NCBI GenBank assembly: GCA_902500755.1
Contig: CABVRV010000017.1
Coordinates: 1 to 49,247, forward strand
Length of the DNA stretch: 49,247 bases
Reading direction: 5' to 3'
Source of the DNA: an uncultured Nitrospira sp.
GTDB lineage: Bacteria; Nitrospirota; Nitrospiria; Nitrospirales; Nitrospiraceae
Shown: piece after piece, positions 1 to 49,247 of the stretch
Numbering within the stretch: the first letter of the stretch is position 1
Layout of the letters: every line of letters begins with the position of its first letter
The notes under the pieces: model-generated
Seen by the model: the letters and a program-made list of their open reading frames with translations, nothing else
Told to the model about the DNA's origin: nothing
Databases searched by the model: none
Position numbers and translations under genes: made by a program

Positions 1-908
1 ACATAGGTTGAGCCGGTTGTGGGTATTGCCCGAAACTTGACCGTCGGATCGAGCAAAATTGGCCCTCCTCCCGGGTTGAACAGGAACAGTGACGCATCCA
101 TCGCGTCGTTCTGCATCCATCGAAAATTGAACTGCTGTGTCAGCACCAACCATGGCGTCCGTTCAAGCGGGATCACATTGAGCCCCAACGCCCCATTCAC
201 TTCATCGCCGAACTTGTACCCATCGCTGTTCTTCGCCGTGTACCGATAACTCGCCGACGCGAATTGATTCACCCGGTGAGGAATCAGCTCGTACGTTTGA
301 TAGATCATGGGAACCACACCGAAGTTCCCACGGCCGATTTGGAGAGTCGATTCGGCCAATGTGTCCCCCTGCGCGAACCGCCCATAGCTGCCCGTCGGAA
401 AATCGACGCCCACTCCCACCACGATCATGCTTCGCAGAGTGGGCAACACGTTGTATTTGAGCGTGGCGCGAATGTCGCCAAGTCCCCTCTCGCTGTAGGG
501 CACCGGCGTGAGGCCTCCGATCTGCGCATCCGACTCCACATGCTTGTACGGGATCGCCACTTGAATACCCAGACGATCGGTCAGGCCGTAGTTGAGGTCC
601 AGCGTCGCGGTGCGTGTCGTCGTCTCGATGCGGTTTACATCCAAGTTGGCCAGCGTGAGGGTCCTGTCGCCCTGACTGGCGAAGGGGATACGTCCGCCCT
701 CACCAGGAGGCGCCTCCATTGGCGTAAAGTTATAGATGGCGTTCACGGTCAATAAGCCTTTCATCGGCACCTGTTGCTGTGACCCGATCACAACGAAGCA
801 GCTGACCGAACCGCACGACGCCTCGACGTGGGATGGGGTAAGCACCGAACACACCAGTCCGACGACACCACCGATAGCGAGAACATTGGACCAGATCGTA
901 CGCAGCAT
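1..908 (-). CDS. Outer-membrane beta-barrel protein (phenol MetA-pathway/transporter-like), 3' end outside the window
   Basis: An open frame on the minus strand runs from ATG at 908 to the left edge without a stop, so about 302 residues are visible and the C-terminus is missing. Residues 1-31 look like a signal peptide (MLRTIWSN, a hydrophobic core, then VEASC). The rest alternates short polar and aromatic stretches typical of a beta barrel: LDLNYGLTDRLGIQVAIPY, GLGDIRATLKYNVLP, VGVGVDFPTGSYG. These resemble the 'MetA-pathway of phenol degradation' outer-membrane family (PF13557), whose substrates are mostly unknown. It is the last visible gene of a minus-strand group holding a TlpA-like thioredoxin and two small His/Cys-rich proteins, 96 bp downstream of the nearest. 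The role is inferred as an outer-membrane channel linked to that group; the substrate cannot be told. Confidence 0.75.
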   Translation of the reverse strand, partial: MLRTIWSNVLAIGGVVGLVCSVLTPSHVEASCGSVSCFVVIGSQQQVPMKGLLTVNAIYNFTPMEAPPGEGGRIPFASQGDRTLTLANLDVNRIETTTRTATLDLNYGLTDRLGIQVAIPYKHVESDAQIGGLTPVPYSERGLGDIRATLKYNVLPTLRSMIVVGVGVDFPTGSYGRFAQGDTLAESTLQIGRGNFGVVPMIYQTYELIPHRVNQFASASYRYTAKNSDGYKFGDEVNGALGLNVIPLERTPWLVLTQQFNFRWMQNDAMDASLFLFNPGGGPILLDPTVKFRAIPTTGSTY

Positions 909-1004
909 AAATCCACACTCTTTCTGTTGAGTGACACGACAGAATCCGCACAGCGAACCCCATCGCGAGACACGATTGTTAGAATGACGCGCCGACCGTC
1001 GACG

Positions 1005-1310
1005 CTAGGCTAGAATGCTGGGAGGACCACGAAAGAAGTATGGGAGCGAAACCACACTGAGGACTATTTCAGAGAGAAAGCTGTCGACGAGTTCGAGGAC
1101 CTGTAGGTGCGAAACGAATTGAACAGCAGACGACCCCACACCGATCCCGCCGGCGCACAACCATGCGCAGAGGCCGGTTGAGTGGGTGCCCGCCTGATGG
1201 TCGGCATGGTGTTCGGCATGACCGACACTCGGGGCGACCATAGCCCCGTTTACCATTATGATGCAGAGCAATAAGGCCCAGATGAATGCGGATCGTTTCA
1301 CTTCCTCCAC
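1005..1310 (-). CDS. Small exported His/Cys-rich protein, copy 1 (DUF2946/CopL-like)
   Basis: About 101 residues with an N-terminal hydrophobic signal or anchor (FIWALLLCIIMVNGAMVA). A His-rich patch follows, with the spacing H-A-x-H-H-A-x-H-Q-A-x-T-H, then an LCAWLCA motif. The C-terminus is hydrophobic and ends FFRGPPSILA. The same order (signal, His patch, LCxWxCA, RxPPSxxA tail) is repeated in the gene at 2020-2325, so the two are paralogues. The architecture recalls small metal-associated families such as DUF2946 and CopL, but I cannot assign it with certainty. His and Cys residues make metal (copper or zinc) binding in the periplasm a reasonable inference. It lies 12 bp downstream of the TlpA-like gene, consistent with one transcript. 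The start is GTG at 1310 or GTG at 1301; no ATG fits. Confidence 0.65.
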   Translation of the reverse strand: MEEVKRSAFIWALLLCIIMVNGAMVAPSVGHAEHHADHQAGTHSTGLCAWLCAGGIGVGSSAVQFVSHLQVLELVDSFLSEIVLSVVSLPYFFRGPPSILA

Positions 1311-1322
1311 CTACACACTCTT

Positions 1323-1880
1323 CTATTGAATCGACGCAGCCTTTATTGGCTCTGGCTTTTGGATACGTGCAACGGTATCGAGGATGACCTGCTCGGTCAG
1401 GAGCCCGCCTTTGATGTATTCCCGGACCACGCCTTTTTCATCGATGAACACGCTGACCGGTAAGCCGAAGACTCCGAACTGATTCGCCACTTTGTTATCC
1501 CGGTCCAGGAGCACCGGGAACGTATGGCCATATTGTTGGATATGCTCTCGTACCTTTGCCTCGTCTTCCAGCTCATTGATGGCCAACACGACGAATCCCT
1601 TGTCACGGAGATTGTCATACGTCGTCTGCATCGCCGGCATTTCCGTTGTGCAGGGCTTGCACCAGGTGGCCCAAAAATTCACCAGCACGACTTTGCCGCG
1701 ATATTGACTCAAGCTCTGTGGCTTGCCTGTCAAGTCGGGTAGGCGGAAATCCTCGGCGGTCGTGCCCACTGCCGGCACTCGCGAGCCCATTCCCCATACC
1801 AGACTTCCGCTGGTCACGAGCAACGCGCTCGCGAGTAGCACCTCCAATAGAATACTAGTGGCATTCTGTTTGATGTTCAT
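1323..1880 (-). CDS. TlpA/ResA-like thiol-disulfide oxidoreductase, membrane-anchored
   Basis: A thioredoxin-fold protein of 185 residues. Residues about 8-30 form a signal anchor, placing the domain in the periplasm. The redox motif W-C-K-P-C has its cysteines at residues 74 and 77, and the cis-proline loop GLPVSVFID (Pro141) is intact, as in the AhpC/TSA-Redoxin branch of TlpA/ResA. Such proteins reduce cytochrome c haem-site thiols or copper-site cysteines of oxidase subunits. Flanking small His/Cys-rich proteins suggest its substrates could be their CxWxC cysteines (inference). I prefer ATG 1880, preceded by GGAGGG at short spacing; an in-frame TTG at 1892 would add four residues but lacks a ribosome site. 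Confidence 0.9.
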   Translation of the reverse strand: MNIKQNATSILLEVLLASALLVTSGSLVWGMGSRVPAVGTTAEDFRLPDLTGKPQSLSQYRGKVVLVNFWATWCKPCTTEMPAMQTTYDNLRDKGFVVLAINELEDEAKVREHIQQYGHTFPVLLDRDNKVANQFGVFGLPVSVFIDEKGVVREYIKGGLLTEQVILDTVARIQKPEPIKAASIQ

Positions 1881-2019
1881 AGCCCTCCACAATCTTCCAC
1901 TCTAGTCAAATGTGTCTATCTGAAGAACACCGCCAATTTCCGTCTCCGCATTCAAGAGATGGCGTCCGGTAATGAAAACGATCCTTCACCTTTCAGAAGG
2001 CGCAGCAACCGCTTATTTT

Positions 2020-2325
2020 TTACGCTATGAAGGACGGTGGAGCTCGGCTCGGAGAGATTCTCGGCAGCTCGGAGAAGATAGGAATCGTATGAGAAAGCTG
2101 GATAACTGCAACCGAGCTACGCTCGGATTGAATCAGTACAACTTCGGTGTCTAGGACCGTACCGGCAGCACACATCCAGGAGCAGAGCAGGGTCCCATGT
2201 GTAGCCGCTTGATGCTGCGCGTGGTGCCCGGCATGTTCCGCAGATTGTGCCTGGGCTATTCCGCCGATAGTGAGAACACAGAGCACAATGAAAATTGAGA
2301 GGAGCTTGCGGAGCGTATAATCCAT
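2020..2325 (-). CDS. Small exported His/Cys-rich protein, copy 2 (DUF2946/CopL-like)
   Basis: Paralogue of the protein at 1005-1310, about 101 residues. It has an N-terminal hydrophobic stretch (LLSIFIVLCVLTIGGIAQAQ) with a plausible signal-peptidase site after AQA. The His patch has the same H-A-x-H-H-A-x-H-Q-A-x-T-H spacing, followed by LCSWMCAAG and a C-terminal SRAPPSFIA. It is the first gene of the minus-strand group and is divergent from secA. ATG 2325 has GAGAAG eight bases upstream; an in-frame GTG at 2334 is the alternative. Function is unknown; periplasmic metal handling with the neighbouring TlpA-like protein is an inference from the His/Cys content. Confidence 0.65.
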   Translation of the reverse strand: MDYTLRKLLSIFIVLCVLTIGGIAQAQSAEHAGHHAQHQAATHGTLLCSWMCAAGTVLDTEVVLIQSERSSVAVIQLSHTIPIFSELPRISPSRAPPSFIA

Positions 2326-2561
2326 CGGAGGCACTTCTCAAAATTGCTGAGGCCCGTTATGGGCACATGCAACAAAAATCTACCGATGCAGCTGATACTA
2401 CAATGGCAGTGAAATGTTAGGCGACGGTGACAACGCTTGTCAAGCCGCCGCAATCCGACCTGAGGATCGAGTAGGATTCATTGATCGGATGCTGTATACT
2501 GCCAAGCTTATTGGGATAACATCGCTCATTCACAACGGCTTTCTCATTTCGTATTACATCT

Positions 2562-5285
<2,724 letters not shown>

Positions 5286-5473
5286 TGACGCTCGCCTGAA
5301 AAATGACATGGACCGTGGCCGTGGTCTCAATACGGAAGCCTTCAACCTCCACTCACCTCAACAAGTCCAATTAGCCGTTGAGCCAGCTCTTACGTTGGAC
5401 GTTTTAGACTCCATTCCTCCTTATTCCGCCTTGACTTAACGCAGTTCCGAGGGCTACTCTATGCCCCTTTCGA

Positions 5474-5524
5474 CCCCTTAGAAGATGGGCAGACGCTGCC
5501 CATGATCTAGGGGTGTCACTTTTT
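5474..5524 (+). terminator. Long hairpin with T-tract downstream of secA
   Basis: Perfect inner stem ATGGGCAG-ACG-CTGCCCAT (5484-5502), extended outward by CCCCTTAGA pairing with TCTAGGGG (5474-5513) with small bulges. TTTTT follows at 5520-5524, seven bases after the stem. The stem is strong but the spacing to the T-run is longer than ideal. It could end secA transcription or act as an attenuator in the leader of the next operon, whose first start codon is only 30 bases further on. Confidence 0.6.
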
Positions 5525-5553
5525 CCATTGATGACGGTACATTGGAGCTTTCT

Positions 5554-6729
5554 GTGAGCATCGGGCATCCAGAACTCGTCGCCTCCATTGCTGCTGAAAT
5601 CGCTGTCTCAGGACCGATTCCGTTCGCTCGGTTCATGGAGTTAGCCCTCTATCATCCGCAGTTCGGCTACTACATGCGCGCGCCGGAATACATGGTTGAA
5701 CGGATCGGGTGGCGTGGCGATTTCTATACGAGTTCGGACGTCCATCCTATTCTTGGACAAGCCCTCGCAAAACAAGCGGAACAGATAGACCGGTTACTAG
5801 GGCAACCTGACCCATTTATCGTAGTCGAAACGGGACCCGGTAAAGGATTGCTGGCAAAACACTTTCTCTCCGCCTGTCAGAGGCACTTCAGATCATTGTT
5901 CGAGCGCCTTCAATATGCTTTGGTTGAACGAAGCCCAGCCATGCAAGCTTTACAGCGCAAGAACATGGCTCCTTGGCTCGATCGCCCGAGCTGCATCACC
6001 TGGCTAAATGATGTTGCGAAATTGGCTCAGGAAGGGGTGAACGGGCTCATCCTGAGCAATGAACTCATCGATTCATTTCCCGTCCATCGTATTCAAGTCA
6101 CAGCCAACGGAACTGAAGAGTTGTGGGTGGACTATCAAAGCGGGCGATTCGTTGAAAGTTTGCGGCCCCTGTCGTCCGAAGCCTTGTCCAACTACGTACG
6201 CCGAATAGGCGCCGATTGGCCTGAAGGCTATCGAACCGAAATCAATGTTCACGCGTTGAGTTGGATGCAGCAGGTGGCTCAACTCATCAATCGAGGGATC
6301 GTGCTCACGATCGATTATGGCCATACTGCCCAGGATCTCTATCGACCTGATCGGAAAGCCGGCACATTCCTCTGTTATTCACGACAATCCGTCAACGAGG
6401 AGCCGTTCCTGCGCGTGGGGGATCAGGACATGACCGCGCATGTGGATTTTACAAGCCTGGCTAATACCGGGGAAGAATATGGTCTCCGCACGACCGGCTT
6501 CACCAATCAACTGAGTTTTCTGATGGGGCTTGGCGTTGAACGCATGATAGAGGCGCTGGAACCAGACAGCCCTACGTTCAAAGCCGCTATTCACTTGCTC
6601 AGGCCAAACGGTATGGGGACCACCTTCAAGGTCCTTGTTCAGCACAAGGGAATGGTGAGTCCCGAACTGGATGGCTTGAAGTACAAGCCATTTTTTGATT
6701 CAGCACTCACGACACAGTCGGCGGCGTAA
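5554..6729 (+). CDS. SAM-dependent methyltransferase, MidA/NDUFAF7 family (COG1565)
   Basis: About 391 residues, the usual family length. Near the N-terminus are family signatures GPIPFARFMELALYHPQFGYY and a GDFYTSSDVHPILGQALA segment. The SAM motif VVETGPGKGLLAKHFL follows, then ILSNELIDSFPVHR and LTIDYGH. In mitochondria the orthologue NDUFAF7 dimethylates an arginine of the complex I 49-kDa subunit (NuoD homologue) and is needed for assembly. This gene is 75 bp upstream of nuoA and in the same direction, so the same role on NuoCD is a strong contextual inference. The start chosen is GTG 5554 because GGAG sits six bases upstream; the in-frame TTG at 5542 lacks a ribosome site. Confidence 0.92.
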   Translation: MSIGHPELVASIAAEIAVSGPIPFARFMELALYHPQFGYYMRAPEYMVERIGWRGDFYTSSDVHPILGQALAKQAEQIDRLLGQPDPFIVVETGPGKGLLAKHFLSACQRHFRSLFERLQYALVERSPAMQALQRKNMAPWLDRPSCITWLNDVAKLAQEGVNGLILSNELIDSFPVHRIQVTANGTEELWVDYQSGRFVESLRPLSSEALSNYVRRIGADWPEGYRTEINVHALSWMQQVAQLINRGIVLTIDYGHTAQDLYRPDRKAGTFLCYSRQSVNEEPFLRVGDQDMTAHVDFTSLANTGEEYGLRTTGFTNQLSFLMGLGVERMIEALEPDSPTFKAAIHLLRPNGMGTTFKVLVQHKGMVSPELDGLKYKPFFDSALTTQSAA

Positions 6730-6769
6730 AGGACCAAAACATGACGAGTTCTCCGATATTCGGTGACGG

Positions 6770-6804
6770 TTCACTTTTCACGCTTCACGTTTCACGGTAT
6801 TCAC
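6770..6804. repeat. Heptamer tandem repeat (TTCACGY) abutting the nuoA start
   Basis: Five 7-bp units in perfect register: TTCACTT, TTCACGC, TTCACGT, TTCACGG and the diverged TATTCAC, ending one base before the nuoA ATG at 6805. No Shine-Dalgarno sequence remains in this stretch. The same heptamer appears as an inverted pair inside the coding sequence at 47242-47336, showing that it is a dispersed repeat in this genome. Confidence 0.8.
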
Positions 6805-7176
6805 ATGGGTAATATCACTGCTCCAGAGAGCTATGTACCGATCCTCATCTTCATCGGTGTCGCCATTGCTCTAGGGACCGTCACACTTCTCCTTGGCAGC
6901 TTTGTCCGTCCGAACCAGCCCTATCGAGCTAAATTAGCGCCGTATGAAAGCGGAAGCCCGCTGTTTCAGGACGCCCGTGTGCAGTTCCCGATCCGGTATT
7001 ACATCATTGCCATGCTCTTCGTGATTTTCGACATCGAGATCGTCTTTATGTTCCCGTGGGCTGTTGCGTTCAACGATCTTGGGCTGGTTGGATTAGTGGA
7101 GATGATCGTCTTCATCGCCATTCTGGTAGTAGGGTTTTGGTACGCCTGGAAAAAGGGGGCACTCGAATGGGATTAG
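6805..7176 (+). CDS. nuoA: NADH-quinone oxidoreductase subunit A
   Basis: A 123-residue membrane subunit of complex I with three predicted transmembrane helices (about residues 10-31, 68-90 and 95-115). The conserved matrix-side loop reads KLAPYESGSPLFQDARVQFPIRYY and contains the invariant YESG element. The FDIEIVFMFPWA helix carries the acidic residues near the quinone tunnel. The start at ATG 6805 (MGNITAPESY) is preferred on homology; the upstream open frame is just translated repeat. It is the first nuo gene, 75 bp after the methyltransferase. Confidence 0.97.
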   Translation: MGNITAPESYVPILIFIGVAIALGTVTLLLGSFVRPNQPYRAKLAPYESGSPLFQDARVQFPIRYYIIAMLFVIFDIEIVFMFPWAVAFNDLGLVGLVEMIVFIAILVVGFWYAWKKGALEWD

Positions 7177-7266
7177 GCGGATTGGGACCCCTTCCGCTGC
7201 GGGCGAATGGAACCGTAACCGACGCCGCCCGCTCATCATTCTCGCTAGGGAAAAGAAGAGGATAAG

Positions 7267-7746
7267 GTGAGTCTTCTTGAGCGCCAATTTGATGCCAATG
7301 TCGTGACGACGAACCTGGATGCCGTCGTCAACTGGGCCAGGAAGTCCGCGCTCTGGCCCATGACCTTCGGGCTGGCCTGCTGCGCGATCGAGATGATCGC
7401 CAGCGTCTCCTCCCGTTACGATCTTGACCGCTTCGGGGCCGGCGTCTTTCGCGCGTCGCCCCGGCAGTCGGATCTTATGATTGTCGCCGGAACCGTGTCG
7501 CGAAAGATGGCCCCGGTCATTCGACGGATCTATGACCAGATGCCTGAGCCTCGCTACGTGATCTGTATGGGTTCCTGTGCGACGTCGGGCAATCATTACA
7601 ACAGCTATGCGGTCGTTCAGGGGGTAGATCAAATCGTGCCGGTCGACGTCTATGTTCCCGGTTGCCCACCCAGACCGGAAGCCTTGTTGGACGGGCTCCT
7701 AAAGTTACAGGAGAAGATCCAACGCGAGAGGATATTCGTGAAGTAG
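7267..7746 (+). CDS. nuoB: NADH-quinone oxidoreductase subunit B
   Basis: 159 residues. This peripheral-arm subunit binds cluster N2, which passes electrons to quinone. Ligands are all visible: tandem Cys38-Cys39 (GLACCAIEM), Cys104 (MGSCATSG) and Cys133 (PGCPPRPE). GTG start at 7267 with AGAGGATAAG just upstream. The 90 bp after nuoA has no gene. Confidence 0.98.
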
Positions 7747-7809
7747 CGCCTTGACCCGTCACCGGACGCCAGGCGAATGAAATGCGAGTAAAGCCGATCT
7801 GAGGGATGG

Positions 7810-9585
7810 ATGAGAGTGATGATTGACGAGCACATGCAATCTCTCACTGATACCCTGCTGAACAAGCTCTCAGAAGCGGTACGCTCTGTCGATGTCGACA
7901 CGGCCCGATCAGAGGTCACCGTTCATGTCGCCGCGCCGAGGATCTTGGAGGTCGCTCGCTTTTTACGCGAAGACCCGGCAGCCTGCTTTGACCACATCAC
8001 CGATATTTGCTCCGCCGACTATCCAGCCGATCAGGAACGGTTTGAAGTCATCTATCTTTTATTGTCACTTCCTTACGGTAAACGCATTCGCCTCAAGGCC
8101 AGAGTAACTGAAGACAACCCGGCCCTCGATTCGGTCACGAGCGTGTGGCGTGGGGCGACCTTCTTGGAGCGAGAAGTCTACGACATGATGGGGATCCGAT
8201 TCACGGGCCACCCGGATCTCCGTCGCATCCTTCTCCCGGAGGACTACGCTGAAGGCTATCCTCTGCGCAAGGATTTCCCGACCGAAGGTCGTGGATGGCG
8301 CAGTCAATTCGACTTCATCCCTCGCCTGGATGAACCACCGGTCGAGCACATCGAAAGTGAAGTTCCGGAGGCCGAAAAGAAGCTGTTTCTCGCCGAGCCA
8401 TCCGTATCCTCATCGAGTCGTCGAGAAGAATTATTGCTGAACATGGGCCCACAGCATCCGAGTACGCACGGTGTTGTGCGGGTCGTGCTTGAGCTGGATG
8501 GAGAGCGAATCGTGAAGGCCACGCCGGACCTCGGCTATCTCCATCGTGGGGTTGAGAAATTGGCTGAAGGCTTGGCCTACATGCAAATCATCCCCCATAC
8601 CGACCGACTCGATTATGTCTGTGCCATGGCGAATAATTACGCCTATGTGCGGGCCGTTGAAAAACTGCTTGGGATCACCGTGCCTGAACGAGCCGAGTAT
8701 ATCCGCACCATCGTCGCGGAGATGCAGCGTATCCTCGGCCATCTGTTCTGGCTGGGAGCCCAGGCTTTGGATATCGGGGCCATGACCGTCTTCTTTTGGA
8801 CATTTCGTGAGCGAGAGACCTTGCTCGACATGTTCGAACGATTGTGTGGAGCCAGACTGACCTTGAATTATTACCGGATCGGCGGCGTGGACAGCGACTT
8901 CACTCCGGAACTGGTGGATCGGCTCAAGACGTTCCTGGACACCTTTCCCGAGAAGGTGGATGAGTACGATTCACTGCTGGCCAGCAACCGAATCTGGTTG
9001 GGACGGACGAAACACGTCGCCATGATCTCCGGGGAAGACGCGATCAATTTCGGCATGACTGGTCCGGCCTTGCGAGGATCCGGCGTCGCGTACGACGTTC
9101 GTAAACTCGAACCCTACGGCGTCTACCACAAGGTGGACTGGGAAGTGCCGGTCGGGAAAAACGGCGACACCTATGATCGCTATTGGATCCGCGTCGAGGA
9201 GATGCGGCAAAGCGCGCGGATCATCACGCAATGCCTGGATCAGTTGCCGCCAGGACAGATCATCGCTGATGTGCCGCAGTACATCCCGCCGCCCAAGCAG
9301 CAAGTGATGCGCGATATGGAGAGCCTGATTCACCATTTCATCATCTTCACGCAAGGCTTCAAGCCGCCGAAGGGTGAAACCTATTGCGCGACCGAGGCAC
9401 CAAAGGGTGAACTTGGATTTTTCATCATCAGCGACGGGAGCCCCCGTCCCTATCGATTGAAGATTCGGTCTCCTTCTTTCATCCACATGGGCGCGTTCGA
9501 CCACATGGCTCGGGGTTACTTGATTTCCGACATCATCACGATTTTCGGCACGTATGATGTCGTCATGGGAGAGTGCGACCGGTGA
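7810..9585 (+). CDS. nuoCD: NADH-quinone oxidoreductase, fused subunits C and D
   Basis: 591 residues. Roughly 1-190 is the NuoC (30-kDa) domain with the WRGATFLEREVYDMMGIRF and YAEGYPLRKDFP motifs; roughly 205-591 is the NuoD (49-kDa) domain starting at LLLNMGPQHPSTHG. Fusion of C and D is known in several bacterial lineages. The quinone-site histidine and the arginine after it are in YLHRGVEKL (His245, Arg246); this is probably the arginine equivalent to the site methylated by NDUFAF7 in mitochondria. The C-terminus ends with DVVMGECDR as usual. ATG 7810 has GAGGGA only three bases upstream; GTG 7816 or ATG 7819 are alternative starts. Confidence 0.97.
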   Translation: MRVMIDEHMQSLTDTLLNKLSEAVRSVDVDTARSEVTVHVAAPRILEVARFLREDPAACFDHITDICSADYPADQERFEVIYLLLSLPYGKRIRLKARVTEDNPALDSVTSVWRGATFLEREVYDMMGIRFTGHPDLRRILLPEDYAEGYPLRKDFPTEGRGWRSQFDFIPRLDEPPVEHIESEVPEAEKKLFLAEPSVSSSSRREELLLNMGPQHPSTHGVVRVVLELDGERIVKATPDLGYLHRGVEKLAEGLAYMQIIPHTDRLDYVCAMANNYAYVRAVEKLLGITVPERAEYIRTIVAEMQRILGHLFWLGAQALDIGAMTVFFWTFRERETLLDMFERLCGARLTLNYYRIGGVDSDFTPELVDRLKTFLDTFPEKVDEYDSLLASNRIWLGRTKHVAMISGEDAINFGMTGPALRGSGVAYDVRKLEPYGVYHKVDWEVPVGKNGDTYDRYWIRVEEMRQSARIITQCLDQLPPGQIIADVPQYIPPPKQQVMRDMESLIHHFIIFTQGFKPPKGETYCATEAPKGELGFFIISDGSPRPYRLKIRSPSFIHMGAFDHMARGYLISDIITIFGTYDVVMGECDR

Positions 9586-9595
9586 TCTATGAGCG

Positions 9596-9642
9596 GCTGA
9601 CAGGAAAGAGCGCTGACGGGCCGACATCTGGAACTTGTCAGC
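9596..9642. repeat. Intergenic stem-loop repeat, copy 1 (nuoCD-nuoE)
   Basis: Begins GCTGACAGG and ends ACTTGTCAGC, a 7-base inverted pair (GCTGACA/TGTCAGC) around about 33 bases, with an internal GCTGACGGG. It ends 16 bases before the nuoE ATG. Two similar elements lie before nuoF and nuoG. Confidence 0.65.
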
Positions 9643-9658
9643 GCCGGGACGAGGAAGT

Positions 9659-10204
9659 ATGACGTTCTCGGAAAAATATAAGGACGAAATCACCGATATC
9701 CTATCGCGCTATCCGGTCAAGCGGTCTGCCCTGATTCCCCTTCTCTATGTCGCGCAGCGCGATCAGGGCTACGTGACCGAGTCAGCGATGCAAGAGATCG
9801 CGCAGCTTCTCAGACTGACGCCTCCGCAGGTCTACGAGACGATCACCTTCTACACGATGTTTAACCTCAAGCCGACGGGTAGGTTCCACTTGCAGGTCTG
9901 CAAATCCCTCATGTGCGCGCTCGTGGGTTCAGACACGCTGTTCGGATGGATCCACGCGAAGCTGGGGATTGGGCCCGGCGAGACCACGGCAGACGGGCTA
10001 TTCAGCCTCAGCGCGGTTGAGTGTTTGGCTGCGTGCGGGACCGGTCCAATGATGCAGGTCAATGATGACTACTACGAGCAACTGACTGAGGACAAACTAG
10101 ATCGCATTGTATCCGATCTGCGCTCAACGGGGACCAGTCCCCTCAAGAGCGGGCCCTTCATGTGGCCGGAAGCGGTGGAGTCTGCTGACAGGCCATCAAG
10201 TTGA
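9659..10204 (+). CDS. nuoE: NADH-quinone oxidoreductase subunit E
   Basis: 181 residues, the 24-kDa thioredoxin-like subunit of the NADH-oxidising module. The [2Fe-2S] cluster N1a ligands are Cys81 and Cys86 (VCKSLMCALVG), and Cys122 and Cys126 (VECLAACGTGP). The C-terminus is about 15-20 residues longer than usual, proline/serine rich, and its last codons overlap the start of a repeat element. ATG 9659 is chosen because GAGGA lies just upstream and the family's N-terminus begins there. Confidence 0.97.
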   Translation: MTFSEKYKDEITDILSRYPVKRSALIPLLYVAQRDQGYVTESAMQEIAQLLRLTPPQVYETITFYTMFNLKPTGRFHLQVCKSLMCALVGSDTLFGWIHAKLGIGPGETTADGLFSLSAVECLAACGTGPMMQVNDDYYEQLTEDKLDRIVSDLRSTGTSPLKSGPFMWPEAVESADRPSS

Positions 10205-10245
10205 CAGGTTGACATCAGCCTCTTGCAGCTTGTGTACTTGTCAGC
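10184..10245. repeat. Intergenic stem-loop repeat, copy 2 (nuoE-nuoF)
   Basis: Starts with GCTGACAGG inside the last codons of nuoE, contains TTGACAGGTTGACA, and ends TTGTCAGC ten bases before the nuoF ATG. Ends are inverted relative to each other as in copies 1 and 3. Confidence 0.65.
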
Positions 10246-10255
10246 ATGTAAATAT

Positions 10256-11560
10256 ATGCCCAAACACGAACTCATTCTTCTGAAAAATATGATGCAGCCC
10301 GGCTATACGGGGTCCTTATCGGACTATGAAAAAACGGGAGGCTATCAAGCCTTGCGCAAGACGCTGGGCAAGATTGCTCCGGCAGATGTCACGGCCATGG
10401 TTCGAAAATCCGGCTTGCGCGGACGCGGCGGCGCGGGCTTCCCGACCGGCGTCAAGTGGGGGTTCCTACCAAAAGATTACCAAGGTCCCCGTTACCTATG
10501 TTGCAACGCGGACGAGAGCGAACCCGGCACGTTCAAGGACCGGCAATTGATGGAACGCGACCCTCACCAAGTCCTGGAAGGAATCGTGTTGTCCTGCTAC
10601 GCGATCGGTGCGGAAACCGCCTTCATCTATATCCGCGGCGAAATGGTCTTGGGCTCCAAGATTTTGGAGCATGCTATCGCCGAAGCAAGAGCCGCCGGGT
10701 ACATCGGGAAGAATATTCTTGGCACGGGCATTCATGCGGACGTCTGGGTCCATCGAGGAGCCGGCGCGTACATTTGCGGTGAGGAAACAGCGCTGTTGGA
10801 ATCACTCGAAGGCAAACGTGGTCTTCCTCGTATCAAGCCCCCGTTTCCAGCCACGCACGGCCTCTACAATAAACCGACCGTGGTCAACAATGTCGAGACG
10901 CTGGCAAACCTGCCGCATATCATGAGCCGAGGCCCTGAATGGTTTGCCGCGATCGGTTCGCCTCCCAAAAGCACGGGCACGAGAGTCTTCTGTGTCAGCG
11001 GACACGTGAAGCGCCCGGGCAATTATGAGGTTCCGATGGGCGTCACGGTACGCGAGTTGGTGTACGAACATGCCGGGGGTATGCGTTCAGATCAACCGAT
11101 CAAAGCGTTCATCCCCGGAGGAGCTTCAGCGCCGTTTCTCACGCCGGCTCATCTCGACGTCAAGCTGGATTTTGAACATGTTGCGGCGGCAGGATCGATG
11201 CTGGGATCCGGCGGCGTCACCGTGATGGAAGAAGGGACCAGCATGGTTTGGGCGGCACTCAGGTTGATGGAATTTTTCTACCATGAGTCCTGTGGGAAAT
11301 GCAGTCCCTGCCGAGAGGGCAGTTCGTGGCTCGTCCAGACTTTGCGCAGAATTTTGGCGAAGCGAGGTCGGATGGAGGACCTTGAAACCCTACTGGATCT
11401 ATGCAAAAACATCGCAGGCCGCACGGTCTGCGCCTTCGGCGACGCAGAGGTTGCCCCCATCCAAAGCACCCTGAAGTATTGGCGGCAGGAGTATGTGGAC
11501 CTTATCAATGAAGCAGAGGCGGCCAATCTGATCAAACTGGAACCGGTGGGAAAAGGATGA
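10256..11560 (+). CDS. nuoF: NADH-quinone oxidoreductase subunit F
   Basis: 434 residues, the 51-kDa NADH- and FMN-binding subunit. The FMN/NADH glycine-rich loop reads LRGRGGAGFPTG. CNADESEPGTFKDR and YICGEETALLESLEG follow. Cluster N3 ligands lie in SCGKCSPCREGS and in TVCAFGDAE near the C-terminus. ATG 10256 (MPKHELILL) is chosen on homology. No Shine-Dalgarno sequence precedes it; the upstream bases belong to the repeat ending at 10245, so initiation may depend on coupling or on the RNA fold. Confidence 0.97.
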   Translation: MPKHELILLKNMMQPGYTGSLSDYEKTGGYQALRKTLGKIAPADVTAMVRKSGLRGRGGAGFPTGVKWGFLPKDYQGPRYLCCNADESEPGTFKDRQLMERDPHQVLEGIVLSCYAIGAETAFIYIRGEMVLGSKILEHAIAEARAAGYIGKNILGTGIHADVWVHRGAGAYICGEETALLESLEGKRGLPRIKPPFPATHGLYNKPTVVNNVETLANLPHIMSRGPEWFAAIGSPPKSTGTRVFCVSGHVKRPGNYEVPMGVTVRELVYEHAGGMRSDQPIKAFIPGGASAPFLTPAHLDVKLDFEHVAAAGSMLGSGGVTVMEEGTSMVWAALRLMEFFYHESCGKCSPCREGSSWLVQTLRRILAKRGRMEDLETLLDLCKNIAGRTVCAFGDAEVAPIQSTLKYWRQEYVDLINEAEAANLIKLEPVGKG

Positions 11561-11588
11561 AGAACGCCGACAAGAGACAAGCGAGCAG

Positions 11589-11642
11589 GCTGACAAACCT
11601 GGAAGTCCCGGTATCGGCTTGTCACCTCGTTCACTTGTCAGC
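11589..11642. repeat. Intergenic stem-loop repeat, copy 3 (nuoF-nuoG)
   Basis: Starts GCTGACA and ends ACTTGTCAGC, preceded by GACAAGAGACAAGC. It ends 12 bases before the nuoG ATG. Same inverted ends and same position relative to the next start as copies 1 and 2. Confidence 0.65.
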
Positions 11643-11654
11643 AGAGTGTGCCGT

Positions 11655-14321
11655 ATGACGACGCCCACTGCACCGATCGTTCGCTTGACGATTGATGGGA
11701 TGACGGTCAAGGTCCCGAAAGGGACGTTGGTCATCGAAGCGGCGCGTCGCGTCGGCGTCATGATTCCGCATTTCTGCTATCATCCGAAGCTCAAACCGGA
11801 TGCCAATTGCCGCATGTGCCTGGTCGAAATCGAAAAGATGCCAAAACTTCAGACCGCCTGTAGCACACCGGCCGACGAAGGAATGAGCGTACGCACCGCG
11901 ACGACCGTGGTCAATGATGCCCATCGCTCGGTGCTCGAGTTCATCCTCGCCAATCATCCGCTCGATTGTCCGGTCTGCGATCAAGGGGGAAAATGCGATC
12001 TTCAAGATTTCTCCCATCAATACACGGCCGCCAGCCGATTCGTTGAGACCAAACGCATCTTCCAAAAGGAATATTTCAGCCCGCTCATCGAAACGCAGAT
12101 GAATCGCTGCGTCCAGTGTCTACGCTGTGTCCGTTACTGCGACGAGGTCATGGATGTAAAGGCGTTGGCACCGGTCGGTCGCGGGACGATGACCGAGATC
12201 AAGCACTTCGGTCCGCATCCGCTGAATTGCGAGTTCTGCGGCGGCTGCGTGCAAATCTGCCCGGTCGGGGCGATTACCAGCCGGCTCTCGATGTACGAGT
12301 ATCGGCCCTGGATGTTGAAACGAGCCGACACCATCTGCGGATACTGCGGAGACGGATGTCAGATGACCGTCCAAACGAAAGACCAGGAGCTCATCGAGGT
12401 GAACTCCGCGCATGGAGCCGGTCGAAATAATGGAGACCTCTGTGCTCGTGGGTTTTTTGGATTCCATGCGGCCAGCCACCCCGACCGCTTAACCCACCCG
12501 CTGATCCGGAAAAACGGCGCACTCGTGCAAACGACATGGGAAGAAGCCCTCGAATACGTCGCCAACCGTGTCAGCGAACTGAAACAACTGCATGGAGGCC
12601 AGAGTTTCGGAGGATTGATTTCAGGCCGTTGTACGAACGAAGAGTTGTACGTCTTTCAGAAATTTATGCGCGGAGCCATCGGCACCAACAATATCGACAG
12701 CAGCGCCCGGTACGGGCACGTCAACGGTCTGCACGCGATGCGACTCGTCCAAGGGACGCATCGGTGGACCGTCACCTTCGACGACGTTCTGGATGCCGAT
12801 GTGCTGGTACTCGTCGGCACGAACATCACGGAAACCAATCCCATCACGGGACTCAAAGTCAAAGAAGCGGTGAAGAAGCGTCGAGCGACGTTGATCACGA
12901 TTGAATCGCTGGAGCCCGTCGTCGACACGATGAGCAATATCGCCAATCTTTCAGATCATCATTTTTGCATCCCGCCCAGCGAGATGCAGAATGGTATCCT
13001 TGGTCTCTTGAAAGCCATCCTTGAGGAAGATCTGATACCGCCGGACATCCCACAGCGATACCCTGGGTATGTTAAGGCCGTCACGACCGCCCTGCGAGCA
13101 TTCTCGTGGCAAGACCTTCATAGGTCCACCGACATCGAGCCTGATTCGTTCAGACAAGCCGCCAAGGTACTGGCAGCTGGACGCCGAGTGATTGTTTTGA
13201 CAGGTCAAGTGCTCCTACGCAGCGAGCGAGGATATGCCGGCTCCTTGACTCTTCTCGATCTACTTATTCTGACAGGCAAATTGGACCAGCCTGGTTGCGG
13301 GTTTGCACCACTCGCAGAGGAAAACAACGACCAGGGCGCCGTCGAAATGGGGGCCGTTGCCGAGTTCCTGCCTGGGGCTTGCTCCGCCGACAATGCGGCG
13401 GACCGCGAGAGATTCATGTGCCTATGGAAGAGAGACCTTCCGCTCGCCGTCGGAGCCTCCCTCGTCGACATGTTGCATCGTGCCGAAACCGGGTCCCTCA
13501 AGGCGATGTTCATGGTGGGGGAGAATCCCGTGGCCAGTCTTCCCGCACCGATACGCGCAGAGGATTCATTACAAAAGTTGGATCTTCTCGTCTGCCAGGA
13601 ACTGTTTTTGACTGAGACGGCCTCCCTGGCCCACGTTGTGTTGCCTGCAGCTTCTTCGATGGAAAAAACCGGGACGTTTACAAATACCGAAGGACATGTG
13701 CAAGCCGTTCGTCCTTCGATTGAGCCGATCGGAGAAAGCCGCCCTGATTGGGAAGTCTTCGCCGCACTGTCCGTCCTGTTCGGCATGCCGATGGAATACG
13801 CAGAGAGCAAAGACATCCTGAAGGAAATCCGAGGCGCCATTTCCGGCTATACGTCGCTTGGACCGACACCGTTGCCTCCTAAAGTCGATCCTACGGCCAT
13901 GGACCGTTACCTCAACGAGGGGTACCAGCCGGATCTCACGACGCGCTACCGACTCATCGCACCGAAATCCAGGCCGGATGGCACCCTACAGATAGGCTTT
14001 GGGCAGAGCCTGTTCCACTCTGGGAAGCTCTCTATCCGGTCGAAAGGTCTGCTGCAGCTGGAAGGCACTGGCCGGCTCCGGATCAATCCAGTTGACGCCG
14101 CCCGCTTTGCATTGATGGATGGGGATCGAGTCCGTCTCTACAGTACCTCTGGAGAAATGACGACTGAGATAAAAGTCATGGAACGGGTGCCTCAAGGCAC
14201 GGCGTGGTTTCCGGATCACTTCGGTCAAACCGCCGTCGGCCTGTTCGAGTGCGCGATAGATCCCATCACACGCGTGCCATCGTTCCGAACAGCGACGGTG
14301 TCTATAATGAAGGTCGCATGA
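11655..14321 (+). CDS. nuoG: NADH-quinone oxidoreductase subunit G (molybdopterin-oxidoreductase family)
   Basis: 888 residues, the large 75-kDa subunit carrying most peripheral-arm clusters. The N-terminal [2Fe-2S] domain shows PHFCYHP, NCRMC and TACSTPADEG. The His-ligated cluster follows in NHPLDCPVCDQGGKCDLQD. Two 4Fe-4S motifs are in NRCVQCLRCVRYC and NCEFCGGCVQICP. The extra cluster N7 is indicated by CGYCGDGC and, about 28 residues later, GDLCARG, as in E. coli and Thermus. The C-terminal half is a molybdopterin-oxidoreductase-like fold without cofactor expected. ATG 11655 chosen on homology; upstream frame is repeat. Confidence 0.97.
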   Translation: MTTPTAPIVRLTIDGMTVKVPKGTLVIEAARRVGVMIPHFCYHPKLKPDANCRMCLVEIEKMPKLQTACSTPADEGMSVRTATTVVNDAHRSVLEFILANHPLDCPVCDQGGKCDLQDFSHQYTAASRFVETKRIFQKEYFSPLIETQMNRCVQCLRCVRYCDEVMDVKALAPVGRGTMTEIKHFGPHPLNCEFCGGCVQICPVGAITSRLSMYEYRPWMLKRADTICGYCGDGCQMTVQTKDQELIEVNSAHGAGRNNGDLCARGFFGFHAASHPDRLTHPLIRKNGALVQTTWEEALEYVANRVSELKQLHGGQSFGGLISGRCTNEELYVFQKFMRGAIGTNNIDSSARYGHVNGLHAMRLVQGTHRWTVTFDDVLDADVLVLVGTNITETNPITGLKVKEAVKKRRATLITIESLEPVVDTMSNIANLSDHHFCIPPSEMQNGILGLLKAILEEDLIPPDIPQRYPGYVKAVTTALRAFSWQDLHRSTDIEPDSFRQAAKVLAAGRRVIVLTGQVLLRSERGYAGSLTLLDLLILTGKLDQPGCGFAPLAEENNDQGAVEMGAVAEFLPGACSADNAADRERFMCLWKRDLPLAVGASLVDMLHRAETGSLKAMFMVGENPVASLPAPIRAEDSLQKLDLLVCQELFLTETASLAHVVLPAASSMEKTGTFTNTEGHVQAVRPSIEPIGESRPDWEVFAALSVLFGMPMEYAESKDILKEIRGAISGYTSLGPTPLPPKVDPTAMDRYLNEGYQPDLTTRYRLIAPKSRPDGTLQIGFGQSLFHSGKLSIRSKGLLQLEGTGRLRINPVDAARFALMDGDRVRLYSTSGEMTTEIKVMERVPQGTAWFPDHFGQTAVGLFECAIDPITRVPSFRTATVSIMKVA

Positions 14322-14367
14322 CGAGGCTATTACTGGCTGATGACTATGCTAATCCAGGAGTCTTATT

Positions 14368-15435
14368 GTGAGTGAATTCGGGTTGCGTCTTGCCATATCT
14401 CTTACCCAAATCGCCGCCGTCATGGGCATCGTAGTGGTAACGGTGCTTCTCCTGACGTTGGCCGAGCGAAAAGTGTTGGGATGGATGCAGGACCGCATGG
14501 GTCCAATGGAAGTGGGACCATACGGCATCCTCCAACCGTTCGCGGACGCCATCAAACTGTTCTTCAAGGAGGACATCATCCCTGCCGGCGCCAACAAGTT
14601 CCTCTTTACGATGGCGCCCGTCCTTTGCTTGATTCCTGCGTTCATTGGGTTTGCCGTCATCCCATGGGGCCCGAACTGGACGCTTGAGATCGGTGGCATC
14701 ACCGTCAAACCCTTCGTGATCAGCGATATCAATATCGGCATCCTATACATCTTAGCCTTCGCCTCGATCGGTGCCTATGGCATCATCCTCGGAGGGTGGG
14801 CATCCAACAGTAAATACTCCTTACTTGGGGGCTTGCGCTCCGCGGCACAGATCATCAGCTATGAACTCAACGTCGGGCTCTCCATCATCGGCGTGGTCAT
14901 CTTAGCCGGCTCGCTTAGCTTGGTGAAGATCACCGATGCCCAAGCAGGATGGTTTTGGAACTGGTATCTTTTCGCCCTTCCAGCCCCTCAGATTTTCGCC
15001 TTTGTCGTGTATGTGATCTCATCGGTAGCCGAGACGAACCGCGTTCCATTCGATTTACCCGAGGCGGAAAGTGAACTGGTAGCCGGATTCTTTACCGAGT
15101 ACAGCGGTCTCCGATTCGCGTTCTTCTTCCTCGCCGAATACGCGAACATGGTCCTAGTGTCCTGTGTGGCTGCCGCGTTGTTTCTCGGTGGTTGGAACGC
15201 GCCCTACCCAGGAACGATTCTGGAGCTCCTGGGCTTCCCGTCTTTGTCCTGGATCGAAAGCACCATGTGGTTTGCAGTCAAGACCTACTCCTTCCTGTTC
15301 CTCTTTTTCTGGCTGAGGGCGACATTGCCGAGGTTGCGCTACGATCAGCTGATGAGGTTCGGCTGGAAGGTTCTACTACCCATTGCATTGGCGAACATTG
15401 TCGTCACAGCTATAGCCGTATTCATCACGCAATAG
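14368..15435 (+). CDS. nuoH: NADH-quinone oxidoreductase subunit H
   Basis: 355 residues with eight or more membrane helices; forms the quinone tunnel with NuoB and NuoD. Signature LTLAERKVLGWMQDRMGP is near the N-terminus, and the charged loop AETNRVPFDLPEAESELV is about two thirds along. GTG 14368 has AGGAG seven bases upstream. 46 bp after nuoG. Confidence 0.98.
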   Translation: MSEFGLRLAISLTQIAAVMGIVVVTVLLLTLAERKVLGWMQDRMGPMEVGPYGILQPFADAIKLFFKEDIIPAGANKFLFTMAPVLCLIPAFIGFAVIPWGPNWTLEIGGITVKPFVISDINIGILYILAFASIGAYGIILGGWASNSKYSLLGGLRSAAQIISYELNVGLSIIGVVILAGSLSLVKITDAQAGWFWNWYLFALPAPQIFAFVVYVISSVAETNRVPFDLPEAESELVAGFFTEYSGLRFAFFFLAEYANMVLVSCVAAALFLGGWNAPYPGTILELLGFPSLSWIESTMWFAVKTYSFLFLFFWLRATLPRLRYDQLMRFGWKVLLPIALANIVVTAIAVFITQ

Positions 15436-15458
15436 AAAGAGGAACCGACGAGACCACT

Positions 15459-16025
15459 ATGCCACCGACCGCAACCCCCAAACGTCTGAGTCTGTCCGAA
15501 TGGTTCAAGACCATTACTTTCTATGAAATCCTCGTCGGGATGAAGGCGACCCTGTCGCACTTACTCAACTACAAGCCGGTCACGTTGCAATATCCCCATG
15601 AGAAACGCACACTGCCGGACAACTATCGCGGCATGCTCGCTCTGCTCCGATACGATGATGGAACCGAGAAGTGCGTGGGATGCGACCTGTGTGAAGCCGC
15701 CTGTCCTTCACGGGTCATTCGCGTCGTGAGCGCCGAGGTGCCCGGTGAACCGACGAAGCGCTATTCGAAAGAATATTATATGGACATGACCCGATGCTTA
15801 TTCTGCGGGATGTGCGTCGATGCCTGTCCCGTTGATGCCTTGGGCATGACCAGAGAATTTGAATGGGCGGTGTACGACAAACGGCAACTCCACTTGAATA
15901 AGCAGCAACTACTCGCGATCGGCGACCGATCGTTCCCGATCCGTGAGAAACGCTTGGAACTTCAACATCCGAACGTCGCGTTCTTCAACGTGCCATTTAA
16001 GCACGTTCCGCCCAAACCGAACTGA
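15459..16025 (+). CDS. nuoI: NADH-quinone oxidoreductase subunit I
   Basis: 188 residues, the ferredoxin-like subunit holding clusters N6a and N6b. Cysteines 72, 75, 78 and 82 (CVGCDLCEAAC) and 113, 116, 119 and 123 (CLFCGMCVDAC) give two complete CxxCxxCxxxCP sets. The N-terminal amphipathic segment lies on the membrane. ATG 15459 is chosen on homology; a long open frame upstream overlaps nuoH and is not expected to be translated. Confidence 0.97.
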   Translation: MPPTATPKRLSLSEWFKTITFYEILVGMKATLSHLLNYKPVTLQYPHEKRTLPDNYRGMLALLRYDDGTEKCVGCDLCEAACPSRVIRVVSAEVPGEPTKRYSKEYYMDMTRCLFCGMCVDACPVDALGMTREFEWAVYDKRQLHLNKQQLLAIGDRSFPIREKRLELQHPNVAFFNVPFKHVPPKPN

Positions 16026-16111
16026 CCCGGATGGAACGCATTGGGGCATCGATGACGACCACACCGTGACATGAGTTTGGTCCGGTCGACCGCTAACCTA
16101 GGAACTGTATC

Positions 16112-16657
16112 GTGGCCCACGTGTTTTTTGGATACTTCGCCGGGATGATTGCCATTACCTCTATTCTCGTGGTGGCACTACGAAATCCTGTTTATAGCGC
16201 GCTGTCCCTCCTGGTCATGTTTTTCCATGTCGCAGGGCTATACGTCACCCTCCATGCTGAATTTCTCGCTGCCGTCCAGGTCATCGTCTATGCCGGGGCC
16301 ATCCTTGTGCTGTATCTGTTTGTCGTCATGCTGCTCAACGTCAAACGCGACGACCGGTACCACAGCCAATGGCGGATCGCTGCCTTTGTCTGTATTCCAT
16401 TATCGATCGAATTTCTCGTCCTGCTCTCAGGCAACATGGAGGCAGCCAATCATCAACCGGTCTCGCTTCTTGTCGAACCTCACGCCGCAGACAATACATT
16501 GGCCATCGGTCAGACGCTCTTCTCGACGTATTTGTTCCCTTTTGAAGTGGCCTCCCTGATTCTCTTGGTCGCCATGATCGGCGCGATTGTCCTTGCGAAA
16601 CGCGACATCGGCGAGAATGAGACAAAGGACATGACCCGCGCGCCAGGTGCCCAATGA
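16112..16657 (+). CDS. nuoJ: NADH-quinone oxidoreductase subunit J
   Basis: 181 residues, five membrane helices. The conserved helix [22 protein letters not shown], which contains the pi-bulge near the quinone cavity in known structures, spans about residues 55-75. GTG start at 16112. Its stop overlaps the nuoK start by four bases (ATGA), indicating translational coupling. Confidence 0.96.
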
Positions 16658-16959
16658 CGGTCCCTGTTTCCTACTACTTGATCTTAAGCGCGATCGTGTT
16701 CTTGACGGGTGTCGTCGGCGTATTGATCCGGCGCAACATCATCGCCATTCTGTTGTCCGTGGAACTGATGCTGAACGCCACCAACATAAATTTCGTCGCG
16801 TTCTCCGACCACTTGCAGGATCTTGGGGGGCAAGTGTTCGTCTTTTTCGCCTTGACAGTGGCAGCGGCGGAGGTGGCGGTGGGTCTGGCCATCATCATCG
16901 CCTTGCACCGATCCAAGTCCACGATCAATGTTGAAGAGTTCAACCTACTCAAGTGGTAA
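16654..16959 (+). CDS. nuoK: NADH-quinone oxidoreductase subunit K
   Basis: 101 residues, three helices. The two buried glutamates of the proton pathway are present: Glu37 ([10 protein letters not shown]) and Glu73 ([10 protein letters not shown]). Overlaps nuoJ at ATGA. The 100 bp that follows before nuoL holds no gene. Confidence 0.97.
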
Positions 16960-17060
16960 AAAAACATCCGTGACGACTTATCAGCCATCATACGCCAAAC
17001 TCCTCAGTTTCCTCCGTGAGGCTTCCGTGAGACCGACGACCATCGACTGACACCTTCACC

Positions 17061-18956
17061 ATGCTTTACGCACTCATTCCATTCCTCCCACTGGCAGCCT
17101 TTCTGGTCTTAGGATTAGGAGGCTCCCGGATCAAAGACCGGGCTCACCTGATTGCAGTCCCGGCCGTCCTGCTCTCGCTCGTGTTGGCGCTGTCGGCTTT
17201 TTTTGAAGTTGCCTCCGGTTCCGTGATTTCCGTACCACTCTATACATGGCTCGTTTCGGGTGATCTCGATATTCACATCGGCCTCCATATCGATCGTCTC
17301 ACCGCCGTCATGCTGTTACTGGTAACCGGCGTCAGTTCGCTTGTGCACATTTATACGATCGGTTACATGCACGGCGATTCTGGCTATGCCCGCTTCTTCA
17401 GCTATATTGCCCTCTTCACCTTCTCCATGCTGATGCTGGTGCTCGCCGATAACTTGCTCCAGCTCTTCATATTCTGGGAAGCCGTTGGTCTGTGCTCCTA
17501 TCTCTTGATCGGACACTGGTACGAACGCGCGTCGGCCTGTGCCGCGGCAACCAAGGCCTTTCTCGTGAATCGCGTAGGCGATTTCGGCTTCATGTTGGGT
17601 CTGCTGTTGGTCTGGTACCATTTTGGATCACTGAACTACCTCGACATCTTTCCTGCCATCCATGAAGCGACCGATCTGACGATGAATCTTCTCGGTCCGT
17701 TCGGAGGAGTGTGGGAGGTTTCCGTATTCACGCTCATCGCCCTCTTACTGTTCACCGGCGCGGTCGGTAAATCAGCACAAGTCCCTCTTCACGTCTGGTT
17801 GCCCGATGCAATGGAAGGCCCCACACCGATTTCGGCTCTCATTCACGCCGCCACAATGGTGACCGCCGGTGTGTTCATGGTCGCCCGGCTCGCGCCCATC
17901 TATAACCTGTCCCCCACCGCTATGAGCGTCGTCGCCGTGACCGGCGCTGCGACGATGGTACTTGGCGCCACGATCGCGCTGACCCAAACAGACATCAAGC
18001 GTGTGGTTGCCTATTCGACCGTGAGCCAGCTCGGCTACATGATCATGGCTTGTGGACTCGGCGCGTATGCGTCCGGCATGTATCATCTGTTAACTCACGG
18101 GGCCTTCAAAGCCCTGTTGTTCCTTGGCTGTGGCTCGGTGATCGTCGCGCTTCACCATGAGCAGGACATGCGGCATATGGGTGGCCTCAAGGAGAAACTC
18201 CCGATTACCTATTGGACGTTCGTGGTCGGGTCACTCGCCCTTGCCGGCTTTCCACTCACGGCTGGATTTTTCAGCAAGGATGATATTCTGGTATCCGCTT
18301 GGTTATCGGGAGATCTTGGTCGAGTTTTGACCATCTTAGGTTTATTTACGGCGCTCCTGACTGCTTTCTACAGCTTTAGACTCGTGTTCGTGACCTTTTG
18401 GGGACCGTCGCATGCCGATCCGCACCATGCGACGCACATCCAGGAACCTTCACGGACGATGACCACACCGCTCCTTATTCTGGCGCTCTTCAGCGTGCTG
18501 ACCGGATACCTCGGCATCCCATCATTTTTGGAGCCCGTCTTTTCTACCGGCCAGGTCGCCGCTGCTCAGCATGGTTCCGACGAGTTCATGATCATGCTTG
18601 CCGCCACTGCGATGGGGTTACTCGGTATCGCATCGGCTTACTATGTCTACGTACTGAACCCTCACCTTCCCGATCGTCTCGCCGGAGGGTTGAAGAGCCT
18701 CTATCATGCCTCGTTGAACAAGTGGTACGTCGATGAACTGTATGACCATCTTTTCGTACGACCAACGTTGAAGGCAGCCTCCGCACTTTGGAAACGAGTC
18801 GATGTCGAGGTGATCGATGGAGCCGTGAATGGGATCGCTCGGGCTATCGCGTGGGGAGGATGGTTGTTGAGGCTCGTCCAGAGCGGCCAAACGCAACACT
18901 ACGCCCTGGCAATGGCCATGGGCATCGTGATCTTAACGGCATATCTTCTTCTTTGA
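17061..18956 (+). CDS. nuoL: NADH-quinone oxidoreductase subunit L
   Basis: 631 residues, the distal antiporter-like subunit with the long lateral helix. Pump residues are Glu140 (FWEAVGLCSY) and Lys237 (GAVGKSAQVPLHVWLPDA). The conserved HAATMVTAGVF and AYSTVSQLGYM elements are present. The ATG at 17061 has no clear Shine-Dalgarno sequence. Confidence 0.97.
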   Translation: MLYALIPFLPLAAFLVLGLGGSRIKDRAHLIAVPAVLLSLVLALSAFFEVASGSVISVPLYTWLVSGDLDIHIGLHIDRLTAVMLLLVTGVSSLVHIYTIGYMHGDSGYARFFSYIALFTFSMLMLVLADNLLQLFIFWEAVGLCSYLLIGHWYERASACAAATKAFLVNRVGDFGFMLGLLLVWYHFGSLNYLDIFPAIHEATDLTMNLLGPFGGVWEVSVFTLIALLLFTGAVGKSAQVPLHVWLPDAMEGPTPISALIHAATMVTAGVFMVARLAPIYNLSPTAMSVVAVTGAATMVLGATIALTQTDIKRVVAYSTVSQLGYMIMACGLGAYASGMYHLLTHGAFKALLFLGCGSVIVALHHEQDMRHMGGLKEKLPITYWTFVVGSLALAGFPLTAGFFSKDDILVSAWLSGDLGRVLTILGLFTALLTAFYSFRLVFVTFWGPSHADPHHATHIQEPSRTMTTPLLILALFSVLTGYLGIPSFLEPVFSTGQVAAAQHGSDEFMIMLAATAMGLLGIASAYYVYVLNPHLPDRLAGGLKSLYHASLNKWYVDELYDHLFVRPTLKAASALWKRVDVEVIDGAVNGIARAIAWGGWLLRLVQSGQTQHYALAMAMGIVILTAYLLL

Positions 18957-18959
18957 TGG

Positions 18960-19034
18960 CTGCAAATGGAACCAACCAGGGCAAACAGATCATGATCCAT
19001 CGTAAACGTTGTATTCCACAATTTTCATTTGCAG
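18960..19034 (+). promoter_or_regulatory. Long-range inverted repeat between nuoL and nuoM
   Basis: CTGCAAATGGAA (18960-18971) can pair with TTTCATTTGCAG (19023-19034), twelve pairs with one G-U, enclosing about 51 bases. It ends five bases before the nuoM ribosome site GGAG (19039-19042). It could tune nuoM translation or mark an mRNA processing site; no T-tract follows, so it is not a terminator. Confidence 0.4.
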
Positions 19035-19047
19035 ATTTGGAGTGCGG

Positions 19048-20655
19048 ATGACTGGCTTTCCTTGGCTTACGGTGTTGATCTTCCTGCCCTTGATCGGGGC
19101 AGTGGTCGTCTTTGCCGTAAAGGACGCCTCTGTGCGACTGGTCGCTTTAGGTATGACCGTTGCCGACTTACTGATCTCGCTCCCTCTCTGGTGGCTCTTC
19201 GATGCATCCTCCGGTCAGATGCAATTCGTTGAATCGGCACGATGGATCCCCACGCTCTCAATCAATTACAAGCTTGGTCTCGACGGTATCAGCCTGCCTC
19301 TGATCATCATGACGACGGTCCTGATGCCGCTCTGCATTTTGATTTCTTGGCACGCCATAGAAACGAGAGTTCGGAGCTTCATGGCCATGCTATTGATCAT
19401 GGAAAGTGCCATGATCGGGGTGTTCTGCGCGTTGGATTTCGTCCTCTTCTACGTATTTTGGGAAGCGATGCTGATCCCCATGTACCTCCTGATCGGAGTC
19501 TGGGGCGGGCCGAATCGCCTCTATGCCGCAATTAAATTCTTTCTCTACACCTTTGCCGGCAGCGTCTTGCTGCTGGTCGGAATCCTGGTCCTATATTTCC
19601 AGGGTGGCCACACCTTCGACATTCTTCAACTGAGCCAACGAAGCTATGGAGTGGCGCTTCAGATCTGGCTCTTTTGTGCCTTTTTCGCGGCGTTCGCCGT
19701 CAAGGTTCCTATGTTCCCCTTTCATACCTGGCTGCCGGACGCGCACGTAGAAGCTCCCACAGCCGGCAGCGTGATTCTCGCCAGCGTCCTGCTCAAAATG
19801 GGGACGTATGGTTTTTTGCGCTTTAGTCTTCCCATGTTGCCGGATGCATCACGGCTGTTCACTCCGTTGATGGTGGTGCTTTCGATTGTAGCCATCATTT
19901 ACGGAGCCTACATGGCCTTAGCCCAGGCCGATCTCAAGAAACTCATCGCTTACTCCAGCGTCAGCCATATGGGGTTCGTCACGCTTGGCCTCTTCATGTT
20001 CAATATTCAGGGAATTGAAGGTGCCGTCATGCAGATGGTGAACCACGGCATCACCACTGGCGGACTCTTTCTCTGTGTCGGGATGATCTACGAACGAACT
20101 CACAGCCGACAGATCGCCGACAATATCGGTCTCACGAAGCCGATGCCCCGCTATGCCACACTCCTCGTCATTTTTGCCCTGTCTTCGCTTGGACTTCCCG
20201 GCACGAACAGTTTCGTGGGTGAGTTCATGGTGCTCGTAGGCACGTTCCTCTGGAGCAAGATCGCCGCAGCGCTTGCGTCGTTGGGGATTATCCTGGCCGC
20301 TGCCTACCTACTCTGGATGATTCAACGGGTCGCCTTCGGCGTCCCCGCCGCGCATGTACTTCCGAAGCTTCGCGACCTCAACCTTCGTGAGATGGGAACT
20401 CTCGTGCCGTTGGCGGTCCTGATTTTCCTGATCGGCCTGTTTCCTAATCCCGTGCTGACTCGCATGCACGCGAGCGTGGAGAAAGTTATCGCACGTGTCA
20501 TTCCGCTTCCCCAGGAAGAGACTTCGGCTCTGAATCAGCAGGCTCCTTCCTCCACCCGACAGGGTCTAACCGCGAATGTCGACCTAACGATCTACCGAGG
20601 AGGCACTGCCTCTCCGCGCTTGGCCGATCTCGCGACGAAGGACCACCGACCATGA
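19048..20655 (+). CDS. nuoM: NADH-quinone oxidoreductase subunit M
   Basis: 535 residues, antiporter-like proton-pumping subunit. Glu139 (YVFWEAMLIPMY) and Lys219 (FAVKVPMFPFHTWLPDAH) mark the pump site. ATG 19048 has GGAG five bases upstream, so the in-frame upstream extension to 19009 is not used. Its TGA overlaps nuoN's ATG. Only one NuoM is encoded, so this is a conventional complex I rather than the two-NuoM form also known from Nitrospira. Confidence 0.97.
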   Translation: MTGFPWLTVLIFLPLIGAVVVFAVKDASVRLVALGMTVADLLISLPLWWLFDASSGQMQFVESARWIPTLSINYKLGLDGISLPLIIMTTVLMPLCILISWHAIETRVRSFMAMLLIMESAMIGVFCALDFVLFYVFWEAMLIPMYLLIGVWGGPNRLYAAIKFFLYTFAGSVLLLVGILVLYFQGGHTFDILQLSQRSYGVALQIWLFCAFFAAFAVKVPMFPFHTWLPDAHVEAPTAGSVILASVLLKMGTYGFLRFSLPMLPDASRLFTPLMVVLSIVAIIYGAYMALAQADLKKLIAYSSVSHMGFVTLGLFMFNIQGIEGAVMQMVNHGITTGGLFLCVGMIYERTHSRQIADNIGLTKPMPRYATLLVIFALSSLGLPGTNSFVGEFMVLVGTFLWSKIAAALASLGIILAAAYLLWMIQRVAFGVPAAHVLPKLRDLNLREMGTLVPLAVLIFLIGLFPNPVLTRMHASVEKVIARVIPLPQEETSALNQQAPSSTRQGLTANVDLTIYRGGTASPRLADLATKDHRP

Positions 20656-22118
20656 CTTTCTCGATGGGCGACCTCTTCCTTATCTTACCGGAATTGCTCA
20701 TCATCACAGCCGCCTGCGTCGTGCTTGTGCTTGACCCAGTACTGCGTGGGCCTCGCAAGGACGGTCTGGTGTGGTTGAGTCTGGGAACCCTCGCCATGTG
20801 CATGGGGTTGACGGCGTCCCAGGTGAGCGGTCCGACCGCGATCTTCAGTGGTCTCGTCATCATCGATGCCTATGGAGCCTTTTGGAAATTGCTCCTGTAC
20901 TTCGTCACCGGCCTCACCATCCTTCTTTCGTATTCGTACCTCAAGGAAGAACGACTGTATTTCGGAGAATATTATGGTTTTATTCTGCTCGCTCTCGCCG
21001 GGATGATGGTCATGGTGTCGGCGGCCGATCTGTTGACGATCTATCTCGGCACCGAGCTCATGTCTCTCTCGCTGTACGTGATGGCGGGACTCAAGCGCGC
21101 CGAGCCGCGCTCTCTCGAGGCCTCGGCAAAGTACTTCGTCTTGGGCGCATTCTCATCCGGCATTCTCCTCTATGGCATATCGCTGCTGTATGGAGCGACC
21201 GGCAGTACCAGGCTGCCGGAGATCGCCACGGCGATCGCAAGCCAAGGGTTGAGTGATTCGTTACTGTTATTCTCAACGATCTTGCTCACGGTTGGATTTG
21301 GCTTTAAGCTCGCTGTTGTTCCGTTCCACATGTGGACCCCCGATGTCTACCAGGGCGCCCCGACCTCCGTGACGGCTTTTATGGCGGTGGCCTCTAAAGC
21401 CGCCAGCTTCGGGGCTTTTCTCAGAGTATTTATTGAGGGCCTGGGAGGGCTCAAAGCGAATTGGTCCGCGATCTTTCTCTTGCTCTGCATCGCCACGCTC
21501 GTGATCGGTAACATCGTTGCGCTGGTCCAAACGAACGTCAAGCGCATGTTGGCCTACTCAAGCATCGCCCATGCGGGCTATGCCTTGATCGGGGTCGTGG
21601 CCGCTAGCAGGATAGAGAGTTCCTCCGGGATCGCCAGCGTCTTACTTTATCTGGCGCTGTACACCTTCATGACCTTCGGAGCCTTTGCGATCGTGGCGAT
21701 GCTTCGCAAAGGCGACATTGAAGGAGAAGAGATCGAAGACTTTACCGGTCTGTCGAAACGCCACCCTCTGGCTGCACTTTTGATGATGATTTTTATGGTT
21801 TCACTGGCGGGAATTCCTCCGACTGCCGGCTTTGTCGGGAAATTGTATATCTTCAAGTCAGCGGTGGAAGCCGGTATGACGTGGCTGGCGGCGCTTGGCC
21901 TGATCTTTGCCGCCATTTCAGCCTACTTCTACCTGCGACTCGTCATGGTCATGTACATGCGGGAGCCGATCGATCATTCGGACACCGCTCCTCATGTGGT
22001 CATGTCTCCGACTCTCTCCATCGTGCTCGCCTGTGCGGTCGCTGGGGTCGTCATCTTCGGGGTCTATCCCAACCCGCTCGTAAGCTTCGCCATGCAGGCC
22101 GTGTTGATACTAAAATAA
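20652..22118 (+). CDS. nuoN: NADH-quinone oxidoreductase subunit N
   Basis: 488 residues, third antiporter-like subunit. Glu135 (YLGTELMSLSLY) and Lys219 (GFKLAVVPFHMW) are the pump residues; PDVYQGAPTSVTAF and YSSIAHAGYAL are conserved. Start overlaps nuoM's stop (ATGA). Last gene of the complex I operon. Confidence 0.97.
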   Translation: MTFSMGDLFLILPELLIITAACVVLVLDPVLRGPRKDGLVWLSLGTLAMCMGLTASQVSGPTAIFSGLVIIDAYGAFWKLLLYFVTGLTILLSYSYLKEERLYFGEYYGFILLALAGMMVMVSAADLLTIYLGTELMSLSLYVMAGLKRAEPRSLEASAKYFVLGAFSSGILLYGISLLYGATGSTRLPEIATAIASQGLSDSLLLFSTILLTVGFGFKLAVVPFHMWTPDVYQGAPTSVTAFMAVASKAASFGAFLRVFIEGLGGLKANWSAIFLLLCIATLVIGNIVALVQTNVKRMLAYSSIAHAGYALIGVVAASRIESSSGIASVLLYLALYTFMTFGAFAIVAMLRKGDIEGEEIEDFTGLSKRHPLAALLMMIFMVSLAGIPPTAGFVGKLYIFKSAVEAGMTWLAALGLIFAAISAYFYLRLVMVMYMREPIDHSDTAPHVVMSPTLSIVLACAVAGVVIFGVYPNPLVSFAMQAVLILK

Positions 22119-22156
22119 GCCGTTGTATCCTTTTAACGATCTCCGTGCGGAGCATC

Positions 22157-23002
22157 ATGAGTGTCCTTCGCTTTCTACTTGGCGCTTTGAGAGCTTTCCT
22201 GCGGCAGGGCTGTCCCAGCTTGGCGGCAGCCCTAGCCTTTTTCTCGCTGCTCTCACTCTTTCCGCTTGTGTTTCTCTTGCTCTACGGCATCAGTTTTCTT
22301 GTCAGCCAAGATATTATCGGTGAACAGTTCATGCTGGGTTTCCTCAAAGGCTTCCTCCCTTCGCTGGGCGAACGGCTGGCCGAAGAGCTCCATCGGATCA
22401 GTGTCTTGGAAAGCGTGCGCTGGCTCGTGTTTCTATCTTTCCTCTGGTTTGGTGGCCTCGTCTTCTACGAGCTCGACTACGCGCTCAACGTAGTTTTTGA
22501 GAGCACCCAGGAGCGGCATCCATTGATTTCCACCACGGTTTCCATCGCCCTATTAGGATCCACCGGACTCCTTCTTTTCATTTCATATGTCGCGACACAA
22601 GCCATCGCTTTTTTAACCGCCTACGCTCCTCGACTCTGGGGACTCGATCTTGTCGCCCTAGCCGCACACCATTTTCATCTGACATACACCCTTCCCTTTG
22701 CACTCGCGTTCCTAGCGGTGAGCCTGTTATATCGCCTGGTTCCTCGACGCGGCCCACGATGGAGAGACGCCATGGCCGGAGCGCTGACGTTTGGCTTGCT
22801 CTGGGTCTCCACAAAGGTCTTATTCGTCAGTTATGGCAGTTATGCCACCGTCTACGCACGGCTCTATGGATCGTTGCTGGAAGTCGTGCTCTTACTCCTG
22901 TGGGTCTATTACTCAGCGGGGCTCCTACTATTCGGCGGTGTTATCGCTCACAAACTTCAACAACTCGCTCGAATCCCAGACCAGCGTCGGCTGATCACCT
23001 AA
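22157..23002 (+). CDS. YihY/BrkB-family inner-membrane protein
   Basis: 281 residues with about six membrane helices. The N-terminal GCPSLAAALAFFSLLSLFPLVF motif is the hallmark of YihY/virulence factor BrkB (once misnamed RNase BN), as are GALTFGLLW and the C-terminal VLLLLWVYYSAGLLLFGG. The molecular role is unknown. ATG 22157 follows GGAG by four bases, 38 bp after nuoN, so it may ride on the nuo transcript. The long upstream open frame overlaps nuoN and is ignored. Confidence 0.92.
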   Translation: MSVLRFLLGALRAFLRQGCPSLAAALAFFSLLSLFPLVFLLLYGISFLVSQDIIGEQFMLGFLKGFLPSLGERLAEELHRISVLESVRWLVFLSFLWFGGLVFYELDYALNVVFESTQERHPLISTTVSIALLGSTGLLLFISYVATQAIAFLTAYAPRLWGLDLVALAAHHFHLTYTLPFALAFLAVSLLYRLVPRRGPRWRDAMAGALTFGLLWVSTKVLFVSYGSYATVYARLYGSLLEVVLLLLWVYYSAGLLLFGGVIAHKLQQLARIPDQRRLIT

Positions 23003-23038
23003 TCGCCGCGAGTGAGTCTGGGGGTCGGAAACAAGGAT

Positions 23039-23058
23039 GGCAAGGTGAAACTCTTGCC
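23039..23058. terminator. Possible weak terminator between yihY-like and M50 genes
   Basis: GGCAAG-GTGAAACT-CTTGCC forms a six-base stem with an eight-base loop between two convergent genes, followed by GGTCTTTCT. Location fits; the T-tract is poor. Confidence 0.3.
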
Positions 23059-23081
23059 GGTCTTTCTACCAATTCGCTGCG

Positions 23082-24242
23082 TTACCCTCTACGCAGCTGC
23101 AAAAAATGCACAATGGCCGACTGTGTCACGAGACCCACAACCTCTCCGTCTTGCATGACCACCAATCGATCCCATCCTCCGCGAGCCATTCGCTCCATGG
23201 CATGAATCACCGGAACCTCCGGTGTGATCACCAATGACTCTGAAACAGGGCGCATCACTTGCTCAACCTGACGCCACGCCCAAAGTGTCGGCGCCACACC
23301 CTGCACCTCAAAGACCGTCACGAGCCCTACCAACCGACGATCGTCTAATACCGGAAACCCTCCGTAGCCATAGGCCTGGAAGTACTGATTCACAGCGTCA
23401 TGAAGCGTGTACTGCGCAGGGATCGAGACCACGGTCGTCACCATCATGTCTCGAATAGGGATCGTCGCTAAGGACTGCCGCAGCACGGCTTGGCGTCGAC
23501 TCGCCAGTGCGGCAGCGAAGAGAAACATCCCGATAAAAACGACCCATCCTCCGTTCGACATCATGGAGGCAGGTAGCTCACCGCTGGCGGCTCCATAGAC
23601 GACGATAAGGCCGAGAAGGCCGAAGATCGCCCCAAACGCCAGTCCAACCCCTGCGGCTTGCCTCGTTGCCCGATGAAAGTCCTTTCCCCATGCCCACAGT
23701 CCGGCACGTAGCACTCGTCCGCCATCGAGTGGAAAACCGGGAATCAAGTTGAAAAGCCCGAGCTGCATATTGACCATGCCCAACAAAACTCCGAGCATGA
23801 TCACACCCTGTAGCCCCTGTTGCCGCTGGATGGATTCAGCCAGTATCACGAACAGAAAACAGGTCCCCGCTATCGTAAAACTCACGACGGGTCCGGCCAA
23901 GGCGATGAGAAATTCCGCCTTTGGTGACGGCGCTTCCCTGCGCATATGCGCCACTCCTCCGAAAATGAACAGAGTGATCTGCTCAATCGGGATGCGGTAG
24001 TAGAGCGCCACATAGGAGTGCCCCAGTTCGTGCAGCAATACGGAGAAAAACAAAAGAATTGCTGCGACTGCGCCCATGGCCCAATAGCGCTCAGGTGAGA
24101 GACCGGGCAAACTATCCGGCAGGTAACCCGTCGAGAGGCTCCATGTTGCTAGGAAAAAGACCAGAAACCAGGATGCATGGACGCGGATCGGAATTCCCAA
24201 CGCACGCCCAATTTTCCAGGACGGCATGTGCATGGAGGACAC
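23082..24242 (-). CDS. Site-2-protease-like M50 metalloprotease with C-terminal CBS pair
   Basis: 386 residues. The zinc site HELGH (His71, Glu72, His75) is in a membrane helix and the third ligand lies in FNLIPGFPLDGGR (Asp173), the classic S2P layout. Six membrane segments are followed by two CBS domains at about 258-312 and 322-380, the Rip3-like arrangement seen in many bacteria. Such enzymes cut within the membrane to release regulators; the CBS pair may sense nucleotides. The start is uncertain among GTG 24242, ATG 24233 and ATG 24227. Divergent from the deacetylase gene. Confidence 0.93.
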   Translation of the reverse strand: MSSMHMPSWKIGRALGIPIRVHASWFLVFFLATWSLSTGYLPDSLPGLSPERYWAMGAVAAILLFFSVLLHELGHSYVALYYRIPIEQITLFIFGGVAHMRREAPSPKAEFLIALAGPVVSFTIAGTCFLFVILAESIQRQQGLQGVIMLGVLLGMVNMQLGLFNLIPGFPLDGGRVLRAGLWAWGKDFHRATRQAAGVGLAFGAIFGLLGLIVVYGAASGELPASMMSNGGWVVFIGMFLFAAALASRRQAVLRQSLATIPIRDMMVTTVVSIPAQYTLHDAVNQYFQAYGYGGFPVLDDRRLVGLVTVFEVQGVAPTLWAWRQVEQVMRPVSESLVITPEVPVIHAMERMARGGWDRLVVMQDGEVVGLVTQSAIVHFLQLRRG

Positions 24243-24303
24243 CGTAACAGCTGCGTACGCAGAGGGTCAATTCAACCTCACCGGATCATGTATACTCATT
24301 CAC

Positions 24304-25017
24304 ATGCGAAGATATTGGTTCAATATGCTCTTGGGAATTCTCTTGACCGGGAGTTCGTCGCTGCTCCTTGCCGTAGACGGTGCTGCTCAGGTCATCAAGT
24401 CCGGCCCACCAACTTGTCCTGGTGTTGCGTTGACGTTCGATCTCTGCCCCGTGCGAAAGGGACCCGGCTACGATCAGCCTTTAATCGATTACTTGGTCAA
24501 GTACCGCGTCCCAGCCACGTTCTTCATGTCGAGCCGCTGGATGGCGAAACATGAGGCGGAAGTGGATCATCTGCTCGGCATGGAGTTTTTTGAGGTCGGC
24601 ACGCACGGAGAGGTGCACGTCCATCTCCCCATGCATAACGCCGAGGAACAACGCAGGGAGATTCTTGGCCCGGTCAAGATGCTGCAGGAACGCTACGCGC
24701 GCGACGCAACGCTGTTTCGTCCACCCTATGGAGAATACAACGACGTGACCGTCGCCGTGGCGAACACGCTTAGCTTGCGGTTCATCCAGTGGAGTATCGA
24801 ATCGGGAGATCCTGACTCTAGGCTCTCAGCCGAACAGATTCTCACCCGGGTCGCCAATCGCGCCAAACCCGGCAGCATCATCGTCTTTCATGCAAACGGC
24901 AAGGGCAAGCAAACCAAGCAGGTAATCGAGCAACTGACAACGGATATCCTTCCCAGGAAAGGCCTCAGGCCTCTCACTATCAGCGAGCTGTTGAATTGCA
25001 GCCCCTCACGCCCATGA
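24304..25017 (+). CDS. Polysaccharide deacetylase (NodB-like), exported, with altered motif 1
   Basis: 237 residues with a signal peptide (to about residue 28, DGAAQ). NodB motifs: motif 1 is TFDLCP (Asp46), where the usual second Asp (TFDDGP) is Leu47; motif 2 is THGEVH (His101, His105); motif 3 RPPYGEY (139-145); motif 4 WSIESGD (Asp169); motif 5 IIVFHANG. The retained base and histidines suggest activity, but the metal-binding Asp is missing; TFDxC variants occur in a known subgroup. Likely acts on cell-envelope or exopolysaccharide N-acetyl groups. Its stop overlaps the next gene's ATG. Confidence 0.85.
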   Translation: MRRYWFNMLLGILLTGSSSLLLAVDGAAQVIKSGPPTCPGVALTFDLCPVRKGPGYDQPLIDYLVKYRVPATFFMSSRWMAKHEAEVDHLLGMEFFEVGTHGEVHVHLPMHNAEEQRREILGPVKMLQERYARDATLFRPPYGEYNDVTVAVANTLSLRFIQWSIESGDPDSRLSAEQILTRVANRAKPGSIIVFHANGKGKQTKQVIEQLTTDILPRKGLRPLTISELLNCSPSRP

Positions 25018-25505
25018 CTGACGCCCTTATCAGGAACATGCATTCAGACGATCGAGACACAATCGTCCAACTGCTTGGTGAATCCGATCCCTGGAAGACG
25101 CTCGGCTACACCATGAGCGATTGGAATCGCATTTTTTGTCCGACCCCTCAAGGTCGAGACTGCTATGTAGCCGAACTTGATGGACAGGTGGCAGGGGTGG
25201 CCATCGTGAAACAGAGGTTTCTTTTGGGCGATTACTTGGAACTCTTGGCTGTGGCAGAATCGGCTCGTCAAAATGGAATCGGAGGTCGGCTCTTAAAACA
25301 TATCGAACAGCTCGTGTTCGAACGAACCAGGAACCTCTTTGCCTGTGTATCGGATTTCAACAAGTCAGCGAGGGCCTTCTACAAGAAACATGGCTACCAA
25401 GAAATCGGCCCTATGCCTAACTTCCTAATCCCTAACAGCGCTGAGATACTCCTACGTAAGACGGCGGGACCGGCCAGAGCCTCAGAATCAATTGTCGACG
25501 GGTAG
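25014..25505 (+). CDS. GNAT-family N-acetyltransferase
   Basis: 163 residues. The acetyl-CoA loop ARQNGIGGRLL matches the RxxGxG/A motif, with the preceding strand LELLAVAE and C-terminal SARAFYKKHGYQEIG typical of the fold. Substrate unknown. ATG 25014 overlaps the deacetylase stop (ATGA), so the two are translationally coupled. Confidence 0.85.
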   Translation: MTDALIRNMHSDDRDTIVQLLGESDPWKTLGYTMSDWNRIFCPTPQGRDCYVAELDGQVAGVAIVKQRFLLGDYLELLAVAESARQNGIGGRLLKHIEQLVFERTRNLFACVSDFNKSARAFYKKHGYQEIGPMPNFLIPNSAEILLRKTAGPARASESIVDG

Positions 25506-25584
25506 AGATGAATGCAACCATCTGGGGCTACGCGGTCATTCCATGAGTTGACGTGTGCTATATCCCAGTGTAAGGAAGGGTATC

Positions 25585-25983
25585 ATGAGGGTCAAAAAGC
25601 TGCTCCATACGAGAATGCGAGTGAGCGATTTAGACGAAACCATCCGGTTCTACACAACCGTCCTGGGTCTGGAAGTTATTGAGAGGAAAACTTCGCCGCG
25701 CGGATCCCACCTGGCGTTCCTGAAAGTGCCCAATAGTGAGGAACTGATCGAATTGACCAGTTTTCCTCCGAGCGGACCAGTCAAGGTCCAAGAGGATCTC
25801 GTCCATCTGGCTTTCCAAGTCGAACACCTCGACGAGACGATCACGGCACTCACTGCTCAAGGGGTTCCAATCACAGATGGCCCGACGAACACTTCCTCCG
25901 GGAGCCGATTCATCTTCATCGATGCGCCGGACGGCTACGAGATCGAGTTGATCGAACGGCCGGCTGGAGTGAACATCGTCTAG
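25585..25983 (+). CDS. Glyoxalase I / lactoylglutathione lyase-like (VOC family)
   Basis: 132 residues, one glyoxalase domain of the size of bacterial GloA. Metal ligands expected for the family are all visible: His8 (LLHTRMRV), Glu in ELIELTSF, His in LVHLAFQVEH and Glu in YEIELIERP. It converts the methylglyoxal-thiol hemithioacetal to a lactoyl thioester. ATG 25585 has AAGGAAGGG four bases upstream. Stands alone between a GNAT gene and a DapF-like gene. Confidence 0.85.
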   Translation: MRVKKLLHTRMRVSDLDETIRFYTTVLGLEVIERKTSPRGSHLAFLKVPNSEELIELTSFPPSGPVKVQEDLVHLAFQVEHLDETITALTAQGVPITDGPTNTSSGSRFIFIDAPDGYEIELIERPAGVNIV

Positions 25984-26111
25984 TTCCCTATGCTGTCGCA
26001 TCCATCATCGCAGCGTCCATCGGCTCTCCACATTGACGATGTGACGCCCCCCGAAGTACCTTCTTCCGTATAACTATCGGATGAGTTTCCCAAATCAGGA
26101 GGACAAGCGAG

Positions 26112-26981
26112 ATGAAGAACGGTTTTTTCCGCGGACACGGGCTTGGCAACGACTACCTCGTGATGGATCCCGATGATCTAACGTTTAAGCTGACACCCAA
26201 AACTATCACGTTGATTTGCGACCGCAATTGGGGACTGGGCAGTGATGGCATCTTGGCATTGGCTCCGTCAAGGAAAGCCGATTTCGGTCTTCGCATTTTC
26301 AACCCGGACGGCAGTGAAGCGGAAAAATCAGGAAATGGGCTTCGAATCTTTGCCCGCTATCTCCGCGCCACGGGCCGGACAAAGAAGAAGCGCTTTACGG
26401 TTGAGACAAAAGGAGGATTGGTCACCATTGAGTTGCATGTGGACCGGCATGGAGACGCCAGTACCGCTACGGTCGAGATGGGGAAAGCGACATTCGCTCC
26501 AAAGTCGCTCCCCTGTTCGCTCGGTGTACCGGAGTTGATTCAGCAGCCCATCAACGCCGCGGGGCAGTCGCTGACTTTCACTGGCGTCAGTGTCGGCAAT
26601 CCTCATTGCGTGGTCTTTAGACCGGCCGGCAAGTCCTGGTCGCGGGAAGACCTGGTGACGCTTGGCCCGGCCTTAGAGAATCATGCCCTATTCCCGAAGC
26701 GGACCAACGTGCAACTAGCTGTCCCAACCGGTCCAAAGAAACTCTTCATCATGATTTGGGAGCGAGGCGCCGGAGAGACGCAGGCCTCCGGCTCGTCATC
26801 TTGCGCAGCAGCCAGCGCCGCGGTGCGTTTGGGATTGGTGAAAAGTCCCGTCACTGTGAAGATGCCGGGTGGCGCCTTGAACATCAGCGTGGGGCAAGAC
26901 TTCAGCCTGACCATGAAAGGGCCGGTGGCCGAAGTTGCGCGCGGGACATTCAGTCCATCGTTCGTTCGTGGACTGAAGTAG
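26112..26981 (+). CDS. Diaminopimelate epimerase homologue (DapF fold) with both catalytic Cys replaced by Ser
   Basis: 289 residues with the complete two-domain DapF frame: FFRGHGLGNDYLV at the N-terminus, NPDGSEAE, SVGNPHCV and WERGAGETQASG. DapF uses two cysteines, in the CGNG loop and in the ACG loop, as acid and base. Here they are Ser73 (EKSGNGLRIF) and Ser226 (QASGSSSC); the codons are tca and tcc, so this is not a misread frame. The nearby structural Cys231 is kept. It may be an epimerase with altered chemistry, a related isomerase or dehydratase, or not catalytic. AGGAGG lies nine bases before ATG 26112. No other lysine-pathway gene is adjacent. Confidence 0.85.
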   Translation: MKNGFFRGHGLGNDYLVMDPDDLTFKLTPKTITLICDRNWGLGSDGILALAPSRKADFGLRIFNPDGSEAEKSGNGLRIFARYLRATGRTKKKRFTVETKGGLVTIELHVDRHGDASTATVEMGKATFAPKSLPCSLGVPELIQQPINAAGQSLTFTGVSVGNPHCVVFRPAGKSWSREDLVTLGPALENHALFPKRTNVQLAVPTGPKKLFIMIWERGAGETQASGSSSCAAASAAVRLGLVKSPVTVKMPGGALNISVGQDFSLTMKGPVAEVARGTFSPSFVRGLK

Positions 26982-27073
26982 ATCCTCGTCGCTCCTTTTC
27001 TATTCCTTGTGAACAAGACAAACTATTGCGCCGACTCCTGGCATCCTTACTCGTAGCGAGCGACGGTTGACGT

Positions 27074-28900
27074 ATGATCCCTGACACGCTTCGTTCCAAA
27101 CTCGACCATCTTCCGCGCCATCCAGGTGTGTATTTGTTCAAGAACTCACAAGGCGAGATTCTGTACATTGGGAAGGCGGCTGTGTTGGCCGATCGTATCC
27201 GATCCTACTTCCTAAAAGGCACGGACCATTCCGCTAAGACCAGCCTGCTCGTCGGCCAGGTAGCCGACCTGGAGACAATGGTGACCAGGTCCGAGCTCGA
27301 AGCCCTGATACTGGAGAGCAACCTGGTCAAGCGCCACAAACCACGTTTCAACATCGTGTTGAGGGATGACAAGCAGTACCCCTATGTGCGACTGCCAATC
27401 AAGGAAGATTTTCCACGACTCTCCATCGTGCGTCGCGTCCAGAAAGATGGGGCTCTGTACTACGGCCCCTATACGCCGGCGAACGCCCTGCGCGAGACCT
27501 TGAAAGTGATCAAACACGTCTTCCCCCTGGCCACCTGCACCATCGACATCAACGGAACTGCCGAACGGGCCTGTCTTGAGTTTGAAATCAAGCGCTGCAT
27601 GGCCCCCTGTACCGGGAACCAATCAAGGGACGAGTACCATCAGATCGTCAAACAGGTCCGCCAATTTCTGGAAGGGCGCGACCGCGAGCTGCTCGACGAC
27701 CTTCGCGCTAAAATGGAAGGGGCGGCGGAACGGGAGGAATTTGAGGAAGCGGCACGCTTGAGGAATCGTCTCTTCAAGATCGAACGGATGCTGGAGAAGC
27801 AGCGTATTACCCAAACCTCTGCCACCGATCAGGACGTGCTTGGGCTTGCACGGCGAGGAGCCGCCGTGGACCTCCAGATCCTGTTCGTGCGGGGAGGATT
27901 GCTGATCGGACGGAAGGACTTCTTCTGGCCCCAATCAGCGGATTCCTCAGATCACGAGCTCATTCGGGCCGCGATCGAACAATTTTACAACAAAGATGGC
28001 CAGCCTCCTCGAGAAGTCCTGGTCCCGGCCGACTTGGAGGACGTCGCGCTGATCGAACAATGGCTGTCTGAAAAACGCGGAGAGGCCGTCCGCGTCCTGG
28101 CACCCGTACGCGGGGCAAAGCATGAGTTGGTCTTGCTGGCTGAAGAAAATGCGGCGTCGGCCGTCGCAGATCATCTACGGGATGAAGAACTCGGGCGGCA
28201 AGCCTGTGAAGAGCTCAAACGGTTGCTCCGTCTTGATCGCCCCCCTCGTCGGATTGAAGGATTCGACATCTCAAATACGATGGGAAACCAATCTGTCGCT
28301 TCGATGGTCGTGTGGGAAGCCGGAGAAATGAAAAAGTCGGACTACCGTCGATTCAAAATCCAGACGGTCCAGGGGGCCAATGACTTTGCCAGCATGAAAG
28401 AAGTGGTCATGCGTCGATACCGAGGGGCCACCGGTGAACCAAATCGAACCACGGAAGATTTGGCTCGGCCGGATTTAGTCTTAATCGATGGAGGACTCGG
28501 GCAACTGGCTGCTGCTATTGAAGGGCTGAAGGAAGTTGGACGACAGGACCTCCCGATTCTTGGTTTGGCCAAGGCTCGAGGAGAGAAGCAGGAACGGGTC
28601 TTTCTTGCTGGAAGAAAAAACCCGATCTCTCTCACCGCTACCGCCCCAGCCACTCACCTGTTGCAACACATCCGCGATGAAGCTCATCGCTTCGCGATTA
28701 CATTCCATCGAAAACTTCGTGGTCAATCACTGGTCACCTCCAAACTGGATCAGGTCATCGGAATCGGAGAGATTCGGCGCAATCAACTTTTGAATCGGTT
28801 CGGCAGTCTAAACAAGCTGATTTCAGCCAGTGACGACGCTCTTCAGGAAGCCGGGCTCAGTGCTGAAACTATCATGAACCTTCGTAAGACTCTATCCTAA
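27074..28900 (+). CDS. uvrC: Excinuclease ABC subunit C
   Basis: 608 residues, standard length. Makes both incisions in UvrAB-directed nucleotide-excision repair. N-terminal GIY-YIG nuclease (GVYLFKN, ILYIGKA), Cys cluster region (CTIDINGTAERACLEFEIKRC), UVR motif around AEREEFEEAARLRNRLF, RNase-H-like endonuclease (EGFDISNTMG, LVLIDGGLGQL) and C-terminal helix-hairpin-helix (IGEIRRNQLLNRFGSL). 92 bp after the DapF-like gene; convergent with the FadL-like gene, only 14 bp apart. Confidence 0.97.
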   Translation: MIPDTLRSKLDHLPRHPGVYLFKNSQGEILYIGKAAVLADRIRSYFLKGTDHSAKTSLLVGQVADLETMVTRSELEALILESNLVKRHKPRFNIVLRDDKQYPYVRLPIKEDFPRLSIVRRVQKDGALYYGPYTPANALRETLKVIKHVFPLATCTIDINGTAERACLEFEIKRCMAPCTGNQSRDEYHQIVKQVRQFLEGRDRELLDDLRAKMEGAAEREEFEEAARLRNRLFKIERMLEKQRITQTSATDQDVLGLARRGAAVDLQILFVRGGLLIGRKDFFWPQSADSSDHELIRAAIEQFYNKDGQPPREVLVPADLEDVALIEQWLSEKRGEAVRVLAPVRGAKHELVLLAEENAASAVADHLRDEELGRQACEELKRLLRLDRPPRRIEGFDISNTMGNQSVASMVVWEAGEMKKSDYRRFKIQTVQGANDFASMKEVVMRRYRGATGEPNRTTEDLARPDLVLIDGGLGQLAAAIEGLKEVGRQDLPILGLAKARGEKQERVFLAGRKNPISLTATAPATHLLQHIRDEAHRFAITFHRKLRGQSLVTSKLDQVIGIGEIRRNQLLNRFGSLNKLISASDDALQEAGLSAETIMNLRKTLS

Positions 28901-28914
28901 TAGCGGCGAACGAC

Positions 28915-30276
28915 CTAGAACAGATATCGCAAACTGAATGTTCCTAAATGCACGAAGGCATGATAGGTCCCGTCGACGGTCGGATTAAGATTCCCTGTGA
29001 CGGTCCGCGATTCATAAAACCACTCCTGATAGGCCAGATCGAGTCCGATCCCTTTGGGCCACAATGCCGACTGTCCACTGCAAGGGATTAACCCGAGGAA
29101 TCGTCCAGTTCCTTTACAGAGAAATCCCACACCCAAAGAGAGGGTATGAGCAGGCAACGAAATCGTGCCGGGATTAAAGGTCCTATCTGGAACCGGATCC
29201 TCCGTATACGTATATCCTGACCGGACTGCGACTTCCCAATGCGGCAGCCACGGGGGATTAAACCACTTATACTCAGTTCCAAGGGCGATCACCGGAACGT
29301 TCTTCCACTCTCTCGGCTGAGGAATCGTAGCCCCACCGGCAAGGCGGACGTCAAGATTCCTGTGCAAACTCCATCCCACATACTCGACGTCGAGTTCGAC
29401 TTTCCACTCCCTCTCACTGGTACGCACCGGCCAGATGGCCACCGCACCGGTAAATATTTGCGGTAGCACAAGGTCGGCAGAACCATCGGCGATCTTGGCT
29501 CCATTGACCAAAAGTGCGCCATTTAAGGGTACAACCGCCTGCGAGCGATAGACCGCCCCGATGGACATGATCGGTTTACCGGCTCTATTTCTCATGGGAA
29601 AATAGAGCAGGCTGGCGGTCACACCAGCACCGGTCCCCGTGCCGTTCAGTTCGACCGACGCTCCGGCTGGAATTCCAAGGGTTCCTGCACTGACTTGCTT
29701 CTGTTCCCCATGCCCCTCACCAAGAAAGCTCGCGAAAGTGTAAATATCGGCGCTTATCCCCACAGATAGATCGTCGTTGATTTTGTACGCAATCGTGGGT
29801 TTGATGGCGAGTAGTGGGAGTGCGGCCGACGTGATGGCGGTATTGAAAGGGATGTCCATGGGGTAACGAGTGTTCGAACCGAATGAAGCGTTCGCTCCTA
29901 TTCCGATGGTCAGAGAGGAGAGATTCATTGCACCAAGCGCTTTGAGATTGGCGCTCACGTAAAAGTGACTGGGCAGGGGCGTGGAAACACTGTCGCCAAG
30001 ATCTCCACGGCCATCGATTCCGGTTGGCCCCTTGAACTTGATCGAACCGCCCATGATAGTTGTCCCAAAATGACTCTGAATTCCTTTAACCTGCGTCAAA
30101 CCTGCGGGATTGAAATGGACGGCTGACGGATCGTCAGCCTGGGCCACAAATGCGTTCCCCTGCCCAGCCGCCGCCGCTCCTTGAGGTTGGAATCTTATCG
30201 CCTGTGCAGAGGCATCCACTGAGTCCATCAATATTACTAGACAGCACCATGCGGATAATCTGTAGAATTTGACCAT
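28915..30276 (-). CDS. FadL/OmpP1/TodX-family outer-membrane transport protein
   Basis: About 453 residues. Signal peptide to about residue 25 (SVDASAQA). The mature N-terminus IRFQPQGAAAAGQGNAFVAQADDPSAVHFNPAGL is the FadL signature, which forms the hatch region; the remainder is beta-barrel, ending with aromatic FSLRYLF. The family imports hydrophobic molecules. In a genome that makes acyl-HSLs it could in principle move acyl chains, but the neighbouring luxR is only divergent, so this is speculation. ATG 30276 preferred over TTG 30291. Confidence 0.88.
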   Translation of the reverse strand: MVKFYRLSAWCCLVILMDSVDASAQAIRFQPQGAAAAGQGNAFVAQADDPSAVHFNPAGLTQVKGIQSHFGTTIMGGSIKFKGPTGIDGRGDLGDSVSTPLPSHFYVSANLKALGAMNLSSLTIGIGANASFGSNTRYPMDIPFNTAITSAALPLLAIKPTIAYKINDDLSVGISADIYTFASFLGEGHGEQKQVSAGTLGIPAGASVELNGTGTGAGVTASLLYFPMRNRAGKPIMSIGAVYRSQAVVPLNGALLVNGAKIADGSADLVLPQIFTGAVAIWPVRTSEREWKVELDVEYVGWSLHRNLDVRLAGGATIPQPREWKNVPVIALGTEYKWFNPPWLPHWEVAVRSGYTYTEDPVPDRTFNPGTISLPAHTLSLGVGFLCKGTGRFLGLIPCSGQSALWPKGIGLDLAYQEWFYESRTVTGNLNPTVDGTYHAFVHLGTFSLRYLF

Positions 30277-30374
30277 ACTCAGGCTCTGCAAATGGCAAAC
30301 GGAACTAGTATGATACTGATCACGTTCCCAAGACTAGGTACATTCGGCTAGATCCATTTTATTCTGAGGTGTCC

Positions 30375-30402
30375 TTGATACATGCATCGAGAACTCTATA
30401 TT
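30375..30402 (+). promoter_or_regulatory. Sigma-70-type promoter for luxR
   Basis: TTGATA (30375-30380), 16-base spacer, TATATT (30397-30402); each hexamer is one base from consensus. The luxR ATG is at 30467. A second exact TATAAT occurs at 30421-30426 but without a good -35. The region is AT-richer than its surroundings and divergent from the FadL-like gene. Confidence 0.5.
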
Positions 30403-30466
30403 TTTCCTCTGAAATCTTGTTATAATTTGCGCCTCTTGTTGCTAACCTATATGGAGAGTCCACTCC

Positions 30467-31261
30467 ATGGACACCGCGATCCTTCCTTTCCCTGCTCATA
30501 TTTTTGAAGAGTCATCCAAGACCGACCTTCAAAATTTTATCGAGGTCATGCACTATGCTACCCTAGCTGAGACTCCCCAAGACGTGAAAAATGTCCTCAT
30601 ACGAACCAAAAAATTTCTCCCGTTCGACCGGCTGATCGGAGGGCTTGTTCGATTAGGTGCTGATGGTGCATTCGAGGGGTTTTCCGACGTTCTGAACGTC
30701 AACTTCCCGCAAATATGGCTTTTTCAATACTGGAAGAATGGATATGGGAAAATTGATCCGGTTCTCCATGCCTTGGTGCGATCCCAAAAAACCCAGGTGT
30801 GGAACCAAGTCTATGCCGATGTAAAATCGGATAAAGAAAGGGAGTTTGTAGAAACTGCAACGTCATTCGGACTTAGTGACGGCGTGACGGTTGGCTCGTT
30901 GGATCCATCCTGCGGAGTCACGTCATTCTTCGCATTTGCCGGAGGCGAGCCCGCTCAGCATGGCCAGTATGTGAAATTTGTAGATTATCTTGGACAACAC
31001 CTCCACCTAGCCCTTATGAGATCCACGTCAAAGACTGCGTGCGTGACCAGCAAGTGCGTCAACAAACTCTCTCCAAAGGAAGTCACAATCCTGAACTGGA
31101 TGAAAGATGGGAAAACTAATTGGGAAATTGCGCAAATCACGGGTGTCAGCGAACGCACGATACGGTTCCATGTGGAGAGTATCTTCTCCAAACTAGATGT
31201 GACGTCTAGAACCCAAGCGGTTGCTTTCGCCGTTCAACACGGGCTTCCCAACTTGGCTTAG
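30467..31261 (+). CDS. LuxR-family quorum-sensing transcription factor
   Basis: 264 residues. N-terminal autoinducer-binding domain (about 20-185) keeps the four acyl-HSL pocket residues in exact LuxR/TraR spacing: Trp84, Tyr88, Asp97 (IDPVL) and Trp112. The C-terminal LuxR helix-turn-helix (about 198-258) starts LSPKEVTILNWM and includes WEIAQITGVSERTIRFHV. It should bind an acyl-homoserine lactone and then DNA; the palindrome at 32175-32198 is the obvious target. Convergent with luxI (51 bp between stops). Numbering from ATG 30467. Confidence 0.93.
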   Translation: MDTAILPFPAHIFEESSKTDLQNFIEVMHYATLAETPQDVKNVLIRTKKFLPFDRLIGGLVRLGADGAFEGFSDVLNVNFPQIWLFQYWKNGYGKIDPVLHALVRSQKTQVWNQVYADVKSDKEREFVETATSFGLSDGVTVGSLDPSCGVTSFFAFAGGEPAQHGQYVKFVDYLGQHLHLALMRSTSKTACVTSKCVNKLSPKEVTILNWMKDGKTNWEIAQITGVSERTIRFHVESIFSKLDVTSRTQAVAFAVQHGLPNLA

Positions 31262-31312
31262 GCTGAGCTGTACCATTCAAACTCTCGCCGCACTGATCAC
31301 GGGGCATTAAGA

Positions 31313-32080
31313 TCACACAGATGCATAGCTCTGCGCTTCCCCCGGTACACCTATGGTCGATAGGACCGTCCAGCATGGGGTTAATCTCATACGCTCCGCT
31401 GTTGTCCGCTTTTTGATTTCCCCTTGTGTCGTCGTGACAGTCGACATCCATTCCATGACCGCCGGTCGTTTCCTACCAAGAACCGCTTCGCATCTCACGA
31501 TGTCCATCATGGCAGCAATCGAGAGAGTTCCAGCCGGAGGGAGTGCGACCGGCGGACCCAGCGGACTGCATGGAATGCCTATGGCATTAAGCACATTAAA
31601 GAAGCGATGGTCGACTTCCAAGTAGAAATATCGGACATCATGTTCCATCGCCCAATGGTAAGCGCCCTTGATAAGGATATGCATAAGTCGAGCGGATAGC
31701 CCCTTATCCTTGATGTCCGGATCAATAGCTAGCCTTGTAATCTCCGCCGTGTCAGGCTCCTTTCTCATGGTGTGATCCGGCGGTAACAGCAGTCGTAGAT
31801 CCTGTTCAAGCATGAAAGGTCCGGACGAGGGCAAGAGCCTTGCCAGGCCGTGAAGCTTGCCCTCATGATCTACAAGTCCAATCGATGAACCCCACAGGTC
31901 ATACATGTCCATCTCTTGGCCATCCTCTGTCGGTGGCACCCACCTCAGTTTGTCTGCAAATACTCGATGCCGCAATTGGTAGGCCTGGGTTAGCTCCTCT
32001 TGTGTGTCGAGCGTCTTAACGAGAAATTCTCCTTCGTAAAACGCAACTCCTCTTTTCTCAGAAATTACTGAGACTGGCAT
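31313..32080 (-). CDS. LuxI-family acyl-homoserine-lactone synthase
   Basis: 255 residues. The LuxI conserved residues are all present with the family's spacing: Arg37, Phe41, Trp47, Asp58, Asp61, Arg81, Glu113 and Arg116 (LRHRVFADKLRW, EMDMYD, ARLLPS, AEITRLA). The enzyme joins S-adenosylmethionine to an acyl carrier to make an acyl-HSL. The C-terminus runs about 40-50 residues beyond the usual LuxI end and has no recognised domain. AAAGGAGG lies five bases before ATG 32080. A lux-box-like palindrome sits about 95 bp upstream. Acyl-HSL production is established for Nitrospira. Confidence 0.93.
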   Translation of the reverse strand: MPVSVISEKRGVAFYEGEFLVKTLDTQEELTQAYQLRHRVFADKLRWVPPTEDGQEMDMYDLWGSSIGLVDHEGKLHGLARLLPSSGPFMLEQDLRLLLPPDHTMRKEPDTAEITRLAIDPDIKDKGLSARLMHILIKGAYHWAMEHDVRYFYLEVDHRFFNVLNAIGIPCSPLGPPVALPPAGTLSIAAMMDIVRCEAVLGRKRPAVMEWMSTVTTTQGEIKKRTTAERMRLTPCWTVLSTIGVPGEAQSYASV

Positions 32081-32174
32081 GACTGCCTCCTTTCAACGTG
32101 AGTTAACTAGGGCCGAATGGGCAGGCCAAATATCTAATGAAGGAGGCAGATGGTTCCACCATAGAGCACAAACG

Positions 32175-32198
32175 TCACCTGGCGGGTCCGCCAGGTGA
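32175..32198. promoter_or_regulatory. lux-box-like palindrome between luxI and the divergent kinase gene
   Basis: A perfect 24-bp palindrome whose core ACCTGGCGGGTCCGCCAGGT (32177-32196) matches the lux-box form ACCTG-N10-CAGGT. On the minus strand it would overlap a -35 region, with TATGGT (32163-32158) as a possible -10, giving the usual LuxR-activated geometry for luxI. On the plus strand it lies about 100 bp before the kinase start and no good -10 is obvious. Binding by the LuxR at 30467 is inferred. Confidence 0.8.
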
Positions 32199-32296
32199 TT
32201 TCCTGGTCACCCTGCGGTAAAAGGTGTCGTTATTCCTGCTGGACTTGAATTCGCTAACAATTCAGTAGGCAGCTAACACAAAAGGAGGACGCGAAC

Positions 32297-33100
32297 GTGA
32301 CTGAGGGAAAAGCAAGATTTCAGTTGTTGAATGGGGGGCTTCGGTCGATGTCAGCGCTCTCACTCTCCCAGTCAGTTCAGCCAGTGAAAGAATCCTTTCA
32401 CACCAGTCGTTTGGAGCCTTGCGCAGGTGAACTCACGACCGTATTCAAGGCGACTGAGCAGCGGTTGCACAGGCTTTTAGAAGATCGCAGCCGTATCGGT
32501 CGAGACCTGCATGACTGCGTACTGCAGTCCCTGTATGCCATTGGGCTCAGTATTGAAACTAATCGAAAAATCAGGCAAGATAATAATCAGGAAGACAAAT
32601 CATCTACTGGACGAATGATTACTCAGATCAACCAACTGATCCATGAGGTCCGGAGTATGATCCGTGAATTAGAGTCCGGCACCGTTCAGGAATTTGATTT
32701 ATCTTCTGAGCTGAATACGTTGCGCACGACCTATGAGCAAACAGGCCAACTACGCGTAAAGTTGGAGCTTCAACGCACCGCTCTTGAAGTGCTCACGAAT
32801 GAGGAGGAGCGGGAGATTCTGAATATTGCACGGGAGGCCCTGAGCAATTGTGCCCGCCATGCCCATGCATCTTGCGCGACGGTCTCTGTACGCATGAAAG
32901 ACACGAGGATTCGAGTCGCGATACAGGACGACGGGATTGGATTCTCCCTGGCCGTCGGACAGCCACGTGGATACGGGCTCACCAACATGGAATCTCGGGC
33001 CAAAAAACTCGGAGGATCATTACGCGTTCACTCCAAGCCCGGGGGAGGCACGCACGTGACGGCAGAATTTTCATTAGAACCTATACTGACTTCCGTATGA
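32297..33100 (+). CDS. Soluble histidine kinase, HisKA_3/NarX-type
   Basis: 267 residues with no membrane helix and no recognisable sensor domain. The dimerisation/phospho-acceptor box RIGRDLHDCVLQSLYAIGL has His72. The ATPase part shows the N-box REALSNCARHAHA, G1 box DDGIGF and G2 GYGLTNMESRAKKLGG. About 55 N-terminal residues are unassigned. GTG 32297 follows AAAGGAGG by eight bases. Its stop overlaps the regulator's ATG, so the pair is coupled. The lux-box-like palindrome upstream suggests population-density control. Paralogous to the kinase core at 36820-37420. Confidence 0.92.
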   Translation: MTEGKARFQLLNGGLRSMSALSLSQSVQPVKESFHTSRLEPCAGELTTVFKATEQRLHRLLEDRSRIGRDLHDCVLQSLYAIGLSIETNRKIRQDNNQEDKSSTGRMITQINQLIHEVRSMIRELESGTVQEFDLSSELNTLRTTYEQTGQLRVKLELQRTALEVLTNEEEREILNIAREALSNCARHAHASCATVSVRMKDTRIRVAIQDDGIGFSLAVGQPRGYGLTNMESRAKKLGGSLRVHSKPGGGTHVTAEFSLEPILTSV

Positions 33101-33777
33101 AACAGCCACAAACCAGCATCGTTCTCATTGATGATCACGAGATGGTCCGTAGAGGCCTGCGTGCCCTGCTTCACCTCGAACCGGATATGACGATTGTGGG
33201 TGAGGCTGGAACTGTCGCGGATGGTGTCGCGCTCGTTGAGCGCCTCACCCCGCACATGGTGCTGCTGGACGTGAAACTTCCCGATGCCACCGTCACGGAG
33301 GCCTGCCGACGGCTTCTGGCTGTCGCGCCAAAGCTTCGTATTCTCGTCCTCACCAGCTATGCCGAAGACGCGACAGTGATGGCTGCCGTCCAGAACGGAG
33401 CCCATGGCTATGTCCTCAAGGATGTGCGAATGGATGACCTCATTCGTGCCATTCGTACTGTGGCCTCTGGCCATGGCTACCTCGACCCACGAGTGACCCA
33501 GCGGGCGCTTCATTGGATCCGCACCAGTTCGCACCTGGGCGTGAATTCCCAGGGTGTCACTCGATTGTCGCCTCAAGAACGTCTCATTCTGCCCCTGTTG
33601 GCGGAAGGGAAGACGAACAAGGAGATCGCCGGCCATCTCCGCTTGAGCGACAAGACGGTAAAAAACTACCTGGCAAATATCTTCGATAAGCTCCATGTGA
33701 AACGCCGAACGGAAGCCGTTGCCTGGTTCATGAAAGAAAGCCATGTGCCTTCCCTTACGCGGAGCCCAAAGCTTTAA
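33097..33777 (+). CDS. NarL/FixJ-type response regulator
   Basis: 226 residues. Receiver domain with acidic pair in LIDDHEMV, phospho-Asp in MVLLDVKLPD, Thr/Ser switch VLTSYAED and Lys in YVLKDV. C-terminal LuxR-type helix-turn-helix: LSPQERLILPLLAEGKTNKE, then [17 protein letters not shown]. Start ATG 33097 overlaps the kinase's TGA (ATGA); the longer upstream frame is not used. Cognate partner of the preceding kinase; targets unknown. Confidence 0.93.
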   Translation: MKQPQTSIVLIDDHEMVRRGLRALLHLEPDMTIVGEAGTVADGVALVERLTPHMVLLDVKLPDATVTEACRRLLAVAPKLRILVLTSYAEDATVMAAVQNGAHGYVLKDVRMDDLIRAIRTVASGHGYLDPRVTQRALHWIRTSSHLGVNSQGVTRLSPQERLILPLLAEGKTNKEIAGHLRLSDKTVKNYLANIFDKLHVKRRTEAVAWFMKESHVPSLTRSPKL

Positions 33778-33969
33778 CCTATTCAGGCTCCTCTAGCCGT
33801 TGTTCATCGCCATTCCTTGAAGCACCTTCTCGTACCCTGCTCTGGTATTGTAGGATTACTCCGCTCTGTGCTATTCCCCTGATTGCCGTGCGAACTCGTG
33901 GCCGGCCCGTACGAGGGAATGGGCTTGCTCCACTGTTTCGTTCGGCCTAACACCGGAGGTTCACTCCAT

Positions 33970-36900
33970 ATGAATTCTCCGTCTGGCATCGACGGCATCC
34001 TATCCGCTGAGCTGACTCGTTTGCGGCAGCAGGTGCATGAGCTACAGCAGGCCTTGGCTCAATCCGAACAGGACCGTCGACTTGCACAAGCATCTGCGCT
34101 TGAGGCAGCCCACGTCGGAACGTGGGAGTGGGAAGCCGATACGAACCGTGTCCGTTGGTCGGTGGAAACCGAACAAATCTTCGGCCTACGTCCGGGATCG
34201 TTCGTTGGAACATACGAAGGATTCTTTGCGCTCGTCCATCCCGACGATCGCCAACGGCTCAGCACTGCCATCACGACGGCCGTCGACGAGCGGACCTTCT
34301 ACCTCATTGAACACCGCATTATCACTCCACATGGGGACACACGATGGGTGGTATGCCGTGGCCGCGCTCTTTGCAGGGAAAACGAATCGCTATCAGGCAT
34401 GGTCGGGACGGTGGAAGACATCACCTCGCGCAAGCAATCAGAGCTGGCTCAGCAAGCCATGCACGAAACGCTCGAAGCCCATGTGCGCGAGCGAACAGCA
34501 GGGCTAGAACGGGCCGTCATTGAGCTCAAACAAGAAGTCGCGCGGAGACAGCAGGCGGAGTCAGCGCTCAAGGCAAGTGAGCAGCGGTATCAATCCCTTT
34601 ATGAACACAATCCCTTCATGTATTTCACCCTCGCCTCCGACGGGATCGTGTTGTCGGTGAATCGTTTTGGAGCGGAGCAACTCGGGTACCAAAAAGAGGA
34701 CCTTATCGGTCAATCGATTTTGGAGGTATTCGATTTGAGTGATCGCCGACCCGTGTTGGAACGGCTTACGGCTTGCGTAGCAAGCCCGTACACGCTGTGG
34801 GAATGGGAAACTCAAAAGATCCGAAAAGATGGAACCCGGTTATGGGTGAAGGAGCGAGCGAGAGCAGTTCACGATCATACGGGGATGATCCTCGTGCTGG
34901 TGGTCTGTGAAGATATCACGGAACGAAAGCGGACTGAAAAACAGCTGCAGGAAACCTCTCGGCTACTCCGTACCCTCGTGAATGAGTCGGCGCTCCCACT
35001 TGTCAGCCTCGACCGAGAAGGTCGAGTCCTCAGTTGGAATCAAGCGGCAACCCACCTCTTCGGCTGGTCTGAAGAGGAAGTGCTCGGACGTGAACTCCCC
35101 TATGTGCAAGCGGGTGAAGAGGCCATGGCTGATGCCTTGTGGGAAAGGGGGATACGCGGAGAATTGACCAGCCCTATAGAATTGCGTCGTCAACGCAAGG
35201 ACGGTCAAGTGCTCGACCTTCTCCTCTGGCCCGTCTTTGTCTACGACGAGTTCGAGCAACTTTCACTTGCCGTCGGCCTCTATGTGGATCAGTCCGACCT
35301 CAAACGAGCGGAGGAAGCCAAGCTCATGAGCGAAGCTCGTCTCCGCTCATTCTTGAATGCGCTCGATGACCTCGCCTTCGAATTCGATCAAGATGGACGA
35401 TATCTCAACGTCTGGACTTGTAACGAGGGAAATCTGCTCCTACCTAAACTCGAGCTCCTCGGGAGGCGCATAACCGACGTCTTCGAACCTGAAATCGGCG
35501 CCCAGTATGTGGAAACGATTCGCCGTGTCATCGCAACCGGAAAAACTGCCGCAGTCGACTACAGCATGTTACTCAGTGGGAATAGGCGACACTTTTCAGG
35601 GATTCTCACGTACATCCCAGGGAGTGAAGGAGGCGTGGGCACCGTCGGCTGCATCATGCGCGATATGACTGAGAGCCGCCTCATCGAGTCACACGTTCGA
35701 GAAAATGAGGCTCGCTGGAGAGCGCTGTATGAGCATGCAGGAGTAGGGATCGCTCAGCTGACACTTGATGGTCAGTTTCTCCGAGTGAATCCCCACGTAT
35801 GCGAGATCCTAGGTTACTCATCGGAAGTGATGCTCGAACGGAATCTTCAAGACTTGACCCACCCAGACGACATCCAGGCGAATCTCGCCTATCTCGCTGA
35901 ACTGCTGGAAGGAAAGCGTCACTCGTTCTCGATGGAAAAGCGCTATCGCCGGGTCGACCACACCTGGGTGTGGGTCGACTTGACCGTATCTCTCGTGCAC
36001 ACCAGCTCCAGCGATCAGGCCTATTTGATTGCGGTCATTCAGAACATCGACGATCGGAAGCGCTCCCATTCGCTTCTGCAAGCAGCCATGAATTCCGTCG
36101 CAGACGGCCTTCTCATCGTCGATCGACAGGGGAAGGTGACAAGCGCCAATCAACGTTTCTTGTCACTTTGGAACATCCCTGATGAATTGGCCGACTGCCA
36201 AGACGACGACGCCTTGCTTCTGTCCGTTATGGACCAATTACAAGATCCGCAAGCCTTCTTGGACAAGGTCCGGGAACTGTACGCACGCCCCGCCAATGAA
36301 AGTTTTGATGTGTTGCACTTCAAGGACGGCCGAATCTTCGAGCGTCACTCACGACCACAGATTCTCGATAGAGAAATCGTGGGCCGTGTTTGGACGTTCC
36401 GAGACGTCACCAAACACAAGCGAGCCGAAGAAGCGTTACGCGCGAGCGAACTCAGGCTCCAGCGCTTCGTCGCTGAGGCCCCGGTCGGTCTGTGCATCCT
36501 CGATGAGAACTGGCGCGCAATCAGCACCAACAGGGCCATGTGTGAACTGACGGGGTACGAAGAGGAGGAGATTATCGGAAGCACCTATGCCCTGTACACG
36601 CACCCTGAAGATCTTTCCGCCAACATCATACTGACCGATGAATTCTTTCGACGCGTTCGATCGAACTACACCTATGAAAAGCGCTATATCAGGAAATCTG
36701 GAGAAATCATTTGGGTTCTGGTCAAAGCGACACGTATCGAGCTATCCGGCCACGAAGGGCCGCTGCTCCTGGCCGCAGTTCAAGACATTACCGAGCGCAA
36801 GCTCGCGATTGAAGAGCGAGAGCAACTGAGTCGTGACCTTCACGACAATCTGCTGCAAGCGCTGTATGCGGTGGGCATGCAACTGGAGGCGGGAAAGCTG

Positions 36901-37431
36901 GCCATGAAACATTCCGCTCGCCGATCAAAACTGCATATGAGTCGAGCGATTCACCAGCTGAACAATCTCATGGTCGATGTTCGCCGCTTTATCGCCTTGT
37001 TGATAAAGCGCACTCCCGGGGAAGTTGATTTTGGACTGGCGCTCAATCAACTCATCATTTCGACGACAGGAACCGGTGATACAGCGCCGGAACTGGACAT
37101 CAAGAGCCCCGTCCTTTCTTTCATTACTCCGCAGCTGGCCGAACAACTTCTCAATATCGTGCGAGAGGCCTTGAGCAATAGCATGCGCCATGCGCACGCC
37201 TCCCGTCGATGGGTACAGCTGACCTTAATCGACAACTCCATCCGTTTGGTCATCGGCGACAATGGTCTCGGCTTTGTCCAAACCCGTAGGCGACCCACCG
37301 GTCATGGGCTCAGCAACATGGCTGCTCGGGCGCAACGTGTATGTGGCACCTTTACGCTTCAAAGCACTCCGAGTCGAGGAACGATCATTACGGTTGACGT
37401 TCCATTGAAGAAGGGAGCCGTCTATGAATAA
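33970..37431 (+). CDS. Seven-PAS histidine kinase, HisKA_3-type
   Basis: 1153 residues, no membrane helix visible. After a short coiled coil (about 15-40) come seven PAS/PAC units starting near residues 43, 202, 329, 453, 577, 699 and 822; several end in the PAC-like DITERK or DVTKHK. The kinase box [17 protein letters not shown] has His958, followed by N-box [13 protein letters not shown] and GDNGLGF. Seven sensory domains suggest integration of several intracellular or redox/ligand cues; no cofactor can be told from sequence. ATG 33970 has GGAGG ten bases upstream. Overlaps the next regulator by eight bases. Confidence 0.93.
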
Positions 37432-38107
37432 GGCTCCATCGATCCGAGTGGTCATCGTGGATGATCACGAGGTGGTGCGCATCGGACTTCGGGCAGTCCT
37501 CAATCTGACACCGGGGATGAACGTTGTGGGTCAGGGCATGCGGATGGAGGATGCCAAAAAACTTTGCTTCCGGTTCAAACCCGATCTTATTCTCCTCGAC
37601 ATCCGTTTGCCTGATGGCAGCGGAGTGGACGCGGCTCGTGAAATTCTTGTGAAATGTCCACAAACTCGCGTGCTCTTCCTGACGAGCTTTGCCGATGATC
37701 ATACGGTGCTCGAAGCGATTCTCGCCGGGGCTCATGGGTACATCCTGAAAGACATCGCCTCTCAGGCGCTCATCCGCGCTATTCGTGGAGTGGCCGCCGG
37801 CCAGGTGTTCATCGACCCTCGTTTAACAGGCCAAACATTGGGATGGCTGAAGAATGTGTATCGCGAACCTGGGCATTCGAAGCGTCCGCTCCTTTCTCCC
37901 CAGGAGCAACGTTTATTACCGTTGGTCGCGCAAGGGCTCACGAACAAAGAGATCGCTCAAGACCTGCGTCTTAGCGAAAAGACCGTGAAGAACTACCTCG
38001 CCAATATCTATTCCAAATTGAATATTGGACGTCGATCGCAGATTGCGGCTTTCTATGCAGGAAGTTTCAAAAGCTCAGGCCGGCATTTATCCATAGATGC
38101 GGACTAG
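37424..38107 (+). CDS. NarL/FixJ-type response regulator, partner of the seven-PAS kinase
   Basis: 227 residues. Receiver with [11 protein letters not shown], phospho-Asp in [13 protein letters not shown], Thr/Ser FLTSFADD and Lys in [29 protein letters not shown] and [16 protein letters not shown]. Closely resembles the regulator at 33097-33777 over its whole length, so the kinase/regulator cassette is a tandem duplication. Starts inside the kinase's last codons (8-base overlap), hence coupled translation. Confidence 0.94.
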
Positions 38108-38409
38108 TCCCGAATAACCTGGACGCTTGGCATCAATGTTTATCTCTTCACGTAGATAGCATGAATGCCGCAGGACACAACACTCACCGCAGAGAGTCTG
38201 ATCGCGCAGATCCACCGACACCCTCCTATGCTCTCCGCAGCTTCACCTCGCTCCTTAATGATGACCTGCACATAGTCCAAAGGGTTAAGAGTTGAAAGGA
38301 TAATTCCGATAAGAAAGAAGCGAGTCCGTTCTCATGATTGGCGGACACCGGATCTAGTCCTGTCGGATTGATGCCGAACAGCTCTACCTAATCGCAGTCA
38401 TGGATTTTT
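38108..38409. other. Intergenic stretch without a recognised gene
   Basis: About 300 bp between the regulator and the receiver-DHp gene. No convincing ORF, hairpin or promoter of quality was found; GTTGAAAGGATAAT (around 38292) is only weakly promoter-like. Presumably the leader of the next gene. Confidence 0.5.
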
Positions 38410-39054
38410 ATGTCCGCATCGGTGTCAAACTCGATCTCCCTCCTTCTTATCGAGCCAAAGAAGGCTCTGGTTCAGAGGTTCCAAGATGTTCTCGCAAAGT
38501 CTTTTTCAGCCGCACCCACCCCTCAAGTAGTATCCTCTCTTCAGGAAGGATTGAATTATCTCGACAATCGTGAGGTCGCCGTGGTGCTTACGGACCTGGT
38601 GCTTCCTGACAGTAGTGGACCGGATGCCGTTCGTATTCTTCGTAGAACCGCCCCTTCTAGCGCGGTGGTTGCCTTTACAGAATCGGGGGATATGGCCCTA
38701 CTGCTTGAGGCGGTTCAAGCCGGCGCGCACGAGGCACCGCCCAACGTTCTACTCTTACCAGAGGAACTCACCCTCACGATTCAAAGTGCCTTGATCAGAG
38801 TCCGTTCATCGAAAATACACACTGAAACAGCGCAGTCTCATTTCCCCATCGCAGCCTCGCCCCCATCATTGCCCAAACTGGCTCATGACTTAAACAATGC
38901 GCTTACTTCTATCAATGGATTCACGGACATCCTACTCGCCCGGTTGCCGGCTGACGAAGCGCCTCACCGTTGTGCGGAACAGATCAAGGATGCCTGTGAT
39001 CGCGCGTCCAGCTTAGCGAGAGACTTGGCAAGTTTGTCGGCAGACCCCCCGTAA
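38410..39054 (+). CDS. Degenerate receiver fused to a DHp (HisKA-like) helix, no ATPase domain
   Basis: 214 residues. Residues about 8-130 form a receiver-like domain: Asp62 (VVLTDLVLPDSSG) and Thr90 are kept, but the acidic pair is IEP instead of DD and the conserved Lys-Pro is Leu-Pro (LLLPEEL). Residues about 150-212 read as a dimerisation/phospho-acceptor segment, PKLAHDLNNALTSINGFTDIL, with His159. No N-, G1- or G2-box follows; the stop comes after LSADPP. It may be a phosphotransfer or scaffold partner for one of the neighbouring kinases (inference), or a relic of a hybrid kinase. Confidence 0.75.
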   Translation: MSASVSNSISLLLIEPKKALVQRFQDVLAKSFSAAPTPQVVSSLQEGLNYLDNREVAVVLTDLVLPDSSGPDAVRILRRTAPSSAVVAFTESGDMALLLEAVQAGAHEAPPNVLLLPEELTLTIQSALIRVRSSKIHTETAQSHFPIAASPPSLPKLAHDLNNALTSINGFTDILLARLPADEAPHRCAEQIKDACDRASSLARDLASLSADPP

Positions 39055-39164
39055 GGCCATCGGACGCTTCCGCCCACCCTTCTACACCTCACGACGGTGG
39101 AAACTGAATTGACAGTCTAGGCCTCACTGACTAGGATACATCGCGCTGTAGTCAGGAGGCCCGT

Positions 39165-39740
39165 ATGTCAGACTCTCGTTCATCAAACACCCAAGAGACA
39201 ATACCTTCGCCTAAGATATCTCACTCTGCCAGCAATCAAGTCGAGGCCTTTTTTGAGAGCGTCGTCTTTGCCAGCCGATGGATTCAAGCCCCGCTCTATG
39301 CTGGTCTTATCGTGGCGGAACTACTCTATGCGTACAAGTTTCTCCACGAGCTTTGGGAAATGGTGACCCATATCAACAAGATGGAAGAAACTGTATTCAT
39401 GCTCGGAGTCCTAGGGTTGATTGATGTGACGATGGTCGCCAATTTGTTGACCATGGTCGTCATCGGGGGGTACGCCACTTTCGTCAGCAAACTAGATTTG
39501 GAGCACCATCCAGACCGACCTGACTGGCTCACTCACGTTGATCCCGGCACCATCAAGATCAAACTCGCCGCTTCATTGATCGGGATTTCCAGCATTCACT
39601 TGCTCAAAGGGTTTGTAGACGTGGCCAATGAGAATCCGGAGCATCTGAAATGGAAGATCTTCATCCATATGACCTTCTTGGCTTCTGCCATTTTGCTGGC
39701 TTGGACCGATAAGATCATGCAAAAGGACAAGAAGCACTGA
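39165..39740 (+). CDS. UPF0114/YqhA-family membrane protein
   Basis: 191 residues with about four membrane helices. The family pattern is clear: FFESVVFASRWIQAPLYAGL, then LLTMVVIGGYATFVS and the C-terminal KWKIFIHMTFLASAILLAWTDKIM. Function in bacteria is not settled. A 30-residue Ser/Thr-rich N-terminal extension precedes the first helix. AGGAGG lies eight bases before ATG 39165. Convergent with the kinase operon. Confidence 0.88.
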   Translation: MSDSRSSNTQETIPSPKISHSASNQVEAFFESVVFASRWIQAPLYAGLIVAELLYAYKFLHELWEMVTHINKMEETVFMLGVLGLIDVTMVANLLTMVVIGGYATFVSKLDLEHHPDRPDWLTHVDPGTIKIKLAASLIGISSIHLLKGFVDVANENPEHLKWKIFIHMTFLASAILLAWTDKIMQKDKKH

Positions 39741-39823
39741 CCGAGGCAGACTCACCCTCCTCCACCAACCCGACAAACAGTTTGTCGCGGAAGTGGCGCG
39801 GCGTGGAGATCTTGGGAGGTAGG

Positions 39824-41391
39824 TTACTGAGCGTGAGCGTCTGAACCACCCACTCCGGCAGCAGCCTTGATTGCTTCGACGGTCAAAGGCTTTTCTAAAT
39901 ACCCGCTGATCTCAAACGGCATGCGTGAGGGAGCACCACTGCATGAAGAATCGTCCCGGAGCCCAATAACGTGAAGTTGTGAGAAGCGCTCTTTGACCTG
40001 ACGCACGCAGGCAAGTTCTGGCGCTGATCGAAACAATTCGATTTCCGCAATTAAGAGATTCGGAGCCAATTCCCGCCCAAAATTCTGGAGTTCCTTAGCC
40101 GCCTCAATACTGTGAACTTGATACCCGAGACGCTCCAATGTTCTCAGAAGGACCGCGCGACTGACGGCTTCTTTCACGCACACCAAGGCACAGAGAGACT
40201 TTGCTGGGGAGCCACCGTCAACGACGTGATCAAGTGAAAGGTCAAACCAAAATGTGCTTCCCTTCCCGATCTCACTCTTGAACTCCATCGCCCCGCCCAT
40301 GAGCTCGACAAGTTGCTTGGCGAGCGCCAACCCCAGACCCATCCCACCATATGCACGTCGATAGGACCCATCAGCTTGCACGAACGGTTGAAACAATCGA
40401 TCGACATCGAACTTTTCAATCCCGATCCCGGTATCTCTCACGCTAAATCGGATAGGGTTGGCATCTTTCCCTTGTTGTATCCTCTCTCCGCTCGTCGACT
40501 GAGGACAAGGGTGGACCTGCACACAGATCTCCCCGCGTTCAGTGAATTTCACGGCGTTGCTAAGGAGGACCCTGAGAAGGCGTCCGAGTCGAGCCGGATC
40601 GCCATAGAGTTTCGACGGGACTGCGGCTGCAATTTCGTAATGGAGATAGATGCCCTTCTCTTTGATCCGTTCCTTGAATAGTTCTAGATTACTCTCTATG
40701 ACCGCTTTAACTGCAAACTCTTCTCGACCGAGCGTGACCCGGCCTGATTCTAATTTAGAAAAGTCCAAAATATCGTTAATGATGTCCAACAACGCCTTGG
40801 CGGAGATTTTAATCGTTTCTGCGCAGTCTCGTTGTTCTGGTGTCAGGTCCATCTCAAGCAACAATTCATCCATGCCGATGATCCCGTTCATCGGAGTTCG
40901 AATTTCATGGCTGATGGTGGCAAGAAACTCTGACTTGAGCCGCGCACCCTCAAGAGCGGCATCTCGAGCCTGAACTAACTTGACCTGACTATCACGTAGG
41001 TCCTGCATGGCCTGGCCGGCTCGTAACATGTAACGGACCCGATGTCCCAGCAAGAGACCATTGATCGGCTTGACGATAAAATCAGTCGCTCCAACATCGT
41101 ACGCCTGGGTAATCGACTGATAGTCCTCCAGTCCTGTCATGATCAGCACGGGCGTATGCTTGCCTTCCGGTAATCGCCGTAACTCGGCACAGGCCGTGAA
41201 CCCATCCATCTCCGGCATCATGATGTCCAGCAGCACCAGATCAGGGTGATGCCGGATGAACGACTCCACACCAAGTCGCCCATTTTCTGCTTCTTCGACC
41301 GACCAGCCGGACTGTTCAAGCGCCTCACGAGCCAGAAGCCGGGCGACAGTATCATCATCGACGATGAGAACCGTTGGGCGACGCTCGTGTG

Positions 41392-41395
<4 letters not shown>
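39824..41395 (-). CDS. Hybrid histidine kinase: REC - HisKA - HATPase - Glu-substituted pseudo-receiver
   Basis: 523 residues, cytoplasmic. N-terminal receiver (about 8-125) is complete, with IVDDDTVA, Asp57 ([13 protein letters not shown]), Thr and Lys109. HisKA follows with His163 (SHEIRTPMN) and ATPase boxes [15 protein letters not shown] and GGMGLGLA. A second receiver-like domain (about 390-510) has lost its acidic pair and carries Glu451 where the phospho-Asp should be (LLIAEIELF), though EKP is kept. ATG 41395 overlaps the upstream kinase's TGA, so the two proteins are made together; REC1 is probably fed by that kinase's HPt. Confidence 0.92.
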
Positions 41396-44634
<3,239 letters not shown>

Positions 44635-44641
44635 AACGAAC

Positions 44642-45784
44642 TCACGCCGCTTCGCTCAGGGTCGTGAGCGTCATCGTCTGATTGTGAAGGTCAAAGGCTC
44701 CCGTCGTGTATGGAGAAATTTCCCCATACGAGTAAAATCCGACCTGCTGCGTCCCCTTGGGAAGCACATCCAGCGTCGCCTCAGTTTCCTCCTCCGTCCG
44801 TTCTCCTAATACGAGTCGACGCCCGACACAACTGATCGCGATGGCGAGAGTGGACGAGTCGACGTCAACCGGCAGTGTTGTGGACGAAGCCGCTTCTGAG
44901 GCGCCTTGGACCAACCGATCGAAATTCGCCTTCATCAGTCGCGCAAACGCTCCTTCCGGAATATCACCGGCAAAAGTCAGTGATTGTTCGCCTTCATCCA
45001 CCGCAAGAATCGTTCGAACGAGACTTTTGGAATCCGCTTGATTTGCGCGCAATGCGAGAGGAAATAGCAGACCTGTGGCCGGCAAGCCGTCAGCGCGCTC
45101 CCCGAGATACTCCTTATACAGCTGAAGGGCAGGGCGACCATCGAGTTCAAAGAGGACGTTTCCTTTCGACCTCGTCACACGACGCTCCGGTCCGAATCGA
45201 TCCCATCCACCCTTCGACCCATGTCCAATCCGAATGCGATCGCCATAGAACCCTACTGCAGTCACAAAACCTGATTCGGGTCGACGATCTTGCAGCACCC
45301 AGGTGCGGCGAAATCGGTCGCCATCTCCAGCGAGCCCGCCAGTGACCACGACTGAGGAAGGGACGTGCGAATTCAGCCCCCGCACCAGCTCGCTTCCGTT
45401 CACGTTGAGGCCATCCGAAAGCACGAGAATACCTTTCAAACGTGAATCCCTCAGCTGTCGAGCGATCTCTTGCCCGGCTGTGAAGGAGCCTTCCGCTGAG
45501 TGCGCGGGTGCGCTGGCCATTCGAATATCGGTATGTGCGAATCGCACAATTGCAGCACTCACACTCTCGTCGGAGATCTGAGTTCCTAGAATTTCCCCGG
45601 CGGTTGAGCATCCGATGACGATCGATTCGGGATAGTCGTTGATCAGCTCGCCTAGAGGATCGGCTGAATCAAGAAGGCTGGAAGATCCGAATAGCAACAC
45701 CAGGGTTCGGCGAGAATCGATCCTTGGCCGACTCTTCACGGACCAGAATTTCTTTCGATCATAACCAAGCGTATGAACTTCCAT
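44642..45784 (-). CDS. FIST-domain sensory protein (FIST_N and FIST_C)
   Basis: 380 residues. FIST_N features: TLVLLFGSSSLLD, VIGCSTAGEI and ILVLSDGLNVNGSELVRGL with VVTGGLAGDG; the C-terminal half (FIST_C) has YKEYLGERADGLPATGLLFPL and ends around VGFYSYGEISPY. FIST domains are proposed sensors of small ligands such as amino acids and are often found with kinases, as here. ATG 45784 follows AAAGGAG by nine bases. The same frame is open a further 270 bp upstream (see 45785-46296). Confidence 0.9.
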   Translation of the reverse strand: MEVHTLGYDRKKFWSVKSRPRIDSRRTLVLLFGSSSLLDSADPLGELINDYPESIVIGCSTAGEILGTQISDESVSAAIVRFAHTDIRMASAPAHSAEGSFTAGQEIARQLRDSRLKGILVLSDGLNVNGSELVRGLNSHVPSSVVVTGGLAGDGDRFRRTWVLQDRRPESGFVTAVGFYGDRIRIGHGSKGGWDRFGPERRVTRSKGNVLFELDGRPALQLYKEYLGERADGLPATGLLFPLALRANQADSKSLVRTILAVDEGEQSLTFAGDIPEGAFARLMKANFDRLVQGASEAASSTTLPVDVDSSTLAIAISCVGRRLVLGERTEEETEATLDVLPKGTQQVGFYSYGEISPYTTGAFDLHNQTMTLTTLSEAA

Positions 45785-46296
45785 CAGATGTTCTCCTTTC
45801 AGCCGAAAACTAAATGGCGCCCCCCAGGGCCGGCAGAACGGGGATGCAACTCGATGCGCCAAACACCGATATGCCACCAGTGCGGCAAGCCCAACCAGAG
45901 TCGTGTCGTCCGAAAAGCCAAGCCATACGTGATGGCTCATCAGCAGCGCAAACAAGCGTACGCCCTCGACATGAATCCACAGGAGCAGCACAATTCTTCG
46001 ATGGCCGTCGAGACCATGCCTCGCCGTCCAACGAATGGCCTTTGGGCAAGCCATGCCAAAGCCGCAAGATAGGGGTGAGCACTGATCGCATGGCTGGTCG
46101 TTCCGGTAGATGTGTCGTCATTCGTCGCTTGTACCGCCTGGAGGCGGGGTTGCGAACAAACCAAATCGTTACTTTTTCGGCACTTAGACGACAAAACTTG
46201 ATAGGAACTCAGGCAAGGCTCTGGAGAGGAAATACAGCTGCGCCCTAAGAAATCGCTTACGCCCTACGGCAGCATCTGATCATCTACGGCTTCGTT
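45785..46296. other. Region between FIST operon and ATPase gene, no assigned gene
   Basis: About 510 bp upstream of the FIST operon and downstream of the ATPase gene, both on the minus strand. The FIST frame continues open to 46054 and could start at an ATG near 45942 to add a segment with one hydrophobic stretch (TTLVGLAALVAYRCLAHR). No ribosome site supports it, so it is not called. Other frames hold only uncharacteristic ORFs. Confidence 0.45.
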
Positions 46297-48831
46297 TCAC
46301 TGCCAGGCTGCAGTAAGCTGCCCATTGCTGTCCCGCCAGTGGGGCGTCCAGGCGAGAGCAACCAGCTTTACAGCAATGTTGGACTTGGTGAGTTTAATAG
46401 AAATCGTATCGAGCTTTTCATTCAATGGATCGGTCGCCGAGGCCAATACTTCACTTTCTGACTTGAATTGAGATTCGAGATCTGCGAGCTGTTGTTGGAG
46501 GGCAGCGACGTTCTCTTCCGCGACACCGACATCTTTCGACTCCTTCAGGACTCGACCTGCGCTCCTGACCGCTGTCGTTGCTCGACCGAGGTTTGAGGCA
46601 CTGATCGTCTTTCGTCCCATAAAGGCCCCAAGGATGGAGGCTCCGACAGAAATCGCCGCCTGGACCTGGCTGGAACGTGATTCGGCCTGCTGCTTTTCCT
46701 TTGCCAATTCAGCCCGCCTGATTCGATCTTGAAGCGTCGCAATCTTCGAGGCGTATTTTTGACGAAGTGCATCAGCCCCTTTATCACGTTGTTCCCGACC
46801 AGTCTGTTGGAGCCGCACTCGGAAGTCTCGTTCCGACTCCCCTGGTTTGGACACCTCCTTGGTACTGGGGCTCTTAAACAACTCGACCTTTTGCGTTCGA
46901 AACAGCCAGCCACAGAAATCTTTACTCCAATCAGCGTAGCTCTTCGCTTTGCCGGCACTCGCCGGCACCGCGAGAAACTGGCCTCCCTCCTCTGGATCTC
47001 GTTCGAGGTCGGCCACCGCCAATTCCGCCGCTGTGGCCTTGTCCCACTCGACGGCGACAGCCCCATCTGCGATGGGGGCCAATACCGTCACATCTTGAGT
47101 GCTATCGACGCCGCTCTTCGAGTCGGAGAAGCGGGTCTGCGATGAACCCAGCAGCATCGGCGCATAGACCAATTCGCTCCCTTCTGGTTTCGACCCACGC
47201 AGCGGCACAAAGTGCTGCGGAATATCGGGCGGCAGCATCGGGCGTGAAACGTGAGGCGTGAGGCGTGAAGCGTTCGAACCCGAAGACTTCGCCCCTGGCG
47301 GTTCACGTTTCACGTTTAACGTTTCACGTCTCACCGGATCCATCAACTGCTTGATCTGCGTCCTCGTCAGCGGTCCACGGAGATAGCACAGGCACCACCG
47401 TGTCTCAAACACGACCGGTTCGTCCTCATGCACGTTATTCATCAGGAATATACGACTACCGAGACCAGCCAATGTTTGCTCCATCCGGCCCCGATCGAAC
47501 TTCTTTCCGGCACTGGTCGACGCGCCTTCCAGCCCTTCCAAAACACGAGCCTTATCGCGCTCAGTCTGCAACCGTCCGATGAACCAGGTACCGGTGTTGG
47601 CCAGCCCTTTGTAGTCGAGGTCCACGGGATTCTGCGTCGCCAGGACCACTCCGAGCCCGAAGGCACGCGCCTGCTTCAGCAAGGTCATCAGCGGCACCTT
47701 CGAGGGAGGGTTAGAGACCGGTGGGAAGTAGCCGAAGATCTCATCCATATAGAGCAGCGCACGCAGACTGGTGGTACCCGATTGGGCCCTCATCCACCCG
47801 ACCATTTGACTAAGTAGCAGCGTCACAAAGAACATGCGCTCGGTATCATTTAAATGCGCGATGGAAAAGATCGCATGGCGTGGCTTGCCTGCCGACGTAT
47901 AGAGCAGCGATTGAATGTCGAGCGCTTCCCCCTCAAGCCAGACTTGAAAAGCAGGTGCAGCAAGCAGGTTGTTCAGTTTCATGGCCAGTGCAAACCGATC
48001 CTTTGACGGGAAGAATGACTCGACATCCATCACACCGATCTTCGACACCGGTGGTGATTGAATCGCTTGGATCAATGACGCAAGATCAAGATCTTCTTCC
48101 TTCCTCCAGGTCTGATCGAGAATCGTAGACAAGAGAATGTGTTCGCGGCTCTGGATCGGGTCGGCCTCGATGCCGAGCAAGCCGAGCAGACTCGTGACCG
48201 TTGTACTGATACGCTCACGCAGCAACTCGGCATCTTCCCGCACATCTGCCGCCGGTGCAGCGAACGATTTCAGGATAGAGACCGGTATCCCAGCGTTGCT
48301 ACCAGGCGTGTAGATCGCAACGTCTGCTGCATCGCGAAGCCGCTGAATGCGCGCGCCATCTTGCTGCCAACCAGCCAAACCTTTGGCCCATAATTCCGCT
48401 TGGCCCTTGGCGTAGTCGGCTGGGGACAATCCTTTCTTGCGTGCATCGTCTTCGTTAATCCAGGGCTGGAAATCCTCGCCATTGAGGCTTGGAAACGTCA
48501 GCATCAAATTACCGAGGTCGCCTTTTGGATCGATGATAATGGCGGGGATGTTGTCGATCGCCGCTTCTTCGAGGAGGGCCAAGCACAAGCCCGTCTTGCC
48601 GCTGCCGGTCATGCCGACACAGACCGCGTGCGTCACCAGATCCTTCGAGTCGTAGAGGAGCCATCCCGGCTTGGCTTGCTTCGTAGCCAGATCGTACGGC
48701 CGACCCATGTAGAACACGCCGAGTTTTTCAAAATCTTCTGCGGTAGATGGGGTAGCCGGAACTGAGGCTGTAGATTTCTTCGCAGTACTCTCCGCCTTCG
48801 CACTGGATTCGGTCTTCTTCGCTTTCGGCAT
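46297..48831 (-). CDS. HerA/DUF87-type ATP-binding protein with C-terminal coiled-coil
   Basis: 844 residues. A Lys/Ala/Ser-rich tail (1-30) precedes the ATPase: Walker A GMTGSGKT (73-80), IIIDPKGDLGNL, Walker B ALLYMDEIFGY and a sensor-like VVLATQNPVDLDYK. Family members are hexameric DNA-translocase-like ATPases of uncertain role. After about residue 490 comes a linker encoded by heptamer repeats (about 499-530), then a region with a long coiled coil and a Gly/Ala-rich hydrophobic patch (VGASILGAFMG), ending AVKLVALAWTPHW. The C-terminal part is found with this ATPase in other bacteria, but its function is unknown. A role in DNA movement is possible, not shown. Confidence 0.85.
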   Translation of the reverse strand: MPKAKKTESSAKAESTAKKSTASVPATPSTAEDFEKLGVFYMGRPYDLATKQAKPGWLLYDSKDLVTHAVCVGMTGSGKTGLCLALLEEAAIDNIPAIIIDPKGDLGNLMLTFPSLNGEDFQPWINEDDARKKGLSPADYAKGQAELWAKGLAGWQQDGARIQRLRDAADVAIYTPGSNAGIPVSILKSFAAPAADVREDAELLRERISTTVTSLLGLLGIEADPIQSREHILLSTILDQTWRKEEDLDLASLIQAIQSPPVSKIGVMDVESFFPSKDRFALAMKLNNLLAAPAFQVWLEGEALDIQSLLYTSAGKPRHAIFSIAHLNDTERMFFVTLLLSQMVGWMRAQSGTTSLRALLYMDEIFGYFPPVSNPPSKVPLMTLLKQARAFGLGVVLATQNPVDLDYKGLANTGTWFIGRLQTERDKARVLEGLEGASTSAGKKFDRGRMEQTLAGLGSRIFLMNNVHEDEPVVFETRWCLCYLRGPLTRTQIKQLMDPVRRETLNVKREPPGAKSSGSNASRLTPHVSRPMLPPDIPQHFVPLRGSKPEGSELVYAPMLLGSSQTRFSDSKSGVDSTQDVTVLAPIADGAVAVEWDKATAAELAVADLERDPEEGGQFLAVPASAGKAKSYADWSKDFCGWLFRTQKVELFKSPSTKEVSKPGESERDFRVRLQQTGREQRDKGADALRQKYASKIATLQDRIRRAELAKEKQQAESRSSQVQAAISVGASILGAFMGRKTISASNLGRATTAVRSAGRVLKESKDVGVAEENVAALQQQLADLESQFKSESEVLASATDPLNEKLDTISIKLTKSNIAVKLVALAWTPHWRDSNGQLTAAWQ
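47242..47336. repeat. Inverted pair of heptamer arrays inside the ATPase gene
   Basis: Left array (47242-47276): GCGTGAA, ACGTGAG, GCGTGAG, GCGTGAA, GCGTTCG. Right array (47302-47336): TTCACGT, TTCACGT, TTAACGT, TTCACGT, CTCACCG. They are reverse complements in type and could fold back on each other. The unit equals that before nuoA (6770-6804). The whole block reads through in frame, coding a basic, Pro/Ser-rich linker. Confidence 0.85.
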
Positions 48832-48968
48832 ACCAATCTCCCCCTTCGCTCAACGTTTGGGACGAATTGCGCGGTATTGTAGTAAGTCACAGGATGAGCT
48901 GCAAGCGGGAGAGCAACGATCTAACAACGGACGGCATGAAAGACAGGAATTCGCCGTAACCCTAACGA

Positions 48969-49247
48969 TCACCACTCTTTAAAGATGACAAACACCGCCA
49001 CCACGATCAATGCAAATCCAACCACATAATTCCATTTCAACGCTTCTTTCAGGTAGACGATGGAGAAAATTGAGAAGACGACCAGGGTAATGACCTCTTG
49101 GATCGTCTTGAGCTGTGCCGCGCTGAACTGCGCATGGCCGATCCGATTCGCCGGCACTTGAAAGCAATATTCGATAAAGGCGATGCCCCAGCTCGCTAGA
49201 ATTACCGTGAATAAGGGAGAGTCCTTGAACTTCAGATGGCCGTACCA
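48969..49247 (-). CDS. DUF486/DMT-superfamily membrane protein, 5' end outside the window
   Basis: The frame is open from the right edge down to TGA at 48969, giving 92 C-terminal residues. They read WYGHLKFKDSPLF at the edge, then a helix with SWGIAFIEYC, the signature PANRIGHAQFSAAQLKTIQE, and a final helix FALIVVAVFVIFKEW. This is characteristic of the small four-helix DUF486 family in the drug/metabolite transporter superfamily; substrate unknown. An internal ATG-like start (GTG at 49157) is not the real start because homology continues upstream of it. Confidence 0.88.
   Translation of the reverse strand, partial: WYGHLKFKDSPLFTVILASWGIAFIEYCFQVPANRIGHAQFSAAQLKTIQEVITLVVFSIFSIVYLKEALKWNYVVGFALIVVAVFVIFKEW

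Follow-up and report, generated by a model that had tools for sequence, protein, structure and literature searches.

A lux box between luxI and a kinase-regulator pair in Nitrospira as a candidate two-way promoter at a site of putative luxR-luxI exchange

Genes and lux box of the locus

The window, i.e. the whole stretch of 49,247 nucleotides analysed here (contig CABVRV010000017.1 of an uncultured Nitrospira sp.), contains a luxR gene for an AHL receptor/activator of 264 residues (30467..31261, + strand) and, convergent with it, a luxI gene for an AHL synthase of 255 residues (31313..32080, - strand). Pfam assigns the domains Autoind_bind (PF03472, 66 bits) and GerE, a helix-turn-helix (HTH) (PF00196, 69 bits), to LuxR and Autoind_synth (PF00765, 60 bits) to LuxI, all above the cut-offs, and luxI is the sole PF00765 match in its genome. 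Among solved structures, CviR is the top match for LuxR (alignment over residues 23-261); the W/Y/D/P/W and G of the AHL domain and the E..L..G of the HTH are all present, as are R/F/W/E/D/D, R, F, E and R of LuxI when aligned to 3p2f, 1ro5 (LasI) and 5w8a. We take these to be the family-critical positions. An earlier, sequence-only reading had described the two genes as convergent and intact with all critical residues kept; coordinates and Pfam domains confirm the former, and the alignments the latter for the positions listed. LuxR, having the domains of a LuxR-type receptor, is thus predicted to bind DNA in an AHL-dependent manner, and LuxI, having the domain and residues of a LuxI-type synthase, is predicted to produce acyl-HSL.

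Divergent from luxI lies a gene pair encoding HK1, a soluble HisKA_3/HATPase_c histidine kinase of 267 residues (32297..33100, + strand) that aligns to DesK and VraS, and RR1, a NarL-type response regulator with Response_reg (receiver) and GerE domains (33097..33777, + strand). All four domains score above the Pfam cut-offs, and the reading frames overlap by ATGA at 33097-33100. Before residue 64 of HK1, Pfam finds no match at E 0.001, in agreement with the earlier description of a kinase without a sensor domain. A short motif recurs at the HK1 N-terminus. Downstream follow a paralogous multi-PAS HisKA_3 kinase (33970..37431, + strand; C-terminal part 37% identical to HK1) and RR2, a NarL-type regulator 49% identical to RR1 (37424..38107, + strand). 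The suggestion that the circuit may extend to this seven-PAS pair gains no support here; the window shows no lux box before it. On the opposite side, an outer-membrane-protein-like gene, named by eye (28915..30291, - strand), forms the left flank of the exchange site described below, with a uvrC-like gene (27074-28900) beyond it.

Midway between luxI and the divergent kinase-regulator pair lies the lux box ACCTGGCGGGTCCGCCAGGT (32177..32196, strandless), a 20-bp palindrome with the CTG-N10-CAG that a lux box requires; its form ACCTG-N10-CAGGT occurs only here in the whole window. The surrounding 24-bp palindrome (32175-32198), previously read as perfect, stands in form and place, but only 11 of its 12 pairs match, the central pair being a G/T mismatch, which may explain why an inverted-repeat search of the window listed no inverted pair. 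By a hand estimate, such a palindrome is expected by chance ~0.05-0.1 times per 49 kb and is only moderately unlikely on its own; it is its conservation (see below) that decides the matter. The LexA box likewise has the form CTG-N10-CAG; this identity was dropped because of the linkage to luxI. Putative -10 elements lie on both sides: AACCAT for luxI (32150..32155, - strand), an extended -10 with TG at 32157-32158, and TAAAAG for the kinase (32218..32223, + strand), with TA at +22 after the box. With up to three mismatches allowed, the window's own genome gave 18 forward versus 15 control matches, and hence no further site can be claimed.

Conservation of the box and its divergent partner

A strict box, ACCTGGCG-N4-CGCCAGGT, was searched in 147 relatives, the window's own genome included (68 luxI-positive, 79 without luxI), with the same pattern read backwards as control. 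It is present in 57, all of them luxI-positive, and in 0 of the 79 luxI-negative ones; the control gave 0 of 147. Relaxing the pattern to 14 fixed bases with one mismatch gives matches in at least 104 of the 147, but frequent control matches as well, which leaves the strict form as the only informative one. At 67 of 69 loci (the window and 68 loci of 66 relatives; G139, with a weak partial luxI match, was left out), luxI is preceded by a box that scores 15-16 of 16; as the genomes are related, such counts do not represent independent events. The check proposed with the sequence-only reading, conservation of the palindrome in relatives with the same gene order, thus came out in its favour. Of the two loci lacking the box, one ends with its contig and the other (L097) also lacks the kinase. 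Strict boxes outside the luxI locus were seen in G052 and G081 (G081-C2) and weaker ones in G081 (G081-C3), G053 and G080, where a PilZ-domain gene (Pfam), a plausible further target, has a box of 15 of 16 upstream; degenerate LuxR sites may exist as well. The box as a general bacterial motif was rejected after a contig scan (at least 118 stretches): among the matches listed, linkage to luxI is confined to Nitrospirota-titled ones, 53 of 61 of these stretches carrying luxI at >100 bits (one of the 61 is titled Nitrosospira isolate CMX) compared with 0 of the 57 others.

A bidirectional Nitrospira lux box has been demonstrated by reporter assay and EMSA: according to PMC8553950 (2021), the LuxR of a sludge Nitrospira raises expression of luxI 14-fold and that of a divergent gene 196-fold from a box that the two share, and it bound DNA only when RNA polymerase was present. 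For a related Nitrospira, others have thus shown both binding and activation in two directions by LuxR. The divergent gene is named there as a hypothetical GGDEF/EAL protein. The earlier statement that the linkage was not known to be described therefore needs qualifying: a two-way box is on record, although with a divergent gene under that other name. A third AHL-responsive promoter in the same report has a poorer box, responded 1.9-fold and needed addition of a sigma factor; it speaks against a single target.

The box might instead be the operator of another regulator, e.g. of RR1 autoregulating its own operon and luxI, rather than of LuxR. This would account for L097, which lacks box, HK1 (in the whole genome) and RR1 (at the locus) together despite keeping luxR and luxI, and for two genomes with a strict box before HK1 but neither luxI nor a clear LuxR: RSF6 (L161), whose LuxR hit is at HTH level only, and RSF8 (L149), with the box near the contig start and a best LuxR hit of 28%. 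RSF48 is luxI-positive. However, the sequence has lux-box form, the strict boxes among the 147 relatives occur only with luxI, the boxes of L036 and L042 have different signalling genes opposite them although luxI and luxR are still there, and a Nitrospira LuxR activates from and binds such a box (PMC8553950); we consider this alternative unlikely. Little weight can likewise be given to a lineage-specific divergent target, GGDEF/EAL in the sludge organism and a kinase here, with c-di-GMP as the general output. The annotation in PMC8553950 and the PilZ-domain gene of G080 fit this idea, but the box of G056, ACCTGGCGGTTCCGCCAGGT, is identical to that of the sludge organism and Pfam identifies the divergent gene of G056 as HisKA_3/HATPase_c, GGDEF/EAL was found in none of the divergent genes scanned with Pfam, and an HK1 homologue lies within 1.1 kb across the box at 63 of 69 loci.

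The spacing between luxI and the kinase bears on which gene the box serves. Gaps of up to 245 bp contain one box (42/42 loci); in gaps of 342-1012 bp, a box is located 95-126 bp from HK1 in 18 of 18 loci and a second, luxI-proximal one in 16, the remaining two having kept the HK1-side box. In 5 of the 18, the gap contains an ORF of 70-139 codons. L046, L059 and L062 (gap 304-319) have one box each; as HK1 starts were taken from alignment, distances may be off, notably at these three. The bases following the box are conserved in both directions: 49 of 63 loci have TA at +22 towards the kinase, and 41 of 63 have TG at +19 towards luxI. At two-box loci, the HK1-proximal box retains the kinase-side TA in 15/16 and the luxI-side TG in just 2/16; counting against such a division, the luxI-proximal box still has the kinase-facing TA in 10/16. 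In the classic class II position of LuxR, the box is centred near -42.5, and the -10-like bases on both sides fit such a site, with putative start sites placed from them.

Across genus genomes, HK1 (>200 bits) occurs in 66 of 68 with LuxR or a LuxR stub versus 2 of 12 without. The stub is found in five luxI-less genomes that retain the kinase pair and, with its centre 107-115 bp from HK1, a box of 14-15 of 16; their -10-like element stands at +24 instead of +22, which counts against the explanation proposed below. It keeps the HTH, but the AHL-binding core is absent in the alignment and PF03472 was listed in 0 of 5 at E up to 1, so that it lacks the domain that defines a LuxR solo (AHL-binding domain, no luxI).

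Could the box serve luxI alone, the kinase pair being a mere neighbour by inherited linkage? One box in a short gap, as at 42 of 69 loci, suffices for luxI feedback, and a common gene order in close relatives reflects descent. Against this stand the HK1-side box in all long-gap loci, the only one left in two of them, the conserved kinase-side bases, the fact that the five stub genomes, like RSF6 and RSF8, have kept both box and kinase, and the divergent promoter being the stronger of the two in PMC8553950; we regard this explanation as quite improbable. With the kinase-side boxes, the promoter bases and the retention of both without luxI, the link between box and kinase goes beyond adjacency, and the interpretation given with the sequence-only reading is partly supported.

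Exchange of luxR-luxI at a conserved site

Trees and distances cover the 47 of 69 loci at which each of the six genes exceeds the score cut-offs. Pairwise distances of LuxR and LuxI correlate with each other (r=0.85), as do those of the flanks among themselves (r 0.78-0.92), whereas the two groups correlate poorly with each other (r 0.11-0.37). AU tests reject retention of the flank pattern (p 5e-90 and 3e-45). The DNA of L080 and L060 is 91-92% identical to either side of the luxR-luxI block, which spans 1.9 kb, has sharp breakpoints and yields no alignment above 60 bits. These comparisons indicate that luxR-luxI is an exchanged cassette and that the site itself comprises the box and the kinase pair. 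That both genes merely evolve fast at a fixed site is very improbable: LuxR, LuxI and HK1, with mean distances of 0.38, 0.47 and 0.38, do diverge more than the other three genes, but speed alone would preserve the flank pattern, in conflict with the low correlations, the AU tests and the block of L080 and L060.

The box itself was rejected as the recombination joint, since the segments on both its sides track HK1 more than LuxI: across 31 of the 42 short-gap loci, r is 0.63 versus 0.36 for the luxI-box segment and 0.75 versus 0.39 for the box-HK1 segment. Pairwise alignments (four pairs, one a control) place the joint upstream of, or inside, luxI.

A proposed relay and its relation to known systems

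The locus could operate in the following manner: AHL-bound LuxR would bind the one lux box, its centre ~42-43 bp from each presumed transcription start in a symmetric box/promoter arrangement, and activate transcription both ways, leftward into luxI as feedback and rightward into the operon of the sensor-less HisKA_3 kinase and the NarL regulator. No other site in the genome is a full match, so the kinase-regulator pair, at a dose set by LuxR, would pass on most of the quorum response. The locus would act as a port, in which box, promoter and kinase pair are fixed and the luxR-luxI pair is swapped between species; upon loss of AHL synthesis, the port could persist through a LuxR cut to little beyond its DNA-binding part. 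Overall, a two-way LuxR-AHL box with relay by the kinase pair and an exchanged luxR-luxI is the best explanation, and we judge it likely, with L097, RSF6 and RSF8 among the points that count against it; AHL control of HK1, the start sites and the relay we infer from sequence comparison. Since receptor and signal genes are swapped while switch and relay stay, the relay is probably what Nitrospira use cell-density signals for.

Proteobacterial LuxR-type boxes have the CTG-N10-CAG form near -42.5. CviR/CviI and LuxR/LuxI of proteobacteria share the receptor and synthase families with the window, whose genome in contrast has one full-match box, with a two-component system as target and a constant port at which receptor and synthase genes are exchanged as a pair. 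In Gram-positive pherotype loci (comQXPA, agr), signal and receptor genes are likewise exchanged together between conserved flanks; these use peptide signals, whereas Nitrospira has an AHL synthase, a cytoplasmic receptor and a kinase pair outside the exchanged block. A further known system is NspI/NspR1 of the sludge Nitrospira (PMC8553950), with one lux box of the 20-bp form common to luxI and a divergent gene, similar spacing (81 + 20 + 125 bp) and activation in both directions by LuxR and C8-HSL; C8- and C12-HSL are reported there for other Nitrospira. It differs in the divergent gene, named GGDEF/EAL there and a kinase in the window. QscR of Pseudomonas aeruginosa (PMC6113619) is also a LuxR-type receptor acting globally via a single linked operon, but it is an orphan, in contrast to the full luxR-luxI pair with its kinase/regulator target. 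The stub shares the absence of luxI with LuxR solos (PMC4338825) and lineage I LuxR genes (PMC12342949); compared with the former, it has no recognised AHL-binding domain, yet keeps HTH, box and kinase target. Relative to what is accessible of PMC8553950, the comparative analysis of the target with its conserved kinase, the box duplication, the cassette exchange and the LuxR stub are new here.

Nitrospira rank among the major nitrite oxidisers and comammox bacteria. PMC8553950 calls the role of quorum sensing in their nitrification and fitness unclear; a single conserved kinase-regulator target would make it directly testable via the RR1 regulon. More broadly, quorum sensing in Nitrospira may be a modular port, with a fixed lux-box promoter and relay into which species-specific luxR-luxI is plugged and which can also lose the signal entirely, with a ligand-free stub then driving the same relay, a reading we hold to be evenly poised. 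If true, species would change their chemical language without rewiring the response, the swapping of receptor and synthase genes at one constant port would provide an AHL counterpart to Gram-positive pherotype loci, and the stub would show that a signal receptor can lose its ligand pocket in nature and yet keep its wiring.

Position and conservation of the lux box

In the window, luxR (30467-31261, plus strand) and luxI (31313-32080, minus strand; the genome has no other PF00765 match) are convergent, and the domains of both are intact. When aligned with CviR, LasI and related chains, both keep the residues taken to be family-critical, as the sequence-only reading had stated. The lux box, ACCTGGCGGGTCCGCCAGGT (32177-32196), is the single occurrence of ACCTG-N10-CAGGT in the window; the 24 bp around it had been called a perfect palindrome, but only 11 of 12 positions pair. 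It separates luxI from a divergent HisKA_3/HATPase_c kinase (32297-33100), in which no sensor domain was recognised and which shares an ATGA overlap with a NarL-type regulator (33097-33777). These two genes are followed by a paralogous multi-PAS pair (C-terminal part of the kinase, 37%; regulators, 49%). A short RFQLLDGG-like motif at the kinase N-terminus (32297-32350) recurs in many homologues and could serve for input or docking as an element so far unrecognised. Two large minus-strand ORFs at 39824-44634 resemble hybrid histidine kinases by eye, which would make the region dense in signalling genes.

Homologues of luxI occur in 68 of 147 relatives (own genome included; the one in genome G139 is a weak partial match), and 68 loci fetched from 66 relatives plus the window gave 69 for comparison. 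A kinase homologue lies within 1.1 kb of luxI, across the box, at 63 of these, and uvrC, the outer-membrane-protein-like gene (OMP), luxR, luxI, kinase and regulator all exceed the score cut-offs at 47, the remainder including contig ends. The palindrome is kept in relatives, where the sequence-only reading suggested looking for it: the best box matches all 16 scored positions at 58 loci and 15 at nine. Of the two other loci, one (L049) is cut short, its contig stopping 51 bp from the luxI match; the other (L097) has no box, no kinase homologue in its genome and no regulator homologue at the locus. Full-match ("strict") boxes occur in 57 of the 147 relatives; all 57 have luxI, the 79 relatives without luxI have no such box, and the pattern read backwards is absent from all 147; with one mismatch allowed, 104 of 147 match, controls become common and this sharpness is gone. 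The window's genome contains the full match once, its next-best site having two mismatches. In a scan of one genome from each of 84,980 species, at least 118 stretches carry the box; among the matches listed, luxI exceeds 100 bits in 53 of 61 stretches with Nitrospirota-type titles and in none of the 57 others.

Two further strict boxes lie outside the luxI-kinase locus among the 57 genomes (in G052 and G081). About 150 bp downstream of the former (L239, 3001-3020) lies a 390-aa ORF to which Pfam gives no significant match. In G080, a 15/16 box (L242, 3001-3020) precedes by 46 bp a PilZ-domain ORF (3067-3444; Pfam, 48 bits), a possible extra LuxR target tied to c-di-GMP. Gene order is the same in a record titled Nitrospira lenta (L229), with a 41% kinase that is HisKA_3 by Pfam. 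There and in locus L161 a second kinase, of 398-399 aa and with a PAS domain, overlaps the divergent one (Pfam; by homology also in L206 and L181), followed in L161 by a NarL-type regulator; the partner behind the box-linked kinase thus changes among Nitrospira lineages. Two genomes that are more distant have another signalling gene across the box from luxI, a NarL-type regulator (L036, G081) or a GAF/PAS HisKA kinase (L042, G130), as judged by Pfam.

A bidirectional Nitrospira box had already been described, which qualifies the remark of the sequence-only reading that it knew of no described linkage to such a two-component cassette. In PMC8553950, 61 candidate promoters from a sludge Nitrospira were cloned. 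Two of them responded to LuxR and C8-HSL, 14-fold and 196-fold, and these have in common the box ACCTGGCGGTTCCGCCAGGT, which lies between nspI and a divergent gene; 59 were unresponsive (one reached 1.9-fold with an added sigma factor), and LuxR binding required RNA polymerase. The paper names the divergent gene a hypothetical GGDEF/EAL protein. Genome G056 has a box identical to ACCTGGCGGTTCCGCCAGGT, and Pfam assigns the gene divergent from it to HisKA_3/HATPase_c; we therefore suspect a difference in annotation. The kinase as target does seem new: in the open-licence literature, no report was found of kinase targeting, cassette exchange or the LuxR stub described below.

Promoter geometry and two-box loci

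On the kinase side, TA peaks sharply at +22 from the box (49 of 63 loci; +18 once, +19 to +21 none, +23 in 14), and on the luxI side TG stands at +19 in 41 of 63. The putative -10-like elements in the window are TAAAAG (32218-32223) and, towards luxI, TG-n-AACCAT (32158-32150); if they are read as -10, the box centre would lie ~42-43 bp upstream of the predicted start in both directions.

Each of the 42 loci whose luxI-kinase gap is at most 245 bp has a single box, as do three more in which the gap is 304-319 bp and the kinase start uncertain. With gaps of 342-1012 bp, a box lies 95-126 bp from the kinase start in 18 of 18 loci and a second one 103-142 bp from luxI in 16 (three scoring just 14/16), and the two single-box loci retain the kinase-side box. 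The kinase therefore has a claim of its own on the box. At two-box loci, the kinase-proximal box has the kinase-side TA in 15 of 16 and the luxI-side TG in two of 16. Against a neat pattern, the luxI-proximal box still has the kinase-facing TA in 10 of 16, likely because of tandem duplication, as in L074 the same 34 bp follow both boxes. The regulatory idea of the sequence-only reading is thus well supported in its anatomy by box and kinase conservation, two-box loci and geometry, while kinase expression driven by acyl-HSL (AHL) is inferred.

Genomes without luxI

PMC12342949 reports luxI in 36% of analysed Nitrospirales genomes and, for lineage I, LuxR but no LuxI. Among our genus genomes, 17 of 80 lack luxI; five of these (G021, G026, G030, G033 and G044) keep kinase and regulator, with a 14-15/16 box centred 107-115 bp from the kinase and a -10-like element at +24 that is nearer consensus (TATGAT/TATAAT). 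Just upstream lies a LuxR-like stub, ~180-187 aa long, with an uncertain start in G021. Its helix-turn-helix (HTH) region shares 69-76% identity with the HTH of the window LuxR (74-79% for five other full-length LuxRs). The AHL-binding core is absent from the alignment of all five, and the autoinducer-binding model lists no match at E up to 1 (0/5). With dN/dS of ~0.14-0.21 (six pairs among four stubs), the stubs look kept by selection. The same genomes carry a second LuxR-type gene (L234 2710-3537; equivalents in L233, L235, L236 and L237), 27-33% identical and near uvrC wherever uvrC is on the stretch; in L234, the one scanned, the autoinducer-binding match is marginal (23.4 bits, cut-off 23).

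Kinase homologues above 200 bits occur in 66 of the 68 genus genomes that carry LuxR or stub (one of the two exceptions is at a contig end) and in two of the 12 that carry neither, kinship being ignored. RSF6 (L161) and RSF8 (L149) count against a strict box-LuxR link: in both, a strict box precedes the kinase, yet the genomes searched gave no luxI and no clear LuxR, the former having an HTH-only match and the latter a best LuxR match of 28% identity. RSF48 (L118) has a third locus of this kind, and its luxR and luxI lie elsewhere in the assembly.

Exchange of the luxR-luxI pair

Across 47 of the 69 loci, pairwise distances correlate at 0.85 between LuxR and LuxI, at 0.78-0.92 among kinase, regulator, OMP and UvrC, and at 0.11-0.37 between these two groups; by permutation, the weak cross-correlations exceed chance in four of five tested, LuxR-UvrC being the exception. 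With LuxR and LuxI data, the AU test rejects the clade to which the window belongs by its flanks (p-AU 5e-90), and with flank data the clade to which it belongs by its cassette (p-AU 3e-45). Both clades were chosen after the distances were seen, and the trees are quick ones that use no mixture model and contain some long branches. Loci L080 and L060 share 91-92% DNA identity on either side of a 1.9-kb luxR-luxI block, within which no alignment exceeds 60 bits. The alignment of the window with L076 stops at ~30195 and restarts at ~31709 inside luxI, and between these points a single stretch of 167 bp matches, in the HTH part of luxR; that of the control pair L080-L081 is continuous over this region. 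Both halves of the luxI-kinase spacer track the kinase more than LuxI (31 loci). Together, the distance split, AU rejections, breakpoints and spacer pattern argue that luxR-luxI is exchanged while the box and kinase pair stay. Mean LuxR divergence is 0.18 in the HTH and 0.40 in the AHL domain, as expected if the box is common and the signal differs. The larger finding would be a port: one predicted promoter and relay, with exchangeable receptor-signal pairs.
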